This document shows, in pieces, positions 1 to 52,975 of a stretch of DNA of 52,975 bases. The stretch spans positions 1 through 52,975 of the IMG/VR virus record IMGVR_UViG_3300046170_000181; one strand, written 5' to 3'. The position numbers were made by a program, and so were the translations under genes. The notes beneath the pieces are model-generated. The model was given only the letters and a program-made list of their open reading frames with translations, did not search any database and was not told where the DNA came from. Within the stretch, counting starts at the first letter, position 1, and every line of letters starts with the position of its first letter. This DNA is from a virus.

Positions 1-855
1 TTCACCAGTGCCATTAGGCGTAATATCAATGTTGCCGTTTGTGTTGGTGGATGTAATAGCATTACCATCAACCTTCAGGTTATCTACGCGAAGGTCTGTA
101 ACGGCAGAGTTTGTACCAATCGTTACGCCATCGATAGTACCACCATTAATATCAGCGGTTGTGACGTTACCTAAATTAGAAACTGTTGCGCCGGCAAAGC
201 TAATAGTACCGTCAACAGTCAGGCCAGTAAATGCACCAGACGCACGAGTACCCGCACCAATAACTGTGTTATCGATGTTACCGTTATTAATGTCTACGCT
301 GTCGGCGTTAAGCTGATCAATCTCAGCCGTTCCATCAATGAACAGATCCTGCCATTCATTTGAGCTTGAACCTAGATTATATGTACCATCCGTGGTTGGG
401 AGAATGCTTGTTCCAACACGTCCAAGGAATGCAATTGTATCATTGGTGTTGTTACCGAGGTTAGTATCGGCGTTGGCGTTTAGCGTTCCATTGACTGTGA
501 GATTCGAGTTAGTAGTGACATTACCACCGAAGTAACCCGTTCCAGTAATCGAAGCATTACCTGACTGAGTGAGATTACCAGTGAGAGTAATGTTCCCACC
601 GATAGAAGCGTTACCAGAAAGAGATAAAGTATCGCCGCTAACGGTATCAATATACCCCGTACCATCAATATGAATATCTTTAAATTGATATGTGCTCGTC
701 CCTATATCTACGGTGTTTGAAGTTAATGGCGTAATGTTATTATTGGGGCTGATTGCAACGCCCTCAGTCCACACCGCACTGCCGACTGTATTATTAACGC
801 AAATAAACAACCTGTTTGTGGTTGTGTTTAACCATACTGATGTTGGGGCATATCC
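1..855 (-). CDS. Tail fibre, middle part (frameshifted, runs off window)
   Basis: This is the continuation of the fibre gene that starts at 1123, read in the frame that takes over after an apparent extra base in the C4 run at 854-857. The frame stays open to base 1. It encodes low-complexity beta-rich repeats of fibre type, for example GGNITLTGNLTQSGN, LGSSSNEWQDLFIDGTAEID and TADINGGTIDGVTIG. The LFIDG...EID block recurs at the right end of the window. The protein would form the shaft of a receptor-binding fibre. Homology to the right-end fragment suggests both are parts of one gene on a circular genome. Confidence 0.8.
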
Positions 856-1123
856 CCGCGTTTGCATCATCTGTGGTGGTTGGGTTTGACGTAGCTGTTG
901 TATTACTACGACCACCTGTTCCGCCGTTTGCTGGAAGAAGATATCCCGATACGGAAGTTGCTAGGTTAATTTTAGGGGAGTTTCCGGCCGAGCCATCGTG
1001 AGAGTGGCCGCTAGTTGGATCAAACGCCGTCTGAAGCTGGTTGAATTCAGCATTCAGTGGCGGTGCCGTAATATTAGCCCCGTTAATGATGTCAGCTACA
1101 GACTGTCTTGTATATCCTGCCAT
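794..1123 (-). CDS. Tail fibre, N-terminal part (frameshifted)
   Basis: The N-terminus (MAGYTRQSVADIINGANI...LNAEFNQLQTAFD, then GHSHDG and LLPANGGTGG) is the virion-attachment start typical of fibres in marine podoviruses. The gene starts directly after the stop of the stabilisation protein at 1124. After residue ~88 (DDANAG) the frame turns into a non-fibre tail and stops at 794. Removing one G from the run at 854-857 gives GYAPTSVWLNTTTNRLFIC and an open frame to base 1. I take the break as an error rather than a real short protein. Confidence 0.8.
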   Translation of the reverse strand: MAGYTRQSVADIINGANITAPPLNAEFNQLQTAFDPTSGHSHDGSAGNSPKINLATSVSGYLLPANGGTGGRSNTTATSNPTTTDDANAGICPNISMVKHNHKQVVYLR

Positions 1124-1350
1124 TTAGCGTCTTCCTGCTACACTGAACTCGAAAACAATTCCTTGAATCGAGTATGGATTAAAATCGCCAAGCGTCACGA
1201 ATGTGAGCTGTACAGCGTATCCAGAACCTTGGATCGAGGTGGTAACGATTGGTTTTTCATTACCGCCGTAATTAATGCTGGTGCCGGCGTAAGAAATGTT
1301 TCGGCCCTTATATCTAACAGGCGCACCCTTAGATTGTTGCGAATATGAAC
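1124..1350 (-). CDS. Stabilisation/tail tube protein, C-terminal fragment
   Basis: This is the last ~74 codons of the gene starting at 2964, in the third reading frame. Decoded, it gives SYSQQSKGAPVRYKGRNISY ... YSIQGIVFEFSVAGRR and a stop at 1124, immediately before the fibre start at 1123. The join to the middle fragment needs removal of one base at the AA of 1348-1349. The beta-rich end with a terminal GRR is a sensible protein end, unlike the abrupt stop at 1329 in the upstream frame. Confidence 0.7.
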
Positions 1351-2729
1351 TTGGCTTTGCTGTATTGGGGATCTTCCCAATCGTAGTTAACGGCCATGTT
1401 CAAAGTAAGGGGGCCTTCTGCGCGAATAAACGTATTAGTCTTTCGCATTGTCTTTCGTACTTCAGTATCCCCGAAGTCGAAGAATGGGGTTGCGTATACA
1501 GCTAAAATATCCGTTCCATCGAAGTTTGTACCCTTCTCTTGCTGATATATTTTGCCGTTATAATCCCCATGAAGAACCAGCTCTTCTCGGCCTACATATG
1601 CCGAGGTACAGGCACTGGCCCTAATCCCGATCAGCTCTCCAAATTCCCAACCTAATCGCTGGTCGGCGGATCTAAGACCACCAATAATTCCGAAGCTATC
1701 TGTCGTATCCGCATCCGTATCATTACCAATAAAATAACGGAGCTGGGATTTGCTTCTAATGACCACGCCGTTAAGGCTGTCTAGGTCAAAGTCTCGTGGT
1801 AAATCTACGAGAAGTTGTTGAATGCTTTTACTAATAGTTTCAAGTTCAACGTCACCGATCCTACTTGTACCCGCCACCGGTCTAAGTCCGTCCGGGGCCA
1901 AGAAGACCAGATCACCACCAATCTCAAGGACACTGTCCCGGGCAATACAGCCCACATTGGTTGTTACTTGGTCAAGAACAAATCCGGCTGTAAGGTCTGG
2001 GCTTACTTTTTTAATGCCGTTTGTTCCGAATACGAATAAATCACCACGGAAAGGTTTAAACTGGACTACATCAAAACCAATGGCCAACTGGCCTGAACCG
2101 TTTGCACTCGTAAAGTCTAGGGGGTCATTTGGTGCACTATAAGCAATCGTTGCTTCACTTAATGCATCCCCACCAAGAAATAGATGGTTCTCGAAGGCAT
2201 CTACCAATGACGGCGCATCTACACACTGTGCCCCACCCGGGCTTGATGATCCGCCTGAATTACCGCTCGATAATTCTTGCCAATTAACACCATCAAAAAG
2301 AAAAGCTTTATTAACACCATCAACAAAACAAATCTTGTTACCATCACCAAAATTAAAATTAACGTGTCTTAACTTGGTAACTTGAAGTGAGGTGTCACGC
2401 ATTGTGTGCGTTAACCCTGTGGTGTATTTAGTCCAGCCACCCGGTGCATATCGATATAAAGCATATTGATTAGTATCGATTACAACTGTGTCTCCTGCAC
2501 TTGCAGGGGAAGCTAACGTGACAGTATTACCAGATACAGTATAGTCAGAAGTAATATTAAGGTCACTTGAATTCTGACTGACATCTACTTCTGCCGGATT
2601 GGCAACTGTAAGTGTTCTGGTATTATCATCTGCGCCAGTGAAGGCGGTTTGTCCGGCCGTTGCGGTGAATGTATATTTTTTTACCTTACGGGCGGCAATG
2701 ATAACTGTCTCGTTAAGGTTATCGTCCTT
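1329..2729 (-). CDS. Stabilisation/tail tube protein, main part
   Basis: This is the main body of a ~612-residue virion protein encoded from 2964 to 1124. It contains repeated beta-blade-like segments (GGDLVFLAPDGLRPVAGTSR, FRGDLFVFGTNGIKKV, GIIGGLRSADQRLGWEF), which resemble the P22 gp10-like packaged DNA stabilisation / T7 gp12-like tail nozzle group. An internal ATG sits at 2402, but coding sense (KDDNLNETVIIAARKVKKYT...) extends upstream to ~2729, so 2402 is not the true start. Position after the head-tail adaptor and before the fibre fits a tail-tube or nozzle role. The family assignment is by recall and context. Confidence 0.75.
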   Translation of the reverse strand, partial: KDDNLNETVIIAARKVKKYTFTATAGQTAFTGADDNTRTLTVANPAEVDVSQNSSDLNITSDYTVSGNTVTLASPASAGDTVVIDTNQYALYRYAPGGWTKYTTGLTHTMRDTSLQVTKLRHVNFNFGDGNKICFVDGVNKAFLFDGVNWQELSSGNSGGSSSPGGAQCVDAPSLVDAFENHLFLGGDALSEATIAYSAPNDPLDFTSANGSGQLAIGFDVVQFKPFRGDLFVFGTNGIKKVSPDLTAGFVLDQVTTNVGCIARDSVLEIGGDLVFLAPDGLRPVAGTSRIGDVELETISKSIQQLLVDLPRDFDLDSLNGVVIRSKSQLRYFIGNDTDADTTDSFGIIGGLRSADQRLGWEFGELIGIRASACTSAYVGREELVLHGDYNGKIYQQEKGTNFDGTDILAVYATPFFDFGDTEVRKTMRKTNTFIRAEGPLTLNMAVNYDWEDPQYSKAKFIFATI

Positions 2730-2964
2730 TGAAAATAGCTACCGATAAAATCTTGCCTTCAGCGTTTGTAGGATCAACCTCTTGATATGTTGAATTATAA
2801 GGTTGAAATCCCTCGATACGCCTATAGCCCCCAAAGAGGCTAACCTCGTAATTAACGAGGCGGGTTGCGGCCCCGGGGTTGTTTTCACTGAGATCCAGAT
2901 GGTTCTCATTTGAATTCAATCCGCCACCACAAATAACTTTGTAGGACTGAATGCGATCTGGCAT
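2719..2964 (-). CDS. Stabilisation/tail tube protein, N-terminal fragment
   Basis: The start MPDRIQSYKVICGGGLNSNEN with LVNYEVSLFGGYRRIEGFQPYN is the usual beginning of this tail protein. It begins one base after the adaptor gene's stop (2965), as in a tightly packed late operon. The frame stops at 2719. One extra base in CCTTT (2726-2730) explains this, because removing it joins ...SVAIFK to DDNLNETVIIAARK in the next frame. The fragment alone (81 residues) is unlikely to be functional. Confidence 0.75.
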   Translation of the reverse strand: MPDRIQSYKVICGGGLNSNENHLDLSENNPGAATRLVNYEVSLFGGYRRIEGFQPYNSTYQEVDPTNAEGKILSVAIFKGR

Positions 2965-3690
2965 TTAACGTGTACTCAATAGGGAGCTTGAAAGACCACG
3001 GTGGCGGTGTATCCGGGTATCAGTGATGCTTTGGTATTTGTTTATCAGGATGCCCTGCATTTCTTTTAACCCTTGCTGGAATAGCTGTGCACTAACTCCT
3101 GCCGCCTCTGGGTTATCTCGGAACATATACATATGGTACAAAGCACCATCGATTATTACGTTGTTGTATGAATTTGGGATGCGGGACTCATCGTTGTAGG
3201 CTACTAGGTCTACGTTCGTCATGTAGTATCGAAACTTTAGCCCATATGCTTTGTCGGGGCTGGGGCTTACACCATATCCGTTACCATGTCCGGGGAATAC
3301 ATAAATGGGTACGCTTGTACCTGTTACCCCTGCATCATCGTCTTTGTCGTGATAACTTTTGTACCACTCATCCCGGGAGATAAACTGAAGTGTTGTATGA
3401 TCAATCCCGAGGTTTGCATCTTTTTGAAGCTGGAAGGAATTCCAATCAGCTACTTTAAAATATGTGGGCCATGAATATTCTTCCTGACCTACTGAAAGCG
3501 TCTGTGTGTGTTCAGCCGCATTAAAAGGCCATTCATATTCGGCCTGATTAATCTTTGAAATAGACGCCTTGATTGAGTCTTTAGCCAGAGCTTGAACACC
3601 ACGAGTGGTTCCAAAATCAGCTTGCGCGATTTCTACCTCATTAAGACGGCGTAATAGCTCGTTTGTAAGATCGATGTAGTTACTCGGCAT
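2965..3690 (-). CDS. Head-tail adaptor / tail tubular protein A-like
   Basis: This 241-residue protein starts MPSNYIDLTNELLRRLNEVEI and then carries an alpha-helical segment and an aromatic-rich core (YEWPFNAAEHTQTL, EEYSWPTYFKVADW). This pattern is typical of P22 gp4 / T7 gp11-like adaptor proteins that sit under the portal and complete the neck. It lies between the capsid gene and the stabilisation protein, the usual place. The start has SD-like AATTTGAGAAAATG context only. Function is inferred from family resemblance and order. Confidence 0.7.
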   Translation of the reverse strand: MPSNYIDLTNELLRRLNEVEIAQADFGTTRGVQALAKDSIKASISKINQAEYEWPFNAAEHTQTLSVGQEEYSWPTYFKVADWNSFQLQKDANLGIDHTTLQFISRDEWYKSYHDKDDDAGVTGTSVPIYVFPGHGNGYGVSPSPDKAYGLKFRYYMTNVDLVAYNDESRIPNSYNNVIIDGALYHMYMFRDNPEAAGVSAQLFQQGLKEMQGILINKYQSITDTRIHRHRGLSSSLLSTR

Positions 3691-3722
3691 CTGGTCATTT
3701 TCTCAAATTAAAAAGCATAAAA

Positions 3723-3751
3723 GGGTAGCCCCCCAAATCGAAAGGCTACCC
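3723..3751 (-). terminator. Rho-independent terminator after capsid gene
   Basis: On the minus strand GGGTAGCC ... GGCTACCC forms an 8-bp perfect stem with a 13-base loop, followed by TTTTATGC. It lies 8 bases beyond the capsid stop. It probably limits readthrough so that capsid mRNA is made in excess over tail mRNA. Confidence 0.75.
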
Positions 3752-3758
3752 AGTTTAT

Positions 3759-4817
3759 TTATGCGAGGTTGTAAGTCGCAGTCATGATTGCTTCAGGACG
3801 AAGGATCTTCCGGCCGTACAACTGCATACCACGAACGATGTCCGCGAATGAGTCTGGGTCACGGTAGGCTTCAGTCTTGTTCAACTGCTGTGCAGTAGCA
3901 ACGGCTGACTGATGACCAGCAACTACGATTCCGAAGTTAGTCTCAGAACCTGTGGACAATGATGTGCCCGGCCCAGTGCCTTCGTATGGAAGGTTATTGG
4001 ACTTGTAGACACGGAAGCCACGGATCAAGCCTTCGCCAACACGGCCGTTGCGGATCTCTTCACCGCCGCCGAAATCAGCGTTAACGAACTTCGAGTCTTC
4101 ATCCATCAGGATTTCGTAGAAGACAGGGTCGGCTACAAACCAACGATCTGCGGTATCTACGTTTGCCTGATCCATTAGACGGGCCATGCGGTTCAGGATC
4201 TCCAGTGGAGAGCTGATACCAGATGCACCGCCGCCAGCGGCTACAGGGATAGAAGTTACTTCGGAAGCAACACCCAAATCAGATCCACCAAAGTCGGTGA
4301 TATCGAGTGAGTTTGCGGCCAAAAGTTCGTCATTACCGGCGGTTGAGTCAGCTTTAGTACCGTTTACTGCGGTACGTCTCTGCCATCCACCGGAACCATC
4401 GTCTTCCCAACCGGCAAGATAGCCGAGAACCTCTGCATCGAAAGTGTCACGCAAACGATATGCGGCACGATCTGTAGCAAGATCCATGAAGTTGACGTGG
4501 GAGTGGGCTTGCTCAATATCGTCCAATTTGAACATATAGTAGTTCGCTTGATCGACAATGAGTGAGAAATCGGCGTCACTCAAATTTTGCGCGGCGACAG
4601 CGGTGCCTCGTGCATATGAGCTAACTGTGATTTCAGGTTCTTTGATGATACGGACTGAGTCACCGTAGTTGGCGATTTCACCCATATAATCGGTGTTAGT
4701 GATATCTTCTACCACTGAGGACTTCCGGAAAGCCTTCTGGACTTTCTGGGAGTAAATGACGGGGCTAAAGTTACCGTTAGGTAGGTTTGCATAGCCCCCT
4801 GCGCTTGCAAATGCCAT
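3759..4817 (-). CDS. Major capsid protein
   Basis: This 352-residue protein begins MAFASAGGYANLPNGNFSPV, followed by YSQKVQKAFRKSSVVEDITN, IANYGDSVRIIKEPEITVSSY and a VDQANYYMFKLDDIEQAHS segment. The sequence is typical of HK97-fold capsids of marine podoviruses (HK97 fold is family inference). The gene sits after the scaffold, is flanked by its own leader with the repeated CTAGTGGCG promoter element and by a terminator, and has a strong AAGGAGATGAATC Shine-Dalgarno. All this fits a highly expressed structural gene. Confidence 0.9.
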   Translation of the reverse strand: MAFASAGGYANLPNGNFSPVIYSQKVQKAFRKSSVVEDITNTDYMGEIANYGDSVRIIKEPEITVSSYARGTAVAAQNLSDADFSLIVDQANYYMFKLDDIEQAHSHVNFMDLATDRAAYRLRDTFDAEVLGYLAGWEDDGSGGWQRRTAVNGTKADSTAGNDELLAANSLDITDFGGSDLGVASEVTSIPVAAGGGASGISSPLEILNRMARLMDQANVDTADRWFVADPVFYEILMDEDSKFVNADFGGGEEIRNGRVGEGLIRGFRVYKSNNLPYEGTGPGTSLSTGSETNFGIVVAGHQSAVATAQQLNKTEAYRDPDSFADIVRGMQLYGRKILRPEAIMTATYNLA

Positions 4818-4855
4818 GATTCATCTCCTTGATGCTAAGTAGGCAAAAACAACCT

Positions 4856-4892
4856 CATTTAGTTGAACAGTAGCTGAACTACGCCACTAGTG
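4856..4892 (-). promoter_or_regulatory. Candidate phage promoter element upstream of capsid
   Basis: The minus strand reads CACTAGTGGCGTAGTTCAGC followed by TACTGTTCAACTAAATG. It aligns without gaps to elements at 5925-5960, 19626-19662 and 20901-20938. TACTGT (4867-4872) occupies the place of TATAAT in the 19.6-kb copy. It is ~40 bases before the capsid gene. No TTGACA-like box is conserved upstream. Confidence 0.55.
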
Positions 4893-5116
4893 AGGTCGGG
4901 GTTTCTGGTACTAAACAGAGGAAACTCTCTCTTAGGGCTGAACCTTTACCGGGTATCTTCCATAGTGAATTAGCGGAAGGGCCGGACAGCTTCAGGTAAC
5001 TTAGAAGTGTTCTTCTGGTTTTTGGGGGGTTTTTGTAGAGGTAGGTTGAAGGGCAACGGCTCTACTATAACTGAGGATGTTATACCACAAGTATTGTACC
5101 TTTTACAAGTGGCGTT

Positions 5117-5893
5117 TTAACGAGCTCCACCAGATAAGTCGTATTCAAAGGTGCCATTCTTGATTGACTCCATGATTGCCGTCTCATTTTTTTCGTATTC
5201 GGCGGCTGTCATCTTATCAATTTGGCTCTCTTTGAACATTGCTCTGCCACCGGACGGGGCGGCTGTACCTGACCGACCTACGGCCTGTGCGGCAGAACTA
5301 TCACTTTTACGCTTACGCTTAATGCCTTTATCCGCTTTATATAAATCAATAGCGCGGGATGCGGCTTTAGCGTCAGTGTTATTCTTATAAAGGGCGTCCT
5401 GAACATATTGTGGTTGTTCAGTTACCCAATCATGAAAATCTCGACTTGCACGAATGTTGTCAAAATCGGGGTGGGTTTTGCGGAGCTCGGCTTCTGCCTT
5501 CTCTCGCTTTACCTGTCTCTCAAAGTTTTTAACTTCTTCGAGCTTTTGTTCACCAACCGTTAGTGCTTCTTGAACACGCTTCTGTGCGATTGTGTCGATA
5601 ATATTAGCGACATCGGGATACTTCTTTGCCCATGCGGCTACCTCTTCTTCAGACTTTGGAAACTTAATTTGTTGTTTCGTAGCCGAGTCGAGTTGGTTTT
5701 TCATTTCAGCAAGTTGGGCATCTCTATTTGCCATTTGCTGTTGCATATGCCGGCGAAGATCACCGTAACGCTTTTTGAAAGTAGCCTCTTCGTTATCCGC
5801 CGGGGCTTCGTTTAGATTTGCTTCGGGCTGTTGTTGTCCAACAGACTCCTCATTATACACGTCCTCGCGGTACGCGCCTTGATATTTAGCCAT
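5117..5893 (-). CDS. Scaffolding protein
   Basis: This 258-residue, highly charged, helix-rich protein lies just upstream of the capsid gene. It has a Gln/Glu-rich N-terminus, a predicted coiled coil (KKRYGDLRRHMQQQMANRDA, then EMKNQLD), a conserved KYPDVANIIDTIAQKRV and a FDNIRASRDFHDWV segment. Composition and place are those of a podovirus scaffold that directs capsid assembly and leaves before DNA packaging. The start ATG at 5893 has AGGAGAAATC as Shine-Dalgarno. Confidence 0.8.
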   Translation of the reverse strand: MAKYQGAYREDVYNEESVGQQQPEANLNEAPADNEEATFKKRYGDLRRHMQQQMANRDAQLAEMKNQLDSATKQQIKFPKSEEEVAAWAKKYPDVANIIDTIAQKRVQEALTVGEQKLEEVKNFERQVKREKAEAELRKTHPDFDNIRASRDFHDWVTEQPQYVQDALYKNNTDAKAASRAIDLYKADKGIKRKRKSDSSAAQAVGRSGTAAPSGGRAMFKESQIDKMTAAEYEKNETAIMESIKNGTFEYDLSGGAR

Positions 5894-5924
5894 GATTTCT
5901 CCTATGGGGGCCTCAAAGTAGACC

Positions 5925-5960
5925 AGATTAGCTAAGTTATAATTGAACTACGCCACTAAT
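5925..5960 (-). promoter_or_regulatory. Candidate phage promoter element upstream of scaffold
   Basis: The minus strand reads ATTAGTGGCGTAGTTCAATT followed by ATAACTTAGCTAATCT, with TATAAC in the -10-like position. It is the same element as upstream of capsid, primase and helicase, located ~35 bases before the scaffold start. Confidence 0.55.
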
Positions 5961-5992
5961 CCGGTGGTTTGCGGGTATGCCCTACCGCGCAA

Positions 5993-6928
5993 TTAGCGTT
6001 TCATCACGACAAAAGACATTGACGGACGATATGAGAACTGACCGGGATCTGACGGGTATTCTTCCTCGTCATATTCTTCGTATTCCGGCATCATCAGTTC
6101 TTCTTCAATTGTTCCAGATGCAACCTCTACTGTATTGCCTTCTGGTGTTTCATATTCCTCTTGAAACTCCCCTTGCCCTTCTTCGGCGTCACCGTCTTCG
6201 GCCTGAACTTCGGTGTCCGCAAGCTCTTCGCTATCGGATTCCTCTTGTTCTGTGGGAGCTTCTTCATATTCATTTTCGTCACCGATGGTCTGGATTTGCC
6301 CTTCAAAGTGCATTGCCATCAGACCAAGCTTCGCCTCATCCCTAAGAGCCATGAAAGTTTTTAGTCCGTGATATCTAACCACATCGGCTGGTACGACATA
6401 TTCACCATCACTGAGTACAGCGGGGATATCGTCACGGACATTCATTGCGTTGGAGCCGGGTGGAATTGGATTACCTGACACTTCATCATGACCAATATGA
6501 TAATCCATAGAATCTGGGCTCATCATCCCATCACTACAATCATCACAACCACAGGCCATCCCGCCGTGGTACATCTCAACGTGATCACTATCCTTCATCA
6601 TCGTTCCGTCTGGCATTGTGTGGTAGCCTTCAGGCACCTCTTCAGTTTCAGGCATTAAATTATCACTGCGCTCTTTGGCATAATTTTCAGCATCCTCAAC
6701 ACTTTCAAACAAAGGAAGTTCTTCACCTGTGAGTGGATCTACTGGGCCATTTTCTTCAACGAATTTTTCAAGCTCTGCCTGAGACATCTGATTACCTTCA
6801 GCATCAACAGAGGGGATTGTTATCCAGCCATCGTCTGTTTCAAATGTAATGCTACGCTCAGAATAGTTCTCACCAGTTTCTTTATCTTCATAGACCTTAC
6901 GGCCCTTAGTTGTCATCATATCCGCCAC
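5993..6928 (-). CDS. Acidic virion-assembly protein, unknown function
   Basis: This 311-residue protein has three visible parts. The N-terminal ~110 residues contain a FESVEDAENYAKERSD segment. A His/Cys-rich linker (MYHGGMACGCDDCSDGMM) follows. The conserved core reads DIPAVLSDGEYVVPADVVRY, HGLKTFMALRDEAKLGL and MHFEGQI, which I recognise as a conserved block in HMO-2011-type and related marine phages. The C-terminal third is strongly acidic (EEEEYDEEEYPSD-like). It lies between portal and scaffold, so a capsid assembly or virion role is likely, but no biochemical function can be named. Confidence 0.7.
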   Translation of the reverse strand: MADMMTTKGRKVYEDKETGENYSERSITFETDDGWITIPSVDAEGNQMSQAELEKFVEENGPVDPLTGEELPLFESVEDAENYAKERSDNLMPETEEVPEGYHTMPDGTMMKDSDHVEMYHGGMACGCDDCSDGMMSPDSMDYHIGHDEVSGNPIPPGSNAMNVRDDIPAVLSDGEYVVPADVVRYHGLKTFMALRDEAKLGLMAMHFEGQIQTIGDENEYEEAPTEQEESDSEELADTEVQAEDGDAEEGQGEFQEEYETPEGNTVEVASGTIEEELMMPEYEEYDEEEYPSDPGQFSYRPSMSFVVMKR

Positions 6929-7143
6929 TATTTTGCTCCCTCAATAGCCTGTTCCCGAAGGGTCTTCATTCGGCGGATCTCCGCGATTGCCCCTTGTAGA
7001 TCAATTATTTTCTCGAACTCTTTTGTGTTCTCAAGATAGCCACGGAGTGTTTCGATCCGGCTATCTAGGTAGCCCATCAAGACATCATACTTATCGACAT
7101 CATTAACGAGCGGTAGGAGAGCCCTTGCGTTTGATTTATCCAT
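6928..7143 (-). CDS. Small conserved late protein
   Basis: This 71-residue, mostly helical protein (MDKSNARALLPLVNDVDKYD, then DSRIETLRGYLEN and DLQGAIAEIRRMKTLREQA) lies between portal and the acidic protein. It overlaps the neighbouring coding regions by one base on each side. Helix-rich composition suggests a coiled-coil dimer. Its place in the portal-scaffold interval suggests a head-assembly accessory. No family name can be given. Confidence 0.65.
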   Translation of the reverse strand: MDKSNARALLPLVNDVDKYDVLMGYLDSRIETLRGYLENTKEFEKIIDLQGAIAEIRRMKTLREQAIEGAK

Positions 7144-8700
7144 TATTGAATTGCGCCTTCAGGCCCGGGTGCGGGTGGTTGTCCACCGTTGGCTCCGCCG
7201 CCACCGCCAGTAAATCCAGCGGCTCCCGGCTCGGGTGCCATTCCCGGTGCAATATTACCATTACCTGTTCCGGTAGGGTCATTAGCTGATGGGACGCCAG
7301 CCCCTTCCGCTGGGCCTTGTTGACCACCCGGTGGTTGTGGCATCATAGCGGCAATCTCCGCCATCATCTGTGCCTGAATAGCCGCCTCGCGTGGATCATT
7401 AAGGATCTTGTCCTCATCTAGATCCATTGACGCTGAAAGCTCTCTCAGGATGTAGTCGTACTTAACAAACGGTGCCATAGCCGGGTTAGCGGTCATCTGC
7501 ATGAATTGAAGCAAGCGTTGTGAGCGTACTTCGTTACGCATCAGACTTTCAGTACCACGAGCAACAACATCCAAACTTCCCCGTATTGCGGGGTCAAAAT
7601 TGAACTGCATATTGAAACTGAATAGGCTTCTTCCAAGAGGGGCCAACAAGTAGTCATCGATATTCCGTACCACGGCTTTAATGTTTTGTGCCGCCGCGCC
7701 CATCAACATCGACATCCCACTAGCGGTTCTTCCAACACCCATCACACCACTAATACCGTGTGCATAGCTCGGCATTCCTGTGGACTCATCGGATAGTTGC
7801 CGTGCCTTGTCGAACATCATTAGACATTCATTTGTGACATTCGGAAACTTGGTGCCGAAGATAGCTTGACCCGGTGCCCCTGCTTGCCGGCGAAACACTT
7901 TGCCGGGATATACAGATAGGTCTTGTCCGGGGACGAGGTTAGTCTCGTCTATCTCAATCAACAGGTTAGATGACAATGCCGCGTTATCGACAGCCATCCG
8001 CATAAACCCGTTCATGATCTCTTGGGTGTCTTCCATGTTTTCTGCGAGGCCAACACCAAAGAAGCTGTAAGGATTCAATTCGTATGGCACCGCATGGTAT
8101 GGAATACGGCTAGGTGTAAATGGATTTAGTACCAGACGTAAAATCTGTCCGTTACATACCCATGCGTTAATCTGAATTTGGTCGTTATCAGCCAACTCAT
8201 CAGGGATATCAATGCCAGCTTCATCTGCAATATCAGCATCAACAATGCCCCAATATTCAAGGCACTCAAATCGGTCAACGTCACTAGAGGTGTTGTTATC
8301 CTCTAGAGCCTCTTCCCAATATTCAGCGGTGTAATTTGCTCCGTACTCAATAGCCAGCTCAATGGCTTCCTCACGGAAATAAGGACGCTTCTTTAATGCC
8401 CTCATTTGTGTCCGGTTCAGTCTATGTCTCTCAATAGCATATTCTGACTCGTTCATGCTTCGTGCGTCAGGATCAGGATAAAAATTCCAAATACTAACGG
8501 ACTCTACCTTTGGAATGTTGCGGAAAGCTGGGTCGTATTCACCTTCGTCATTCCAATTCGGGTATTCTTTCATATGAGCAAACGGGCCCTTGACGATGCC
8601 CGTTCCGAATAAACTCATTTCAAAAGCTACAGCTCTGAGGTGTTTACTTGCTTCACTCTCTTCAAGCTGGTCGTGGATGGTCTTTTCCATCTTCACGGCC
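7143..8700 (-). CDS. Portal protein, C-terminal part (frameshifted)
   Basis: This is the main body of the portal, in the frame that takes over at the apparent extra base in CC 8699-8700. The frame reads AAVKMEKTIHDQLEESEASKH from the join. It contains portal hallmarks: VESVSIWNFYPDPDARSMNE, the helical RQLSDESTGMPSYAHG region, and the Pro/Gly-rich tail PQPPGGQQGPAEG. An internal ATG lies at 8720 but is not the natural start. Together with the upstream part it makes a ~711-residue protein, the size expected for a podovirus portal of this type. Confidence 0.85.
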
Positions 8701-9279
8701 GGCTTCTTTAGCTGGTTCAAAGGTAAATGCTGTTGGCGTTACGCCGGGCCCGGGGCGAAGGTTCTCTTCTACCCGTTCCAGCTTATTAGCCATATCACCC
8801 AGATTATCGAGGATCTCAGGACGTGCCGTAGTCGCATTTGTCCGGCGTGAAGGTTCCCCCGTTGCCTCTGCAATCTTTTCTTCGGTTACTTCCTGTGGGT
8901 CAAAATGGACAGATCCTGCCATTCCAACAGGTTTGCTAGAAGACTCAACCCCGATGGGGAATTTGCTTCCTGCAAAAAGGACATCAACAATCTGAGCATA
9001 TGCCGCCAATACCTTAGTTTTGGTAATCTTAATAAATGCTTGTGATTTTTCTGTATCGGTAAACTGAACATCGGGGCCATATAGACCACGGTAGTTTCGA
9101 TACGAGCGGAGCCAGCGTGTTTCATCTGTTTCTCGCCAAGATTTAGATTTGTTATAACGGCTTTCAATCCACCCGACTACGCCGGATAGTTCAAAATCAT
9201 CTGAGGGATCTTGGGCGTCTGCTAACCCTATAGCTCCATCTTCAATATCCATGTCTTCGGGACGATCTACTATTGCCAT
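8662..9279 (-). CDS. Portal protein, N-terminal part (frameshifted)
   Basis: The N-terminus (DFELSGVVGWIESRYNKSKS, then WRETDETRWLRSYRNYRGLYGPD and FIKITKTKVLAAYAQIVDVLFAGSKFP) is typical of podovirus portals, the dodecameric DNA channel at one capsid vertex. The frame ends in a meaningless GREDGKDHPRPA. Deleting one G (minus strand) at 8699-8700 gives FEPAKEAAVKMEKTIHDQLE and joins the downstream frame. The start lies 3 bases after the TerL stop, consistent with a packed packaging operon. Confidence 0.85.
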   Translation of the reverse strand: MAIVDRPEDMDIEDGAIGLADAQDPSDDFELSGVVGWIESRYNKSKSWRETDETRWLRSYRNYRGLYGPDVQFTDTEKSQAFIKITKTKVLAAYAQIVDVLFAGSKFPIGVESSSKPVGMAGSVHFDPQEVTEEKIAEATGEPSRRTNATTARPEILDNLGDMANKLERVEENLRPGPGVTPTAFTFEPAKEAGREDGKDHPRPA

Positions 9280-9282
9280 GCT

Positions 9283-11196
9283 TTAATATCCAAATCTCAT
9301 ACTTGCCGGTTTCCAAATGGGCTCTGGTTTCTTCCCCCAACTATCGAAGGGAGATGCCGCCCGAGGCCGGCTCATTATTCCGTAGCGAATGCTGTCATAT
9401 GCGTGGTCGCTTCTGTAACGCTGATCGATGTCTTCCCCACCCTTCGGGTCATTGGGAATTACAGGGAGATCTGCGATAGCCTGTCGGCAGTTATTGAAGA
9501 ACACGATGCCGGGGCTTCCCGTCTCTTCGTCTACCTTCAGTAATTCATGAAGTCTGTTACGCCCTGCTATTCGGGCTCCGGCAGAACGATCACTCGGACG
9601 CCAACGGCATCCCATCGTAATCATTTCTTCTGCAATACTCGGGCCTATTTGGCCTCTGTTGTGCCAACAGGATGAGTCAAGAATACCATACTGTAAATTC
9701 TCACCGTGTTCGAGCTCAAGTATGGCCCTAGCTAAATCTTTACCGGTGTGCTTACTAACGTATAGTTCCCTATATACTATCAGAGTTTCCCATGACGGGT
9801 CAATGGCATACCAGTGAACAGCCGAGTATGAGCTGTAGCCGAAATCACAAGATCTAAACCTCCGCCAATCGTGTGGTATGTCGAAAGGTTCGACAACGTG
9901 TACGCCCTGTTTGAACTCAGGGAAGGCCGCTCCTTCAGCAATTGCCCAATCACCTTCCAGCAATTGGCGTCTTTGCATTTCAGGAAGAGAGAGAAGGTTG
10001 GCTTCATAACTGCCCTCTTTGAACAGATACGGATTGTCCTTGAGGGTTGCAGGAATAAACCGTCTGAAGAATAGAGGTATGCCAGCTTTCTCATGATGTT
10101 CCGGGTAAGTTAATGTTTCGCCTGTTTCGAGGTCTGTTGCCGCAAACGCCGTATTTGGCGGAGATGGGTCAATAAACATCTGCTTAACCCACTGGTGACC
10201 CGGGCCACCGGGGTTAGTAGTAGCTCGCATGAATATAGGAAGATCCGGGTCAGTTGTTCTGAGACGGCTTCGCATATAATTCCATGCAAACGGCGTACTG
10301 TGTTGAGTAAGTTCGTCAAAGCCGATGTAACTAAAGGCTTGACCTTGGTAACGTAAAACATCTTCTTCTCGTTCAAGATACGTCATCCATAAACGTGCAC
10401 CACTCGGGAATACCCACTGGCTTTTCTTTTCCTGCCATTTCGCTCCCGGGTACGCTTGCGGGTACAGTTCTTGACTCTTCCATACAAGCTCTCTGAGTTC
10501 ATCGTTGGTACGTCTAAGGATGAGTCCGTTGAAGTTAGGATTTCCAAAATACCGGAGGGGATCTGCGAGTAATCCCATCGATTTGCCTCCGCCGGCCGCT
10601 CCGCCGTAGAGGACTTCTCTTTCGGGTGCCGCCAAAAATTCTGTTTGGGGGCCGGGGTTTGGGCTAAAGACAACCTCTTTTTCTTTTGGTTGTGCTTGGA
10701 AGTCGAGCGTATCGCTGAACTGACCCTGTTTGGGTGGCGCACTGGGAACGTCTTCTTCTTCCCCATTTAAAGCACTGATCTTTTTCTTAGTTGCTGTGAG
10801 ACTTCGCTTCGCCGCCGCTTCACGCAGTTTGAGATCATGGAGTGCCTTCTCCTCTTTGGATTTAGGTGCGTTCTTTTTCTTACGCTGTTTGAGCTGTTTT
10901 ATCCGGGGGTTCTTATTATCACCACGGTTACGCTTCCATGCGTTTGCAATACCTTGGTGAGATACTTCCTTACCGGAATTCTCGCTCAACCACTGTGCCG
11001 TCTCACGGTAGGAATTACCTTGATCAAGATAATCCATTGCCTTTTCGAGAAACCCTATGAAGTGCCAATCAGGCACCAATACGAGCGGGTCATCCTCTGA
11101 CGGCATATACCCCATCGGAATATTCGATGTGGCATACTTCCGACTTTTATTTGGCCATTTATTCGGGGTCGTTTCCGTTGTCATATTCGGGCTCAA
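9283..11196 (-). CDS. terL: Terminase large subunit
   Basis: This 637-residue packaging motor has Walker A YGGAAGGGKS near residues 197-206, Walker B FSYIGFDE near 288-295, a coupling motif around ATTNPGG (326-331), and a C-terminal RNase H-like nuclease with D451 (SCDFGYSS), D507 (GILDSSCW) and a DHAYDSIRYG motif near 597. Unusually, residues 45-140 precede the ATPase as a separate basic region containing a helix-turn-helix-like stretch (SYRETAQWLSENSGKEVSH). The protein cuts and pumps concatemeric DNA at the portal. It overlaps the TerS 3' end by 38 bases. Confidence 0.93.
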   Translation of the reverse strand: MSPNMTTETTPNKWPNKSRKYATSNIPMGYMPSEDDPLVLVPDWHFIGFLEKAMDYLDQGNSYRETAQWLSENSGKEVSHQGIANAWKRNRGDNKNPRIKQLKQRKKKNAPKSKEEKALHDLKLREAAAKRSLTATKKKISALNGEEEDVPSAPPKQGQFSDTLDFQAQPKEKEVVFSPNPGPQTEFLAAPEREVLYGGAAGGGKSMGLLADPLRYFGNPNFNGLILRRTNDELRELVWKSQELYPQAYPGAKWQEKKSQWVFPSGARLWMTYLEREEDVLRYQGQAFSYIGFDELTQHSTPFAWNYMRSRLRTTDPDLPIFMRATTNPGGPGHQWVKQMFIDPSPPNTAFAATDLETGETLTYPEHHEKAGIPLFFRRFIPATLKDNPYLFKEGSYEANLLSLPEMQRRQLLEGDWAIAEGAAFPEFKQGVHVVEPFDIPHDWRRFRSCDFGYSSYSAVHWYAIDPSWETLIVYRELYVSKHTGKDLARAILELEHGENLQYGILDSSCWHNRGQIGPSIAEEMITMGCRWRPSDRSAGARIAGRNRLHELLKVDEETGSPGIVFFNNCRQAIADLPVIPNDPKGGEDIDQRYRSDHAYDSIRYGIMSRPRAASPFDSWGKKPEPIWKPASMRFGY

Positions 11197-11569
11197 TCTG
11201 CTTTGGTGGCAGAATAAAAATACCCCCCTCTGGCCCCTTAACTTCTACCTGTTCCTTTTTAACAAGGCCGGCTCGGTCAAGGATTTGGCTTGCCGCACTA
11301 ACTGCATTTCGTGCACCCATTGCGGAAGGGTCGTTCAATACATCAACCATGCTGAACGTGGCCTTCGGCGCATTCATTGCAATCATCATGCTGGCCCGTT
11401 CGACAATCTCATCACGGATAGGCGCAACAGCCTCTGCAATCTTCGTTGCATCTGAGTACCCTGCAATACGCATCGCGGCGCGGATGTCTCCACGCGCTTC
11501 TCCGCATAAGGCTTCTAAAAAAGCCTCTTGCCGTTCGGTTATCTTTTTCTTCTCGGGTGTGTCTGACAC
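11159..11569 (-). CDS. terS: Terminase small subunit (probable)
   Basis: This 136-residue protein starts with KKKITERQEAFLEALCGEAR, followed by GDIRAAMRIAGYSDATKIAE. This is the helix-turn-helix opening of terminase small subunits that bind the packaging site. The middle is helical (APIRDEIVERASMMIAMNAP) and an alanine-rich helix ends in LDRAGLVKKEQVE, a common TerS feature. It lies directly before TerL and overlaps it. The assignment rests on this pattern and position. Confidence 0.8.
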   Translation of the reverse strand: MSDTPEKKKITERQEAFLEALCGEARGDIRAAMRIAGYSDATKIAEAVAPIRDEIVERASMMIAMNAPKATFSMVDVLNDPSAMGARNAVSAASQILDRAGLVKKEQVEVKGPEGGIFILPPKQIEPEYDNGNDPE

Positions 11570-11574
11570 TTAAA

Positions 11575-11859
11575 TCACCATTTTTTACACGACCAATATC
11601 GCGCCGTGAATTTATCCTTGGCGGTGTCACAGTTATGTCGTGCTCTAAAGCTCTTGCGGCGATCAGGGTTATCACGCTTAATTTCCATATTAGGGTCGCC
11701 AAAGCGAATTAGCTTGATCTGATCATCCTTCTTAGCAAGAACGGCAAACTTCTTACTGCCACCACTTGTCCTTTTGGGCTTATTATACCCTGCAAAGGTT
11801 TCATCACGGTATTTGATCCGGCCGCTAGGCATACGCTTAACGTCTTTGGTCGTAGCCAT
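11575..11859 (-). CDS. Conserved small basic phage protein
   Basis: This 94-residue lysine/arginine-rich protein has a core KFAVLAKKDDQIKLIRFGDP followed by NMEIKRDNPDRRKSFRARHN and a CDTAKDKFTARYWSCKKW end. I recognise this block from many marine phages, where it is annotated only as a conserved protein near the terminase or capsid genes (a DUF5754-like family, by recall). Three residues of Cys/His type (H, C, C) near the end could bind metal. It is encoded in the packaging operon just before TerS. Confidence 0.7.
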   Translation of the reverse strand: MATTKDVKRMPSGRIKYRDETFAGYNKPKRTSGGSKKFAVLAKKDDQIKLIRFGDPNMEIKRDNPDRRKSFRARHNCDTAKDKFTARYWSCKKW

Positions 11860-11863
11860 GTGA

Positions 11864-12226
11864 TTACTTCTTTTTCTTTTTCATAACGTGCTTACCACCG
11901 TATGCGGCTGTCTTAGCCATACACTTACCAGCGGCCTTACACTTGGCTTTGGTTGGACAATTAGAACAATTCTTAAAGGCAACTTTCTTAACTGCCTTAC
12001 CTTTGTTCGCCTCGACAATCTCACCACGCTTGGTTTTCTTGCCTGACTTTTTATCCTCTTCTTTACGGCGTTGTTCCGCCATGCCGCCGGAGCTCATTGC
12101 CGCTTTATCACGGCTTTTATTCACATCTAGTTTCTGGAGCTGAGAACCAATTTTCATGAACCCACCTTGGTTCATTTTGACCTTCGAGGCCGCTTTGGTT
12201 GATGCACCGCAATTTGCATATTTCAT
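11864..12226 (-). CDS. Lys- and Cys-rich small protein, unknown
   Basis: This 120-residue, very basic protein has a Gly/Met-rich N-terminus (MNQGGFMKIGSQLQKLDVNK), a charged KKSGKKTKRGEIVEANKGK stretch, a cysteine cluster NCSNCPTKAKCKAAGKC (CxxCx5CxxxxC, zinc-knuckle-like spacing) and a lysine tail. It follows the 12239-12643 gene with 12 bases between. It may be a nucleic-acid-binding or internal head protein, which is inference from charge alone. Confidence 0.65.
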   Translation of the reverse strand: MKYANCGASTKAASKVKMNQGGFMKIGSQLQKLDVNKSRDKAAMSSGGMAEQRRKEEDKKSGKKTKRGEIVEANKGKAVKKVAFKNCSNCPTKAKCKAAGKCMAKTAAYGGKHVMKKKKK

Positions 12227-12238
12227 TTCAAATGATCC

Positions 12239-12643
12239 CTATTTCGCTGGTTTTGTCCACTTGACCCTTTTGGAGCCCGTTTTTTTAGATTTTGGTTTGC
12301 TTGATTTGCATTGGGCCATCGTGGGCCTACAGGCGGGATACTTGTCACGCTTCTCACCCTTCTTACGACCACAGGGTTTGCCCGTATTACAGTCAACCCA
12401 GCCCTTTCCATCATTCTGTCCAAACCACTTAGCGAGTCCGCCCTTGGCGTATCCATTCGCTTTATCGGAAGTTGTTACGAGGCCACCACCAGCCGCATAA
12501 GCTCCGCTGGCTTTCTTTTTGCCATCGAGCCCGGGCTTAGTTCCCTTGCACACCTGTACCGCGTACCCGTTCGCGTAGGCACTCGGGTACGTCTTGTACT
12601 TCGATTTCGCCGCCCTCTTGCCCCGGGCGCACAGCTTCGGCAT
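12239..12643 (-). CDS. DUF5872-like small basic protein
   Basis: I place the start at the ATG of MPKLCARGKRAAKSKYKTYP (12643), because this is the usual start of the family. The frame is open further to 12682 without sense. It carries WFGQNDGKGWVDCNTGKPCG, followed by RKKGEKRDKYPACRPTMAQC, the Cys-containing core I associate with DUF5872 of marine phages. It has a basic tail (KSKKTGSKRVKWTKPAK). It belongs to the cluster of small Lys/Cys-rich proteins before the terminase. Function is unknown. Confidence 0.7.
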   Translation of the reverse strand: MPKLCARGKRAAKSKYKTYPSAYANGYAVQVCKGTKPGLDGKKKASGAYAAGGGLVTTSDKANGYAKGGLAKWFGQNDGKGWVDCNTGKPCGRKKGEKRDKYPACRPTMAQCKSSKPKSKKTGSKRVKWTKPAK

Positions 12644-12839
12644 GATCGTAATACTCACTGTAGCCCCGGAATTCGGTGGCATGATGTTTATGTTGGTACG
12701 GGGAAATTAAGCCCTCTTCTAACAAATACTGACGTACCTGTTCCTGAGTAAGCTTAACGCCAGTAGCCGCTTCAATTGCGGCCCTGATGTACACGAGATT
12801 AATATTATTGGATTTTGAAGACAAGGAGCCTCTGCCCAT
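12537..12839 (-). CDS. Small conserved protein, C-terminus uncertain
   Basis: The first ~65 residues are convincing: MGRGSLSSKSNNINLVYIRA, AATGVKLTQEQVRQYLLEEG and FRGYSEYYD. They suggest a small DNA-binding or adaptor-type helical protein. The last ~30 residues are out of frame over the 12643 gene and look like its shadow (RPGQEGGEIEVQDVPE). The true end may therefore lie near 12645. The start is preceded by TAGTGTTATAACA with no clear Shine-Dalgarno. Confidence 0.6.
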   Translation of the reverse strand: MGRGSLSSKSNNINLVYIRAAIEAATGVKLTQEQVRQYLLEEGLISPYQHKHHATEFRGYSEYYDHAEAVRPGQEGGEIEVQDVPECLRERVRGTGVQGN

Positions 12840-12911
12840 TGTTATAACACTAGTCGTATTTTATTGCAACACCTAGTGTAACATTTGTAATGTGCGTTAC
12901 TACGGACGGAG

Positions 12912-13397
12912 CTATTGACGAATTCTCATATCCGTGCTAAAATCTAATCGTTGATGGCCGGGGGTAATACTACTAACCCATGACTCATACGGACAAGATT
13001 CCCTGTGAACATCCCGGTTGATATAAATCGAGTTCTTTCCATCGTAATCTTCACACCGTTCAAAGACTACGGACATATCCTCAAGACATACTAGAGCGAA
13101 GATATCACAATCTCCTGTCTCGTATTCCCGGAACGTAGTTGTCTTACCTTTTTTAATGCTAAATAGCCGTGATCCTGTCGCGGCTTTTTTCGTTTTAACA
13201 TCGACCCGCACAACCTTGCCATCCGGCAAGCATACGAGAAGGTCATAGCCATTAGATTTGGTGTGATGTACCTCAAGTCCGTAGCCGGCCAAGATACTGG
13301 CCACGAAGAACTCACCGACAGTGCCAACCTGACTTGAATCGAGGTTAGTCATCCGTTCAGGGTTAAAATATGCCCTAGATGTCAGCGAAGATGTCAT
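12912..13397 (-). CDS. PD-(D/E)XK nuclease-like protein
   Basis: This 161-residue protein has the pattern of a small Holliday-junction-resolvase-type or restriction-type PD-(D/E)XK fold. A helix with GTVGEFFVASIL (Glu near residue 30) is followed by NGYDLLVCLPDGK (Asp near 52) and VRVDVKTKKA (D-x-K near 66-68). The rest is beta-rich with an acidic middle. It is encoded first or second in the leftward arm, next to the control region. The target (host DNA, recombination intermediates, or none) cannot be told. It overlaps the upstream gene by 23 bases. Confidence 0.65.
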   Translation of the reverse strand: MTSSLTSRAYFNPERMTNLDSSQVGTVGEFFVASILAGYGLEVHHTKSNGYDLLVCLPDGKVVRVDVKTKKAATGSRLFSIKKGKTTTFREYETGDCDIFALVCLEDMSVVFERCEDYDGKNSIYINRDVHRESCPYESWVSSITPGHQRLDFSTDMRIRQ

Positions 13398-13686
13398 CGG
13401 TCAGACTTCTGTTTTCCATATATCCGGCAACCTCACGGAGCTTATCCGTATGACGCTCGAATTCATTGGCTATCTGGTACAATTGACCGTAGCCTGTGCT
13501 TGTCATGTCATTCCGGTAGAATTCAATGAGGTTTTCGATGACATCCTCGAATAAAACACGGGATTCGACACTGTCATCTTCATCGTTTGGGAAAAGAAAT
13601 GTCTGAAGATAGAACCGGCCATCGGAATCGACTTCGAGGTCGTTCTCAACTGTTACCGGGATCTCAATATCAACTTTATCTGTCAT
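13375..13686 (-). CDS. Small acidic protein, unknown
   Basis: This 103-residue acidic protein (MTDKVDIEIPVTVENDLEVD, then RVLFEDVIENLIEFYRND and YQIANEFERHTDKLREVAG) looks like a beta-strand N-terminus followed by helices. It is the first gene of the leftward arm. A sigma70-like promoter lies ~55-80 bases upstream. No family is recognised. Overlap with the nuclease-like gene suggests translational coupling. Confidence 0.6.
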   Translation of the reverse strand: MTDKVDIEIPVTVENDLEVDSDGRFYLQTFLFPNDEDDSVESRVLFEDVIENLIEFYRNDMTSTGYGQLYQIANEFERHTDKLREVAGYMENRSLTDDIFADI

Positions 13687-13740
13687 AATAACGTATCACC
13701 ACATGATACATACCACAGGATAACTCCCGTAGTCTTAGTT

Positions 13741-13769
13741 ATCGTATAATAATCGTATAACTATGTCAA
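13741..13769 (-). promoter_or_regulatory. Sigma70-like promoter for the leftward arm
   Basis: On the minus strand TTGACA (13769-13764) is followed by a 17-base spacer and TACGAT (13746-13741), 4/6 to TATAAT. It points at the gene starting at 13686. The spacer contains repeated TATACGAT-type words. Confidence 0.55.
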
Positions 13770-13865
13770 CAACTATGGCCTTAGTGACATTTAACATACT
13801 ATATATCGTGTAACGTACGATATTCCGTACGGTTTATTCCGTATTAAGTCCGTTCAGGGCCAAGG

Positions 13866-13892
13866 TTGACAGTATTGATATCTCAATCCCTG
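13866..13892. repeat. Direct repeat copy 1, TTGACAGT element
   Basis: TTGACAGTATTGATATCTCA followed by ATCCCTG. It matches the copy at 13977-14003 at 23 of 27 positions. The centre is the dyad ATTGA-tatc-TCAAT, suggesting a protein-binding site. The TTGACA is not followed by a good -10 box. Confidence 0.6.
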
Positions 13893-13976
13893 AAATACGG
13901 TAGATTAATACCTTCATTTACAAATTCTAGTCCCGTACCGGTCTATTGATCTGAGTACGGAGCCCCTATGGGCCTG

Positions 13977-14003
13977 TTGACAGTGTTGATTTTCCAATCT
14001 CTG
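13977..14003. repeat. Direct repeat copy 2, TTGACAGT element
   Basis: TTGACAGTGTTGATTTTCCA followed by ATCTCTG, spaced 111 bases from copy 1. The dyad is weaker here (TTGA-tttt-CCAA). Confidence 0.6.
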
Positions 14004-14523
14004 GGCGTAGTTGTATACGCTAACCACTACCCCCCACCCGGCAGTCGCCCCGGCCCCCCTTGATCGGCCGCAAACCCTTGTAGAATATAGGTTTTTTAGG
14101 GTTAATCGTTTAGCGTTTAGTTATTTATTACAAAAGCCCGGCGGAATATTCCCGGGAAAAATAACCATAAAAAAACCACCGGCCCGGGCAAGCCCCCGGA
14201 AATAAACGGTTATTAAATCCGGGCCGCATAACTAGGGGTTATTCGCCGGCCATGGCCCGGGATTTTTCCCCGGTGCCCCCATTACGGAAACCATAAGCCG
14301 GCGGGACGGGGCCCCCGGTGCACGTTATCCGATATTTAAACCCTATCCCCCCGGCGTAAAGCCGGAACGGGCCCGGGGACGGTTTCACGATTAACGGCGT
14401 TTTAAAGCCCATTTAAAGCCCCTAATTATTCCCGGGCTAGGTTACCAGCCGGGGACGTATTAAAGCCCCCTATGGCCGTTATATGGCCGGCCAGCGGAAC
14501 GGTTAACCCGGCGCAATAAAAAA

Positions 14524-14545
14524 CCCCCGGACGTAATGCCGGGGG
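14524..14545 (-). terminator. Rho-independent terminator after DUF932 cassette
   Basis: CCCCCGG-acgtaatg-CCGGGGG. On the minus strand it is followed by TTTTTTATTG. Its stem and the adjoining AACAAG are the same as in the terminator at 15700-15721. Confidence 0.8.
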
Positions 14546-14573
14546 CTTGTTTCGTTTTTATCCGGGGGGGAAA

Positions 14574-14705
14574 TTATCCGCCGGCTTTCCATTCAATTAT
14601 TGCGGCATCAATTCCGGGGGCCATCCATAGCAGAACATAAAAAACCCCAAACATCAAAACCAGCGTTATGAATTCCGCAATGGCCGTTAATATTGTTTTA
14701 AACAT
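14574..14705 (-). CDS. Tiny single-pass membrane peptide
   Basis: The ATG at 14705 follows GAGGGGGCC, a good Shine-Dalgarno, 12 bases after the stop of the DUF932 gene. The 43-residue product is MFKTILTAIAEFITLVLMFG then VFYVLLWMAPGID and a short tail, so one transmembrane helix. The frame is open to 14756, but that overlaps the upstream gene and lacks a ribosome site. The partner cassette at 15749-15832 also ends in a tiny membrane peptide. Confidence 0.55.
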   Translation of the reverse strand: MFKTILTAIAEFITLVLMFGVFYVLLWMAPGIDAAIIEWKAGG

Positions 14706-14716
14706 ACCGGGCCCCC

Positions 14717-15589
14717 TCATTCCGCAATGCCGGCGATTTCTTCGGCCGCGTCCCATAATGAACGGTTTATTTTTACGTTATCCCGAACGGACGTTATCCC
14801 CCGGGCTTTCCGGAAATTGCCCCCGGGCTTTTTATCCGTCACGGATAGGATAGGGGCACCGCCGCGAATAACATTTTCTTGAACCCGGTTAAATGCAAGC
14901 CATGCATTCGGGCCGGCGTCCCCGTATCGATTGGCCGCGTTTAAAGCGGAAACCGTCCGGGCCGTAAAATAAGCCCCCCGGGGGATTTCTTCGCCGGCGT
15001 CAATTGCCCGGCTATCATTCCAGCGCATACCGGCGGCACGGATTGCGATTTCTTGCGCGGCCGCTTCGCTTATTTTCGTATCTTGCAAGCGGAAAATTCG
15101 TTCCATAAGCCGGGGCAATTCCCCCGCAATATCGGAAACCATGCTTTCAAAACCGGCCGCATTGCCCATGCTATGGCGTAACCGGGTTTCTATACCGTCC
15201 CCGGAAATTAGGCCATTGGAACAAATAAACCGATAACAGCCGGCGAATAATTTTAATGAGCTGGTGCCGTCATGGCTATTATATAGGATTAATTCGGCCC
15301 GGAATTCCCCGGCGTTGCCAGCGTCCCCCCGGTGCGAAAATGCCAGCATATGTTCCGCATAATTTTGGCCGTCAATTTTCCGGCTTCGCTTTTGCGCGGC
15401 TTGCGTTACGCCGTAACCGTAACCGTCCAAAATATCGATAGCATCCCCGGTGCTCAAATAACCGTAACGGCTTGACCGTTCCGGGCTTGCGTATCCGGTG
15501 AAAGCGGCCGGGGCTTTTGTTGATATATCCGCCGGGCTCATGAAACCGTCATTAAAGTTACGGCTAAAGATTAAATCTTGATTTCCCAT
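14717..15589 (-). CDS. DUF932-family protein
   Basis: This 290-residue protein resembles the phage/plasmid DUF932 (TIGR03299-like) family. It has LSTGDAIDILDGYGYGVTQA near residues 45-65, RAELILYNSHDGTSSLKLFA with GCYRFICSNGLISGDG near 105-135, and a helical C-terminal half ending in VTDKKPGGNFRKARGI. The biochemical function of the family is not established. The gene is one of two leftward cassettes with nearly the same leader and terminator. Its DNA is very rich in GGCC/CCGG compared with the phage backbone, suggesting separate acquisition or strong codon bias. Confidence 0.75.
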   Translation of the reverse strand: MGNQDLIFSRNFNDGFMSPADISTKAPAAFTGYASPERSSRYGYLSTGDAIDILDGYGYGVTQAAQKRSRKIDGQNYAEHMLAFSHRGDAGNAGEFRAELILYNSHDGTSSLKLFAGCYRFICSNGLISGDGIETRLRHSMGNAAGFESMVSDIAGELPRLMERIFRLQDTKISEAAAQEIAIRAAGMRWNDSRAIDAGEEIPRGAYFTARTVSALNAANRYGDAGPNAWLAFNRVQENVIRGGAPILSVTDKKPGGNFRKARGITSVRDNVKINRSLWDAAEEIAGIAE

Positions 15590-15684
15590 TTTTCACATTC
15601 CTTTTTTTAGCTAGTGAATTAACACCGGCGGCACCACGCCACCAGCTAAGGGCCATTATAAAACCAATTTAAATAAATTGTAAA
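15590..15684 (-). promoter_or_regulatory. Promoter and conserved leader of DUF932 cassette
   Basis: The minus strand has TTTACA (15684-15679), an 18-base spacer and TATAAT (15660-15655). A leader with GGTGCCGCCGGTGTTAATTC and ACTAGC, A7 and GGAATGTGAAAA runs up to the ATG. The last ~45 bases are nearly the same as the gp88-like leader. The AAAGGAA box is the ribosome site. Confidence 0.65.
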
Positions 15685-15699
15685 GCCATTAATAAAAAA

Positions 15700-15721
15700 C
15701 CCCCGGCACGGCGTCCGGGGG
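15700..15721 (-). terminator. Rho-independent terminator after gp88-like cassette
   Basis: CCCCCGG-cacggcgt-CCGGGGG, followed on the minus strand by TTTTTTATT. It separates the gp88-like cassette from the DUF932 promoter that begins 16 bases further on. Confidence 0.8.
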
Positions 15722-15748
15722 CTTGTTCTGTTATATGTTCCGGGCCGG

Positions 15749-15832
15749 TTACGTCCCGGCGGCTTTCGATATCAAAAGGGCTATCCAATACCAGAAAACG
15801 CAAAAGCCGATTGCGATATAAATCCCCCGCAT
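15749..15832 (-). CDS. Tiny membrane peptide coupled to gp88-like gene
   Basis: This 27-residue hydrophobic peptide (MRGIYIAIGFCVFWYWIALL, then ISKAAGT) starts inside the TAATG overlap with the gp88-like stop, a typical coupling arrangement. The product is one short membrane helix. Support is the coupling, the hydrophobicity, and the parallel with the peptide that follows the DUF932 gene. Confidence 0.45.
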   Translation of the reverse strand: MRGIYIAIGFCVFWYWIALLISKAAGT

Positions 15833-16533
15833 TATGCGGCAACCGTTAGCGCGTCCGGGTTATCAACTACAAAACCCCCGATATCCGCTTTTGCGATTTT
15901 TCCTTTTGCCTTTAATCCTACTATAACCCGGCCGGCTTTACTGTTTATTAAATCGCTTGCGTCCCCGTCAATAACCGGCCGGCCCATGAATTCCGCCGGG
16001 AAACCCCCCCGGAAAACTACGGCCAGCGGGATATTAAATTTTAAAGCCCGGTTAACTTGCGCGGCATATTGCGGCCGGCCAGAATAACTAAACATTAAAC
16101 GATAATTATCCGGCGTATTGCCAAGCCGGGCGGCGCGTTTTGTGTAATCGTAAAAATAAATATTCGGGAATAATTGCGGAATTCCTAATTTTTCCCATTC
16201 GATATCAGATAAAACATTAAGCCGGGCCGCCGGCATTAAATCCCGTTTTATGCAATATTTCTCAAAATTGGTTAATTCCCGGATCAATTGATCCATGAAT
16301 TCCGCCGGGTTATTCTGGAAAAATTCCGTTTTCTTTTGCCGGCTTTCATTAACGGATTTATAAACCCCGGCAAAACCGGTGCTTTTTAAGCATCCATCCA
16401 TGCACCCGGCGGCTTTACTACCGGGGCACAAAATCAAGTTAGGATATAGTGAAAGCCCGGCCACCTTATAAACGGCGTTTTTATTTGTTTTGGCCAGTTT
16501 TGTATTTGCGCCGGTTGTGTCTAATAGTTTCAT
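15832..16533 (-). CDS. gp88-like phage protein
   Basis: The start at 16533 (MKLLDTTGANTKLAKTNKNA) is chosen because AAAGGAACGCGAAAA lies just before it; the frame is open to 16677 but that part is leader sequence. The 233-residue product has LILCPGSKAAGCMDGCLKST (cysteine-rich, near residues 32-50), RLNVLSDIEWEK and FPNIYFYDYTKRAARLG. This is the pattern of the mycobacteriophage gene-product-88 (GP88) family, by recall. The cysteines could hold a metal or Fe-S cluster. Function is unknown. It shares the GC-rich composition of the DUF932 cassette. Confidence 0.7.
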   Translation of the reverse strand: MKLLDTTGANTKLAKTNKNAVYKVAGLSLYPNLILCPGSKAAGCMDGCLKSTGFAGVYKSVNESRQKKTEFFQNNPAEFMDQLIRELTNFEKYCIKRDLMPAARLNVLSDIEWEKLGIPQLFPNIYFYDYTKRAARLGNTPDNYRLMFSYSGRPQYAAQVNRALKFNIPLAVVFRGGFPAEFMGRPVIDGDASDLINSKAGRVIVGLKAKGKIAKADIGGFVVDNPDALTVAA

Positions 16534-16619
16534 TTTTCGCGTTCCTTTTTTAGCTAGTGAATTGAACCCGGCACCACACCGGGCCCGGATAGTATCGGGC
16601 CAAAATAAAAAAAACGCAA
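16534..16619 (-). promoter_or_regulatory. Promoter and conserved leader of gp88-like cassette
   Basis: On the minus strand TTGCGT (16619-16614), a 19-base spacer and TACTAT (16594-16589) are followed by GGTGTGGTGCCGGGTTCAAT, TCACTAGCTAAAAAAGG and AACGCGAAAA up to the ATG. The element TTCACTAGCTAAAAAA is shared with the DUF932 leader, and TTCACTAGCTAAAA recurs near 31717-31730. Confidence 0.6.
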
Positions 16620-16853
16620 TAACTAAATTATAACAACGCCACCGGGCCGGCCATGAAAAAAAATCTGTTATGACCATTATTTTATTTAGTTATTAATCTG
16701 TACATACATAGGTATGCATACAGTAGCAGTAAGTCTCCACGCGCCAGTTTTCAATAGTTCATGGTCTGTTCACGGAACACCCTTGTCAAACTACTCTCTG
16801 AATGATACTTCCATTTTATTGAAATAGAACTCAGTAAGAGAGGAGTGCATCAC

Positions 16854-17060
16854 TTGCCAAACAACAAAGTCAATATCCCATTAAAAATAGCCAAGGAAGT
16901 CCGATTAGCTTTGGATGATGCAATCGAATTGGCTGAAATGGGTAAGGAAGTCGAACTTATACAAGTTGGTAATGCTGTTATAGCCCTACAAAACAGCGAC
17001 TTAGAGGGTATTTTATGCCGTGTCGTTCCAGATGCACCTAAAATGAAGCTAGTAGGCTAA
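16854..17060 (+). CDS. Small protein, unknown (first rightward gene)
   Basis: I choose the TTG at 16854 because AGGAG lies 8 bases upstream; a GTG at 16845 would overlap that box. The 68-residue product (MPNNKVNIPLKIAKEVRLAL, DDAIELAEMGKEVELIQVGN, AVIALQNSD...) is helical then beta-stranded and lacks recognised motifs. It stands alone between its own promoter region and a strong terminator, so it is probably transcribed separately from the integrase. An immediate-early or lysogeny-related role is possible but unsupported. Confidence 0.55.
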   Translation: MPNNKVNIPLKIAKEVRLALDDAIELAEMGKEVELIQVGNAVIALQNSDLEGILCRVVPDAPKMKLVG

Positions 17061-17085
17061 TACACACTATAATACACACAAAAAG

Positions 17086-17129
17086 ACCCCCGGTGTTGTT
17101 CCCATAATGGGCACCGGGGGTTTAATTTT
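17086..17129 (+). terminator. Rho-independent terminator
   Basis: ACCCCCGGTG pairs with CACCGGGGGT (17112-17121) around a 16-base loop and is followed by TTAATTTT. It closes the 16854-17060 gene. The minus strand also has a T-run (TCTTTTTG), so it may work both ways. Confidence 0.8.
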
Positions 17130-17236
17130 GCCAAATTAATGACAAGAGATCACCAAGAACGCGAAGGGGAGGAACCGTTCCTAGTTTAGGAATCATACAA
17201 TAGTCCCGCATAGTTAGTCAACTAGTAACAAGAAGC

Positions 17237-17283
17237 TTGACGCGGTAGTTATCTTTTAGTTATGGTCTTAGCTGTCACCATAA
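17237..17283 (+). promoter_or_regulatory. Early promoter with inverted-repeat operator
   Basis: TTGACG (17237-17242), a 17-base spacer and TTATGG (17260-17265) give a plausible promoter for the integrase operon. The inverted repeat TTATGGT (17260-17266) / ACCATAA (17277-17283) covers the -10 box and start site. Such a site would block transcription when bound. ACCATAACTAG recurs at 19621-19631. Confidence 0.5.
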
Positions 17284-17301
17284 CTAGAAAGGTATCATGC
17301 T

Positions 17302-17493
17302 ATGAGCACACCTATAAAAATAGAGGAATACACCCCTCAAACAAACAGAGTACGTCCTGTTGATATGTTTACTGACGTACAACTAAACACCATACTTGAC
17401 CTTTGTGTTGAGTTTTTCCCCACCGATGACATCAAAAGAGTGCAACGAAAATGCACCCGTTTGCTTGATCATCCAGACACACCATTCGAGTAG
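17302..17493 (+). CDS. Small protein upstream of integrase, unknown
   Basis: This 63-residue acidic protein (MSTPIKIEEYTPQTNRVRPV, DMFTDVQLNTILDLCVEFFP, TDDIKRVQRKC...) is encoded nine bases before the integrase and has GAAAGGTATC as ribosome site. Size and place would suit an excisionase-type factor, but no winged-helix signature is evident, so I leave it unnamed. Confidence 0.6.
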   Translation: MSTPIKIEEYTPQTNRVRPVDMFTDVQLNTILDLCVEFFPTDDIKRVQRKCTRLLDHPDTPFE

Positions 17494-17502
17494 GGGATAG
17501 AT

Positions 17503-18204
17503 ATGCCGAAGTATGTAGAAAAGCGTACACGCGCCAGTGGAGAAATTTACTGGGCATTTAACCCAACCAAAGCCGTTCGTAATGCTTTGCACGAAAGCTA
17601 CCAACAGTTCGAGAGTCGGTCTGAGGCAGTTAAGTATGCCAAAGAGATAGAGCTACGGTTTGCGGATCACCGCCGGGGTATCCAAAGAGAAGCCCGGGTT
17701 AGTCAAGACACGGTCTTTGGGCTCATCTCATTCTATAAATCGACTACGGAATGGCAAAAGCTCAAGGACAATAGCAAACGGTTCTATGAGCTTATGATCC
17801 GTACAGCCTCTGATACATCTATACAGAACAGTCATCTTACTTTTGCTGAGTTACAATCTAATAACGTGAACTCAACACAAGCAGACAAGCTGTTTCAGTC
17901 TATTGAGAAGGCTGTTAGCCGGCACCGAGCACTCCACACTATAAAAATCCTGCGTAAGATATGGTTCGTGGGTCTTCGCCACGGAAAAGTATCAACTAAC
18001 CCCTTTCAGAATATGCGTTTGAAGGGTTTAGAAGACCGTAAGGTGCTTTGGGAGCCTGAACAGGTACAAAAGGTAATCCAGACAGCCGACAAGATGGGTA
18101 TAAGCTCAATCGGTACACTTGTATTGATGTGCTACGACCTTTGTCAGCGTCCCGGCGATATGCGTCAGCTCGTGTGGGATCAATACTCCAAGGGGTGTAT
18201 TTGA
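17503..18204 (+). CDS. int: Tyrosine integrase, N-terminal part (frameshifted)
   Basis: This is the first 233 residues of a phage integrase. It holds an arm-binding start (KYVEKRTRASGEIYWAFNPT), a core-binding SAM-like helical domain (residues ~65-165) and the beginning of the catalytic domain with the first catalytic Arg at R216 (CYDLCQRPGDMRQLVWDQ). The frame stops after YSKGCI. Removing one G from GGGG (18192-18195) gives YSKGVFEFEQEKTDTIVSVP and enters the next frame. The intact enzyme would be ~354 residues, normal for the family. Confidence 0.85.
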   Translation: MPKYVEKRTRASGEIYWAFNPTKAVRNALHESYQQFESRSEAVKYAKEIELRFADHRRGIQREARVSQDTVFGLISFYKSTTEWQKLKDNSKRFYELMIRTASDTSIQNSHLTFAELQSNNVNSTQADKLFQSIEKAVSRHRALHTIKILRKIWFVGLRHGKVSTNPFQNMRLKGLEDRKVLWEPEQVQKVIQTADKMGISSIGTLVLMCYDLCQRPGDMRQLVWDQYSKGCI

Positions 18205-18568
18205 ATTCGAGCAAGAGAAGACAGATACAATCGTATCAGTGCCGGCCAGCCCACGATTGCAGGAGCGTTTGGACGCACATAAGACCGATCCAGATGGCCC
18301 CATCATCGTGTGTGAGACTACGGGTAAGGCTTATGATCGTAACCTGTATGTCAAATACTTTGCCCGGATACGCAGAGCCGCCGGTCTTCCCAAGGAGCTT
18401 CAAATCCGTGATTTACGCCGTACAGGTGCCACTGAAATGGCAGAAGCGGGGTGTACTGAAGATGAGCTTCGCTCAGTAACCGGGCATCAGTCCCGGGATG
18501 TTCTTTCAATATATGTCCGGCCAACAACAAAGCTTGCGGCGGCGGGGATCAACAAGAGGTTTTCATGA
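18195..18568 (+). CDS. int: Tyrosine integrase, catalytic C-terminal part
   Basis: This continues the integrase in the second frame. It carries LQIRDLRRTGATEMAEAG (R-x-x-R; the usual His of HxxR is Arg here), TGHQSRD (catalytic His) and the nucleophile in LSIYVRPTT. An internal ATG-like start at 18239 is not the natural one. It ends in an ATGA overlap with thyX, so the two genes are translated together. With the attP-like site at 19.5 kb this implies site-specific integration into a tRNA gene. Confidence 0.85.
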
Positions 18569-19242
18569 TCGAAGTAACTTACATTGACCACATGGGTTCT
18601 GACCTTTCCGTAGTAAACGCGGCAAGGGTTAGTTTCGGCAAGAAGTCGGAGTCTCTCGGTAGTGTTGGCATTGGTGTTGATCCAATTATGATTCCGATCA
18701 TACATGATAGGGATAAAAAACTTATTACCTATCTAGCCAAACATAAGCACTTATCACCCTTCGGACACGCCTTTGCATCCTTTCATGTGAAAGCCCCAAT
18801 CTTTGTGGCACGTCAGTTAGTGAAGCATAAGTTCTTACGTTGGAATGAAATAAGCCGGCGTTATGTTGATACTGATATTGAATATTATCTGCCCGACCAA
18901 TGGCGCGGACGGAGCGAAGATAAGAAGCAAGGATCTGAGGGTGAAATAAAACTAAGCCTATTCAGAAAGAACTGCGTGAAAAGCTCTGTGACAGCCGCTG
19001 TAGCCGTATACAAAGAGCTACTATCGGATGGTGTGGCACCTGAACAGGCCAGAAGCCTTCTACCTCAAAACATGATCACAGAGTGGATATGGAGCGGTTC
19101 ACTAGATGCCTTCTCGTCAATGGCCCGGTTACGTTGTGCAGACGATACTCAGCTTGAATCAAGAATAGTTGCTGATCAGATAAGCGACAGAATGGGCTCA
19201 CTGTTTCCCGACTCATGGAAAGCTCTAATGGAGAATGAATAA
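18565..19242 (+). CDS. thyX: FAD-dependent thymidylate synthase ThyX
   Basis: This 225-residue enzyme makes dTMP from dUMP using FAD, NADPH and methylene-tetrahydrofolate. Visible are LAKHKHLSPFGHAFASFHVK (residues ~58-76), the ThyX motif region RQLVKHKFLRWNEISRRY (83-100) and a LLPQNMITEWIWSGSLDAF substrate-binding segment. The motif reads KHKFLRWNE where RHRxxSxNE is usual, so the first and third basic residues are conservatively changed and the Ser is replaced by Arg. It sits with the integrase and feeds dNTP supply together with RNR, dNMP kinase and MazG. Confidence 0.9.
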   Translation: MIEVTYIDHMGSDLSVVNAARVSFGKKSESLGSVGIGVDPIMIPIIHDRDKKLITYLAKHKHLSPFGHAFASFHVKAPIFVARQLVKHKFLRWNEISRRYVDTDIEYYLPDQWRGRSEDKKQGSEGEIKLSLFRKNCVKSSVTAAVAVYKELLSDGVAPEQARSLLPQNMITEWIWSGSLDAFSSMARLRCADDTQLESRIVADQISDRMGSLFPDSWKALMENE

Positions 19243-19448
19243 TGGAAAAGGATTATAACCAATATTATAACAAGCATATTGAATGTGACTTTTGCGGACA
19301 AATGACCCGTGGTAGAATATGGTCTGAAGATCCGTATAAAATTAAATGTGGATCATGCCATCATATTTTGATGGACTTAGAGAAGAGTGTTCAACAGAAC
19401 CCAGTTAGTGTTTCTAAGTATACCGCAACTAGTGGCGTAGACACATAA
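19242..19448 (+). CDS. Small zinc-ribbon protein
   Basis: This 68-residue protein overlaps the thyX stop by one base (TAATG). CDFCGQMTRGRIWSEDPYKI then CGSCHHIL gives CxxC...CxxC spacing of a zinc ribbon. The last residues (YTATSGVDT) are encoded by the phage's repeated ACTAGTGGCGTAG element, so the gene's 3' end runs into a regulatory site. Function unknown. Confidence 0.65.
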   Translation: MEKDYNQYYNKHIECDFCGQMTRGRIWSEDPYKIKCGSCHHILMDLEKSVQQNPVSVSKYTATSGVDT

Positions 19449-19498
19449 CAACCACTTTTGCCCACACCACACAACTACCGTGTTGTGAAATAAAAAAA

Positions 19499-19516
19499 GC
19501 CCTGCAAAAACAGGGC
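19499..19516 (-). terminator. Terminator next to the attP tRNA fragment
   Basis: GCCCTG-caaaaa-CAGGGC. On the minus strand it is followed by TTTTTTTATT, a strong terminator; on the plus strand the tail is only AATCTTT. Read on the minus strand it lies 12 bases after the CCA end of the tRNA-like fragment, so it can serve as the terminator of the reconstituted host tRNA gene after integration. It also closes the thyX operon weakly. Confidence 0.75.
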
Positions 19517-19528
19517 AATCTTTATAAT

Positions 19529-19569
19529 TGGTTGCGGGAGTAGGATTTGAACCTACGACCTTCAGGGTA
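19529..19569 (-). other. attP: Probable attP: 3' part of an initiator-tRNA-like gene
   Basis: The minus strand reads TACCCTGAAGGTCGTAGGTT then CAAATCCTACTCCCGCAACCA: anticodon 3' stem, variable loop, full T-arm (GTAGG/CCTAC around TTCAAAT) and acceptor 3' strand with CCA. It resembles the 3' half of alphaproteobacterial tRNA-fMet by recall. The 5' half is absent: no TGCGGG-type strand occurs at the expected distance on this strand. Tyrosine integrases commonly use such tRNA 3' ends as crossover sites, and the integrase gene lies 1 kb upstream. Confidence 0.8.
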
Positions 19570-19625
19570 GGTGGTTATTCAATATAAACAATAAGTTAAG
19601 GGTATGCGGGGGTGGTTATCACCAT

Positions 19626-19662
19626 AACTAGTGGCATAGTTCAGCTATAATTCAGCTTGACG
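19626..19662 (+). promoter_or_regulatory. Candidate phage promoter element upstream of primase
   Basis: AACTAGTGGCATAGTTCAGC followed by TATAATTCAGCTTGACG, with a perfect TATAAT at 19646-19651. It is the best copy of the repeated element. The preceding ACCATAACTAG is shared with the operator at 17277-17287. Confidence 0.6.
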
Positions 19663-19742
19663 AATCATGAAAATGGGTGTATTTCTAGCGAGGCCGCTTC
19701 GGGGCCGAGCTTACCCGTAACCAGATCGAAGGGGAGTTCGAT

Positions 19743-20501
19743 ATGAAATCGGTAATAGAAAATATTAAGATTAAACCGGATGAAACAATCCGGATTGATT
19801 GCCCGGAATGTAGTGGTAAGGGAACACTAACGATTACATACAAGTCAGGTGCCGTGCTTTATAATTGTTTCAAGGCATCGTGTTATGTATCCGGGGTAAT
19901 TAATCGTGATTATGATATTGGTTACATAAAACGTAAGTTATCCGGACAAGGCTCGGACGCACCATCAAAATGGAAACGTCCATTACCTGATATGACATCG
20001 TGTCCATCCCATCATCCATCCGTACTGAAATACCTTGAAGATAATAATGCATTATACGCATTTACTGAGAGGTTAATTCAAATTAGATACGACCCGAAAG
20101 CAAACCGGTGTTTGTTTTATATGAATAACAACACAGGGGCTGTTGGCCGGCATCTAAATGGTCACAAACCCAAGTGGATGGCATATGGTGATGTAACTGG
20201 AATACTTCCCGTGGGTAAATCAGATCATGGTATTGTCGTAGAAGACGCGGCCAGTGCCTGTGCGGTAGGTGCTACGGGTGTATATACAGGTATCGCTTTG
20301 TTAGGCACAAACCTAAATACAAAACAAAAGTCTCAACTATTATCATTTAACAAATTAACTATATGCCTTGACAAGGATGCCTCTCGTAAGTCATTAGTGT
20401 TACTACGTCAACTACAGGGGCTTGTACCGTGTTCGGTAAAGTTTCTTAACCAAGACCTAAAGTGCTACAACAGTTCGGAGATAGTTAGGGTAATAACATG
20501 A
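19743..20501 (+). CDS. DNA primase, zinc-binding and Toprim domains
   Basis: This 252-residue primase has an N-terminal zinc site with C20, C23, C42 and C47 (IDCPECSGKG ... NCFKASC). A Toprim-like core follows: GIVVEDAASACAVGATGVYT holds the conserved Glu and LTICLDKDASRK the DxD-type Asp pair. It is shorter than the T7 primase-helicase, because here the helicase is a separate gene at 20965. It makes RNA primers for lagging-strand synthesis. The upstream repeated promoter and an AAGGGGAG Shine-Dalgarno suggest good expression. Confidence 0.85.
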   Translation: MKSVIENIKIKPDETIRIDCPECSGKGTLTITYKSGAVLYNCFKASCYVSGVINRDYDIGYIKRKLSGQGSDAPSKWKRPLPDMTSCPSHHPSVLKYLEDNNALYAFTERLIQIRYDPKANRCLFYMNNNTGAVGRHLNGHKPKWMAYGDVTGILPVGKSDHGIVVEDAASACAVGATGVYTGIALLGTNLNTKQKSQLLSFNKLTICLDKDASRKSLVLLRQLQGLVPCSVKFLNQDLKCYNSSEIVRVIT

Positions 20502-20593
20502 CATACCGCCGCAAAAATTACGATGGTTCCTGTCATGGCCGAAAGGCATCTTCATGGAGTGATCCACATCAGGCCCCCCCTTTGTCGATTTAG
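20498..20593 (+). CDS. Very small ORF overlapping primase stop
   Basis: The ATG overlaps the primase stop (ATGA). It encodes 31 residues (MTYRRKNYDGSCHGRKASSW then SDPHQAPPLSI). A C7 run near its end could hide a one-base error; one C fewer would extend it to about 20612. It is probably real because of the coupling, but nothing is known of it. Confidence 0.35.
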   Translation: MTYRRKNYDGSCHGRKASSWSDPHQAPPLSI

Positions 20594-20635
20594 TATTTTT
20601 AACAATTTAAATTGACCTAAAAAGGGTATGTAAAG

Positions 20636-20839
20636 ATGAAAGCAAGAGGAATCGTGGTCATAGATTATGACCTTCCCGGTGGGTATAGAGAAGCCGCCAT
20701 TGAAGAGGAAAAGTTGGAACAAGCTGTTGCCAGCCTAGTTAAAGGTAACCCCCGTGTAATATATCATGAGGTGGATATCCGTGAAAGGCGCGGTGATAAC
20801 AAGCCCGACATAAAAAAAATGAAGCTCAGAAGTAGCTGA
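20636..20839 (+). CDS. Small protein, unknown
   Basis: This 67-residue protein (MKARGIVVIDYDLPGGYREA, AIEEEKLEQAVASLVKGNPR, VIYHEVDIRERRGDNKPD) has a beta-alpha-beta look and a charged C-terminus. It lies between primase and helicase with a terminator directly after it. I recognise similar short proteins next to the primase in related marine phages but can give no function. Confidence 0.6.
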   Translation: MKARGIVVIDYDLPGGYREAAIEEEKLEQAVASLVKGNPRVIYHEVDIRERRGDNKPDIKKMKLRSS

Positions 20840-20869
20840 TCTACCAAGCAAATATCAGAGTGATATCAT

Positions 20870-20895
20870 CCCCGGCCATTGCGCCGGGGTTTTCG
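20870..20895 (+). terminator. Rho-independent terminator
   Basis: CCCCGGC-cattgc-GCCGGGG followed by TTTTCGTTGTT. It ends the primase transcript just before the helicase promoter element. Confidence 0.8.
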
Positions 20896-20900
20896 TTGTT

Positions 20901-20938
20901 GCCACTAGTGGCGTAGTTGTGTTAGAGTTCGACTATAG
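20901..20938 (+). promoter_or_regulatory. Candidate phage promoter element upstream of helicase
   Basis: It begins with the perfect 12-base palindrome GCCACTAGTGGC, then GTAGTTGTGTTAGAGTTCGA and CTATAGT. TAGAGT occupies the -10-like position of the aligned copies; TATAGT downstream is an alternative. It follows directly after a terminator. Confidence 0.55.
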
Positions 20939-20964
20939 TACAACGAAAAGACGAGCAGAACCGG

Positions 20965-21774
20965 ATGGACATATCTCTCCTCAAGTCACTAACAAGTGCA
21001 AATTTTTATAATGAAAACAAGGCGAACCTGACTAAAAACCTGTTTGATGATGAGCTTCGTGAGATCTATGAAATCATAAGCGAAGCCCATGACAGGTTTG
21101 ATCACGACCTTCAGATCAATGACGTTATAGCGTTGTGGCAGAACAAGAACCCTGTCGCTACACGTTCTGATATTGAATCAATGAAGGGAGTGATTGCGAC
21201 CATAAAGGACGCCCCACCTCTTTCAGACTCCGTAGCAAGTGAAGTCCTGCACGGATTGTGGCAACGTCACATCGGAACCAAGATTGCCAGCATTGGCCTC
21301 GAAATAAGTGAGGGCAATGATACGGCAATGGACAGGCTCAATACTTTACTAGACCGTAGTAAGGACGGGTTTCTTCCAACCGACTTTGGTGACTTCACGA
21401 CCAAAGACATTGAAATACTATTGGCTGAAACAAGTAATGAAAGCCGGTGGAAGTTCAATATCGAAACTCTATCCCGTCATGTTTATGGGATAGGCCCTCA
21501 AGAATTCATGGTTACCTTTGCCCTACCAGAGACGGGCAAGACAGCCTTTATCGTTTCTATAGCCTGTGCTCCCGGTGGCTTTTGCGACCAAGGTGCACGG
21601 GTTATTTATTTAGGGAATGAAGAAAAGACTACACGAACAATGCTCCGTGCAATGCAAGCGTGGTCAGGCATGACCCGGGAACAGATACGGGATAACCCGC
21701 ATTTAGCTCGGGACAGGTTTGAAATGATAGCAGACCGTTTTCGATATGAACGAGATTCAGGATTGGGATCTTAA
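20965..21774 (+). CDS. Replicative DnaB-type helicase, N-terminal part
   Basis: This has an N-terminal helical domain (FDDELREIYEIISEAHDRFD, residues 27-46; the hexamer-forming region) and the RecA-like ATPase core beginning near 165. Walker A is ALPETGKTA (residues 186-194). A VIYLGNEEKTTRTMLRAMQA segment carries the catalytic Glu. The frame ends artificially in RFRYERDSGLGS. Deleting one T from TTTT (21738-21741) gives ADRFDMNEIQDWDLNKIEAY and joins the next frame. The intact enzyme is ~407 residues and unwinds the fork with the separate primase. Confidence 0.85.
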   Translation: MDISLLKSLTSANFYNENKANLTKNLFDDELREIYEIISEAHDRFDHDLQINDVIALWQNKNPVATRSDIESMKGVIATIKDAPPLSDSVASEVLHGLWQRHIGTKIASIGLEISEGNDTAMDRLNTLLDRSKDGFLPTDFGDFTTKDIEILLAETSNESRWKFNIETLSRHVYGIGPQEFMVTFALPETGKTAFIVSIACAPGGFCDQGARVIYLGNEEKTTRTMLRAMQAWSGMTREQIRDNPHLARDRFEMIADRFRYERDSGLGS

Positions 21775-22189
21775 TAAAATCGAAGCTTACTGCGAACAGG
21801 TAAAGCCAGACGTTCTCATTATTGATCAGGCCGACAAGGTTCATATCAACGGAAGCTTCAATGCAGGGCATGAAAGACTTCGAGAACTTTACCGGCGGCT
21901 CCGTGAAACTGCCAAGAAGTACGATTGTGCTCTGATAGCCGTTAGCCAAGCCAGCAATGATGCCAAGGGTAAAACTCGTTTGAGTGCCTTTGATATGGAA
22001 GGTTCAAAGATTGGTAAGGCGGCTGAATCCGATTTGATCCTTGGTATTGGCCGGCATGAGCCCGGTGATGTGGATGACAGTGAGCCGGATACCACACGTT
22101 ATTTAACCATCAGTAAGAATAAATTGAGTGGTTGGCACGGCACAGAGATCTGTAACATTCAGGCCGGCATCAGCCGCTATTCGGAGTAG
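21740..22189 (+). CDS. Replicative DnaB-type helicase, C-terminal part
   Basis: This continues the helicase. It has Walker B PDVLIIDQADKV, the sensor segment CALIAVSQASNDAKGKTRLS followed by AFDMEGSKIGKAAESDLILG (H3/H4 DNA-binding motifs of DnaB-type helicases) and YLTISKNKLSGWHG near the end. An ATG at 21746 lies just behind the frameshift and is probably not a natural start. It is followed after three bases by the 22193 gene. Confidence 0.85.
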   Translation, partial: FDMNEIQDWDLNKIEAYCEQVKPDVLIIDQADKVHINGSFNAGHERLRELYRRLRETAKKYDCALIAVSQASNDAKGKTRLSAFDMEGSKIGKAAESDLILGIGRHEPGDVDDSEPDTTRYLTISKNKLSGWHGTEICNIQAGISRYSE

Positions 22190-22192
22190 TGA

Positions 22193-22720
22193 ATGCTGGT
22201 ACAGATAACTAAGCGAGATTCTCTATCGGCTGAAGTAATGGCCAAGGATACCTTGAAGCTTCTTGAGCTACAGGGTGTGAGCCCACGTCTAGAGAATGAT
22301 AAACAATCCCGGTTAGACGCAAACATATACGGATTTAAAGCTGAGTTTGCGGTGGCCCGTCTTTTCAACCTAGACCCACCATCCATTAACGTAGCCACGG
22401 ATGGCGGTGTGGATCTGTGGTTTGATGATACATCGATTGATGTCAAATTTTGCAATCAGGAATACGGACAGCTCATATTTGATAGTGCCCAAGTATTCCG
22501 TTCTGAAATTGCTGTTCTTGTTGGCAAAACAAGTGACGAAGACATCATGCGTGTGAACGGATGGATCAAACGCCGGGACTTTATCAAACAACATAACAAG
22601 CATGATTACGGCTTTGGCACACGTCTGGTGATGCAAGCAGATCAGCTCAATTCAATCGAAAAACTATGGCTTGAATTTGCTCACAGAAAGCATGGGGCCA
22701 ATGAAGGGGAAATTAAATGA
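22193..22720 (+). CDS. PD-(D/E)XK nuclease-like protein
   Basis: This 175-residue protein has GFKAEFAVARLFN (Glu near residue 51), DGGVDLWFDD (Asp near 73) and TSIDVKFCN (D-x-K near 83-85), which matches the PD-(D/E)XK nuclease active site in order and spacing. The C-terminal part is charged. It overlaps the polymerase start by four bases (ATGA). Between helicase and polymerase, it could process replication or recombination intermediates. The exact role is unknown. Confidence 0.65.
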   Translation: MLVQITKRDSLSAEVMAKDTLKLLELQGVSPRLENDKQSRLDANIYGFKAEFAVARLFNLDPPSINVATDGGVDLWFDDTSIDVKFCNQEYGQLIFDSAQVFRSEIAVLVGKTSDEDIMRVNGWIKRRDFIKQHNKHDYGFGTRLVMQADQLNSIEKLWLEFAHRKHGANEGEIK

Positions 22721-24831
22721 AAGCAGTCGTATTAGACCTCGAAACTACCGTGCAGGATATACTCGGGTTAAAGGATAACAGTCCATTTGACCCAAATAAT
22801 AAAATTGTAATGGCTGAATGGCGGCGTGTTGAAGATGGTGTCATCGGAGTAGCTAAAAGAGCTATTTTCTATCACAAGGATTTAACCAGCCCCGATAGTC
22901 CAAAAGAACTACAAGATGATTTGGATTGGGCAGATATCGGCGTGGCACATAATGCCAAGTTCGATTGGATGTATCTGCAAGAAGCCGGCTTTAAATTGCC
23001 AGAGCGCGTCTGGTGTACGATGATTGGTGAATACATATTTGCTAGATCTCAGCCAAAATTTAAGTCGCTTAAAGCTACAGCCGAAAGAAGGGATGTTACT
23101 CGTAAGAAGTCTGATCTTGTAGATGATTTATTCCAAGGTGGCACCGGGTTTGATCAGATGCCGCTCGACACTGTAATCGAATATGCCGAGGCAGATGTCT
23201 TGTCCTGTGCAGAGATTTATCTGGATCAATTAAAAGACCTTTCAAAAGATTCAAATAAAGGTCTTGTACCCGTATTTGACCTGATGAACGAAATGCTACT
23301 CTTCCTGTGTGAGCTAGAGCGTAATGGTATCTGTATTGATACTGACGTGCTTTTAAAGGTTGAAGATGAATACATCAAAGAAAAGGCAGAGATAGAAGAT
23401 ACGCTCAACGAGATTATCGAATCCGTTATGGGCGATACCCCAATTAACAAAAACTCTGGCATCGACATGACTAAGGTAGTCTATAGTCGCTTTGTTCCTG
23501 ACCGGGAATATCATCGCAGAGCATTCAACATCGGTAATAACCCCGCCGGCAAACCGCTCCCACCGCCTCGTATGAGCCCCTCACAGTTTGCTAATACAGT
23601 ACGCAAGAGCACCCGTAGGGTAATGAAGACTGTGGCACATCACTGCGAAGCCTGTGAAGGCCGGGGGCGTGTTCAGAAATACAAGGTTGATGGCAACCCG
23701 TACAAGAACCTGACCAAGTGTGAGGCTTGTGATGGTCTTGGATATATCCTTACAGAAACAGGTAAAGTAGCTGGATTAAAGCTCGTACCAGAGGGCCCAA
23801 GGGATGCCAGTATAAATGGATTTAAGACAGATAAGGTCACAATTGCACGACTGATTACTCAAGCGGAAGTAAAGGGCAATGAAACCGCTATACTGTTTTT
23901 AACTAAGTTATCTAGGTTGAATGCAATCAGTACCTATCTCGATTCATTTATTAAGAACATCAAACAATGGACACGGCCGGACGGACTTCTTCATGCTCAG
24001 TTTAACCAAACTATAACTAAGACCGGTAGACTATCGAGCTCCAATCCAAACTTTCAGAATATCCCAAAGGGGCACAAATTTCCTGTACGGAAGGCTGTAG
24101 TTTCTAGGTTCGAGGGTGGTCAGATATTAGAGGCCGACTTTTCCGGACTTGAATTCCGGGTTGCCGGGGAATTAAGCCGCTGTCATCAGATCATTGATGA
24201 TATTCAGTCTGGTAAAGATGTTCATAAACAAACGGCCAGCATCATCAATCAGTGTGACGTTTCTGATGTTACAAAGGATATGAGACAGGCCGCGAAAGCG
24301 TTTACGTTTGCCCCGTTGTACGGCGGCATGGGTGCCAATGAGGCCCCTCACGTTCAAAAGTATTTTAAGGAATACTTCAAAATCTACTCAGGTCTTGCCA
24401 AGTGGCACAAAGAGCTGATGGATGGCGTGTTAAAGGATGGTATAGTCCGGATACCTTCTGGCAGGGAATTTTATTTTCCCGGGGCAAGACGGCTTCGTAA
24501 CGGACGTGTTACTAACGCAACCAATATTGTAAATTATCCGTGTCAAAGTTTTGCAACAGCCGACCTTGTTCCGCTGAGTTGCATACGGGCATTCAAGAAA
24601 TTCAAGGAAATAGGACTCACCTCAAAATTGATCCTGACGGTTCATGACAGCATCGTGGTGGATGTTTTTCCCGGTGAAGAAAAAAAAGTTGTTGATGCAC
24701 TGAAGTGGGCAATGCGTGAAATGCCCTCAGAAGTGAAGCAACGCTTTGATTATGAACTCTTATTACCCTTGGACATCGAAGCGACAACCGGCCCCAACTG
24801 GATGGAGCAAGATGATATCCCGATTGACTAA
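22717..24831 (+). CDS. Family A DNA polymerase with DnaJ-like zinc insert
   Basis: This 704-residue replicative polymerase has three visible parts. The 3'-5' exonuclease has D7/E9 (VLDLETT), D83 (AHNAKFDWMYL) and a YAEADVLSC motif near 155. An unusual insert at ~308-345 carries two CxxCxGxG units (CEACEGRG, CEACDGLG), the DnaJ zinc-finger signature. The polymerase domain has motif A LEADFSGLEFRVAG (catalytic Asp ~474), motif B RQAAKAFTFAPLYGG and motif C TVHDSIVVDV (Asp ~644). The partial DnaJ domain inside PolA is a known mark of HMO-2011-type phages. Confidence 0.95.
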   Translation: MKAVVLDLETTVQDILGLKDNSPFDPNNKIVMAEWRRVEDGVIGVAKRAIFYHKDLTSPDSPKELQDDLDWADIGVAHNAKFDWMYLQEAGFKLPERVWCTMIGEYIFARSQPKFKSLKATAERRDVTRKKSDLVDDLFQGGTGFDQMPLDTVIEYAEADVLSCAEIYLDQLKDLSKDSNKGLVPVFDLMNEMLLFLCELERNGICIDTDVLLKVEDEYIKEKAEIEDTLNEIIESVMGDTPINKNSGIDMTKVVYSRFVPDREYHRRAFNIGNNPAGKPLPPPRMSPSQFANTVRKSTRRVMKTVAHHCEACEGRGRVQKYKVDGNPYKNLTKCEACDGLGYILTETGKVAGLKLVPEGPRDASINGFKTDKVTIARLITQAEVKGNETAILFLTKLSRLNAISTYLDSFIKNIKQWTRPDGLLHAQFNQTITKTGRLSSSNPNFQNIPKGHKFPVRKAVVSRFEGGQILEADFSGLEFRVAGELSRCHQIIDDIQSGKDVHKQTASIINQCDVSDVTKDMRQAAKAFTFAPLYGGMGANEAPHVQKYFKEYFKIYSGLAKWHKELMDGVLKDGIVRIPSGREFYFPGARRLRNGRVTNATNIVNYPCQSFATADLVPLSCIRAFKKFKEIGLTSKLILTVHDSIVVDVFPGEEKKVVDALKWAMREMPSEVKQRFDYELLLPLDIEATTGPNWMEQDDIPID

Positions 24832-24878
24832 CGCCACTAGTTAATGTATTATAAAAGACCCTAATAAAGGAGACAGCA
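24829..24878 (+). promoter_or_regulatory. Short intergenic region with ACTAGT half-element
   Basis: CGCCACTAGTTAATGTATTA then TAAAAG: the ACTAGT core with only the left GCC arm of the palindrome, followed by TATTAT/TATAAA words usable as a -10 box. A good AAAGGAG ribosome site precedes the next gene. Confidence 0.4.
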
Positions 24879-25715
24879 ATGGGCGAACTCTCAACTATCG
24901 ATCAGTCAAAAGCTCTAGAATTGGCCGCTATTCTAGGAACAAGCGAGAAGGCATCAAGTGATCGTCTTCCACAATTAAAAGTAAATACTAAGCGGAAAGA
25001 TCCACAAGGCCGTAAGATTGAAGAAGGTATGTTCTTCGTTACGGATCAAGATGAAAACGTGTATTCGGAAACTGTCCGCATCCGTGTTTTAAGTCAGCTA
25101 TTCCAGTGGATTCATTACGATCAGGAAAAGAATAAAGTCGTTAATAAAACGATTCTTATTCCAAAGCTCCGTGATGAAGCGCGTGATATGAAAGGCGGCA
25201 CCCGTTGTGGTAAGCCAGCCTCAAAAGTCCTGCGTGAGCTACCGAAGGAAGAGCAAAAGAAATACACGGATATCAAGTGTTTTCGTCAGCTCCGCGTTCT
25301 TGTCAGCTATACCGGTAAAACTGCCGATGGTGACGAGGTTACGGTTGAAAACCTACCAGCGGTTATGTTGTTGAAGGGATCTAACTTCAGCCCCTTCGAG
25401 GACGAGTTCATTAAGGTAATTCCCCGGAATAATAACTATTATGATTTCTGGTGTGATGTAACTTTGGAAGAACTCACTAACGGTTCGGTGACGTATTATG
25501 TCAATCATTACAAGCCAGATCTAACTAATCCTGTCGCAATGGATGAAGATACGTTCGACACGATGGTTGGTATGGGTGAGCTTGTTAAAGCAGAAAACAC
25601 TCGTATCGAGAATATGCATCTGGCCGCTATGCGTAATGATGATTTGTCGGATGATGCTATCGAAGCTGTTATTGATGCGGCACCTCTCGAAGATGATTTA
25701 GAAGACGAAGAATAG
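24879..25715 (+). CDS. Putative ssDNA-binding protein
   Basis: This 278-residue protein has a beta-rich core (MFFVTDQDENVYSETVRIRV, LRVLVSYTGKTADGDEVTVE, VTLEELTNGSVTYYVNHYK), a possible zinc-like pair (GGTRCGKP, DIKCFRQL) and a very acidic C-terminal tail (DAAPLEDDLEDEE). Such a tail is typical of single-strand-binding proteins, including T7 gp2.5, which uses it to dock polymerase and helicase. It lies between polymerase and exonuclease, with its own ribosome site and terminator. The role is inferred from tail and position; I see no diagnostic OB-fold motif. Confidence 0.5.
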   Translation: MGELSTIDQSKALELAAILGTSEKASSDRLPQLKVNTKRKDPQGRKIEEGMFFVTDQDENVYSETVRIRVLSQLFQWIHYDQEKNKVVNKTILIPKLRDEARDMKGGTRCGKPASKVLRELPKEEQKKYTDIKCFRQLRVLVSYTGKTADGDEVTVENLPAVMLLKGSNFSPFEDEFIKVIPRNNNYYDFWCDVTLEELTNGSVTYYVNHYKPDLTNPVAMDEDTFDTMVGMGELVKAENTRIENMHLAAMRNDDLSDDAIEAVIDAAPLEDDLEDEE

Positions 25716-25731
25716 TCGTTCCACATTTAGG

Positions 25732-25757
25732 CGGGGGCATTCGTGCCCTCGTTTTTT
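25732..25757 (+). terminator. Rho-independent terminator
   Basis: CGGGGGC-attcgt-GCCCTCG followed by TTTTTTG, a short GC stem with one mismatch, right after the putative SSB gene. Confidence 0.7.
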
Positions 25758-25781
25758 GTCCCTTAAACATGGAGCGGTTAT

Positions 25782-26648
25782 ATGTCTTTTAACATCCTAG
25801 AAACAAAAATCCGTATGGCCCTCGATAAGTGGTCAAACGATGAGCCTATCGAATACAAGGAAGAGTGGATCGAGGAAGCTGGTGAGCAATTCAAAGATGC
25901 TCTCCGTAAGCAATTAAAGCCTCGTGAAAAGCAATTTCGTATGCGTATGTCAAACATCGGACGGCCTCTGTGCCAGCTCCAGATGGAGAAGATGGGCGAA
26001 GAGCGCAGTCGTAATTCCTATAACAGTATTATCCGGTTTCTTCTTGGTGACGCCACAGAAGTTCTGGTTGAGTTTGTTCTGAAGGTTGCCGGCGTGAATG
26101 TTACCGGGGGCAAGAGTGAAGCCAAGCTGTCTGTTAATGGGACTACTATTCTTGGCGAAAATGATGTCGAGATAGACAATAAAATTTATGATACCAAATC
26201 ATCCAGCCCGTGGGCTTACGAGCATAAATGGGGTGATGGGTGGCAGGGTGTCGCAAAAGACGACCCTTTTGGTTACATAAACCAACTCTACGGATATTCT
26301 GAAGGTACGGGGCTTGAGCCCGGTGGATGGATTGTTGTGAACAAATCCACAGGTGAACTGCGCGTTGTTGATGCGGAATTCACTACTGATGACAAGGATA
26401 AGATCCGTACAGACGTAAGTAATACAGTTGAAAAGCTCATGAGTGACGCTCCGTTCGAGCGGTGCTTTGAGCCACAAGATGAATATTTCCAGCGGAAATT
26501 GACAGGCAGTAAGCGGTTACCAATGAACTGCACCTTCTGCCCGTATTTAAATAAGTGTTGGCCGGATGCTGTCTACAAACCTCAAACAGGTAGTAAGGCG
26601 GTTAGTCCACGGCACTTCTGGTATTCTGAATATGCCGGTGACAAATGA
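25782..26648 (+). CDS. Cas4/RecB-like PD-(D/E)XK exonuclease
   Basis: This 288-residue nuclease has GENDVEIDNKIYDTKSSSPW, with the Asp ... D-T-K active site of RecB-family exonucleases, and an LYGYSEGTGLEPGGWIV motif like the QxxxY region of Cas4/AddB (here NQLYGY). Cysteines C64 (GRPLCQL) and C250/C253/C259 (CTFCPYLNKC) have the one-plus-three layout that binds a 4Fe-4S cluster in Cas4/AddB. It occupies the functional place of T7 gp6 exonuclease, degrading host DNA or removing primers. The Fe-S cluster is inferred. Confidence 0.75.
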   Translation: MSFNILETKIRMALDKWSNDEPIEYKEEWIEEAGEQFKDALRKQLKPREKQFRMRMSNIGRPLCQLQMEKMGEERSRNSYNSIIRFLLGDATEVLVEFVLKVAGVNVTGGKSEAKLSVNGTTILGENDVEIDNKIYDTKSSSPWAYEHKWGDGWQGVAKDDPFGYINQLYGYSEGTGLEPGGWIVVNKSTGELRVVDAEFTTDDKDKIRTDVSNTVEKLMSDAPFERCFEPQDEYFQRKLTGSKRLPMNCTFCPYLNKCWPDAVYKPQTGSKAVSPRHFWYSEYAGDK

Positions 26649-26660
26649 AAATGAAGTTAA

Positions 26661-27107
26661 ATGGCTTTCCGAAATCTACGAGCAAGAGCGATAGCCGCCG
26701 GCTACCGGTCAGGTCTTGAAGAAGACATCGGGAAACAGCTCAAGACGCTTGGTGTTAAGGCCGAGTATGAGCCATTCCCTATTCCGTATACGGTTCCAAC
26801 AATTAGTCGGAAATATACGCCCGACTATGTTTTACCCAACGGAATTATTATCGAAAGTAAGGGCCGGTTTACCCCCGAAGATAGAAAAAAACATATCTAT
26901 CTGCGCGACACGCACGGCACTTCCCTCGATATCAGGTTTGTCTTCAACAACCCGAGGTCAAAGCTCCGTAAAGGTGCAAAGACAACTTATGCGGATTGGT
27001 GTGAGAAACACGGGTTTCATTACGCCAAAAAGGAAATCCCCGAAGAGTGGATTAATGAAAAACCAAGGAAGCGTTGTTTGTCCTTGATAGAAAGATTGAG
27101 AGGCTAG
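26661..27107 (+). CDS. T7-type endonuclease I (Holliday junction resolvase)
   Basis: This 148-residue protein is a clear match to T7 gp3. The active site residues E20 (YRSGLEED), D55 (YTPDYVLPNG), E65 and K67 (IIIESKGRF) fall at the same numbers as in the T7 enzyme. It also has a basic RPRSKLRKGAKTTYADWCEK-like region. It resolves four-way junctions and branched DNA before packaging and helps degrade host DNA. It follows the exonuclease by 12 bases and its stop is close to the next start. Confidence 0.92.
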   Translation: MAFRNLRARAIAAGYRSGLEEDIGKQLKTLGVKAEYEPFPIPYTVPTISRKYTPDYVLPNGIIIESKGRFTPEDRKKHIYLRDTHGTSLDIRFVFNNPRSKLRKGAKTTYADWCEKHGFHYAKKEIPEEWINEKPRKRCLSLIERLRG

Positions 27108-27110
27108 GCC

Positions 27111-27461
27111 GTGTCTGAAGAAGATTTTGAAGGCGTATTTATTGAAATCACTCCGGGTGATGAGGGTAATGTCAGCTTTAAGTGTGGCTGGAAATTTCCA
27201 GATGATGCTGACCCCGGGGCGGTAGATTATTTTAAAAGTATTGTAGCCGGCATCTATGGGATTCTGAGTTCAGACCCCGAGGATCTGGTTTCAATTGGTG
27301 ACGTTGTTAGATCCGTATCTGACTTCGATAATCCAGTGGAAGAACAGGAAGAACCCATTTTGGTTTTTGAGCCGGATGAAGAATTCCTAAAGAAAATGGA
27401 AGACAGCAAAGTTGTTGATCTCTCCAAATTCAAACCCAAACCCAACTCAAAAAAACACTAA
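27111..27461 (+). CDS. Small acidic protein, unknown
   Basis: A GTG start three bases after the endonuclease stop encodes 116 residues (MSEEDFEGVFIEITPGDEGN, FKCGWKFPDDADPGAVDYFK, IVAGIYGILSSDPEDL). The C-terminus has VDLSKFKPKPNSKKH. It is strongly acidic with a basic tail. No motif is recognised. Place among the nucleases suggests DNA metabolism, without proof. Confidence 0.6.
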   Translation: MSEEDFEGVFIEITPGDEGNVSFKCGWKFPDDADPGAVDYFKSIVAGIYGILSSDPEDLVSIGDVVRSVSDFDNPVEEQEEPILVFEPDEEFLKKMEDSKVVDLSKFKPKPNSKKH

Positions 27462-27473
27462 GAGTATTTAATT

Positions 27474-28025
27474 ATGGCCGAATTAGTTATTGGTTTATGT
27501 GGTTCAAAAGGTAGCGGAAAGAGCACAATCGCGTCTTATTTAAAGGCGCACCATAACGCTACAATTATTAAATTTGCAGACCCGTTGAAAGATATGATGA
27601 GGGCATTCGGCCTCACCTCTGATCAAATAGACGGGCCCTTGAAAGAGGAACCCTGCGAATTATTGGGCGGTAAAACGCCGAGACACGCAATGCAAACCCT
27701 TGGCACCGAATGGGGCCGTGAGCTCATTACGGAAGACGTGTGGGTTGATGCGTGGATGTCTAAGGTCAAAGCCACAGAGGGCGTTGTCGTGTGTGATGAC
27801 GTTCGCTTTCCTAACGAAGTGAAAGCTATTGATGTGGCATGGGGCGTATCAGTCTGGGTTGAACGTGATTCAATCTATGAGCCCGGGGATGAACACCCAT
27901 CAGAAACATCACTGAGCTTTTCGTATTGTGATTTTACCCTTGATAACACCCGTAAGATTAGTCTGGTTGCAAAGGAATTACTCGATGATGCGTGGGTTCT
28001 TAGAAACTTGCAAAGGATCGGATAA
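27474..28025 (+). CDS. Deoxynucleoside monophosphate kinase
   Basis: This 183-residue kinase has P-loop GSKGSGKS (residues 10-17), IIKFADPLKDMMRAFG as substrate-binding region, RHAMQTLGTEWGRELI as the signature of phage dNMP kinases (T4 gp1-like), and VCDDVRFPNEVKAI. It phosphorylates dNMPs released from host DNA or made by ThyX so that they can become dNTPs. It works with RNR and ThyX in nucleotide supply and overlaps the next gene by one base (TAATG). Confidence 0.88.
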   Translation: MAELVIGLCGSKGSGKSTIASYLKAHHNATIIKFADPLKDMMRAFGLTSDQIDGPLKEEPCELLGGKTPRHAMQTLGTEWGRELITEDVWVDAWMSKVKATEGVVVCDDVRFPNEVKAIDVAWGVSVWVERDSIYEPGDEHPSETSLSFSYCDFTLDNTRKISLVAKELLDDAWVLRNLQRIG

Positions 28026-28600
28026 TGCACATTCACCAGTTTTTCCATATGCCCCTCTTTAACGATGAAGATTGTGACGCCGTTATTCGGGTGGCTAATA
28101 AAGATGCTTTAACCAAGGGGAAGGTTCTTGGTGGCAGTACCGGTATAAAGGAAAAGCTGACCAGAAACTGCGCCTTGAAATGGCTAGATCCGGACGCACA
28201 CACTAAGTGGATGTTTGAGAAGATCGGTAGTGCCGTACAGAAGATGAACAACGATACTCTCAAGTTCAATCTTGATGGTGGTATGGAAAAGCTACAATAC
28301 CTCGAATACGGATTTGGCCAGTTCTACGCAGTACATACAGATAACTCAGATGATAAGGTTGCAACCCGTAAGCTTACAGCAATCATTCAGCTATCTGACC
28401 CGAAAGATTATTGGGGCGGCACATTAAAGATCGAGGGAACTTGTCTCGGCCAGCCCGGTAAAGGAATGAATTCGGCCCCTAAAAAACGGGGTACTATAAT
28501 TCTATTCCCATCACACCTTCGCCACATTGCAATGCCCGTTTTTGTTGGAAAACGCCGGGCACTTGTTGCGTGGTTTCATGGAACACAACCCCTCAGATAA
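28025..28600 (+). CDS. 2OG-Fe(II) oxygenase (prolyl 4-hydroxylase type)
   Basis: This 191-residue protein has the double-stranded beta-helix pattern of Fe(II)/2-oxoglutarate dioxygenases. H104 and D106 (AVHTDNSDD) and H167 (HLRHIAMPV) form the metal triad; R177 or R178 (GKRRALVAWFHG) binds 2-oxoglutarate. IQLSDPKDYWGGTLKI matches the PKHD/P4H core. The substrate is unknown; in marine phages such enzymes are thought to modify proteins or nucleic acids. It is translationally coupled to the kinase. Confidence 0.85.
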   Translation: MHIHQFFHMPLFNDEDCDAVIRVANKDALTKGKVLGGSTGIKEKLTRNCALKWLDPDAHTKWMFEKIGSAVQKMNNDTLKFNLDGGMEKLQYLEYGFGQFYAVHTDNSDDKVATRKLTAIIQLSDPKDYWGGTLKIEGTCLGQPGKGMNSAPKKRGTIILFPSHLRHIAMPVFVGKRRALVAWFHGTQPLR

Positions 28601-28614
28601 TAAACGGAGATACT

Positions 28615-28944
28615 ATGTTAGACTTTGATACCTATCAGGCACACGCGGCAGAGACTGCGATTTACCCGGACAACGTGAAGATCATGTATCCCGCAATGGG
28701 ATTGGCCGGCGAGGTGGGTGAAGTCCTTAACAAAATTAAGAAGATTTATCGAGATGAGCAAGGACAGCTCAGTGACGCTAAACGTGAAGAACTTACGAAA
28801 GAGGTGGGTGACTGTCTCTGGTATGTAGCCGCTCTTTGCACAGATTTAGATATCTCGATGGGCCATGCGGCCGAGGGCAACTTTCGCAAATTAATTGACC
28901 GCATGAATAGAGGAGTCATCGGCGGTTCCGGTGACAATAGATAA
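28615..28944 (+). CDS. MazG-like NTP pyrophosphohydrolase
   Basis: The ATG at 28615 (MLDFDTYQAHAAETAIYPDN) has ACGGAG six bases upstream and is preferred to the open frame from 28570, which overlaps the oxygenase. The 109-residue product has GLAGEVGEVLNKIKKIYRDE and LTKEVGDCLWYVAALCTDLD, the EExxE...ExxD metal-binding pattern of the MazG superfamily. It hydrolyses (d)NTPs or ppGpp-like nucleotides. In phages it is seen in nucleotide modules such as this one. Confidence 0.87.
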   Translation: MLDFDTYQAHAAETAIYPDNVKIMYPAMGLAGEVGEVLNKIKKIYRDEQGQLSDAKREELTKEVGDCLWYVAALCTDLDISMGHAAEGNFRKLIDRMNRGVIGGSGDNR

Positions 28945-28965
28945 CAACAAAACAGGGTGAGGATT

Positions 28966-31059
28966 ATGCAAAATTCTACTAACTACTTCCCCTCGGGATA
29001 CGAGGAATTCATTTTTAAATCACGGTACGCACGTTGGCTGGAGTCAGAAGGACGCCGTGAAGATTGGCCGGAAACTGTTGAACGTATGGTTACGTTTATT
29101 AAGGGCCAATTAAAAACCAATCATAATTTTAAATTGGATCAGAAGACTACGGACGAGATCCGTGAGGCGGTTCTGTCATTTGAAGTAATGCCATCAATGC
29201 GTTCACTGATGACCAGTGGCCCGGCACTAGCCCGTGATAATACGGCAGGATACAACTGTAGTTATCTTCCTGTTGATGATCCTAAGTCATTTGATGAAGC
29301 AATGTTTATTCTACTTTGTGGGACGGGCGTTGGCTTTAGCTGTGAATGGAAAAACGTACAGAAGCTTCCAGATGTACCGGATGCATTGTATGATAGTGAA
29401 ACGGTCATCATGGTGCGCGATAGTAAGGAAGGTTGGGCAAAAGCATTCCGTCAGCTTATTGCATTGCTGTATTCCGGCGAGATCCCAAAATGGGATGTGT
29501 CCCGAGTACGTCCGGCAGGAGCACGGTTAAAGACATTCGGTGGACGCGCCAGTGGCCCACAGCCTCTAGTAGACCTATTCGAGTTCACATCAAACCTATT
29601 TAAGAACGCGGCGGGGCGTAAGCTTAACTGCCTAGAAGCGCATGATATCATGTGTAAGGTAGGCGAGATTGTTGTTGTTGGTGGTGTGCGCCGTAGTGCA
29701 ATGATTTCTCTTTCGGATTTGTCTGACAAGCTTCTCGCAAATGCTAAGAGCATCTATGACGTTCAGGAATACATTCTTATTAACGAAACAGATACGGAAT
29801 GGCATTACACCCTGACAATGAAAGAAGGTCAGGCTACCCACCCAACCTATCGTATCAAACTGAATAAAGAGACGCACAAGTGGGATAGACAACAGCTTGA
29901 ATCAGAAAAGAAGATCGGCTGGTGGGTATTGGAGCCTCAGAGGGCTCTAGCTAATAACAGTGCTACTTATGAAGAGAGCCCGGATGTACTTACATTCATG
30001 GATGAGTGGTCTTCACTGATTGCATCACAGTCCGGTGAGCGGGGTATATTTAACCGAGATGCTTCCCGTAGGACGGCGGAGAAAACTGGCCGGCGTGACG
30101 TTAATCATGAGTTCGGAACCAACCCTTGTTCTGAGATAGTTTTACGCCCATATCAGTTTTGCAACCTTAGTGAGTGTGTAGTCCGTGAAAAAGACGATCT
30201 ACAAGACCTAAAGCGTAAGGTTCGCATTGCAACCATTCTAGGGACGTTCCAGAGCACCCTGACGCACTTCCCCTACCTTCGTAAGGTATGGAAGAGCAAC
30301 ACGGAAGAAGAGCGGTTGCTGGGCGTAAGCTTGACCGGAATAATGGACAATGCTGTCCTTGCCAACACAACGGATAGTGAGCGTTGGTTGCAGGAGCTTA
30401 GAGAGCTTGCAGTAGAAACGAACAAGACATGGGCGAAGAAGCTTGGCATCCCACAGAGTGCTAGTATCACTTGCGTGAAGCCTTCCGGTACAGTGAGCCA
30501 GCTTGTGGATGCGGCATCCGGAATTCATACACGCCATAACCCACACTACATCCGTACAGTTCGCGGCGATAAGAAAGATCCACTGACTCAGTTTATGATT
30601 GACTCAGGTATCCCTGCCGAAGATTGCGTAATGAAGCCTGATACTACAGTCGTATTCAGCTTTCCTAAAAAGGCCCCTACTAATGCGGTTTGCCGTAACG
30701 ATAAAAGTGCAATTAAACAGCTTGAATTATGGCTTTTGTACCAAAAGTTCTGGTGCGAACATAAGCCATCTGTTAGTATAACAGTTAAGGAAAGTGAATG
30801 GCTACAAGTAGGTGCATGGGTATACGATAATTTCGATGATATTAGCGGAATTAGCTTTATGCCGTTTAGCGAACATACCTACAAACAGGCTCCATATCAG
30901 GATTGCTCCGTTGAGGAGTATGAAGAAATGCTCAGTAAAATGCCGGCTAAGATCAATTGGTCTAAGCTGTCTGAGTATGAAAAAGAAGATAATACGATTT
31001 CTAGCCAGACGTTGGCTTGTACAGGGGGAGTATGTGAAATCGTAGATATCGCCAGTTAA
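28966..31059 (+). CDS. nrdJ: Class II ribonucleotide reductase (B12-dependent)
   Basis: The ATG at 28966 has GGGTGAGGA upstream; a GTG at 28957 would lie inside that box. The ~697-residue monomeric reductase has AGYNCSYLPVDD (first active-site Cys), LLCGTGVGFSCEW, RPAGARLKTFGGRASGP, GVRRSAMISLSD, the FGTNPCSEIVLRPYQFCNLS catalytic loop, ITCVKPSGTVSQL and a C-terminal ACTGGVCEIV redox pair. This fits adenosylcobalamin-dependent reductases and no small subunit gene is present. It makes deoxynucleotides for phage DNA, and depends on host or environmental vitamin B12. Confidence 0.92.
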   Translation: MQNSTNYFPSGYEEFIFKSRYARWLESEGRREDWPETVERMVTFIKGQLKTNHNFKLDQKTTDEIREAVLSFEVMPSMRSLMTSGPALARDNTAGYNCSYLPVDDPKSFDEAMFILLCGTGVGFSCEWKNVQKLPDVPDALYDSETVIMVRDSKEGWAKAFRQLIALLYSGEIPKWDVSRVRPAGARLKTFGGRASGPQPLVDLFEFTSNLFKNAAGRKLNCLEAHDIMCKVGEIVVVGGVRRSAMISLSDLSDKLLANAKSIYDVQEYILINETDTEWHYTLTMKEGQATHPTYRIKLNKETHKWDRQQLESEKKIGWWVLEPQRALANNSATYEESPDVLTFMDEWSSLIASQSGERGIFNRDASRRTAEKTGRRDVNHEFGTNPCSEIVLRPYQFCNLSECVVREKDDLQDLKRKVRIATILGTFQSTLTHFPYLRKVWKSNTEEERLLGVSLTGIMDNAVLANTTDSERWLQELRELAVETNKTWAKKLGIPQSASITCVKPSGTVSQLVDAASGIHTRHNPHYIRTVRGDKKDPLTQFMIDSGIPAEDCVMKPDTTVVFSFPKKAPTNAVCRNDKSAIKQLELWLLYQKFWCEHKPSVSITVKESEWLQVGAWVYDNFDDISGISFMPFSEHTYKQAPYQDCSVEEYEEMLSKMPAKINWSKLSEYEKEDNTISSQTLACTGGVCEIVDIAS

Positions 31060-31074
31060 AATGGAGAAGCCAAA

Positions 31075-31242
31075 GTGAGTAGTACAACAAAGAAACCCCC
31101 GTTAGTAATGGCCTATGAAATGGGCTTAAACGCTTTTTACAGAGGTATCTTTGATAGCCCCTATAAAAAAAGCTCTGTGCTCCACAAGGAGTGGGAACGA
31201 GGCTTTAATACTTCTTACTTTGCCAATCAAAAGGCGGCTTAA
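31075..31242 (+). CDS. RMF-like small protein (ribosome modulation factor family)
   Basis: A GTG start with GGAGAAGCC eight bases upstream encodes 55 residues. AYEMGLNAFYRGIFDSPY followed by HKEWERGFNTSYFANQKA resembles ribosome modulation factor: A-x-x-x-G-x-x-A-x-x-x-G, PY, W-x-x-G. Bacterial RMF joins ribosomes into inactive 100S dimers. Phage versions could tune host translation, or be an RMF-fold protein with another job. The call rests on a short motif. Confidence 0.6.
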   Translation: MSSTTKKPPLVMAYEMGLNAFYRGIFDSPYKKSSVLHKEWERGFNTSYFANQKAA

Positions 31243-31245
31243 ACT

Positions 31246-31449
31246 GTGTACGTTTATGTACTGATGTTATTTTATTGGAATGGCCCGGTTATGTATCCGC
31301 AAGCTTTCAAAACTTTTGAAGACTTCGAGGAATGCATAGCCGAGGCCATTATTATCCAAGAAGATAAATCAATCCCTTTCAACGCGGCCTGTATGCCTAC
31401 ACGGCCAAAACCAACTGCTCAAATTAACAAAGGAGAAAAACATGGCTGA
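31246..31449 (+). CDS. Small protein, unknown
   Basis: A GTG start three bases after the RMF-like stop encodes 67 residues: MYVYVLMLFYWNGPVMYPQA, FKTFEDFEECIAEAIIIQED and a basic tail. The N-terminus is hydrophobic-aromatic, the middle acidic and helical. It overlaps the next start by eight bases. No family is recognised. Confidence 0.5.
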   Translation: MYVYVLMLFYWNGPVMYPQAFKTFEDFEECIAEAIIIQEDKSIPFNAACMPTRPKPTAQINKGEKHG

Positions 31450-31702
31450 AGAAGCTAAAACCGTAGATGACATCCTAGAGGGATGTAAAGGCAAGATGGA
31501 ATCTTGTGTAGTTACCGGGTTTGATACAAACGGAAATCTGTTTATGTCTAGCTCAGTGAACAATGTTCCCTTCATGCACTGGACTTTAAATAAGTCTATT
31601 TTCGAGCTGGGTCTGTTTGAAAAGCAAGCCAATGCAAATAAACCCCCTCAAACGGAAGAAGCCCCTGCATCAGACGTTGACACAGAGGCTTCAGATTCCT
31701 AA
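31442..31702 (+). CDS. Small protein, unknown (last early gene)
   Basis: This 86-residue protein with AAAGGAGAAAAAC before its ATG has a VDDILEGCKGKMESCVVTGF start, an MHWTLNKSIFELGLFEKQAN middle and an acidic, disordered C-terminus (TEEAPASDVDTEASDS). It is the last gene of the rightward arm before the terminator. I recall similar short proteins in related marine phages; the function is not known. Confidence 0.6.
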   Translation: MAEEAKTVDDILEGCKGKMESCVVTGFDTNGNLFMSSSVNNVPFMHWTLNKSIFELGLFEKQANANKPPQTEEAPASDVDTEASDS

Positions 31703-31736
31703 TATATAGATGTTCATTTTAGCTAGTGAACACCAG

Positions 31737-31779
31737 CCCCCGCTACCGTCTAACCAACGGATCAATGGCGGGGGTTTTT
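31737..31779 (+). terminator. Terminator ending the rightward arm
   Basis: CCCCCGC pairs with GCGGGGG (31768-31774), followed by TTTTTATTTATT. The loop holds an inner CCGT/ACGG hairpin. It stands at the convergence of the early and late arms. A TTCACTAGCTAAAA element on the minus strand (31717-31730) precedes it. Confidence 0.8.
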
Positions 31780-31781
31780 AT

Positions 31782-32638
31782 TTATTGTAGTGGTATGGCG
31801 TCTCGGGTGAGATCCGTATTTCTATCCTTGTATGCGCCCAGCGCACCCTTAGTAAAGTACCGGCTTGTAAGAGCAATCAAATCTTCTTGAGTGTGCTCTT
31901 TACCTACAAGCTCGAAGGCTTCTTTCATGTAGTTAGGGTTGGCCATCATCATATCAAATGTGGTCATATACAGCTCTTGAGCTTGTCTATCACTCATCTC
32001 CGTAAATACACGTCCTATGTTCCGCGCCTTTGTGGCAGTCGGGTTTAGTACGCCCAATGTAAGCACGATTAGCCGGTCTACTTTTTGACGGTTGTCGATA
32101 TTCTGTGCCGTATTTGATCCGAAGTTCCCCGGGCGATATGCTCGATTATTTAATGCAATATTCTGTACCTGTAGAAGATCTACGAGATTTTGGTACATTT
32201 CCGGATCATCGGCAAACAACTCTTTAGCAACAACTAGCGTATTATCTCCGCCCCGCTGGCCGAGTATTCTGTCGAGCTTGGCCGCACTCATTTCATTTAC
32301 TGACCCGGCACCACCTTCAAGAGGATCTGCACCAAGGCGTTTTGCTGTTCCTATTTGATCAGCCACATAATTGAAGAAGTGGGCTTTAATTCCATCACGG
32401 ATAAGCGGGTTCGTATTAGGGTTCTCAAGCATCCGTTTAATTTGATCAGGAGCATTCTTACTTTTTAGAAGCTCATCAAATGCGGCACTAGGGTTAGCAC
32501 GAACCGCTGTATTACCGGTCAGGTCACTAACAAAGATACTTGCCGCATCCATTTGTGCGTTACGGATAACTTGATCATAATTAGCCTGATTAGTTTCGAG
32601 AACTTCTTTAGCTGTTAGAAGACCGGCATCAACCTGCC
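31782..32638 (-). CDS. Giant internal virion protein, C-terminal part
   Basis: This is the last ~285 residues of the ~1199-residue protein that starts at 35382. It enters this frame at an extra base in CC 32637-32638; the join reads KDLEQVDAGLLTAKEVLETN. It is helix-rich (RKNAPDQIKRMLENPNTNPL-like segments, NARNIGRVFTEMSDRQAQEL) with no enzymatic motif. An internal ATG at 32552 is not the natural start. It is the last gene of the leftward late block. Confidence 0.75.
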
Positions 32639-35382
32639 TCTAGGTCTTTAATGGTTTGATCAAATGATGAAAGAATACCTCTTCCTGCATCCGTTGATTC
32701 AAGTTGTTGTATATATGGCTGTAGTGCAGTTCTTACTTGATCGGCTGATATAGGCTTGCCGGCTTCGCTCATATTAAGAAGAGCCTTCATTGCAAGTCCG
32801 CCGTATGCATTGGCAAGGTTCATATCTGTACCCGGCCCGGAAGCCACACGGAGAGCCTCTAGTAGCTCTTCCATCTGAACACCGCTTGGATCTGCTTCAG
32901 CTTGTTTAAGAAGCATATAACCTTGTGAAAGCGTATCAGGCAGTCCGACAGGACGCCCCGTTGCTGTTACTACATCTTTACCCTCTGCCGTGGTGCTTGG
33001 AATAATGTTGCCGGCATCATCAATTTGAGCGGATACACCCCGAGCTGAGTCTTCCCATGCAGAAAGTGCGCTGGTAGATCCCCATACGGATTCATGATCG
33101 GCATAAACATTTTTAGCATTAACGAATGCTTCATCACCACTTTGTGTGGCCATGTCATCAATAACACCCTTGAGCTGAACCAACAGGTTAGCCGCCGGGT
33201 TCTTGTCGGCTCGAAGAGTTGTAATCCGCCCGGACAAAGCTGGTCTTACTTTAGTGTAAAGGAATTTAAGTGATAGGCCCTCTCCTTCAAGTCTTGCAAC
33301 GACATCATCCATCGTTTCCATGACGGGCTTTTTATTAGCACCCTTACCGGTGAACATGAGCTCACCAGCATCATCCAGCTTCTGTTGAGGCTTAAACCCT
33401 TTAACAATGTCTGCAATCGGATCTTGTTTGGTTGCAGTGCTAGTAATGAAATCAATTGAGTTATCGGCTTTGAAGATATCGTTGAAGTCTTCAATAAATG
33501 ATTTTGTATCAATTGGGGCATCATCTGGAAGAGCCTTGAAAGCTTCATTATAATTATCGTAGCTCTGACGCCATGACTTATAAAGGTCTTCCCCGGTCAG
33601 CATACTGAATGTTTGCCGTTCAGCCGCCGTAGAACCAATAGCATTCTTATCACGAGTTCCGTCTAGGATAGTTACAATTCTATCTCTGTCTCGCACGGCT
33701 TTAGCCTGTGCCTCTGCTATATCGGCATTTACGGTTGCTGTATCAAGCAGACTACGAGCATCTGATACATCGGTTACAATTCTACTAGCCTCGGCTGTAG
33801 CAAGATCATCAGCGGCCACTACACCGCCGGGAAGAGCTTCGTCACCGGCTGTACGCAAGGTAGATGTTACCTGTGCATTGATCATTGAATCTGCCTGATT
33901 AACGATGGGTGCGTTAGATCGGCTTTGCTTCATTGCTACAATGCGGTTCGCCATGTCAGCGGCTTGTTCTTTTACTTCAGCCTCAAATGCTTCCTTGCCA
34001 ATGATTGGTTCACGCCACGCCATTGTACGGCGGAAATAGTTCTCTGCCCCGAGCATGATTGCGGAACCAGAGTCGAGACTTATTTCAGCACCATCTTTTA
34101 CAAGGTTAGTTGTGAACGAGCTGTTCTCCGCCATAACTGCGCCGAGCTCATATGCTCTACGGGCAATCTCATTAAGCGGGGTATCATCCGTGATAGTAGG
34201 ATCAATTTCCTTTAGGATAATCATACCAAGTTCGCGTTGACGCCGTGCTTCGCTACCCGCACCCTTCGGTACAAATTTACTAGTTAGATATTTTGCACCC
34301 TTAAAGCTTTTTGCGAGTACGTTAATTCCAAAGCTGAATACTTCGTTATCAATGTAATGAGCTAGATTTTTATTTTCTTCGGGATCTGCACCAAACATCT
34401 CAAGGACATCGTCACCTACCAAAGGTTCGGCTGTGTCTGGTGTTGTTACAGTAGCACCTAAGTTAGCACCGCGCTCAATCAGAACACCTTTCAGGAATAA
34501 TTCCATACCCTGTTTAAAGTTGTCTGGGTTAGCTTGCTTTGCCTCATCCCACATTTTAGAGACATATTTAGCCATCTTAGGTGATAATTTAACCACCTTA
34601 TCAAGCTTGGCTACAATGCCGGCACCAGTTGCACCACCCGCCACAATACTAGTTATTTCCTGTCCTACTTCCTCAAGGCCGCTGGCCGCTGGATATATTG
34701 GGAAATTCTCACGGACACTATTCGAGCTGGGGTCACCGCCGAGAAGTGGATCTACGAGGTAGTCTTCTACGAAGGCACCTGTTTCTTGAGCCCCTCTTAG
34801 AAGGCCACCCATTAATGTACGCTGAAAACCTGTGCTTTCTGCGCCGGGTTTAGGAACGATATATGTTCTCTGTCCGTCAGGAGTATCAAATACCTGTGTA
34901 CGGGTTTCAACGCCAAACGTATCCCCAAGAAATGTTCCGGGCCCACCTAGACTAGCCTCACCATAATCACGGAAGCGGCTCATGTTGGCTTCTGTAATGG
35001 CTCGTTCGAGCATCATATTACGGGTAATGCTGTCCGTGGCATTTTGATATTCATCAGACTCAACTACGTTAACGATGATGGGGTTTTTCTTCTCATCTTC
35101 CGTAATGGGTGTTTCCATACGGTCAATATTAATAAACCCAAGCGTAGCATCTTTAGGATCAAAATATCCGCCCATAGTGGAGTCTTCCTCACCGGTAAAC
35201 GGTTTGGAATCTTTCATGGCGTTTAATGCGGCCTGACGAGCTTTTTCGAGCTCGGCATCTATAGTTGCCTGAGTCTTTGCTTCTTCATCAGTAGCAACCT
35301 CAATATCAGCAAATGGGTCTGGTGTTCCATCTTCGGAGCCAGCTAAAGTTACATCTGCAAATGGGTCGTTAGTATCGGCCAT
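32629..35382 (-). CDS. Giant internal virion protein, main part
   Basis: This is 917 residues of an alpha-helical structural protein with an N-terminal acidic repeat (NDPFADVTLAGSEDGTPDPF, ADIEVATDEEAKTQ). A GGLLRGAQETGAFVEDYLVD region with hydrophobic/amphipathic character follows, then long helices. In T7-type phages such very large proteins are ejected with the DNA and build the channel across the cell envelope. Position at the end of the late block next to the M15-containing protein supports this. The frame stops at 32629 because of a likely one-base insertion. Confidence 0.75.
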   Translation of the reverse strand: MADTNDPFADVTLAGSEDGTPDPFADIEVATDEEAKTQATIDAELEKARQAALNAMKDSKPFTGEEDSTMGGYFDPKDATLGFINIDRMETPITEDEKKNPIIVNVVESDEYQNATDSITRNMMLERAITEANMSRFRDYGEASLGGPGTFLGDTFGVETRTQVFDTPDGQRTYIVPKPGAESTGFQRTLMGGLLRGAQETGAFVEDYLVDPLLGGDPSSNSVRENFPIYPAASGLEEVGQEITSIVAGGATGAGIVAKLDKVVKLSPKMAKYVSKMWDEAKQANPDNFKQGMELFLKGVLIERGANLGATVTTPDTAEPLVGDDVLEMFGADPEENKNLAHYIDNEVFSFGINVLAKSFKGAKYLTSKFVPKGAGSEARRQRELGMIILKEIDPTITDDTPLNEIARRAYELGAVMAENSSFTTNLVKDGAEISLDSGSAIMLGAENYFRRTMAWREPIIGKEAFEAEVKEQAADMANRIVAMKQSRSNAPIVNQADSMINAQVTSTLRTAGDEALPGGVVAADDLATAEASRIVTDVSDARSLLDTATVNADIAEAQAKAVRDRDRIVTILDGTRDKNAIGSTAAERQTFSMLTGEDLYKSWRQSYDNYNEAFKALPDDAPIDTKSFIEDFNDIFKADNSIDFITSTATKQDPIADIVKGFKPQQKLDDAGELMFTGKGANKKPVMETMDDVVARLEGEGLSLKFLYTKVRPALSGRITTLRADKNPAANLLVQLKGVIDDMATQSGDEAFVNAKNVYADHESVWGSTSALSAWEDSARGVSAQIDDAGNIIPSTTAEGKDVVTATGRPVGLPDTLSQGYMLLKQAEADPSGVQMEELLEALRVASGPGTDMNLANAYGGLAMKALLNMSEAGKPISADQVRTALQPYIQQLESTDAGRGILSSFDQTIKDLEAG

Positions 35383-35392
35383 TTATTTGTCC

Positions 35393-37481
35393 TTACTGCT
35401 TATAAAGCTTACCATCGATAATCTTATCACCAACGCTGGCACCCAAGTTTTGTAGGGATTGGCTATTAGCAATATCATCGGCGGTCAGGGTCTTTACGGA
35501 TGAGTATGTAGACCCTTGCTGTATGCCTTTAACTTTAGCAAAGGCGGAGTTCACAAAGTTCTGCACTTCGACTGAACGTCCCTTCATGGCAAAAGCCATT
35601 GGGTCATCCCACCAACGCTGTCCTTGGTTCATCATGTATGCCGCGCCGGGGTTGTCGCCTATAGTACGGGCACTTGCCGCGTTGTTGTTAAGCTGTTGGT
35701 AAACAACCCTCTCAAGGTTATCACGAATGACATCCATGTCGTTGCTATTAAATATTTGTTTGAAATAGTTGTCATAGTCTTTGTTAGACAATGCAGTTCC
35801 GCTGTTTCCTTGAGAACGTGCTAAAGTAAAGATAAGTGCCGCTTCCTGTGCAAGGATCTGTTTAACACCGGGAGCAAATTTATCACTATTGTTGATATTT
35901 GATATAAGAGACTGACGGTCAATATCAAAGATAGGATCACCGTTTTCATCAACGCGGTCTGTTTGGAACTTAACCCTATCAATGAGAGCATTCATCTCAA
36001 CACGAACAGTGTCACCAACCGCGTAGGTTCGTGCAATGAGAGTCCGTGCGTCCGGAACTTGCTCATAATAGGCCATGTATGTCAGAGCGGATTCAGCAAA
36101 GTTAGCACTTTCTGTTAGTGCATTCTTCTTCTTAATCCAATCAGATGCCGCAACACGTTCTGCTTTAATTGGTGCGTCTGGCGGTGCAGTAAACAAATTA
36201 GCTTCATCCGCCGCATCAACCTTTTCACCGTTGATATACAATCCGTCTGGTCGGCGTTCACCGTTACCAAGCAACGATATACCATTTTCTCCAGCCGAAT
36301 AAACTACAACAGGCTTTGGTGTGTTAGTATCAACATTTGCATTACCTTGAGCCTTGGCCTCGGTAGATGCAATAATTCCGTCCGTCAAACCCTGTTCAAT
36401 AAGATTAAGCTGTTCGAGAACATCTCCGTTATCTTTATATTTCTGACGGAGGCCGGGTAGCATATTAAGTGCAGTTACCTCTTCAGGCACAAACCCCACA
36501 CTATCATTAAGTTCCTTATTAACATTAAAGGTTGTTTCGAGACGATCCTCTAAAGATGTAGTTGTGGATAGTCGTAAACTGTTCTCTATACGTTTTAGCT
36601 GTCCTAGAATAATAGAATTATCTGCGTATTGCTCTTGTAGTCCCGGGATCTGATCCAGATTTGTTACAGTAGATGGGATAAAGCCCACTTCGTTATTTGC
36701 TTCCTGTTCAGCCACCGTAGTAGCAATAACACGGGTTTTTGTTGTCTCTTCGATGTTTGATAAAAGGCCGGTTTGAATTGCATCTAGCTGGCCGAGAACA
36801 GCCGGGTTGTCTTTATATTTCTGTCTAAGAGCCGGGATTTGGTTTACGTTTGTAACATCGTCCGGAATAAATCCAACAGCCGAATTTATAGATTTAATGA
36901 CGTTATTAGACTGTTCATTTGCAACGAGTAGTGCGCCAGCAATGGCTTCTTCATCATTTTCCCGAATGGCTTTTTGACCCGCATCAGTACGCAACCATAT
37001 ATTAAAGAAACCTTCTGATGGGTTCGCCATATCAAAATTAATATCAGTTGGGGAATCTGGGTTAAGTATTTTATCTAGCTCTGTAACTTTAGTTGTAATT
37101 GCATCAATATTTCCAGATTCTAACGCGGCTGTACCTTCTTCTGTCTCAATCCAAGTATTCATTACGCCGCCGAGGACAGAAGTTCCGAATAGAGATCCAG
37201 TACCCTTGCTCTCATATTGTTTCTTGTATTTAACAATAAGCTCCATCTGTTTTGCGGAGTCGTTATCTTCAAGGGCTTTAACAAACTCTGCGTCATCATA
37301 AAGTGCCTGAATCATCAGGTCATTCATATCTTTTGGAAGATCCGCCGCCGTTTTACCCGGGACAAAGTTACCAATAATCTCTGGCCTATTAGGATTATAA
37401 TCCCCGGTCATGAGAGTATCATATTCGTCCTGATCCATATTAAGCTGAGTTAGAATACGGCTCTGAATACCTTGTTGCCTC
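35393..37481 (-). CDS. Internal virion protein with M15 domain, C-terminal part
   Basis: This continues the gene starting at 38480 in the next frame, entered at an extra base near 37479-37483. The reading becomes EARQQGIQSRILTQLNMDQD. It contains three copies of a ~65-residue repeat: GFIPDDVTNVNQIPALRQKY, GFIPSTVTNLDQIPGLQEQY and GFVPEEVTALNMLPGLRQKY, each followed by LGQL or LEQL. The rest is helical. An apparent start at 37594 is an artefact of the wrong frame. The repeats may form a rod or spool inside the head or tail. Confidence 0.75.
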
Positions 37482-38480
37482 CGCTTCACGAGCATTGGCA
37501 AAGAACCCACCAAATATACCGGTGTTTTTATCTTCATTGAGAGCATCATCTGTTTGTTGGCCAGATCCGTCTGTATTGTCCGTGTTATTACCATCGGCAG
37601 TTACGGCCAGCGGCGCGGACTCTGTAGTTACATAAGCACCACTTTTATGACCCATCATCACTTCGTTAGTAAATGCAAGGCTGTCCGGAAGGCTTGTTAC
37701 ATCCTTACCGTTTTCGTACCACCATACGCGCGGATTATCACCACGGGTATCAACATGAATTGTATTTACACCAAACCCGATACCTTTAGCACCATTTGCA
37801 GATAGCTCTTTAACAACATCAAGCTTTTCTTGGTCGCTCATGCCCGTAGTATCAATATCGAATGCATTACCATTATGATTGGTTTCATCATCACCACGGT
37901 GTGCACTGTGAAGAGTTACACTATTTTTGCCAAGGTTCTTCATCGACTTAGACACTAGGTCAACAATCTCTTGGTTTTGATTTTGTGTGGGGTCGCCTTT
38001 ACGGCCCTTACCTTGAGCATATCCAGAGTAATTAAAGGTAAACTCACCCTCGTTTGAAAGGCCGAGATTATCCATTTGACTATCTGTTGTATTAGAACCT
38101 TCAACTACAGGTGCTACAACAGCCTCACCATTTAATCCGGTATTATCTACTTGTGTGTTTCCAATTTCAGGGAATGTGAATTTACCCTCAGTGAGGTCTT
38201 CCCGGATATCTTTAATTGCACGTCCTTGATCAATCCATGCATAAACCTGTCCGGTGGCTCTTTTATCTAGGTCAAATTCACTGACCAGAGACTCAGCTTG
38301 ATTTTTAATTTTATTAGCGGCCGTATCCAGCGCATCTTTTTTCTTACGCTTTTCACGCGCAAGCAGGACGCCGGTTTTAACCTCGTCATCCATTCTATCC
38401 ATAGAAGCTTGAAAAGTTCGTGTGAAAGTAGGTGCGAAGGTGCTTGCAAAGCCTTCACCAAATGCGTCCCAATCAGCCAT
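37440..38480 (-). CDS. Internal virion protein, N-terminal part with M15-type peptidase
   Basis: This is the first 346 residues of a ~1028-residue virion protein. After a helical, charged N-terminus, residues ~150-250 form an M15-like peptidase: TNHNGNAFDID gives H202 and D208/D210, and GFGVNTIHVD gives H242 and D244, the zinc ligand and catalytic pattern of D-Ala-D-Ala carboxypeptidase/endolysin folds. A virion-borne peptidoglycan-cutting activity would help DNA entry through the cell wall. The frame ends in TRYSEPYSNSA after the apparent insertion. Confidence 0.75.
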   Translation of the reverse strand: MADWDAFGEGFASTFAPTFTRTFQASMDRMDDEVKTGVLLAREKRKKKDALDTAANKIKNQAESLVSEFDLDKRATGQVYAWIDQGRAIKDIREDLTEGKFTFPEIGNTQVDNTGLNGEAVVAPVVEGSNTTDSQMDNLGLSNEGEFTFNYSGYAQGKGRKGDPTQNQNQEIVDLVSKSMKNLGKNSVTLHSAHRGDDETNHNGNAFDIDTTGMSDQEKLDVVKELSANGAKGIGFGVNTIHVDTRGDNPRVWWYENGKDVTSLPDSLAFTNEVMMGHKSGAYVTTESAPLAVTADGNNTDNTDGSGQQTDDALNEDKNTGIFGGFFANAREAEATRYSEPYSNSA

Positions 38481-39040
38481 TATACAACCTCTTCTTCCTG
38501 CACGTCTTCATCCCCAGCACCATATCCGAGCATTGCTCTTTGTTCTTCTTCTGGTGCGGGTGCCATAAGCCCCTCAGTTTCTTCAGCTAAAATAAGTTCG
38601 GCTTCACCACGGACAGCATCGTCTGCCTCTTCTCTTTCAGGTTCACTAGCTTGGAACATTCGTAAGTATGGGGCTGTAATTTCAGGTGCTTCATCATCAA
38701 TACCGAGATCATACTCGATGTCATATTGCTTCGCCATTACGGTCAATAACCGTGCTACAGGGCCGGCCAGCAACAGTGCAAAGTCAGGTGTAAATTTACC
38801 TCTGCCTACATTAATTGTAACAATCATATCTGTTACTGAGGCAACCGTTACACCCACCTCAATCATTGCCATATAACGAAGATCACTGTCCGTCTCAGTG
38901 AGGTCACGAACAATAAACTTCATGGCCTCATCGAGATCCGTAATGTCGGGTGGACGGTGCCACGGATAATTACGGGTATCACTAGTGTAATTTTCGCCCG
39001 GGATGGGTGCGTTTGGACGTTTTGGATCAATCAAGCTCAT
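38480..39040 (-). CDS. Late protein, unknown (probably virion)
   Basis: This 186-residue protein has NYPWHRPPDITDLDEAMKFI, a hydrophobic core (YMAMIEVGVTVASVTDMIVT, FALLLAGPVARLLTVMAKQY) and an acidic C-terminal third (EREEADDAVRGEAELILAEE). It overlaps its neighbours by one and 14 bases in a tight late operon between the M15 protein and the S74 protein. The family is unknown. Confidence 0.6.
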   Translation of the reverse strand: MSLIDPKRPNAPIPGENYTSDTRNYPWHRPPDITDLDEAMKFIVRDLTETDSDLRYMAMIEVGVTVASVTDMIVTINVGRGKFTPDFALLLAGPVARLLTVMAKQYDIEYDLGIDDEAPEITAPYLRMFQASEPEREEADDAVRGEAELILAEETEGLMAPAPEEEQRAMLGYGAGDEDVQEEEVV

Positions 39041-39230
39041 CTACAACGTCCTCTTCCTTTTTACCTTTGTCCTTGGATTTTTTATCAAGGCCATCAGCTT
39101 CTTTTTCGAGATCATCGAAGTATTCGGGCGTATAGGTAAAACTACCGCCGTTAGTTTCAATGTAGGCATTAGGCATAACGCCCTCGAAGTATTTTTTGAT
39201 GGATTGTTTTATTGCTTGTTCAAACGTCAT
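39027..39230 (-). CDS. Small late protein, unknown
   Basis: This 67-residue protein has a neat MTFEQAIKQSIKKYFEGVMP start, a FTYTPEYFDDLEKEADGLDK middle and a mixed-charge tail (KSKDKGKKEEDVVDELD). It overlaps both neighbours by a few bases. I recognise the first half from related marine phages as a conserved small protein without function. Confidence 0.6.
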   Translation of the reverse strand: MTFEQAIKQSIKKYFEGVMPNAYIETNGGSFTYTPEYFDDLEKEADGLDKKSKDKGKKEEDVVDELD

Positions 39231-41098
39231 TAGACCAACTTCCGCATATCGATACGCTTATATCCGTCCTTGAATGTCTTCACTGCATCTGGACGTTTCT
39301 TCTCAACCTCTTGAGCGATAAAGCCGTGGTTTGGATCATCTGCCACACCAATTTCCTTGGCCTTTTCATTCCATTCCCAATCATAAATACCTAGACCGGA
39401 TGGGGTTTTTCCACGGAGTTCGATGTTATCTTTAAGTCTTGCATCAGACCCCGCAAACAACGCAGTAGCCGCCGGCCCTGCAAAAGCTCCACCTACGGCA
39501 CCAACTACGGAACCAATGGCTTTCATTTTACCCGCTTGACGCTCCGCATCAGCTTTCATTTGAGCCTGATAAAGTTCCATCTTAGCCAGCTCAATTTTAG
39601 TTTCGCGGTCTTTCTGGTTTTCACCTTCTTTCCACGCATAATCGAGTAGGCTATCCTGACGATCCCACATCTGGTTGAGGGTTTCAGTAGTCAGGTTCAT
39701 AATGTTCTTTACATCTGTAGCGGCCGCTTGGAACTGTTGTTCGTTCTCTGTAAGCGTTACTGTCTGACGCCACTTTGCATTAGCGGAATCAACCTGAAAC
39801 TGCATATTCTGGTAGAACTGTTCCCGGCTATTCTCAAGGTTTGCATTAAACTGAAATGTATCGTTCAATTCACCGGTATTAAATTGCTCCATTGTGTTCT
39901 TTTGACCGGTATTAAACTGATCAATTTGAGCACCTAACTGGTCGTAAAACTTGGTGATGTCGTTGTTAGATTCAGCCCCAAACCGCCGTGCCACATTTTC
40001 TGTATTGGCGTCTTCCATAATGGACTGAACACGGGCCTGAGTATTAACCAATTCTGTTTGCTGTTCATTGGCAAGGTTGGTCATATCGTAGCCCATAAAC
40101 GTCTTAGCGTTCTGAACTGCTACGGCTGTGCGGGTATCGAGATCAGCCAGCTCAAACTTAGACATTACGTTAGCTTTATTGATAATAGCCGTCTGTTTAT
40201 TGTCTAAATTCTTTACTGTTAGTGTTTGATAAAACTGTGACTCAGACTGTGCAATCGGAAGAGTTGCTTCCATAATAGCCTGTGTCATCGCCATTGTAGC
40301 GGCTGTTCCATTAATACCTTTGAAGGCAATAGTACGGCTAACACTACGAGCTAGGCCGGATGCCCATGTTGGGATCTTTGGATCACCAGTTACCGGGTCA
40401 ACAAACTCTTTTGAAAGAATTTCCATCTGGCCAGTAACGGTTGATTTTGCATCAATGTAATTACCTTCACCAAGGGTTTGGGCTAGAATTTTACCCGACA
40501 CAGTGCTTGTATCAATTACGTTAGATATGTCTTGTGTTGCAAACTGATTTAACGCCTGACCTGTTTGGTTTGTGCTACCGTCTACATTAACCCCTGTACC
40601 GAGCCCCTGCATATCAAGAGCAAGGCCGCTTCCATCTACGAGCGCGTCCTGATTGGTGGCCATCGTTGCCGCTTGGGCTTGATTGGTCGGATCAGATACG
40701 AGGTCGAAGGTAGTTGCGGCCTGATAGGTTTGTGCTTGATTTGGACGTGTAATACCAGCGGCTGTATCAGCGGCACCCTGTGCCCCAGCTACGTTAAGGG
40801 CATCCGTGTCCATCTGAAATTTATTTGCATCAATATTTGTACCCGCCGCATTGGCATCAATGGTCGGTACTTTATCGGATAAGGTAGCGTTATTATCTTG
40901 TATGAATGTGCTCGGGTCTTTTAAGATATCCCCGGTCATTTCAGTGACGTTAACATCGCCAATATAATCTGCATTATCTGCTACGGAAGAGCTAACGACT
41001 TTAAACGCCGATGCTCCAGCCGGGCCTGAATTAGCCACTGGAACCGCGTTTGGGTCGCCTACAAGTCCATCTGCTGTTGTTACATCTGCCATTGCCAC
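39230..41098 (-). CDS. Virion protein with C-terminal S74-type chaperone domain
   Basis: This 622-residue protein has a Thr/Asp/Ala-rich N-terminal third, a Gln-rich helical middle (FNTGQKNTMEQFNTGELNDT; NAKWRQTVTLTENEQQFQAA) and a C-terminal S74 endosialidase-chaperone-like end: SDARLKDNIELRGKTPSGLG, IYDWEWNEKAKEIG and HGFIAQEVEKKRPDAV. In fibres and spikes this domain promotes trimerisation and can cut itself off at the Ser of SDxRLK. A short hydrophobic stretch (VVGAVGGAFAGPAATALFAG) lies just before it. Confidence 0.8.
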   Translation of the reverse strand: MAMADVTTADGLVGDPNAVPVANSGPAGASAFKVVSSSVADNADYIGDVNVTEMTGDILKDPSTFIQDNNATLSDKVPTIDANAAGTNIDANKFQMDTDALNVAGAQGAADTAAGITRPNQAQTYQAATTFDLVSDPTNQAQAATMATNQDALVDGSGLALDMQGLGTGVNVDGSTNQTGQALNQFATQDISNVIDTSTVSGKILAQTLGEGNYIDAKSTVTGQMEILSKEFVDPVTGDPKIPTWASGLARSVSRTIAFKGINGTAATMAMTQAIMEATLPIAQSESQFYQTLTVKNLDNKQTAIINKANVMSKFELADLDTRTAVAVQNAKTFMGYDMTNLANEQQTELVNTQARVQSIMEDANTENVARRFGAESNNDITKFYDQLGAQIDQFNTGQKNTMEQFNTGELNDTFQFNANLENSREQFYQNMQFQVDSANAKWRQTVTLTENEQQFQAAATDVKNIMNLTTETLNQMWDRQDSLLDYAWKEGENQKDRETKIELAKMELYQAQMKADAERQAGKMKAIGSVVGAVGGAFAGPAATALFAGSDARLKDNIELRGKTPSGLGIYDWEWNEKAKEIGVADDPNHGFIAQEVEKKRPDAVKTFKDGYKRIDMRKLV

Positions 41099-41104
41099 TA
41101 ATCT

Positions 41105-41371
41105 CTACTTGTTCTTGAGGTTGTCGCGCTCTTTCTCACAAGCGCGTATCCGGTCACGGAGTGAAGCATAGTCAGAAAGGGCTTCGACAATGGCCGGTTC
41201 ACCATCAGTCTCAGGTAAGCTTTCAAGTTCGAGAGCTAATTCGTTGTTAAAATCTTCGTCATATTGCGTGATAGAGGGGCAATAGACTTCAACTTCGGTC
41301 TTATAGACCGCCCCCGCGCAACCGGTTAACAAGACTACGCTTGTCACGAGGCTTATTGCTTTCAATCTCAT
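41105..41371 (-). CDS. o-spanin lipoprotein (Rz1-like)
   Basis: An 88-residue lipoprotein: the signal MRLKAISLVTSVVLLTGCAG contains a lipobox with C18. The mature part is short and charged with a helical C-terminus (RDRIRACEKERDNLKNK). It starts inside the Rz-like gene in another frame (71-base overlap), the usual Rz/Rz1 nesting. It fuses the outer to the inner membrane at the end of lysis together with its Rz partner. Confidence 0.8.
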   Translation of the reverse strand: MRLKAISLVTSVVLLTGCAGAVYKTEVEVYCPSITQYDEDFNNELALELESLPETDGEPAIVEALSDYASLRDRIRACEKERDNLKNK

Positions 41372-41564
41372 TGTTTGCTTGCTCTACTTTCTGATAAAAC
41401 TCCGCCCGATCTTCGGCGGCGTCTAGGGCGGCTTTCTGTTGTTTAACAACCTCGCCCTTGGCTCCATCGCGGCGTCCAATGATGTAGAGGATCGGGATGA
41501 GTGCGGCTAATGCCGCCATCGCAATCAACTTAATCTTGGTAAAAATACCGCTAAATAGGAACAT
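41301..41564 (-). CDS. i-spanin (Rz-like)
   Basis: This 87-residue inner-membrane protein has an N-terminal transmembrane helix (IKLIAMAALAALIPILYIIG), a periplasmic helical part (KAALDAAEDRAEFYQKVEQA) and a basic end. It lies directly after the endolysin with a one-base overlap and contains the start of the Rz1-like gene. Arrangement and topology identify the spanin pair more than sequence does. Confidence 0.8.
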   Translation of the reverse strand: MFLFSGIFTKIKLIAMAALAALIPILYIIGRRDGAKGEVVKQQKAALDAAEDRAEFYQKVEQANNEIESNKPRDKRSLVNRLRGGGL

Positions 41565-42301
41565 TAATGTACGCCTTCTTTATTATCTTTGATGCGTGAA
41601 TACGTTACGAGAGCGATACCGGCGATTGTAAGGCCAATGAAAATAAGCTTAATGCTATCACTATATGCTATCAGTCCCTCGATGTTAGTGGCGGCGTCAC
41701 CAATGACACTACCGATTGTACCAACCCCGGCTACACCCGCCCCTGCCATTGTCTTTGACTTCTTCAAGGACTTGGGGGCCTGTTGTTCGGGTTTTTGTGG
41801 CATTAAATCGCCGTCAGCGTCCGCTAGAGGAGCGTCTATGGCAAACAGTGCCGCTTCTGCACTCCTGCGCCGTGTAAGGCCCCTGAGAGGCTGTAGAACG
41901 CCATCTACTCGTGCTTTATTCCAGCGCATGATTTGTTCAGGAATTTCATCATATTTCCCGGAGTTCAGCTTTTTAAGAAGCGTACTTTTCTGGAAGTTAC
42001 CAGATCCGAGATTAAATACGAATGATACGAGTGAATCGAACTGTGATTGAGATAGCGGTACGTTAACCATACGCTTAACAGCTCTACCGGCTTCGTTAAG
42101 ATCTTCTACGAGCATTGCCTCACATTCGGCTACGGAAGCCCTCATGCCAGACTTTACGCCCTTGCAGTGGCCCCATCCAATTGTCCATTTTCCGGCGGGG
42201 CACCGATAGGCTCTTACGTCACCTTCTTCTGTCTTTTTGTGAAGACCTTCAAATTTTTTGACTAGGTTTATACCTGAGTCGGATACTGTTTCGGGGATCA
42301 T
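41564..42301 (-). CDS. Endolysin, GH24 lysozyme with C-terminal membrane helix
   Basis: This 245-residue protein starts with a T4-type lysozyme domain: E18 in VKKFEGLHKK, CPAGKWTIGWGHCKG (residues 34-48), LSQSQFDSLVSFVFNLGSGN and MRWNKARVDGVLQPLRGLTR, with RRRSAEAALF closing it at ~150. A Pro/Lys linker follows, then a hydrophobic C-terminal part (GAGVAGVGTIGSVIG; IKLIFIGLTIAGIALVTYSR) that is a probable membrane anchor. Lysozymes normally lack this tail. It cuts peptidoglycan at lysis. Confidence 0.88.
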   Translation of the reverse strand: MIPETVSDSGINLVKKFEGLHKKTEEGDVRAYRCPAGKWTIGWGHCKGVKSGMRASVAECEAMLVEDLNEAGRAVKRMVNVPLSQSQFDSLVSFVFNLGSGNFQKSTLLKKLNSGKYDEIPEQIMRWNKARVDGVLQPLRGLTRRRSAEAALFAIDAPLADADGDLMPQKPEQQAPKSLKKSKTMAGAGVAGVGTIGSVIGDAATNIEGLIAYSDSIKLIFIGLTIAGIALVTYSRIKDNKEGVH

Positions 42302-42564
42302 TTAAAATACCAAAATGTTGCTGTAATAGCGGCACTGGCCACTATCCAAAATACACGCTCTGCGAAGCGAAGGGTTTGTCCATTGACAATTACCCTGTCT
42401 TCTACCGTGTCTATTCTCCCCTCTAGAGCTTCTTGGCGATCTTCATACTTATCCATTCGGTTGAAGAGAGTAACCATTCGCTCTTCCATTCGGGCCAGAG
42501 ACACAACGGCCTCTGACAACTTATCGAGCTTTTCCTCGATTCTAGTTAGTCGTTGCTCCGTCAT
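42298..42564 (-). CDS. XhlA/holin-like membrane protein
   Basis: This 88-residue protein has a coiled-coil N-terminus (RLTRIEEKLDKLSEAVVSLA, FNRMDKYEDRQEALEGRIDT) and one C-terminal transmembrane helix (VFWIVASAAITATFWYF). This is the layout of haemolysin XhlA-type accessory holins. It overlaps the endolysin by four bases (ATGA). No classical two- or three-helix holin is visible beside it, so it may release the endolysin alone or with the endolysin's own membrane part. Confidence 0.7.
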   Translation of the reverse strand: MTEQRLTRIEEKLDKLSEAVVSLARMEERMVTLFNRMDKYEDRQEALEGRIDTVEDRVIVNGQTLRFAERVFWIVASAAITATFWYFK

Positions 42565-42582
42565 GTCTCTGTGCTTCTCCTA

Positions 42583-43989
42583 TTATCGTGTCTGCGCGAA
42601 AGGAGACGCAAAGCCTGAATATACTGCCGCCGGCTGTGTTGCTGTCATGCCCGGGCTCATTGAACCCATTGCGGCATTAGAACCGGGACGATAACCAAAT
42701 TGATCCATCTGAGACATCATTCTGTTGATATCTAAAGATTGCTGATCTACTCGTGTTCCTGTTCTGTCGAACGCGGCGAGAAGAAGGTTACCTTGCTGGT
42801 CAAGTGCTCGGGATATACGAGAACCATCCGCGTTTGCACTACTTTGAATAAGCGCACCTTGATCGTCAAAGGAGCTTACTAGAGTAGAGTAAGTTTCACG
42901 GATACCGGCATCGATGTTTGCACCCTGATCTTGTAGAACAGTACGAACAGTGTTTAGCCTATCAATAAACTCATTTCGGGCTGATGCTGTTTCGGCAGAA
43001 CCATCGTCAAAACCAGTAGCGATTTGTTTCGCAATACGGCTAAAGTCTTTGGCCTGTGCACTCTCGATGTTATTGGCTGTTTGACCAACTTGCTGAACAC
43101 TCTGACCAACATTACCGAGCAACCGGCTTTGTGCATCAGAAGATTGTGCAATCTGTTCGCCAATCTGTGCTTGTCCGCCCACAACCGCGTCTTGGATACG
43201 GCCACGTTGCTGATTAGCAAGTGTAGTGTTGCGGTCATAATCACCACGGAACTGATCAAGACCTGTCTGCAATGCCGCCTGACGTGCCTGAGACTCCGTC
43301 TGACCTTGTGACAATGCTTGGAAGTAAGTATCCTGATTAGCACCATACTGGTTAACGAGGTCTTGAATACTAAGCTGTCCAGCTAGTACGTTTGCACTCG
43401 TTTCAGTAAGTTGGTTACCGAGATTAGCTCCGACATTAGTGACGTTTTCATTTACGCCAGCAAAGCCTTCCTCTTGTCCCTGCATCAGGGCCTGATCACC
43501 TTGCTGTACGGTATTACCGAGGTTTGTGAACCCGGTGCCCATATCAGTCATGACCGTGGCAAAGCCTGTGTTCATACCATCATTTAAGGTATTGAACCGG
43601 CTATCAACCTGATTACCGAGTCCGGTAAAGCCTGTCTCAACCTGATTACCTAGCCCTGTGAAGTTGGTATTCATATTCTGATCGAAGGTGTCCAGACGAT
43701 TACCTACGTCTGTACCAAGACCAGTGATCTGAGTACCCATATCCGAGAAGCCGGTGTCTACTGTATTACCGAGCCCCGTAAGTCCGGAGTCGATATCATC
43801 GAAACGATCCTCTTGTTCGTTAAAGCCTTTATAAAGCTTGTCCTGAATATCACGAGATTCGTCTTTAAATCCTGTATTCAGCCCACTTATGTCCTGTCGG
43901 ATAGTCGATTGTCCAGACTGTAGATTGCTGAACTGTGCTGAATAATCCGGCGGAGTTGGGGCTGGAGGAGGTGCTGGTGAACCGCCCAT
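42583..43989 (-). CDS. Repeat-rich virion protein, unknown
   Basis: This 468-residue protein begins GGSPAPPPAPTPPDYSAQFS. Residues ~65-165 carry about seven short repeats of type GLGNxVDTGFxxLG (GLGNTVDTGFSDMG, GLGNQVETGFTGLG, NLGNTVQQGDQ). The middle is Gln/Ala-rich and helical (ALSQGQTESQARQAALQTGL), and the end is Met/Gly-rich. It looks like an elongated coiled structural protein. Similar proteins occur near the lysis genes of marine podoviruses. Confidence 0.65.
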   Translation of the reverse strand: MGGSPAPPPAPTPPDYSAQFSNLQSGQSTIRQDISGLNTGFKDESRDIQDKLYKGFNEQEDRFDDIDSGLTGLGNTVDTGFSDMGTQITGLGTDVGNRLDTFDQNMNTNFTGLGNQVETGFTGLGNQVDSRFNTLNDGMNTGFATVMTDMGTGFTNLGNTVQQGDQALMQGQEEGFAGVNENVTNVGANLGNQLTETSANVLAGQLSIQDLVNQYGANQDTYFQALSQGQTESQARQAALQTGLDQFRGDYDRNTTLANQQRGRIQDAVVGGQAQIGEQIAQSSDAQSRLLGNVGQSVQQVGQTANNIESAQAKDFSRIAKQIATGFDDGSAETASARNEFIDRLNTVRTVLQDQGANIDAGIRETYSTLVSSFDDQGALIQSSANADGSRISRALDQQGNLLLAAFDRTGTRVDQQSLDINRMMSQMDQFGYRPGSNAAMGSMSPGMTATQPAAVYSGFASPFAQTR

Positions 43990-44405
43990 TATAATCTACC
44001 TCTTTTTCTGTCAGTTGGGTTATGCAATCTACGCCAATAAATGGGACGGGGTTTACCGTATTTATGTGCGTATTCTTGCTTGAGTTCGGCCACCATTTTT
44101 CTTGCGTGGCCATAAGGAGCTATAAATTCAACTCCCCATAATTCATCCCCATCATCAGGGATGTAATCCTCTTCCTGAAGAAAATAATCTTCATTGAGGA
44201 ATGCGTCAGCCTTCTCCTTACTGAGAAAGCAATATGTGAATAATCCTACGGGCTTACTATCTTCGTACCATATCCGTACACGGTCATACATGAGTGGATA
44301 TATGAAGTAATTATAAAACTCGTACATACAGTAGAGTCTATGGTCTTCAGATACATTGAAAAGGAAGATGCCGTCTAATACTGAGGCGTTACTTATTTTC
44401 TTCAT
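43989..44405 (-). CDS. HlyC/RTX toxin-type lysine acyltransferase
   Basis: This 138-residue protein matches the RTX acyltransferase family (HlyC/CyaC) throughout. It has VSEDHRLYCMYEFYNYFIYP (the SxxHR catalytic His region), KPVGLFTYCFLSKEKADAFL and GDELWGVEFIAPYGHARKMV, where HlyC has an equivalent WxxDxIAPFG. HlyC transfers fatty acyl chains from ACP to toxin lysines. Here there is no RTX protein, so the phage enzyme may acylate a virion or host protein. It overlaps the 43989 gene by one base. Confidence 0.8.
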   Translation of the reverse strand: MKKISNASVLDGIFLFNVSEDHRLYCMYEFYNYFIYPLMYDRVRIWYEDSKPVGLFTYCFLSKEKADAFLNEDYFLQEEDYIPDDGDELWGVEFIAPYGHARKMVAELKQEYAHKYGKPRPIYWRRLHNPTDRKRGRL

Positions 44406-44439
44406 GTAGGCTTATTATACCCTATAATAGGGGCATTTA

Positions 44440-44922
44440 TCAAGCACCCTTGGCCTTGATAAGAAAGTATATAAGTAATACCATTGCTCCGCCCAAAAGT
44501 AAAACTAAAAATATAATAGTTAGGGCTTCAACAAACTTTCTTCGCTTTTCACGTTGCTTATATAATGTTTCTTGTCTTTTCTTCCGAATATCCGCTTCGG
44601 TACGGACGAGTTCATCCCAAGCTGACTTTCCTAGAGTAAATGAAATCCAATTACGGAGCTCTTCTCTTTGGGATTGTGCTTTTCTCCGGGCGGCAAATAC
44701 TCGAATACTTTCGGCTTCTACAGACTCCCCATTAAACATCTTCTTAAAGAGAGGGGGATTTTTTGCTTCCTTCTCTGCTTGGTCTAAGTCGCTTAAAGCA
44801 CCCATCCAGCGGCTGAGATCCCCGGCCATAGATTCCAAATCGCGGCCAATGCTAAAACCTTTTTTTATTGCGGCGAATGCACTACTAGCAATCATAGCCG
44901 CGCTGGCCGGATCTACCATCAA
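44440..44922 (-). CDS. Conserved single-pass membrane protein, unknown
   Basis: This 160-residue protein has an alanine-rich start (PASAAMIASSAFAAIKKGFS), conserved NPPLFKKMFNGESVEAESIR, RKKRQETLYKQREKRRKFVE and a C-terminal transmembrane helix (TIIFLVLLLGGAMVLLIYFL). I recognise this family from many marine phages, including cyanophages, where the function is unknown. It may be a late virion or envelope-associated protein. Confidence 0.7.
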   Translation of the reverse strand: MMVDPASAAMIASSAFAAIKKGFSIGRDLESMAGDLSRWMGALSDLDQAEKEAKNPPLFKKMFNGESVEAESIRVFAARRKAQSQREELRNWISFTLGKSAWDELVRTEADIRKKRQETLYKQREKRRKFVEALTIIFLVLLLGGAMVLLIYFLIKAKGA

Positions 44923-44948
44923 GTCCCCCTACTGATGTTAGTTATTAT

Positions 44949-45161
44949 TTATTGGAAGATGTTTGTGGTCTTTGGATCGACCCAGATCGGAATGCAGTAG
45001 GCTTTTATAGGTGCCTTACTAAAATGGTAGCTGTTGTTATATGCCTGTCTATGTAACCGCGTAGCAAAATACCTACACCGGTTTAGGTCTTCCCAGTAAC
45101 TTGTTCTGTTACCTTGCTCTTCCCCGTTTAGTGAGATGATTAGTGCGAAGACGAGTTGCAT
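44949..45161 (-). CDS. Small late protein with possible signal sequence
   Basis: This 70-residue protein starts with a hydrophobic stretch (MQLVFALIISLN) followed by a Tyr-rich CRYFATRLHRQAYNNSYHFS and AYCIPIWVDP. Two cysteines and the N-terminus suggest export with a disulphide. I recall similar short proteins in the lysis/tail region of related phages. The start ATG overlaps the end of the upstream gene's neighbourhood (stop at 45165). Confidence 0.55.
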   Translation of the reverse strand: MQLVFALIISLNGEEQGNRTSYWEDLNRCRYFATRLHRQAYNNSYHFSKAPIKAYCIPIWVDPKTTNIFQ

Positions 45162-45164
45162 CCA

Positions 45165-45630
45165 TTATTCTGTAATATCAAATCTAACATTGGTGTGGTC
45201 TGGGTAGTTAACTACCACTTGTCCTTCTGGACATTCGTAATGAATGTACGCAACTAATGTTGCTTCCCCGAGTGCCACTTTTTCAGGCTCATCTAATGTT
45301 ATTTTATAAGCAAATGTGTCTACACGATCCGTAGCTGGGCCCATGAACTTTGTAATTGATGGGGTAGCTCTGTGAACGAGATACTCACTGTCGCGTACAT
45401 CTAAAATAAAGTCGCTTACTGTACAGTCATCCCTGTGCTTCTCACGGGCTACACTGACCTTAAATTCGCCTGTTGCTGGGCCATCAGATATTTCAAAATG
45501 CTCCTGGTGCCCATGTCAGGATAGCTTTGTCGAAAACACCAAGTTTGTCTGAGAGGGTGTATCCCCCACCGACTAACGCAAATGTAGCTGTAATAGCTCC
45601 AATGCCCTTGGTGATCCCGTCAATATCCAT
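45165..45630 (-). CDS. Small membrane-anchored late protein (frameshifted)
   Basis: The start at 45630 is in a TAATG overlap with the upstream stop. The first 42 residues (MDIDGITKGIGAITATFALV then GGGYTLSDKLGVFDKAILTW) contain a hydrophobic helix. The frame stops at 45493 after APGAF. Removing one G at CC 45503-45504 gives WAPEHFEISDGPATGEFKVS and a beta-rich domain to 45165, total 154 residues (ATLVAYIHYECPEGQVVVNY near the end). No family is recognised. Confidence 0.6.
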
Positions 45631-46013
45631 TAGGGCTTAGTAGGCCACACAGCGTCATCCATAGATGTTGCAGACGCTGGAACGTCCCGCAAAGCCTGAC
45701 GATACGCAGTTTGCTCATCAGACATAGTAAGGTCAGAAGACGCCCACCAATCTGTTTCAGCAATCAAACGGTCACGTTCAGCCCGTACCTCTTTCATAGG
45801 TTCGGCGGCTGTTAGCTCCGTCTGTTTCGCAGATACGGCAGACCATGTTGTACCCCAATCATCAGGGTCTGAACTTTCAATGGCTGAACCATTGGCGTCC
45901 GCTCCTGTGACCTTCGCAAACATAGTTGCAAATTCTGCTTCGGTTGTAGGCTCTCCACGGAGAACCCATTCTGTAATGCCCAGATCGCTCAGGGCTTGTG
46001 CTACTGATGCCAT
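45630..46013 (-). CDS. Phage tail assembly chaperone-like protein
   Basis: This 127-residue protein ends in AERDRLIAETDWWASSDLTM, then SDEQTAYRQALRDVPA and WPTKP. This is the well-known C-terminal block of phage tail-assembly chaperone (XkdW-like) and tail-fibre-assembly proteins. The N-terminus is variable (SDLGITEWVLRGEPTTEAEF). It is probably needed for folding or attaching the fibre modules encoded just upstream. It has a good AAGGAGAAAAC ribosome site. Confidence 0.75.
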   Translation of the reverse strand: MASVAQALSDLGITEWVLRGEPTTEAEFATMFAKVTGADANGSAIESSDPDDWGTTWSAVSAKQTELTAAEPMKEVRAERDRLIAETDWWASSDLTMSDEQTAYRQALRDVPASATSMDDAVWPTKP

Positions 46014-46032
46014 ATTGTTTTCTCCTTTAATA

Positions 46033-47106
46033 TTAGCCAGTTATTTCAAATACAGTCAGCGTATGCTGTGTTTCGTTATCATAAGACAGAACTACATCGC
46101 CTTGTGAGGAGTAAGCATAACCAGTAAACTGACCTGTGAATGTTACAGGTGATGTTGTACCCGTCACTGCGTAGTAAACTTTTGAATCCCTAGTAAAAAA
46201 TCGGTCTGAAGCCCCATCTTGATAAAAATCGTACGGGCGATCCGATCCGTCATTAGGGGAACCGGTTACGGCTGAATTATTTTTATATATATTGAAGCCA
46301 TAGCCTTTGTCGGAGCTTGTATCTTGAGAAGAAAAATGACCCTCAAGTATGACCAAAAAATAGTTTGTGGAACTATTAGGTGTTATGGTTACGGAAAGCC
46401 CCATATCAGTCCACCCCTGACTAGCGTTTGTGATCGAAGTAGACGAGGTGTCGTTTTTCACCTGCACCACTGAACCACTCGGCATATCATCCGTACTCAG
46501 ATTGAAATCAGTCAGGGATGCGATGGATTGGTTATTGAGTTTAGTTAATGCCATGTCCGTTACCCCCGCTATTTCCATTACAGTCAGTGTGCAAACTCCA
46601 CCTAGATGGCCAACATCAGAAGCACATATTTTTAGAGGGCTAGTTCCCCCAACTCCGAAATGCTCTACTTGATAAGTTACCTGTGAAGTTGTGTTTGGTT
46701 GATCCAAATGAAAACCTGACGCATTCATAAGTAACCCTGTGGAGTTAGGTTGCGAAAAGTTATTATCTAAACCAAACCATCCATCTGATGTACTAGCGTG
46801 AAACCCTCTTGCGATGTGCGTTCCATCTCTTTTCAATCTTATCTGATTGCCACACCCGTTGTTTGATGTTGAATAGGATATATGACAGGTAATATACATA
46901 TAACTATTAGAAAACTTCGGGGTAATGTTGATTGTTAATCCTGTAATGTCACTAGCACTAGCACTATTACTATAGGTTGCTACAGAATTTACTTCTGCAT
47001 TTTTAACTTGCAACACAGACCCTGTGGTATTCAGCCCAAGATCACCCGCAGTAGGAGTAGAGCCGTTCGCTAACTGGATTTGATCGACTTTTAAGATACT
47101 GCTCAT
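46033..47106 (-). CDS. Two tail modules, apparently fused by one base
   Basis: The 357-residue frame contains two similar beta-sandwich modules. The first starts MSSILKVDQIQLANGSTPTA and ends CTLTVMEIAGVTD. The second starts MALTKLNNQSIASLTDFNLS at 46554 and ends TVFEITG. Removing one C from CCCCC (46563-46567) creates a stop right after MEIAG, as in the neighbouring modules, so these are probably two genes. Both contain the shared VVQVKN...ITPxFS pattern. They are likely trimeric tail-tip or receptor-binding modules. Confidence 0.7.
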   Translation of the reverse strand: MSSILKVDQIQLANGSTPTAGDLGLNTTGSVLQVKNAEVNSVATYSNSASASDITGLTINITPKFSNSYMYITCHISYSTSNNGCGNQIRLKRDGTHIARGFHASTSDGWFGLDNNFSQPNSTGLLMNASGFHLDQPNTTSQVTYQVEHFGVGGTSPLKICASDVGHLGGVCTLTVMEIAGVTDMALTKLNNQSIASLTDFNLSTDDMPSGSVVQVKNDTSSTSITNASQGWTDMGLSVTITPNSSTNYFLVILEGHFSSQDTSSDKGYGFNIYKNNSAVTGSPNDGSDRPYDFYQDGASDRFFTRDSKVYYAVTGTTSPVTFTGQFTGYAYSSQGDVVLSYDNETQHTLTVFEITG

Positions 47107-47573
47107 TGTGCGATCTCCATAAGTTGCAACTTACAAGTGGCACTGTGTCTAGCTATAGTCATACTGCCTTCAGTTGTGACTGATGCAGAAACATAATGGG
47201 TTGCTGTAGACGAACAGGTAAAACTTCCATAATCACTTGCAGTTAAAGTTTGTGTATTACTAGCACCCGTGCCGATCATAGATGTCCTAGCATAAATGAC
47301 CCTAGTATTATCTGTCGGAGTTGCACTTGTTCCTATGTAATTATATAACTGGAAGTAATTTCCAGCGGTTCCTGTTATATTTGGTATTGTGCAAATAACT
47401 AAAAATTTACTACCTACAAATTTGGGTGTAAAAGACACATTTATAAGAGCATAATTGCCAGCGTTTATATTAACTTCTCCGGCTGTGCCTTGAACAACCT
47501 GAACCATATGACCCGGAATGCTTACGCCAGTACCCAAATTAGGCTGGAGATTATCAACGTAGAGTGTACTCAT
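47103..47573 (-). CDS. Small tail module, VDN..MEIAQ family
   Basis: A 156-residue beta-rich protein (MSTLYVDNLQPNLGTGVSIP, VQVVQGTAGEVNINAGNYAL, then FTPKFVGSKFLVICTIPN) ending KLQLMEIAQ. It shares start type, TPKF core and end with its neighbours and overlaps both by four bases (ATGA). These modules look like small C1q/jelly-roll-type receptor-binding domains, which is inference. Confidence 0.65.
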   Translation of the reverse strand: MSTLYVDNLQPNLGTGVSIPGHMVQVVQGTAGEVNINAGNYALINVSFTPKFVGSKFLVICTIPNITGTAGNYFQLYNYIGTSATPTDNTRVIYARTSMIGTGASNTQTLTASDYGSFTCSSTATHYVSASVTTEGSMTIARHSATCKLQLMEIAQ

Positions 47574-48118
47574 TGTGCGATCTCCGTAATTGTCATTGTA
47601 GACTTTGTATTGCTATTTGCACCAATCCTTCCAGCGTAGTTATTTATGCCAATCGTCCCAACATTGTTTGTTGTCCAATAAAGTTGATATGTTGTGGCTG
47701 ATGTAGTTGGCGCAGTGTGTCTGAATGTCCACGCACCAGATATGCCGTTGCCGGCATAAACATGACCAAGGGTGTCATCTAGTCGAGAAACAAGGCTTCC
47801 ATCACGATATAACGCAAGATACATAACTTCGTTTGCGGTACTTAAATAACCACCAGCAACAGTTATATGAACTAACAACTCACTGGTTGAAAATTTTGGT
47901 GTTATTGGACAGGTTAGTCCAGTAGAACCCCAGTTTGTTGATGTTGTTGTTGTCCATGTTGAGTATGTGTTTTGTTTGATTTGAACAACTTGGCCAGCAG
48001 AGGGATTAAGCGTCCCCGCACTAGCATCCAGCGTCTGGCCACTCGGTACGATGATCTTATTCGCATTGGCTCCAGAGGTAGGGCCTTTAATTGTTTGTAC
48101 TGTAATTTCTGATGCCAT
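47570..48118 (-). CDS. Small tail module, second VQIKQ family member
   Basis: A 182-residue beta-rich paralogue of the neighbouring module. An N-terminal linker (MASEITVQTIKGPTSGANAN; VPSGQTLDASAGTLNPSAGQ) is typical of fibre-tip attachment, followed by VVQIKQNTYSTW, ITPKFSTSELLVHITVAGGY and a TMTITEIAQ end. Overlap by four bases with the next gene. Number and similarity suggest expansion by duplication. Confidence 0.65.
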   Translation of the reverse strand: MASEITVQTIKGPTSGANANKIIVPSGQTLDASAGTLNPSAGQVVQIKQNTYSTWTTTTSTNWGSTGLTCPITPKFSTSELLVHITVAGGYLSTANEVMYLALYRDGSLVSRLDDTLGHVYAGNGISGAWTFRHTAPTTSATTYQLYWTTNNVGTIGINNYAGRIGANSNTKSTMTITEIAQ

Positions 48119-48583
48119 CTATACCACCGTAAATGTTCCGTTAACTGTGAGTGCCGCGTTAATCGTCACAGGCCCTGCTACAAAAGCATTCTGATTAGCG
48201 GCTACCGTTACGGCGTTATCCAACGTGTTAATGTTTGTACGGATCGGTGTATCATCTAGGACTAGCGTAGAAGCTAGTTTAGCAGGTGTAATTGTACCGT
48301 CTGATACGGAGCCTACATCGTAGACATCTCCCATACCGACAATGTAATCAATTACGTCAGATGAACTTACCGCCGCTGTGAATGTAATTGTATTACCACT
48401 AACAGTATACGCTACGTTAGGGGCTTGTGTTACACCGTTAACTGACACGATTAGACGTTCAGCCTGTCCCGGGTCATACGCTGAACCATTATACAGAAGA
48501 CTGTAGGAAGAGGCCCCGTTCGGTGTGATTGTATCAAGATTTTTGAACGAACCGCGTACAGGTTCTTTTCCTAAATAAGGCAT
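48119..48583 (-). CDS. Tail fibre-attachment protein, PYLGKEP type
   Basis: A 154-residue protein with MPYLGKEPVRGSFKNLDTIT, SSYSLLYNGSAYDPGQAERL and IVSVNGVTQAPNVAYTVSGN. This is the N-terminal adaptor type common in marine phage tail fibre genes, followed by beta-helical VTINAALTVNGTFTVV. The 50050 gene starts in a similar way (MAYLGNKPVNNF), so the two are paralogous attachment domains. Confidence 0.65.
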   Translation of the reverse strand: MPYLGKEPVRGSFKNLDTITPNGASSYSLLYNGSAYDPGQAERLIVSVNGVTQAPNVAYTVSGNTITFTAAVSSSDVIDYIVGMGDVYDVGSVSDGTITPAKLASTLVLDDTPIRTNINTLDNAVTVAANQNAFVAGPVTINAALTVNGTFTVV

Positions 48584-48765
48584 TAGTCAGAAGCCTCCTG
48601 TATTGTTAATTCACCCGCCTCAACCTGACGCGTAATTTCTGCGTAGTGTCGGTTGTTAGGATCGATAGGAACAACAATATTTCCACCCTCTATAGTAGCG
48701 TTAATACTATTAGTTGTGCCTTCTATAGAAACATACTGTGCGGAAGTAATATTCATTTCATACAT
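48583..48765 (-). CDS. Very small late protein, unknown
   Basis: A 60-residue protein (MYEMNITSAQYVSIEGTTNS, INATIEGGNIVVPIDPNNRH, YAEITRQVEAGELTIQEASD) with a short beta part and a helical, acidic end. One-base overlap with the downstream gene (TAATG). The C-terminal EITRQVEAGELTIQEAD-like segment is common in small tail-chaperone-like phage proteins. No function is certain. Confidence 0.55.
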   Translation of the reverse strand: MYEMNITSAQYVSIEGTTNSINATIEGGNIVVPIDPNNRHYAEITRQVEAGELTIQEASD

Positions 48766-48767
48766 AA

Positions 48768-49781
48768 TTATAACTCCGCATCTATATTAAAGGTGTCGGG
48801 TTCTGTGTTCCCATTAGGCCCCCCAAGCAGGGTACTTTCATTGGCATTAAGGCCACTAAAACCCTCTACTTTTACAAGCATTCCATTATTATTGGAGTAA
48901 ATTCCGCTAACATTCGCGGAAGTCGTGTCTCTGTTTGAAACACCAAATTTATAGTAACGCATAGTTGTGGATATTAAACTAACAGATGGGGTTGCTCTTT
49001 TTGCAGTTTTGAAAGTAAGACCTGTCCAAATTCCCGTAGTTGAATTTGCAATACCCGGTGAACCTATGCCTGTTCGTTCAAAATAGCGTTGGCAAAGCTG
49101 TAGTTCTTCACCGTAGCTTCTATGCTCGAAGGAACTTGGCTCTCCTGAGCCATACTCTAGTTGGACGCCTGTAAGGTACAGGTCTTGAGGTGTATCGTTC
49201 GTTCCCATAAGTAGACGTAGAACAAGGCACTTCATATCACTAAGGCTCCCCGCACCAGCCGCCCATGTAGGGCAGGTGTAGTGGAACACAAAGCGTTGCC
49301 AATTGTTTGTCAGAGTACCATTACTTTCGGTTCTCGTAGCATTCTGTGTATAAGAATTACCATTCATACCGTTTGCTAAAAACAGAACAGGGTTAAGACT
49401 TGTTTGTGTTCCCGCAGAAGTCTTCTTCGCCCAGAATGAAAGAATAAGATTTGTGCCTTGGGCAAACTTTTGATAGTTACCTGCCTCGTCTAACTCAACT
49501 GCGGTACGAAGGTGGAAGCCATCATCAGTCGCTCCCGTGGCAGAACACTTCCATGAGTATGAAAAGTTTGTATTCACAGGAACATCTGTTGTACGATCCA
49601 CTGCCACAGTAGTACCGCTACGAGGTTCACATCGCCACATATCGGCGTTTGTGCCACTACCCGCAGAGGAAAAGCTAATTCCGCGTTGCCAAACCTGAAA
49701 CGCCCCGTTCAGAAACATATTTCTACGCCCACCAATCTGGCCTACATCAAGAGAGTTAGTTTCAATTTTAGATAGAGCCAT
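48768..49781 (-). CDS. Tail protein with carbohydrate-binding-like fold
   Basis: I choose the ATG at 49781 (MALSKIETNSLDVGQIGGRR), which is the usual start; the frame is open to 49835 without sense. The 337-residue product has NMFLNGAFQVWQRGISFSSA, a WxCEP segment and a beta-sandwich core (LILSFWAKKTSAGTQTSLNP; VFHYTCPTWAAGAG; DLYLTGVQLEYGSGEPSSFE). This is the pattern of phage tail proteins with a carbohydrate-binding-module-like domain, probably involved in receptor recognition. Confidence 0.7.
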   Translation of the reverse strand: MALSKIETNSLDVGQIGGRRNMFLNGAFQVWQRGISFSSAGSGTNADMWRCEPRSGTTVAVDRTTDVPVNTNFSYSWKCSATGATDDGFHLRTAVELDEAGNYQKFAQGTNLILSFWAKKTSAGTQTSLNPVLFLANGMNGNSYTQNATRTESNGTLTNNWQRFVFHYTCPTWAAGAGSLSDMKCLVLRLLMGTNDTPQDLYLTGVQLEYGSGEPSSFEHRSYGEELQLCQRYFERTGIGSPGIANSTTGIWTGLTFKTAKRATPSVSLISTTMRYYKFGVSNRDTTSANVSGIYSNNNGMLVKVEGFSGLNANESTLLGGPNGNTEPDTFNIDAEL

Positions 49782-50031
49782 TATCTGCCTCTCGTTCTGC
49801 CGCTGTTTGTACCCAGCCACGAGCGAATGCATCATTTACAATTTCATCTCGTGTCGTAGGAATTTGAACACCCTCGTCCAAAGCACGGGCTGTGTAGATG
49901 CTTATAATCTCATCCATTGCGATACGGGCGCGGTTAGTTATTGCATTATCGGCCCAAGCAAGGGGCGACATGGCAACATATTCCATCGCCTTCATTTCTG
50001 TGTCAGTTATATTTACTGATAGTGTTGCCAT
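49768..50031 (-). CDS. Small late protein, unknown
   Basis: This 87-residue helical protein (MATLSVNITDTEMKAMEYVA, ALDEGVQIPTTRDEIVNDAF, ARGWVQTAAEREADNGS) lies between two tail genes and overlaps the next start by 14 bases. I recognise the TDTEMKAMEYVA type start in small phage late proteins, where the function is unknown. It may be an assembly factor for the fibre set. Confidence 0.6.
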   Translation of the reverse strand: MATLSVNITDTEMKAMEYVAMSPLAWADNAITNRARIAMDEIISIYTARALDEGVQIPTTRDEIVNDAFARGWVQTAAEREADNGSI

Positions 50032-50049
50032 TGTTTTTTCTCCGTTGAA

Positions 50050-51042
50050 TTAGCTTAACAAAATTCCTGAAAATGCATTATGATTACCACCGTAAAAATA
50101 TAAGTTTCCACTGTCAGAGGCGGCGGATACATAATCGTTTACGCTTAGATAGGTAACTGTAGAAAACATATTTCCAAGTGCGCCGGGGTCATTACCGGTC
50201 ATTGGCCTAAAGCCGCCAGCATGGCCGGATGTTGAGCCGTTAACCATAATTGTTGGTCTTGACTGACTGGTGGTGTTATTTGTTAGAGCAGACCAGCAAA
50301 ACAAATAGAATCCACTAACCGGTGCAGTAAACCTGTATGTTGTCGTGTCGTAGTGACCACCTACATTTTTATATGCGGTGTTTGCAGGAAATGCAGTACC
50401 GGAAGATACAGAAGTATAATTACTGTTGCTTGTTGCAGATGCCAAAAACGCTGGCTGATACGGCATCGTGACACGGCCTGAAGAATCAAGCCTCCAGCGG
50501 TATGAACTTGCGTTTCTGTCGTATATGACAAAACTGCCAGAACCTGTAGGGCCATTATCATCAGAACCCACTGTAAAATCTGAAGTATTATCACTATCTT
50601 GAAAACGAATAAACGCATTATGCACATCCCCTTTAACGCGCATAATATCAGTTCCGCCTGTGCTTCTAGTTATATCTACCTGATAGCTAGGGGAAGAATT
50701 ATTTACACCAACAGTTCCGTTAGCAACTGTACTTCCAGATATAGTAGCTTGAGAAGCCTCTAATGCGCTGTCTGAAGGGTGTACTACTGTCTGTAAAGCT
50801 CTACCTCTAAAGATAGCGTAAACGTCATCAGAAGAGCTTACAGCCTCAGTAAGAGTCAATGTAGAACCAGAACAAGAGTAAGCCTCAGTTGGCTCCTGTC
50901 GCACGTTATTGATAAAAAGCTCAATATCATTTGCGCCAGTTACAGGGTAATCAAGGCTGTAAGACGTACCACCGTTTCCAGTGATATCCTGCTTTGCAAA
51001 CGATACAAAATTGTTTACTGGCTTGTTACCCAAATATGCCAT
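50050..51042 (-). CDS. Tail protein with C1q-like C-terminal domain
   Basis: This 330-residue protein starts MAYLGNKPVNNFVSFAKQDI followed by a fibre attachment region (INNVRQEPTEAYSCSG) and a variable middle. The last ~130 residues fit a C1q/TNF-like jelly roll: PAFLASATSNSNYTSV, TAYKNVGGHYDTTTYRF, TAPVSGFYLFCWSAL and HNAFSGILLS, with the conserved aromatic and Gly positions. C1q-type heads trimerise and bind ligands. A receptor-binding role is likely. Confidence 0.7.
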   Translation of the reverse strand: MAYLGNKPVNNFVSFAKQDITGNGGTSYSLDYPVTGANDIELFINNVRQEPTEAYSCSGSTLTLTEAVSSSDDVYAIFRGRALQTVVHPSDSALEASQATISGSTVANGTVGVNNSSPSYQVDITRSTGGTDIMRVKGDVHNAFIRFQDSDNTSDFTVGSDDNGPTGSGSFVIYDRNASSYRWRLDSSGRVTMPYQPAFLASATSNSNYTSVSSGTAFPANTAYKNVGGHYDTTTYRFTAPVSGFYLFCWSALTNNTTSQSRPTIMVNGSTSGHAGGFRPMTGNDPGALGNMFSTVTYLSVNDYVSAASDSGNLYFYGGNHNAFSGILLS

Positions 51043-51368
51043 TAAGTGATCTCCATTACGCCCATAACTACATCCAAGCTAGAAGCAGTATTTGATTTAA
51101 CTTGAATATCATCCGTAGGTTCTAGGATGTATTTCTGACCTGATAATACTTCGAGAGTTGAGCCAGCGGGGATATCAACACTTGTAAGCATCTTACGAGC
51201 ACTTGAGCCCGCATCCCTAAATTGGACATCTACTACGATAGATCCAGTAGTTGTGTTACACAGGGACATACCTAAAACCACTGTCGTGGTGCCCGCAGGT
51301 GCGGCATATACCGTAGCGTATGCTGTCCCTGTCCCTGCACTGTGAGCATTTTTAAATGTGTTTGCCAT
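51042..51368 (-). CDS. Conserved small tail-associated protein
   Basis: A 108-residue beta-rich protein (MANTFKNAHSAGTGTAYATV, TTVVLGMSLCNTTTGSIVVD, ARKMLTSVDIPAGSTLEVLS, GQKYILEPTDDIQV). I recognise this pattern from many marine phages, where it is a small virion protein encoded next to the tail fibre. One-base overlap with the next gene. A collar or fibre-connector role is possible. Confidence 0.7.
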   Translation of the reverse strand: MANTFKNAHSAGTGTAYATVYAAPAGTTTVVLGMSLCNTTTGSIVVDVQFRDAGSSARKMLTSVDIPAGSTLEVLSGQKYILEPTDDIQVKSNTASSLDVVMGVMEIT

Positions 51369-51375
51369 ATTTTAT

Positions 51376-52975
51376 TTATCCCAGTGCGATTGCTAATGCT
51401 GTTGAATCATCCACCGTTGCGTAACCCGCATCATTGGTAAAAGTGCTCACGGTGGTTGGTTGAGTATAGCTGATTACACCAGTGCTACTGTTATAGTTAA
51501 TACTACCACTTGCACTTAACTCAGACCTTACATTAGCCTGTATACTTGTAATATCATTATAACTTATTGTCGCACTAGTTAAAACAGCATTTTGCACTTC
51601 ATTGCCATTTAAATTGAGATCCCCAGACATGGTAGATCCCGCTTTTGCTACATACGCCGTAGCCGCTTGGTTAGCGTAGTATTTTGCAGAGAATTCAGAT
51701 CCGTCAACAGTACCGCTTGTTTTTGTGGCCCAATCTTGGGCTAGTGTGGCACTTGTCGCCGCATTAGTTTCGCTAGTTGAAGCATTTGCCTCACTTGTTG
51801 CCGCCGCCGCCGCGCTTGCACTCGCCGCTGTAGCAGAACCAAGGATACTGTCTGCATAATTCTTAGTAGCCGCATCTTGAGCATTTACTGGGTCAACAAC
51901 ATTAGAAATGGTGTTTGTGCCCATGTTCAAGGTGCCAGACATAGTGCCACCAGATAGTGACAGCTTTAGAGCATCTTGCGTATCAACATATTGTTTGTTT
52001 GCCGCATCACCATTACCAGATGGTGTAGCGAGGCCAGTAATGTTGTTACTGCCCATTGCGATAGAACCAGACATGGTTCCACCAGCCAAATTAAGTTTAG
52101 TAGCGTCTACGCCATCTACATATGCTTTTGTAGTTGCGTCCGCTGATGCTGTAGGCGTTCCAAGATTGGTAATCTTGCTGGTGCCCATAACAATTGCGCC
52201 AGTCATTGTACCACCAGCAAGTGGCAGTTTTGTGGCTAGAGCATTTGTAATTGTGGTTGCGTAGTTAGGATCATCGCCTAGAGCCGCCGCCAACTCGTTT
52301 AGAGTATCAAGAGCTCCGGGTGCGCTATCAATTACAGCCGCAACCTCAGAGTCAACATACCCTTTAGTTGCCGCGTCTGAACTTGCACTAGGTGTTGCAA
52401 GACCTGTTACAGTATTGCCACCCATCGTGATATTGCCTGACATTGTGCCGCCAGCCAAGTTCAGTTTTAGAGCGTCATTAGTATCTACATAATTCTTTGT
52501 AGCCGCGTCTTGAGCGTTCGTAGGATCAGTTAGGTTTACGATGGTTGCAGTCGTAGCCGCATCCATATTCAACTGACCATTAACAGTCACATTGTTAAAT
52601 GTCGATGTGCCTGAAGAAGCTGTTACGTTACCAGTTAGATCACCAGTTACATCTCCTGTAACATTTCCCCCTGTCAGGTTACCTGTAACATTACCCGTTA
52701 CATTACCTGTTAAGTCTCCAGTAATCCCACTAGTAGCAGATAGAGTAGTAAAAGCACCACTGGAAGCTGTAGTAGCCCCAATAACAGTGCCGTCAATTGT
52801 CCCACCGTTAATATCAACTGTAGCAAGCGTTGCCTGTCCTGAAGTCGATACTGTTGTGAACGCACCTGATGCTGGTGTAGCAGATCCGATTGTTGCCGCA
52901 TCAATGCTACCCCCGTTAATATCAGCGGTGTCCGCAACGAGACTGTCAATCTGAGCCACACCATTAATAAACAGA
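51376..52975 (-). CDS. Tail fibre, C-terminal part (N-terminus outside window)
   Basis: The frame is open to the window end (reading LFINGVAQIDSLVADTADIN...), so the true start is outside; a GTG at 52959 is not a natural start. It contains TGNVTGNVTGNLTGGNVTGD mini-repeats, then at least five Phage_fiber_2-type repeats (LNLAGGTMSGNITMGGNTVT, LATPSASSDAATKGYVD and variants), an Ala/Ser/Thr coiled region and a beta-rich tip ending TNDAGYATVDDSTALAIALG. Together with the left-end part it forms the receptor-binding fibre. Confidence 0.85.
   Translation of the reverse strand, partial: LFINGVAQIDSLVADTADINGGSIDAATIGSATPASGAFTTVSTSGQATLATVDINGGTIDGTVIGATTASSGAFTTLSATSGITGDLTGNVTGNVTGNLTGGNVTGDVTGDLTGNVTASSGTSTFNNVTVNGQLNMDAATTATIVNLTDPTNAQDAATKNYVDTNDALKLNLAGGTMSGNITMGGNTVTGLATPSASSDAATKGYVDSEVAAVIDSAPGALDTLNELAAALGDDPNYATTITNALATKLPLAGGTMTGAIVMGTSKITNLGTPTASADATTKAYVDGVDATKLNLAGGTMSGSIAMGSNNITGLATPSGNGDAANKQYVDTQDALKLSLSGGTMSGTLNMGTNTISNVVDPVNAQDAATKNYADSILGSATAASASAAAAATSEANASTSETNAATSATLAQDWATKTSGTVDGSEFSAKYYANQAATAYVAKAGSTMSGDLNLNGNEVQNAVLTSATISYNDITSIQANVRSELSASGSINYNSSTGVISYTQPTTVSTFTNDAGYATVDDSTALAIALG

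Follow-up and report, generated by a model that had tools for sequence, protein, structure and literature searches.

A covarying leader hairpin before swappable genes in an HMO-2011-type marine podophage

Introduction

In the mycobacteriophages of cluster K, start-codon repeats (SAS) and an upstream inverted repeat (ESAS) have been described that are subcluster-specific and of unproven function (PMC3203893, PMC12699233); an mRNA hairpin in the ESAS was judged by its authors to be poorly supported (PMC3203893). The module reported here resembles them in that, within a single phage, non-structural genes from different families have a short repeat immediately ahead of the start codon. Upstream of this repeat, both systems have an inverted repeat; the SAS/ESAS sequence differs between subclusters, and a role in translation initiation or another form of expression control has been proposed for it. 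Small pentaloop hairpins near the transcript start are also known from the Lambda N/boxB (nut) system, where the boxB loop is made of purines, and from the rrn antitermination leaders. The hairpin of the present module is likewise a small pentaloop near the start of a phage transcript, but its loop reads GUGGU.

Here we analyse a virus contig of 52,975 bases (IMG/VR record IMGVR_UViG_3300046170_000181), called the window throughout its length, in which two neighbouring units share such a leader. Loci used for comparison carry L numbers.

Phage identity and setting of the module

The DNA polymerase encoded in the window shares 60% identity with its counterpart in roseophage CRP-3, 58% with that in CRP-235 and 38% with that in HMO-2011, in each case over 99–100% of the protein, and 57% with that in CRP-212. 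Profile matches place ThyX and an integrase beside the replication genes. On the basis of these identities and of this gene neighbourhood, the window is assigned to the HMO-2011-type marine podophages, near the CRP-3 group, with roseophages CRP-3, CRP-235 and CRP-212 as its nearest isolates. The CRP-3 group has been described, and CRP-3 integrates at a tRNA-Met gene (PMC9038755, PMC6918029).

The integrase region of the window is spread over several open frames of the plus strand (17503–18204, 18129–18479 and 18239–18568), and a frameshift or sequencing error may break the gene. A small gene upstream of it (16845–17060, plus strand) is directed away from the module, has an apparent terminator of its own at about 17090–17120 and matches no family.

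Two leftward units with a common plan

The module comprises two units on the minus strand, one with a GP88 gene (15832–16533, 233 aa) and one with a DUF932 gene (14717–15589, 290 aa). Both combine a leader with a tiny membrane ORF and end in a terminator of the same stem, a likeness that is more than chance. The first protein is a full-length match to the GP88 family, which takes its name from gene product 88 of mycobacteriophage L5 (Pfam PF17338, E 3.1e-33, 116 bits where the cut-off is 24.4, over positions 6–221 of 230 in the profile; phrog_1617, E 3.9e-49). The second belongs to the DUF932 family (PF06067, E 1.3e-26, 94 bits against a cut-off of 23, positions 5–227 of 227) and within it to a phrog_12094-like subfamily (E 6.9e-38). 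The two families are unrelated, in agreement with an earlier reading of the window from its letters alone (the sequence-only reading), which had called the main proteins unrelated.

The predicted GP88 fold (pLDDT 87) matches models of further viral GP88 proteins (best E 9e-20, TM 0.82); no solved relative was found by sequence or by a PDB fold search with the model. The DUF932 model is poor (pLDDT 66). All families found for the slot genes with Pfam and PHROG profiles are of unknown function. The host-takeover or anti-defence role suggested earlier for the slot was based on its position and on such families, and has no direct support.

The DUF932 unit has a sigma70-like promoter, TTTACA-18-TATAAT (15655–15684), with 11 of 12 matches in a promoter scan. 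The scan lists none for the GP88 unit, where a weak -10-like hexamer, TATTTT (16602–16607), was seen by eye only; it is followed by GGCCC, as in the DUF932 unit, and stands in the same register as the -10 box there. The expectation of sigma70-like promoters in both units therefore holds well for one of them and weakly for the other. Both units end in an intrinsic terminator, a GC stem followed by a U run, at 15724–15697 (GP88) and 14548–14521 (DUF932). The two terminators have a common 10-bp stem, AAGCCCCCGG/CCGGGGGTTT, and a TTTATT tail, as the idea of copied terminators requires, and differ in their loops; the leader hairpins have no U run.

A tiny membrane ORF is found in each unit, as had been noticed. 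That of the GP88 unit (15749–15832, minus strand) codes for a single-helix micropeptide of 27 aa, MRGIYIAIGFCVFWYWIALLISKAAGT, with the motif IGFxxFWxW, which recurs in related modules. That of the DUF932 unit (14574–14705, minus strand), taken from the ORF list, codes for 43 aa, MFKTILTAIAEFITLVLMFGVFYVLLWMAPG..., also with a single helix; it matches no Pfam or PHROG family, and this second ORF is conserved in position and type, not in sequence. When 1.1 Mb of loci were searched in six frames for [ILVMFTY]GFx[VACFILT]FW in ORFs of 20–70 aa, ten distinct forms were obtained, from the window to CRP-235, CRP-212 and L094. Every one is inside such a module; if the first cargo gene is present, the motif follows it at once or after a short distance. 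CRP-3 has LGFCTFW at the matching place. Synonymous changes mostly exceed non-synonymous ones in close relatives, which lends modest support to the micropeptide being coding. A tblastn search with the 27-aa peptide returned nothing, though related peptides exist in CRP-235, CRP-212 and CRP-3; the query is too short.

Structure and covariation of the leader

The leaders of the two units are 84% identical over 32 nucleotides (15603–15634 and 16546–16577), including TTCACTAGCTAAAAAA and the AAAGGA box, so that the proposal of one leader in both cassettes is borne out by alignment. Each forms a 9-bp hairpin with the loop GUGGU. In the GP88 unit (16542–16587, minus strand) the 5′ arm occupies 16586–16578, the loop 16577–16573 and the 3′ arm 16572–16564, followed by UUCACUAGCUAAAAAAGGAA. 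The corresponding parts of the DUF932 leader (15599–15647, minus strand) are 15646–15638, 15637–15633 and 15632–15624, followed by UUCACUAGCUAAAAAAAGGAA. In relatives found through GP88, the stretch from the -10 box to the start codon has the same plan: a hairpin with a GTGGT loop, (T)TNACTAGC or ACTAC, a run of A, the ribosome-binding site and ATG. The tail after the hairpin is thus ACUAGC/ACUAC-A-rich.

The stem covaries. In 14 distinct leaders it is paired in 86% of cells (60% in shuffles), 32 cells are altered on both sides (15.5 in shuffles), and the covariation score is 0.73, compared with 0.27 for shuffles and 0.33 for the best slid version; shuffles overstate significance for related sequences, and the slid controls, which keep the relatedness, stay low. 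Changes on both sides affect seven of the nine stem pairs, in leaders that all come from one clade and are not fully independent copies. GTGGT hairpins followed by ACTA occur 15 times in about 0.8 Mb. They come from eight contigs and in each case precede a GP88 or DUF932 gene; under a stricter stem rule GTGGT leads the loop counts with 13, the next pentamer having 6. When GTGGT and the tail were counted in the same contigs with no stem requirement, identical leaders were obtained, all of them stem-bearing; the stem is therefore not a product of selection in the search.

Folded singly, the leaders give the hairpin but no better than shuffles do (z +0.16 to -1.57), and the case for it therefore rests on covariation. 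The sense strand pairs better than the antisense strand (86% versus 66%) through G–U pairs; since composition alone yields nearly as many of these, RNA and DNA are not told apart by the strand asymmetry. The leaders are a conserved element that probably acts as RNA. A double-stranded DNA operator, with a repressor or activator binding to the inverted repeat, is an unlikely alternative, although inverted repeats beside promoters are commonly operators and the ESAS repeats have been read in this way (PMC3203893): the arm sequences are conserved neither between nor within phages and only their complementarity is kept, whereas a DNA-binding protein would need conserved arms.

What does not vary is the loop, which is GUGGU in 14 of 14 distinct leaders; the ACUA(G)C tail is likewise conserved, while the stem is free to change. 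This bears on the possibility that the hairpin is a generic 5′ stabiliser, shielding the mRNA from decay next to a tail that is simply a good ribosome-binding site, with no dedicated factor. The hairpin does lie close behind the -10 box and would thus sit at or near the 5′ end, its 9-bp GC-rich stem would protect, and the tail holds a Shine–Dalgarno-like AAAGGA. Such a stabiliser, however, needs no fixed loop, and we regard it as possible but not probable.

Antitermination is a further possibility: as a site of the nut or put kind, the leader would let polymerase run through the terminators of the cassettes. A small pentaloop hairpin at the transcript start and terminators inside the module would suit this, and in L020/L021 there are tails (CUUUAACA) similar to boxA of rrn leaders. 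The leaders of the window itself have no boxA, however, each unit has a promoter-like site and a terminator of its own, and no N-like partner was identified; antitermination is thus rather unlikely, though a little less so than a DNA operator.

Pairing of the loop (UGGU) with the tail (ACUA) in a pseudoknot was considered and rejected on geometry: there is no base to cross one groove, and 3–7 nt would have to span 9 bp. As both parts are invariant, it is also beyond proof by covariation. Rfam 15 gave only sub-threshold matches in 13500–17500, none of them on the leaders. Related leaders near 5944–5989 in L055 and L068 share another loop, AUUUAACCA, and have the same CTAGCTAAA tail; their 6-bp stems differ in sequence between the two loci and yet pair.

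Distribution of the leader and exchange of cargo

A covariance model of the leader, R1, was built from ten leaders. The window copies, which are in the model, score 47.1 bits (E 4.5e-9, GP88 unit) and 46.6 bits (E 5.8e-9, DUF932 unit). In 853 kb, R1 has 15 matches with E < 1e-7, and the next match has E 0.75; the copies of L021, L022 and L018 were not entered separately, and some of them are identical or nearly so to copies in the model. More matches, several of them clearly divergent in sequence, came from additional contigs with DUF932 or DUF7227 genes. All strong matches, spread over some twelve related contigs, precede cargo genes that belong to the module.

The leader appears to be confined to this module. 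Two collection-wide DNA pattern scans, which required near-exact tails and so would miss variants, gave no leader outside it, the other matches being chance or R1-negative. R1 has no match in the two alphaproteobacterial genomes searched, and relatives of GP88 in bacterial genomes are only 27–50% identical. Nor does it match the leaders of CRP-3, CRP-235 and CRP-212.

Behind the leader, the cargo differs between phages. The first unit carries GP88 in the window, L005 and L018–L023, and a DUF7227-like gene in L109, L112/L113 and L124 (phrog_2554, E 9e-65; Pfam DUF7227, E 5e-6, at 26.6 bits just below the cut-off of 27). GP88 and DUF7227 are not supported as homologues by profile comparison (probability 1.8%); a DUF7227 model is found weakly among the GP88 fold matches (E 0.12). 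The second unit carries the phrog_12094-type DUF932 in the window and, in the others, a distant phrog_1221-like DUF932 subfamily (22–23% identity). An extra leader copy precedes ORFs of 73 and 66 aa, of no known family, in L112/L113 and L111. One leader type thus introduces GP88, DUF7227-like, DUF932-A, DUF932-B, 73-aa and 66-aa cargos, and it is the frame that is conserved, not its content. This is what the sequence-only reading had proposed in describing a modular slot and an expression frame reused around different genes. It had also named what would speak against it, unrelated leaders or unconserved tiny ORFs in relatives; in the relatives surveyed, the leader is shared across cargos and the first tiny ORF is conserved.

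Lineage-specific leaders in other phages

CRP-3, CRP-235 and CRP-212 have a small-gene block with repeated leaders at the same place, and the label 'accessory' given earlier to the slot is for this reason doubtful. The micropeptide is present in them too, and CRP-235 keeps the order of GP88 followed by DUF932. The leaders of these roseophages differ in sequence from those of the window (e.g. CTAACTTGGAGA, AAACTTGAAAAGGAAATGACCAA): CRP-3 repeats CTAACTTGGAGA, CRP-212 repeats TCTAACTGGAG-TAAATGACCA and CRP-235 repeats AAACTT-AAAAGGAAATGACCAA. Other GP88 phages (e.g. L037, L041, L042, L050, L057, L068, L077 and L087) repeat a leader of their own above shuffled controls; many others do not.

In nine phages, leaders of different genes within one phage are more alike than leaders between phages (mean score 20.3 versus 10.1; 0 of 5000 permutations). 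Likeness of this kind would be expected if the leaders of a phage were served by one trans-acting reader specific to its lineage; gene conversion could contribute. At the extreme, the leaders would be functionless recent copies, spread with the cassettes by duplication or gene conversion, and leaders and terminators are indeed alike within a phage. This is very improbable, as the two stems of a phage differ and yet both pair, with loop and tail constant, which decay after copying would not preserve.

DNA texture and a conserved non-coding element

The sequence-only reading had described the cassettes as GC-rich and unlike the phage backbone in composition. The second part stands: CCGG occurs at 8.2 times expectation and the dinucleotide texture is abnormal. 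The first does not, G+C being only modestly raised (0.50 versus 0.455); the anomaly is an extreme block texture of strong and weak bases (S/W) at 14.03–16.66 kb, which includes 490 non-coding bases. From about 14030 to 16660 the odds are 0.40 for AG/CT, 0.59 for GA, 0.61 for AC, 0.63 for CA, 1.68 for AA and 1.55 for CC, with backbone values near 1 (AG about 0.9). AG odds in genomes normally lie at about 0.8–1.2.

The texture runs past the limit first drawn for the cassettes, down to about 14030, through non-coding DNA. This spacer (14030–14520) is as extreme as the rest (AG 0.40, CA 0.40, AA 1.85, CC 1.78, CCGG 41 per kb), and AG odds are alike in the spacer (0.40), DUF932 (0.40) and GP88 (0.41). 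The GP88 and DUF932 genes make no use of the codons CTC, GTC, ACT, AGA, AGG and CCA. Among 4,465 segments of 1.5 kb, from loci that were chosen for the module and are in several cases overlapping views of the same contigs, none is as extreme as the module of the window, and each of the 26 highest-ranking loci has such a module. The texture recurs at the same place in L019, whose GP88 is 67% identical, and in L113, which has other cargo (AG 0.49–0.52, spacers 0.29–0.48). Part of the textured stretch is also present in L018, a closely similar contig, and the texture is therefore no artefact of a single assembly.

Codon adaptation was rejected as its cause, the non-coding, leader and coding parts being equal. 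Restriction-site avoidance is unlikely, as most absent words are non-palindromic (ACTC, AGAG, CTCC, CAGG and CGAG are at zero); the palindrome GTAC is also absent. Plain horizontal transfer leaves AG odds of 0.40 unexplained, and relatives share the texture at the same place. A periodicity of S/W blocks of 11–13 bp is hinted at (P 0.011 in the spacer, 0.004 in the whole stretch and 0.08 in the spacers of two relatives).

CRP-212 is without the S/W texture and CRP-235 has a different one. In the CRP-235 module (L011:3120–3640, genes gp57–gp61) word diversity is also reduced, with other words (AAGC, GCCC, TGCA, CCCC); like the window, this module lacks ACTC and CTCC. A weaker S/W texture (1.24–1.27) without the GUGGU leader is seen in the GP88 or DUF7227 phages L062, L056 and L051 (around GP88) and L125 and L126 (around position 2000).

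The textured stretch ends at a conserved non-coding element, GTATACAAC...CAGAGATTGG, present even in CRP-235 and CRP-212. In the window it lies on the minus strand at 13976–14035 (GTATACAACTACGCCCAGAGATTGG...GTCAAC) and is common to L005, L019–L021, L111–L113, CRP-235 and CRP-212, phages with differing leaders. The form GGGGGGTACCCGTTACCGTATACAAC...CAGAGATTGGAAAAT...GTCAAC is located at 13976–14003 in the window, about 8540–8610 in L019, 49059–49099 in CRP-235 and 50378–50422 in CRP-212, and a second partial copy (82% over 28 nt) at 13865–13892 in the window. The textured non-coding spacer between the last cassette terminator and the element measures about 360–490 bases (window 14030–14520, L019 8160–8540, L113 4700–5060). 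The element is possibly an attachment site, an origin or a packaging site.

Discussion

The comparison of relatives is consistent with a slot of non-structural genes built of short transcription units, in each of which a promoter and the shared structured leader come before a single cargo gene, followed by a small ORF, usually a membrane one, and a terminator. The terminators would split the module into separate transcripts, and because of this each unit would need its own copy of a control element. The leader would act as RNA: its GUGGU hairpin, together with the ACUAGC-A-rich tail that surrounds the ribosome-binding site, may be read by a common factor of phage or host origin that sets the translation or stability of all units together. 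Loop, tail and the presence of pairing would be what this factor reads, and the sequence of the stem would go unread; it is this division between fixed and free parts that leads us to favour post-transcriptional co-control, which we consider on balance probable and place ahead of, in descending order, a 5′ stabiliser, antitermination, a DNA operator and functionless copies. The trans-acting factor, the post-transcriptional level and an early expression of the units are inferred; no candidate for a leader-binding factor was found.

Compared with SAS and ESAS, the stem covaries here and the loop is fixed, so that an mRNA hairpin is supported. The tails read ACTAGCTAAAAAAGGA, ACTACAAAAGGA and the like, ACUAGC-A-rich, and not the 13-bp GGGATAGGAGCCC that defines SAS a few bases before start codons with two mismatches allowed. 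The arms are of 8–9 bp with only pairing kept, instead of the imperfect 17-bp inverted repeats with conserved arm sequence of ESAS. Copies are few (2–3), each in its own terminated unit, and the phage group and hosts are others. Lineage-specific repeated leaders of phage non-structural genes are themselves known; new here are a probable RNA hairpin in them, the swapping of cargo behind the structured leader, a micropeptide that recurs in distant isolates and the S/W texture.

A further and tentative view, which we think doubtful, is that of a phage 'RNA regulon': a dedicated GUGGU-hairpin factor would switch exchangeable genes together, each lineage would evolve its own leader–factor pair, and the S/W texture would be a second, DNA-level signature of the module, of a kind not described before (e.g. 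of the binding, packing or mutation of its DNA). The texture, being the same in genes and non-coding DNA, needs a cause beyond codon use or simple gene transfer. The records of CRP-235 and CRP-212 leave the micropeptide unannotated. With a leader as the mark of swappable genes, further cargo can be sought, and a control element is at hand that can be tested.
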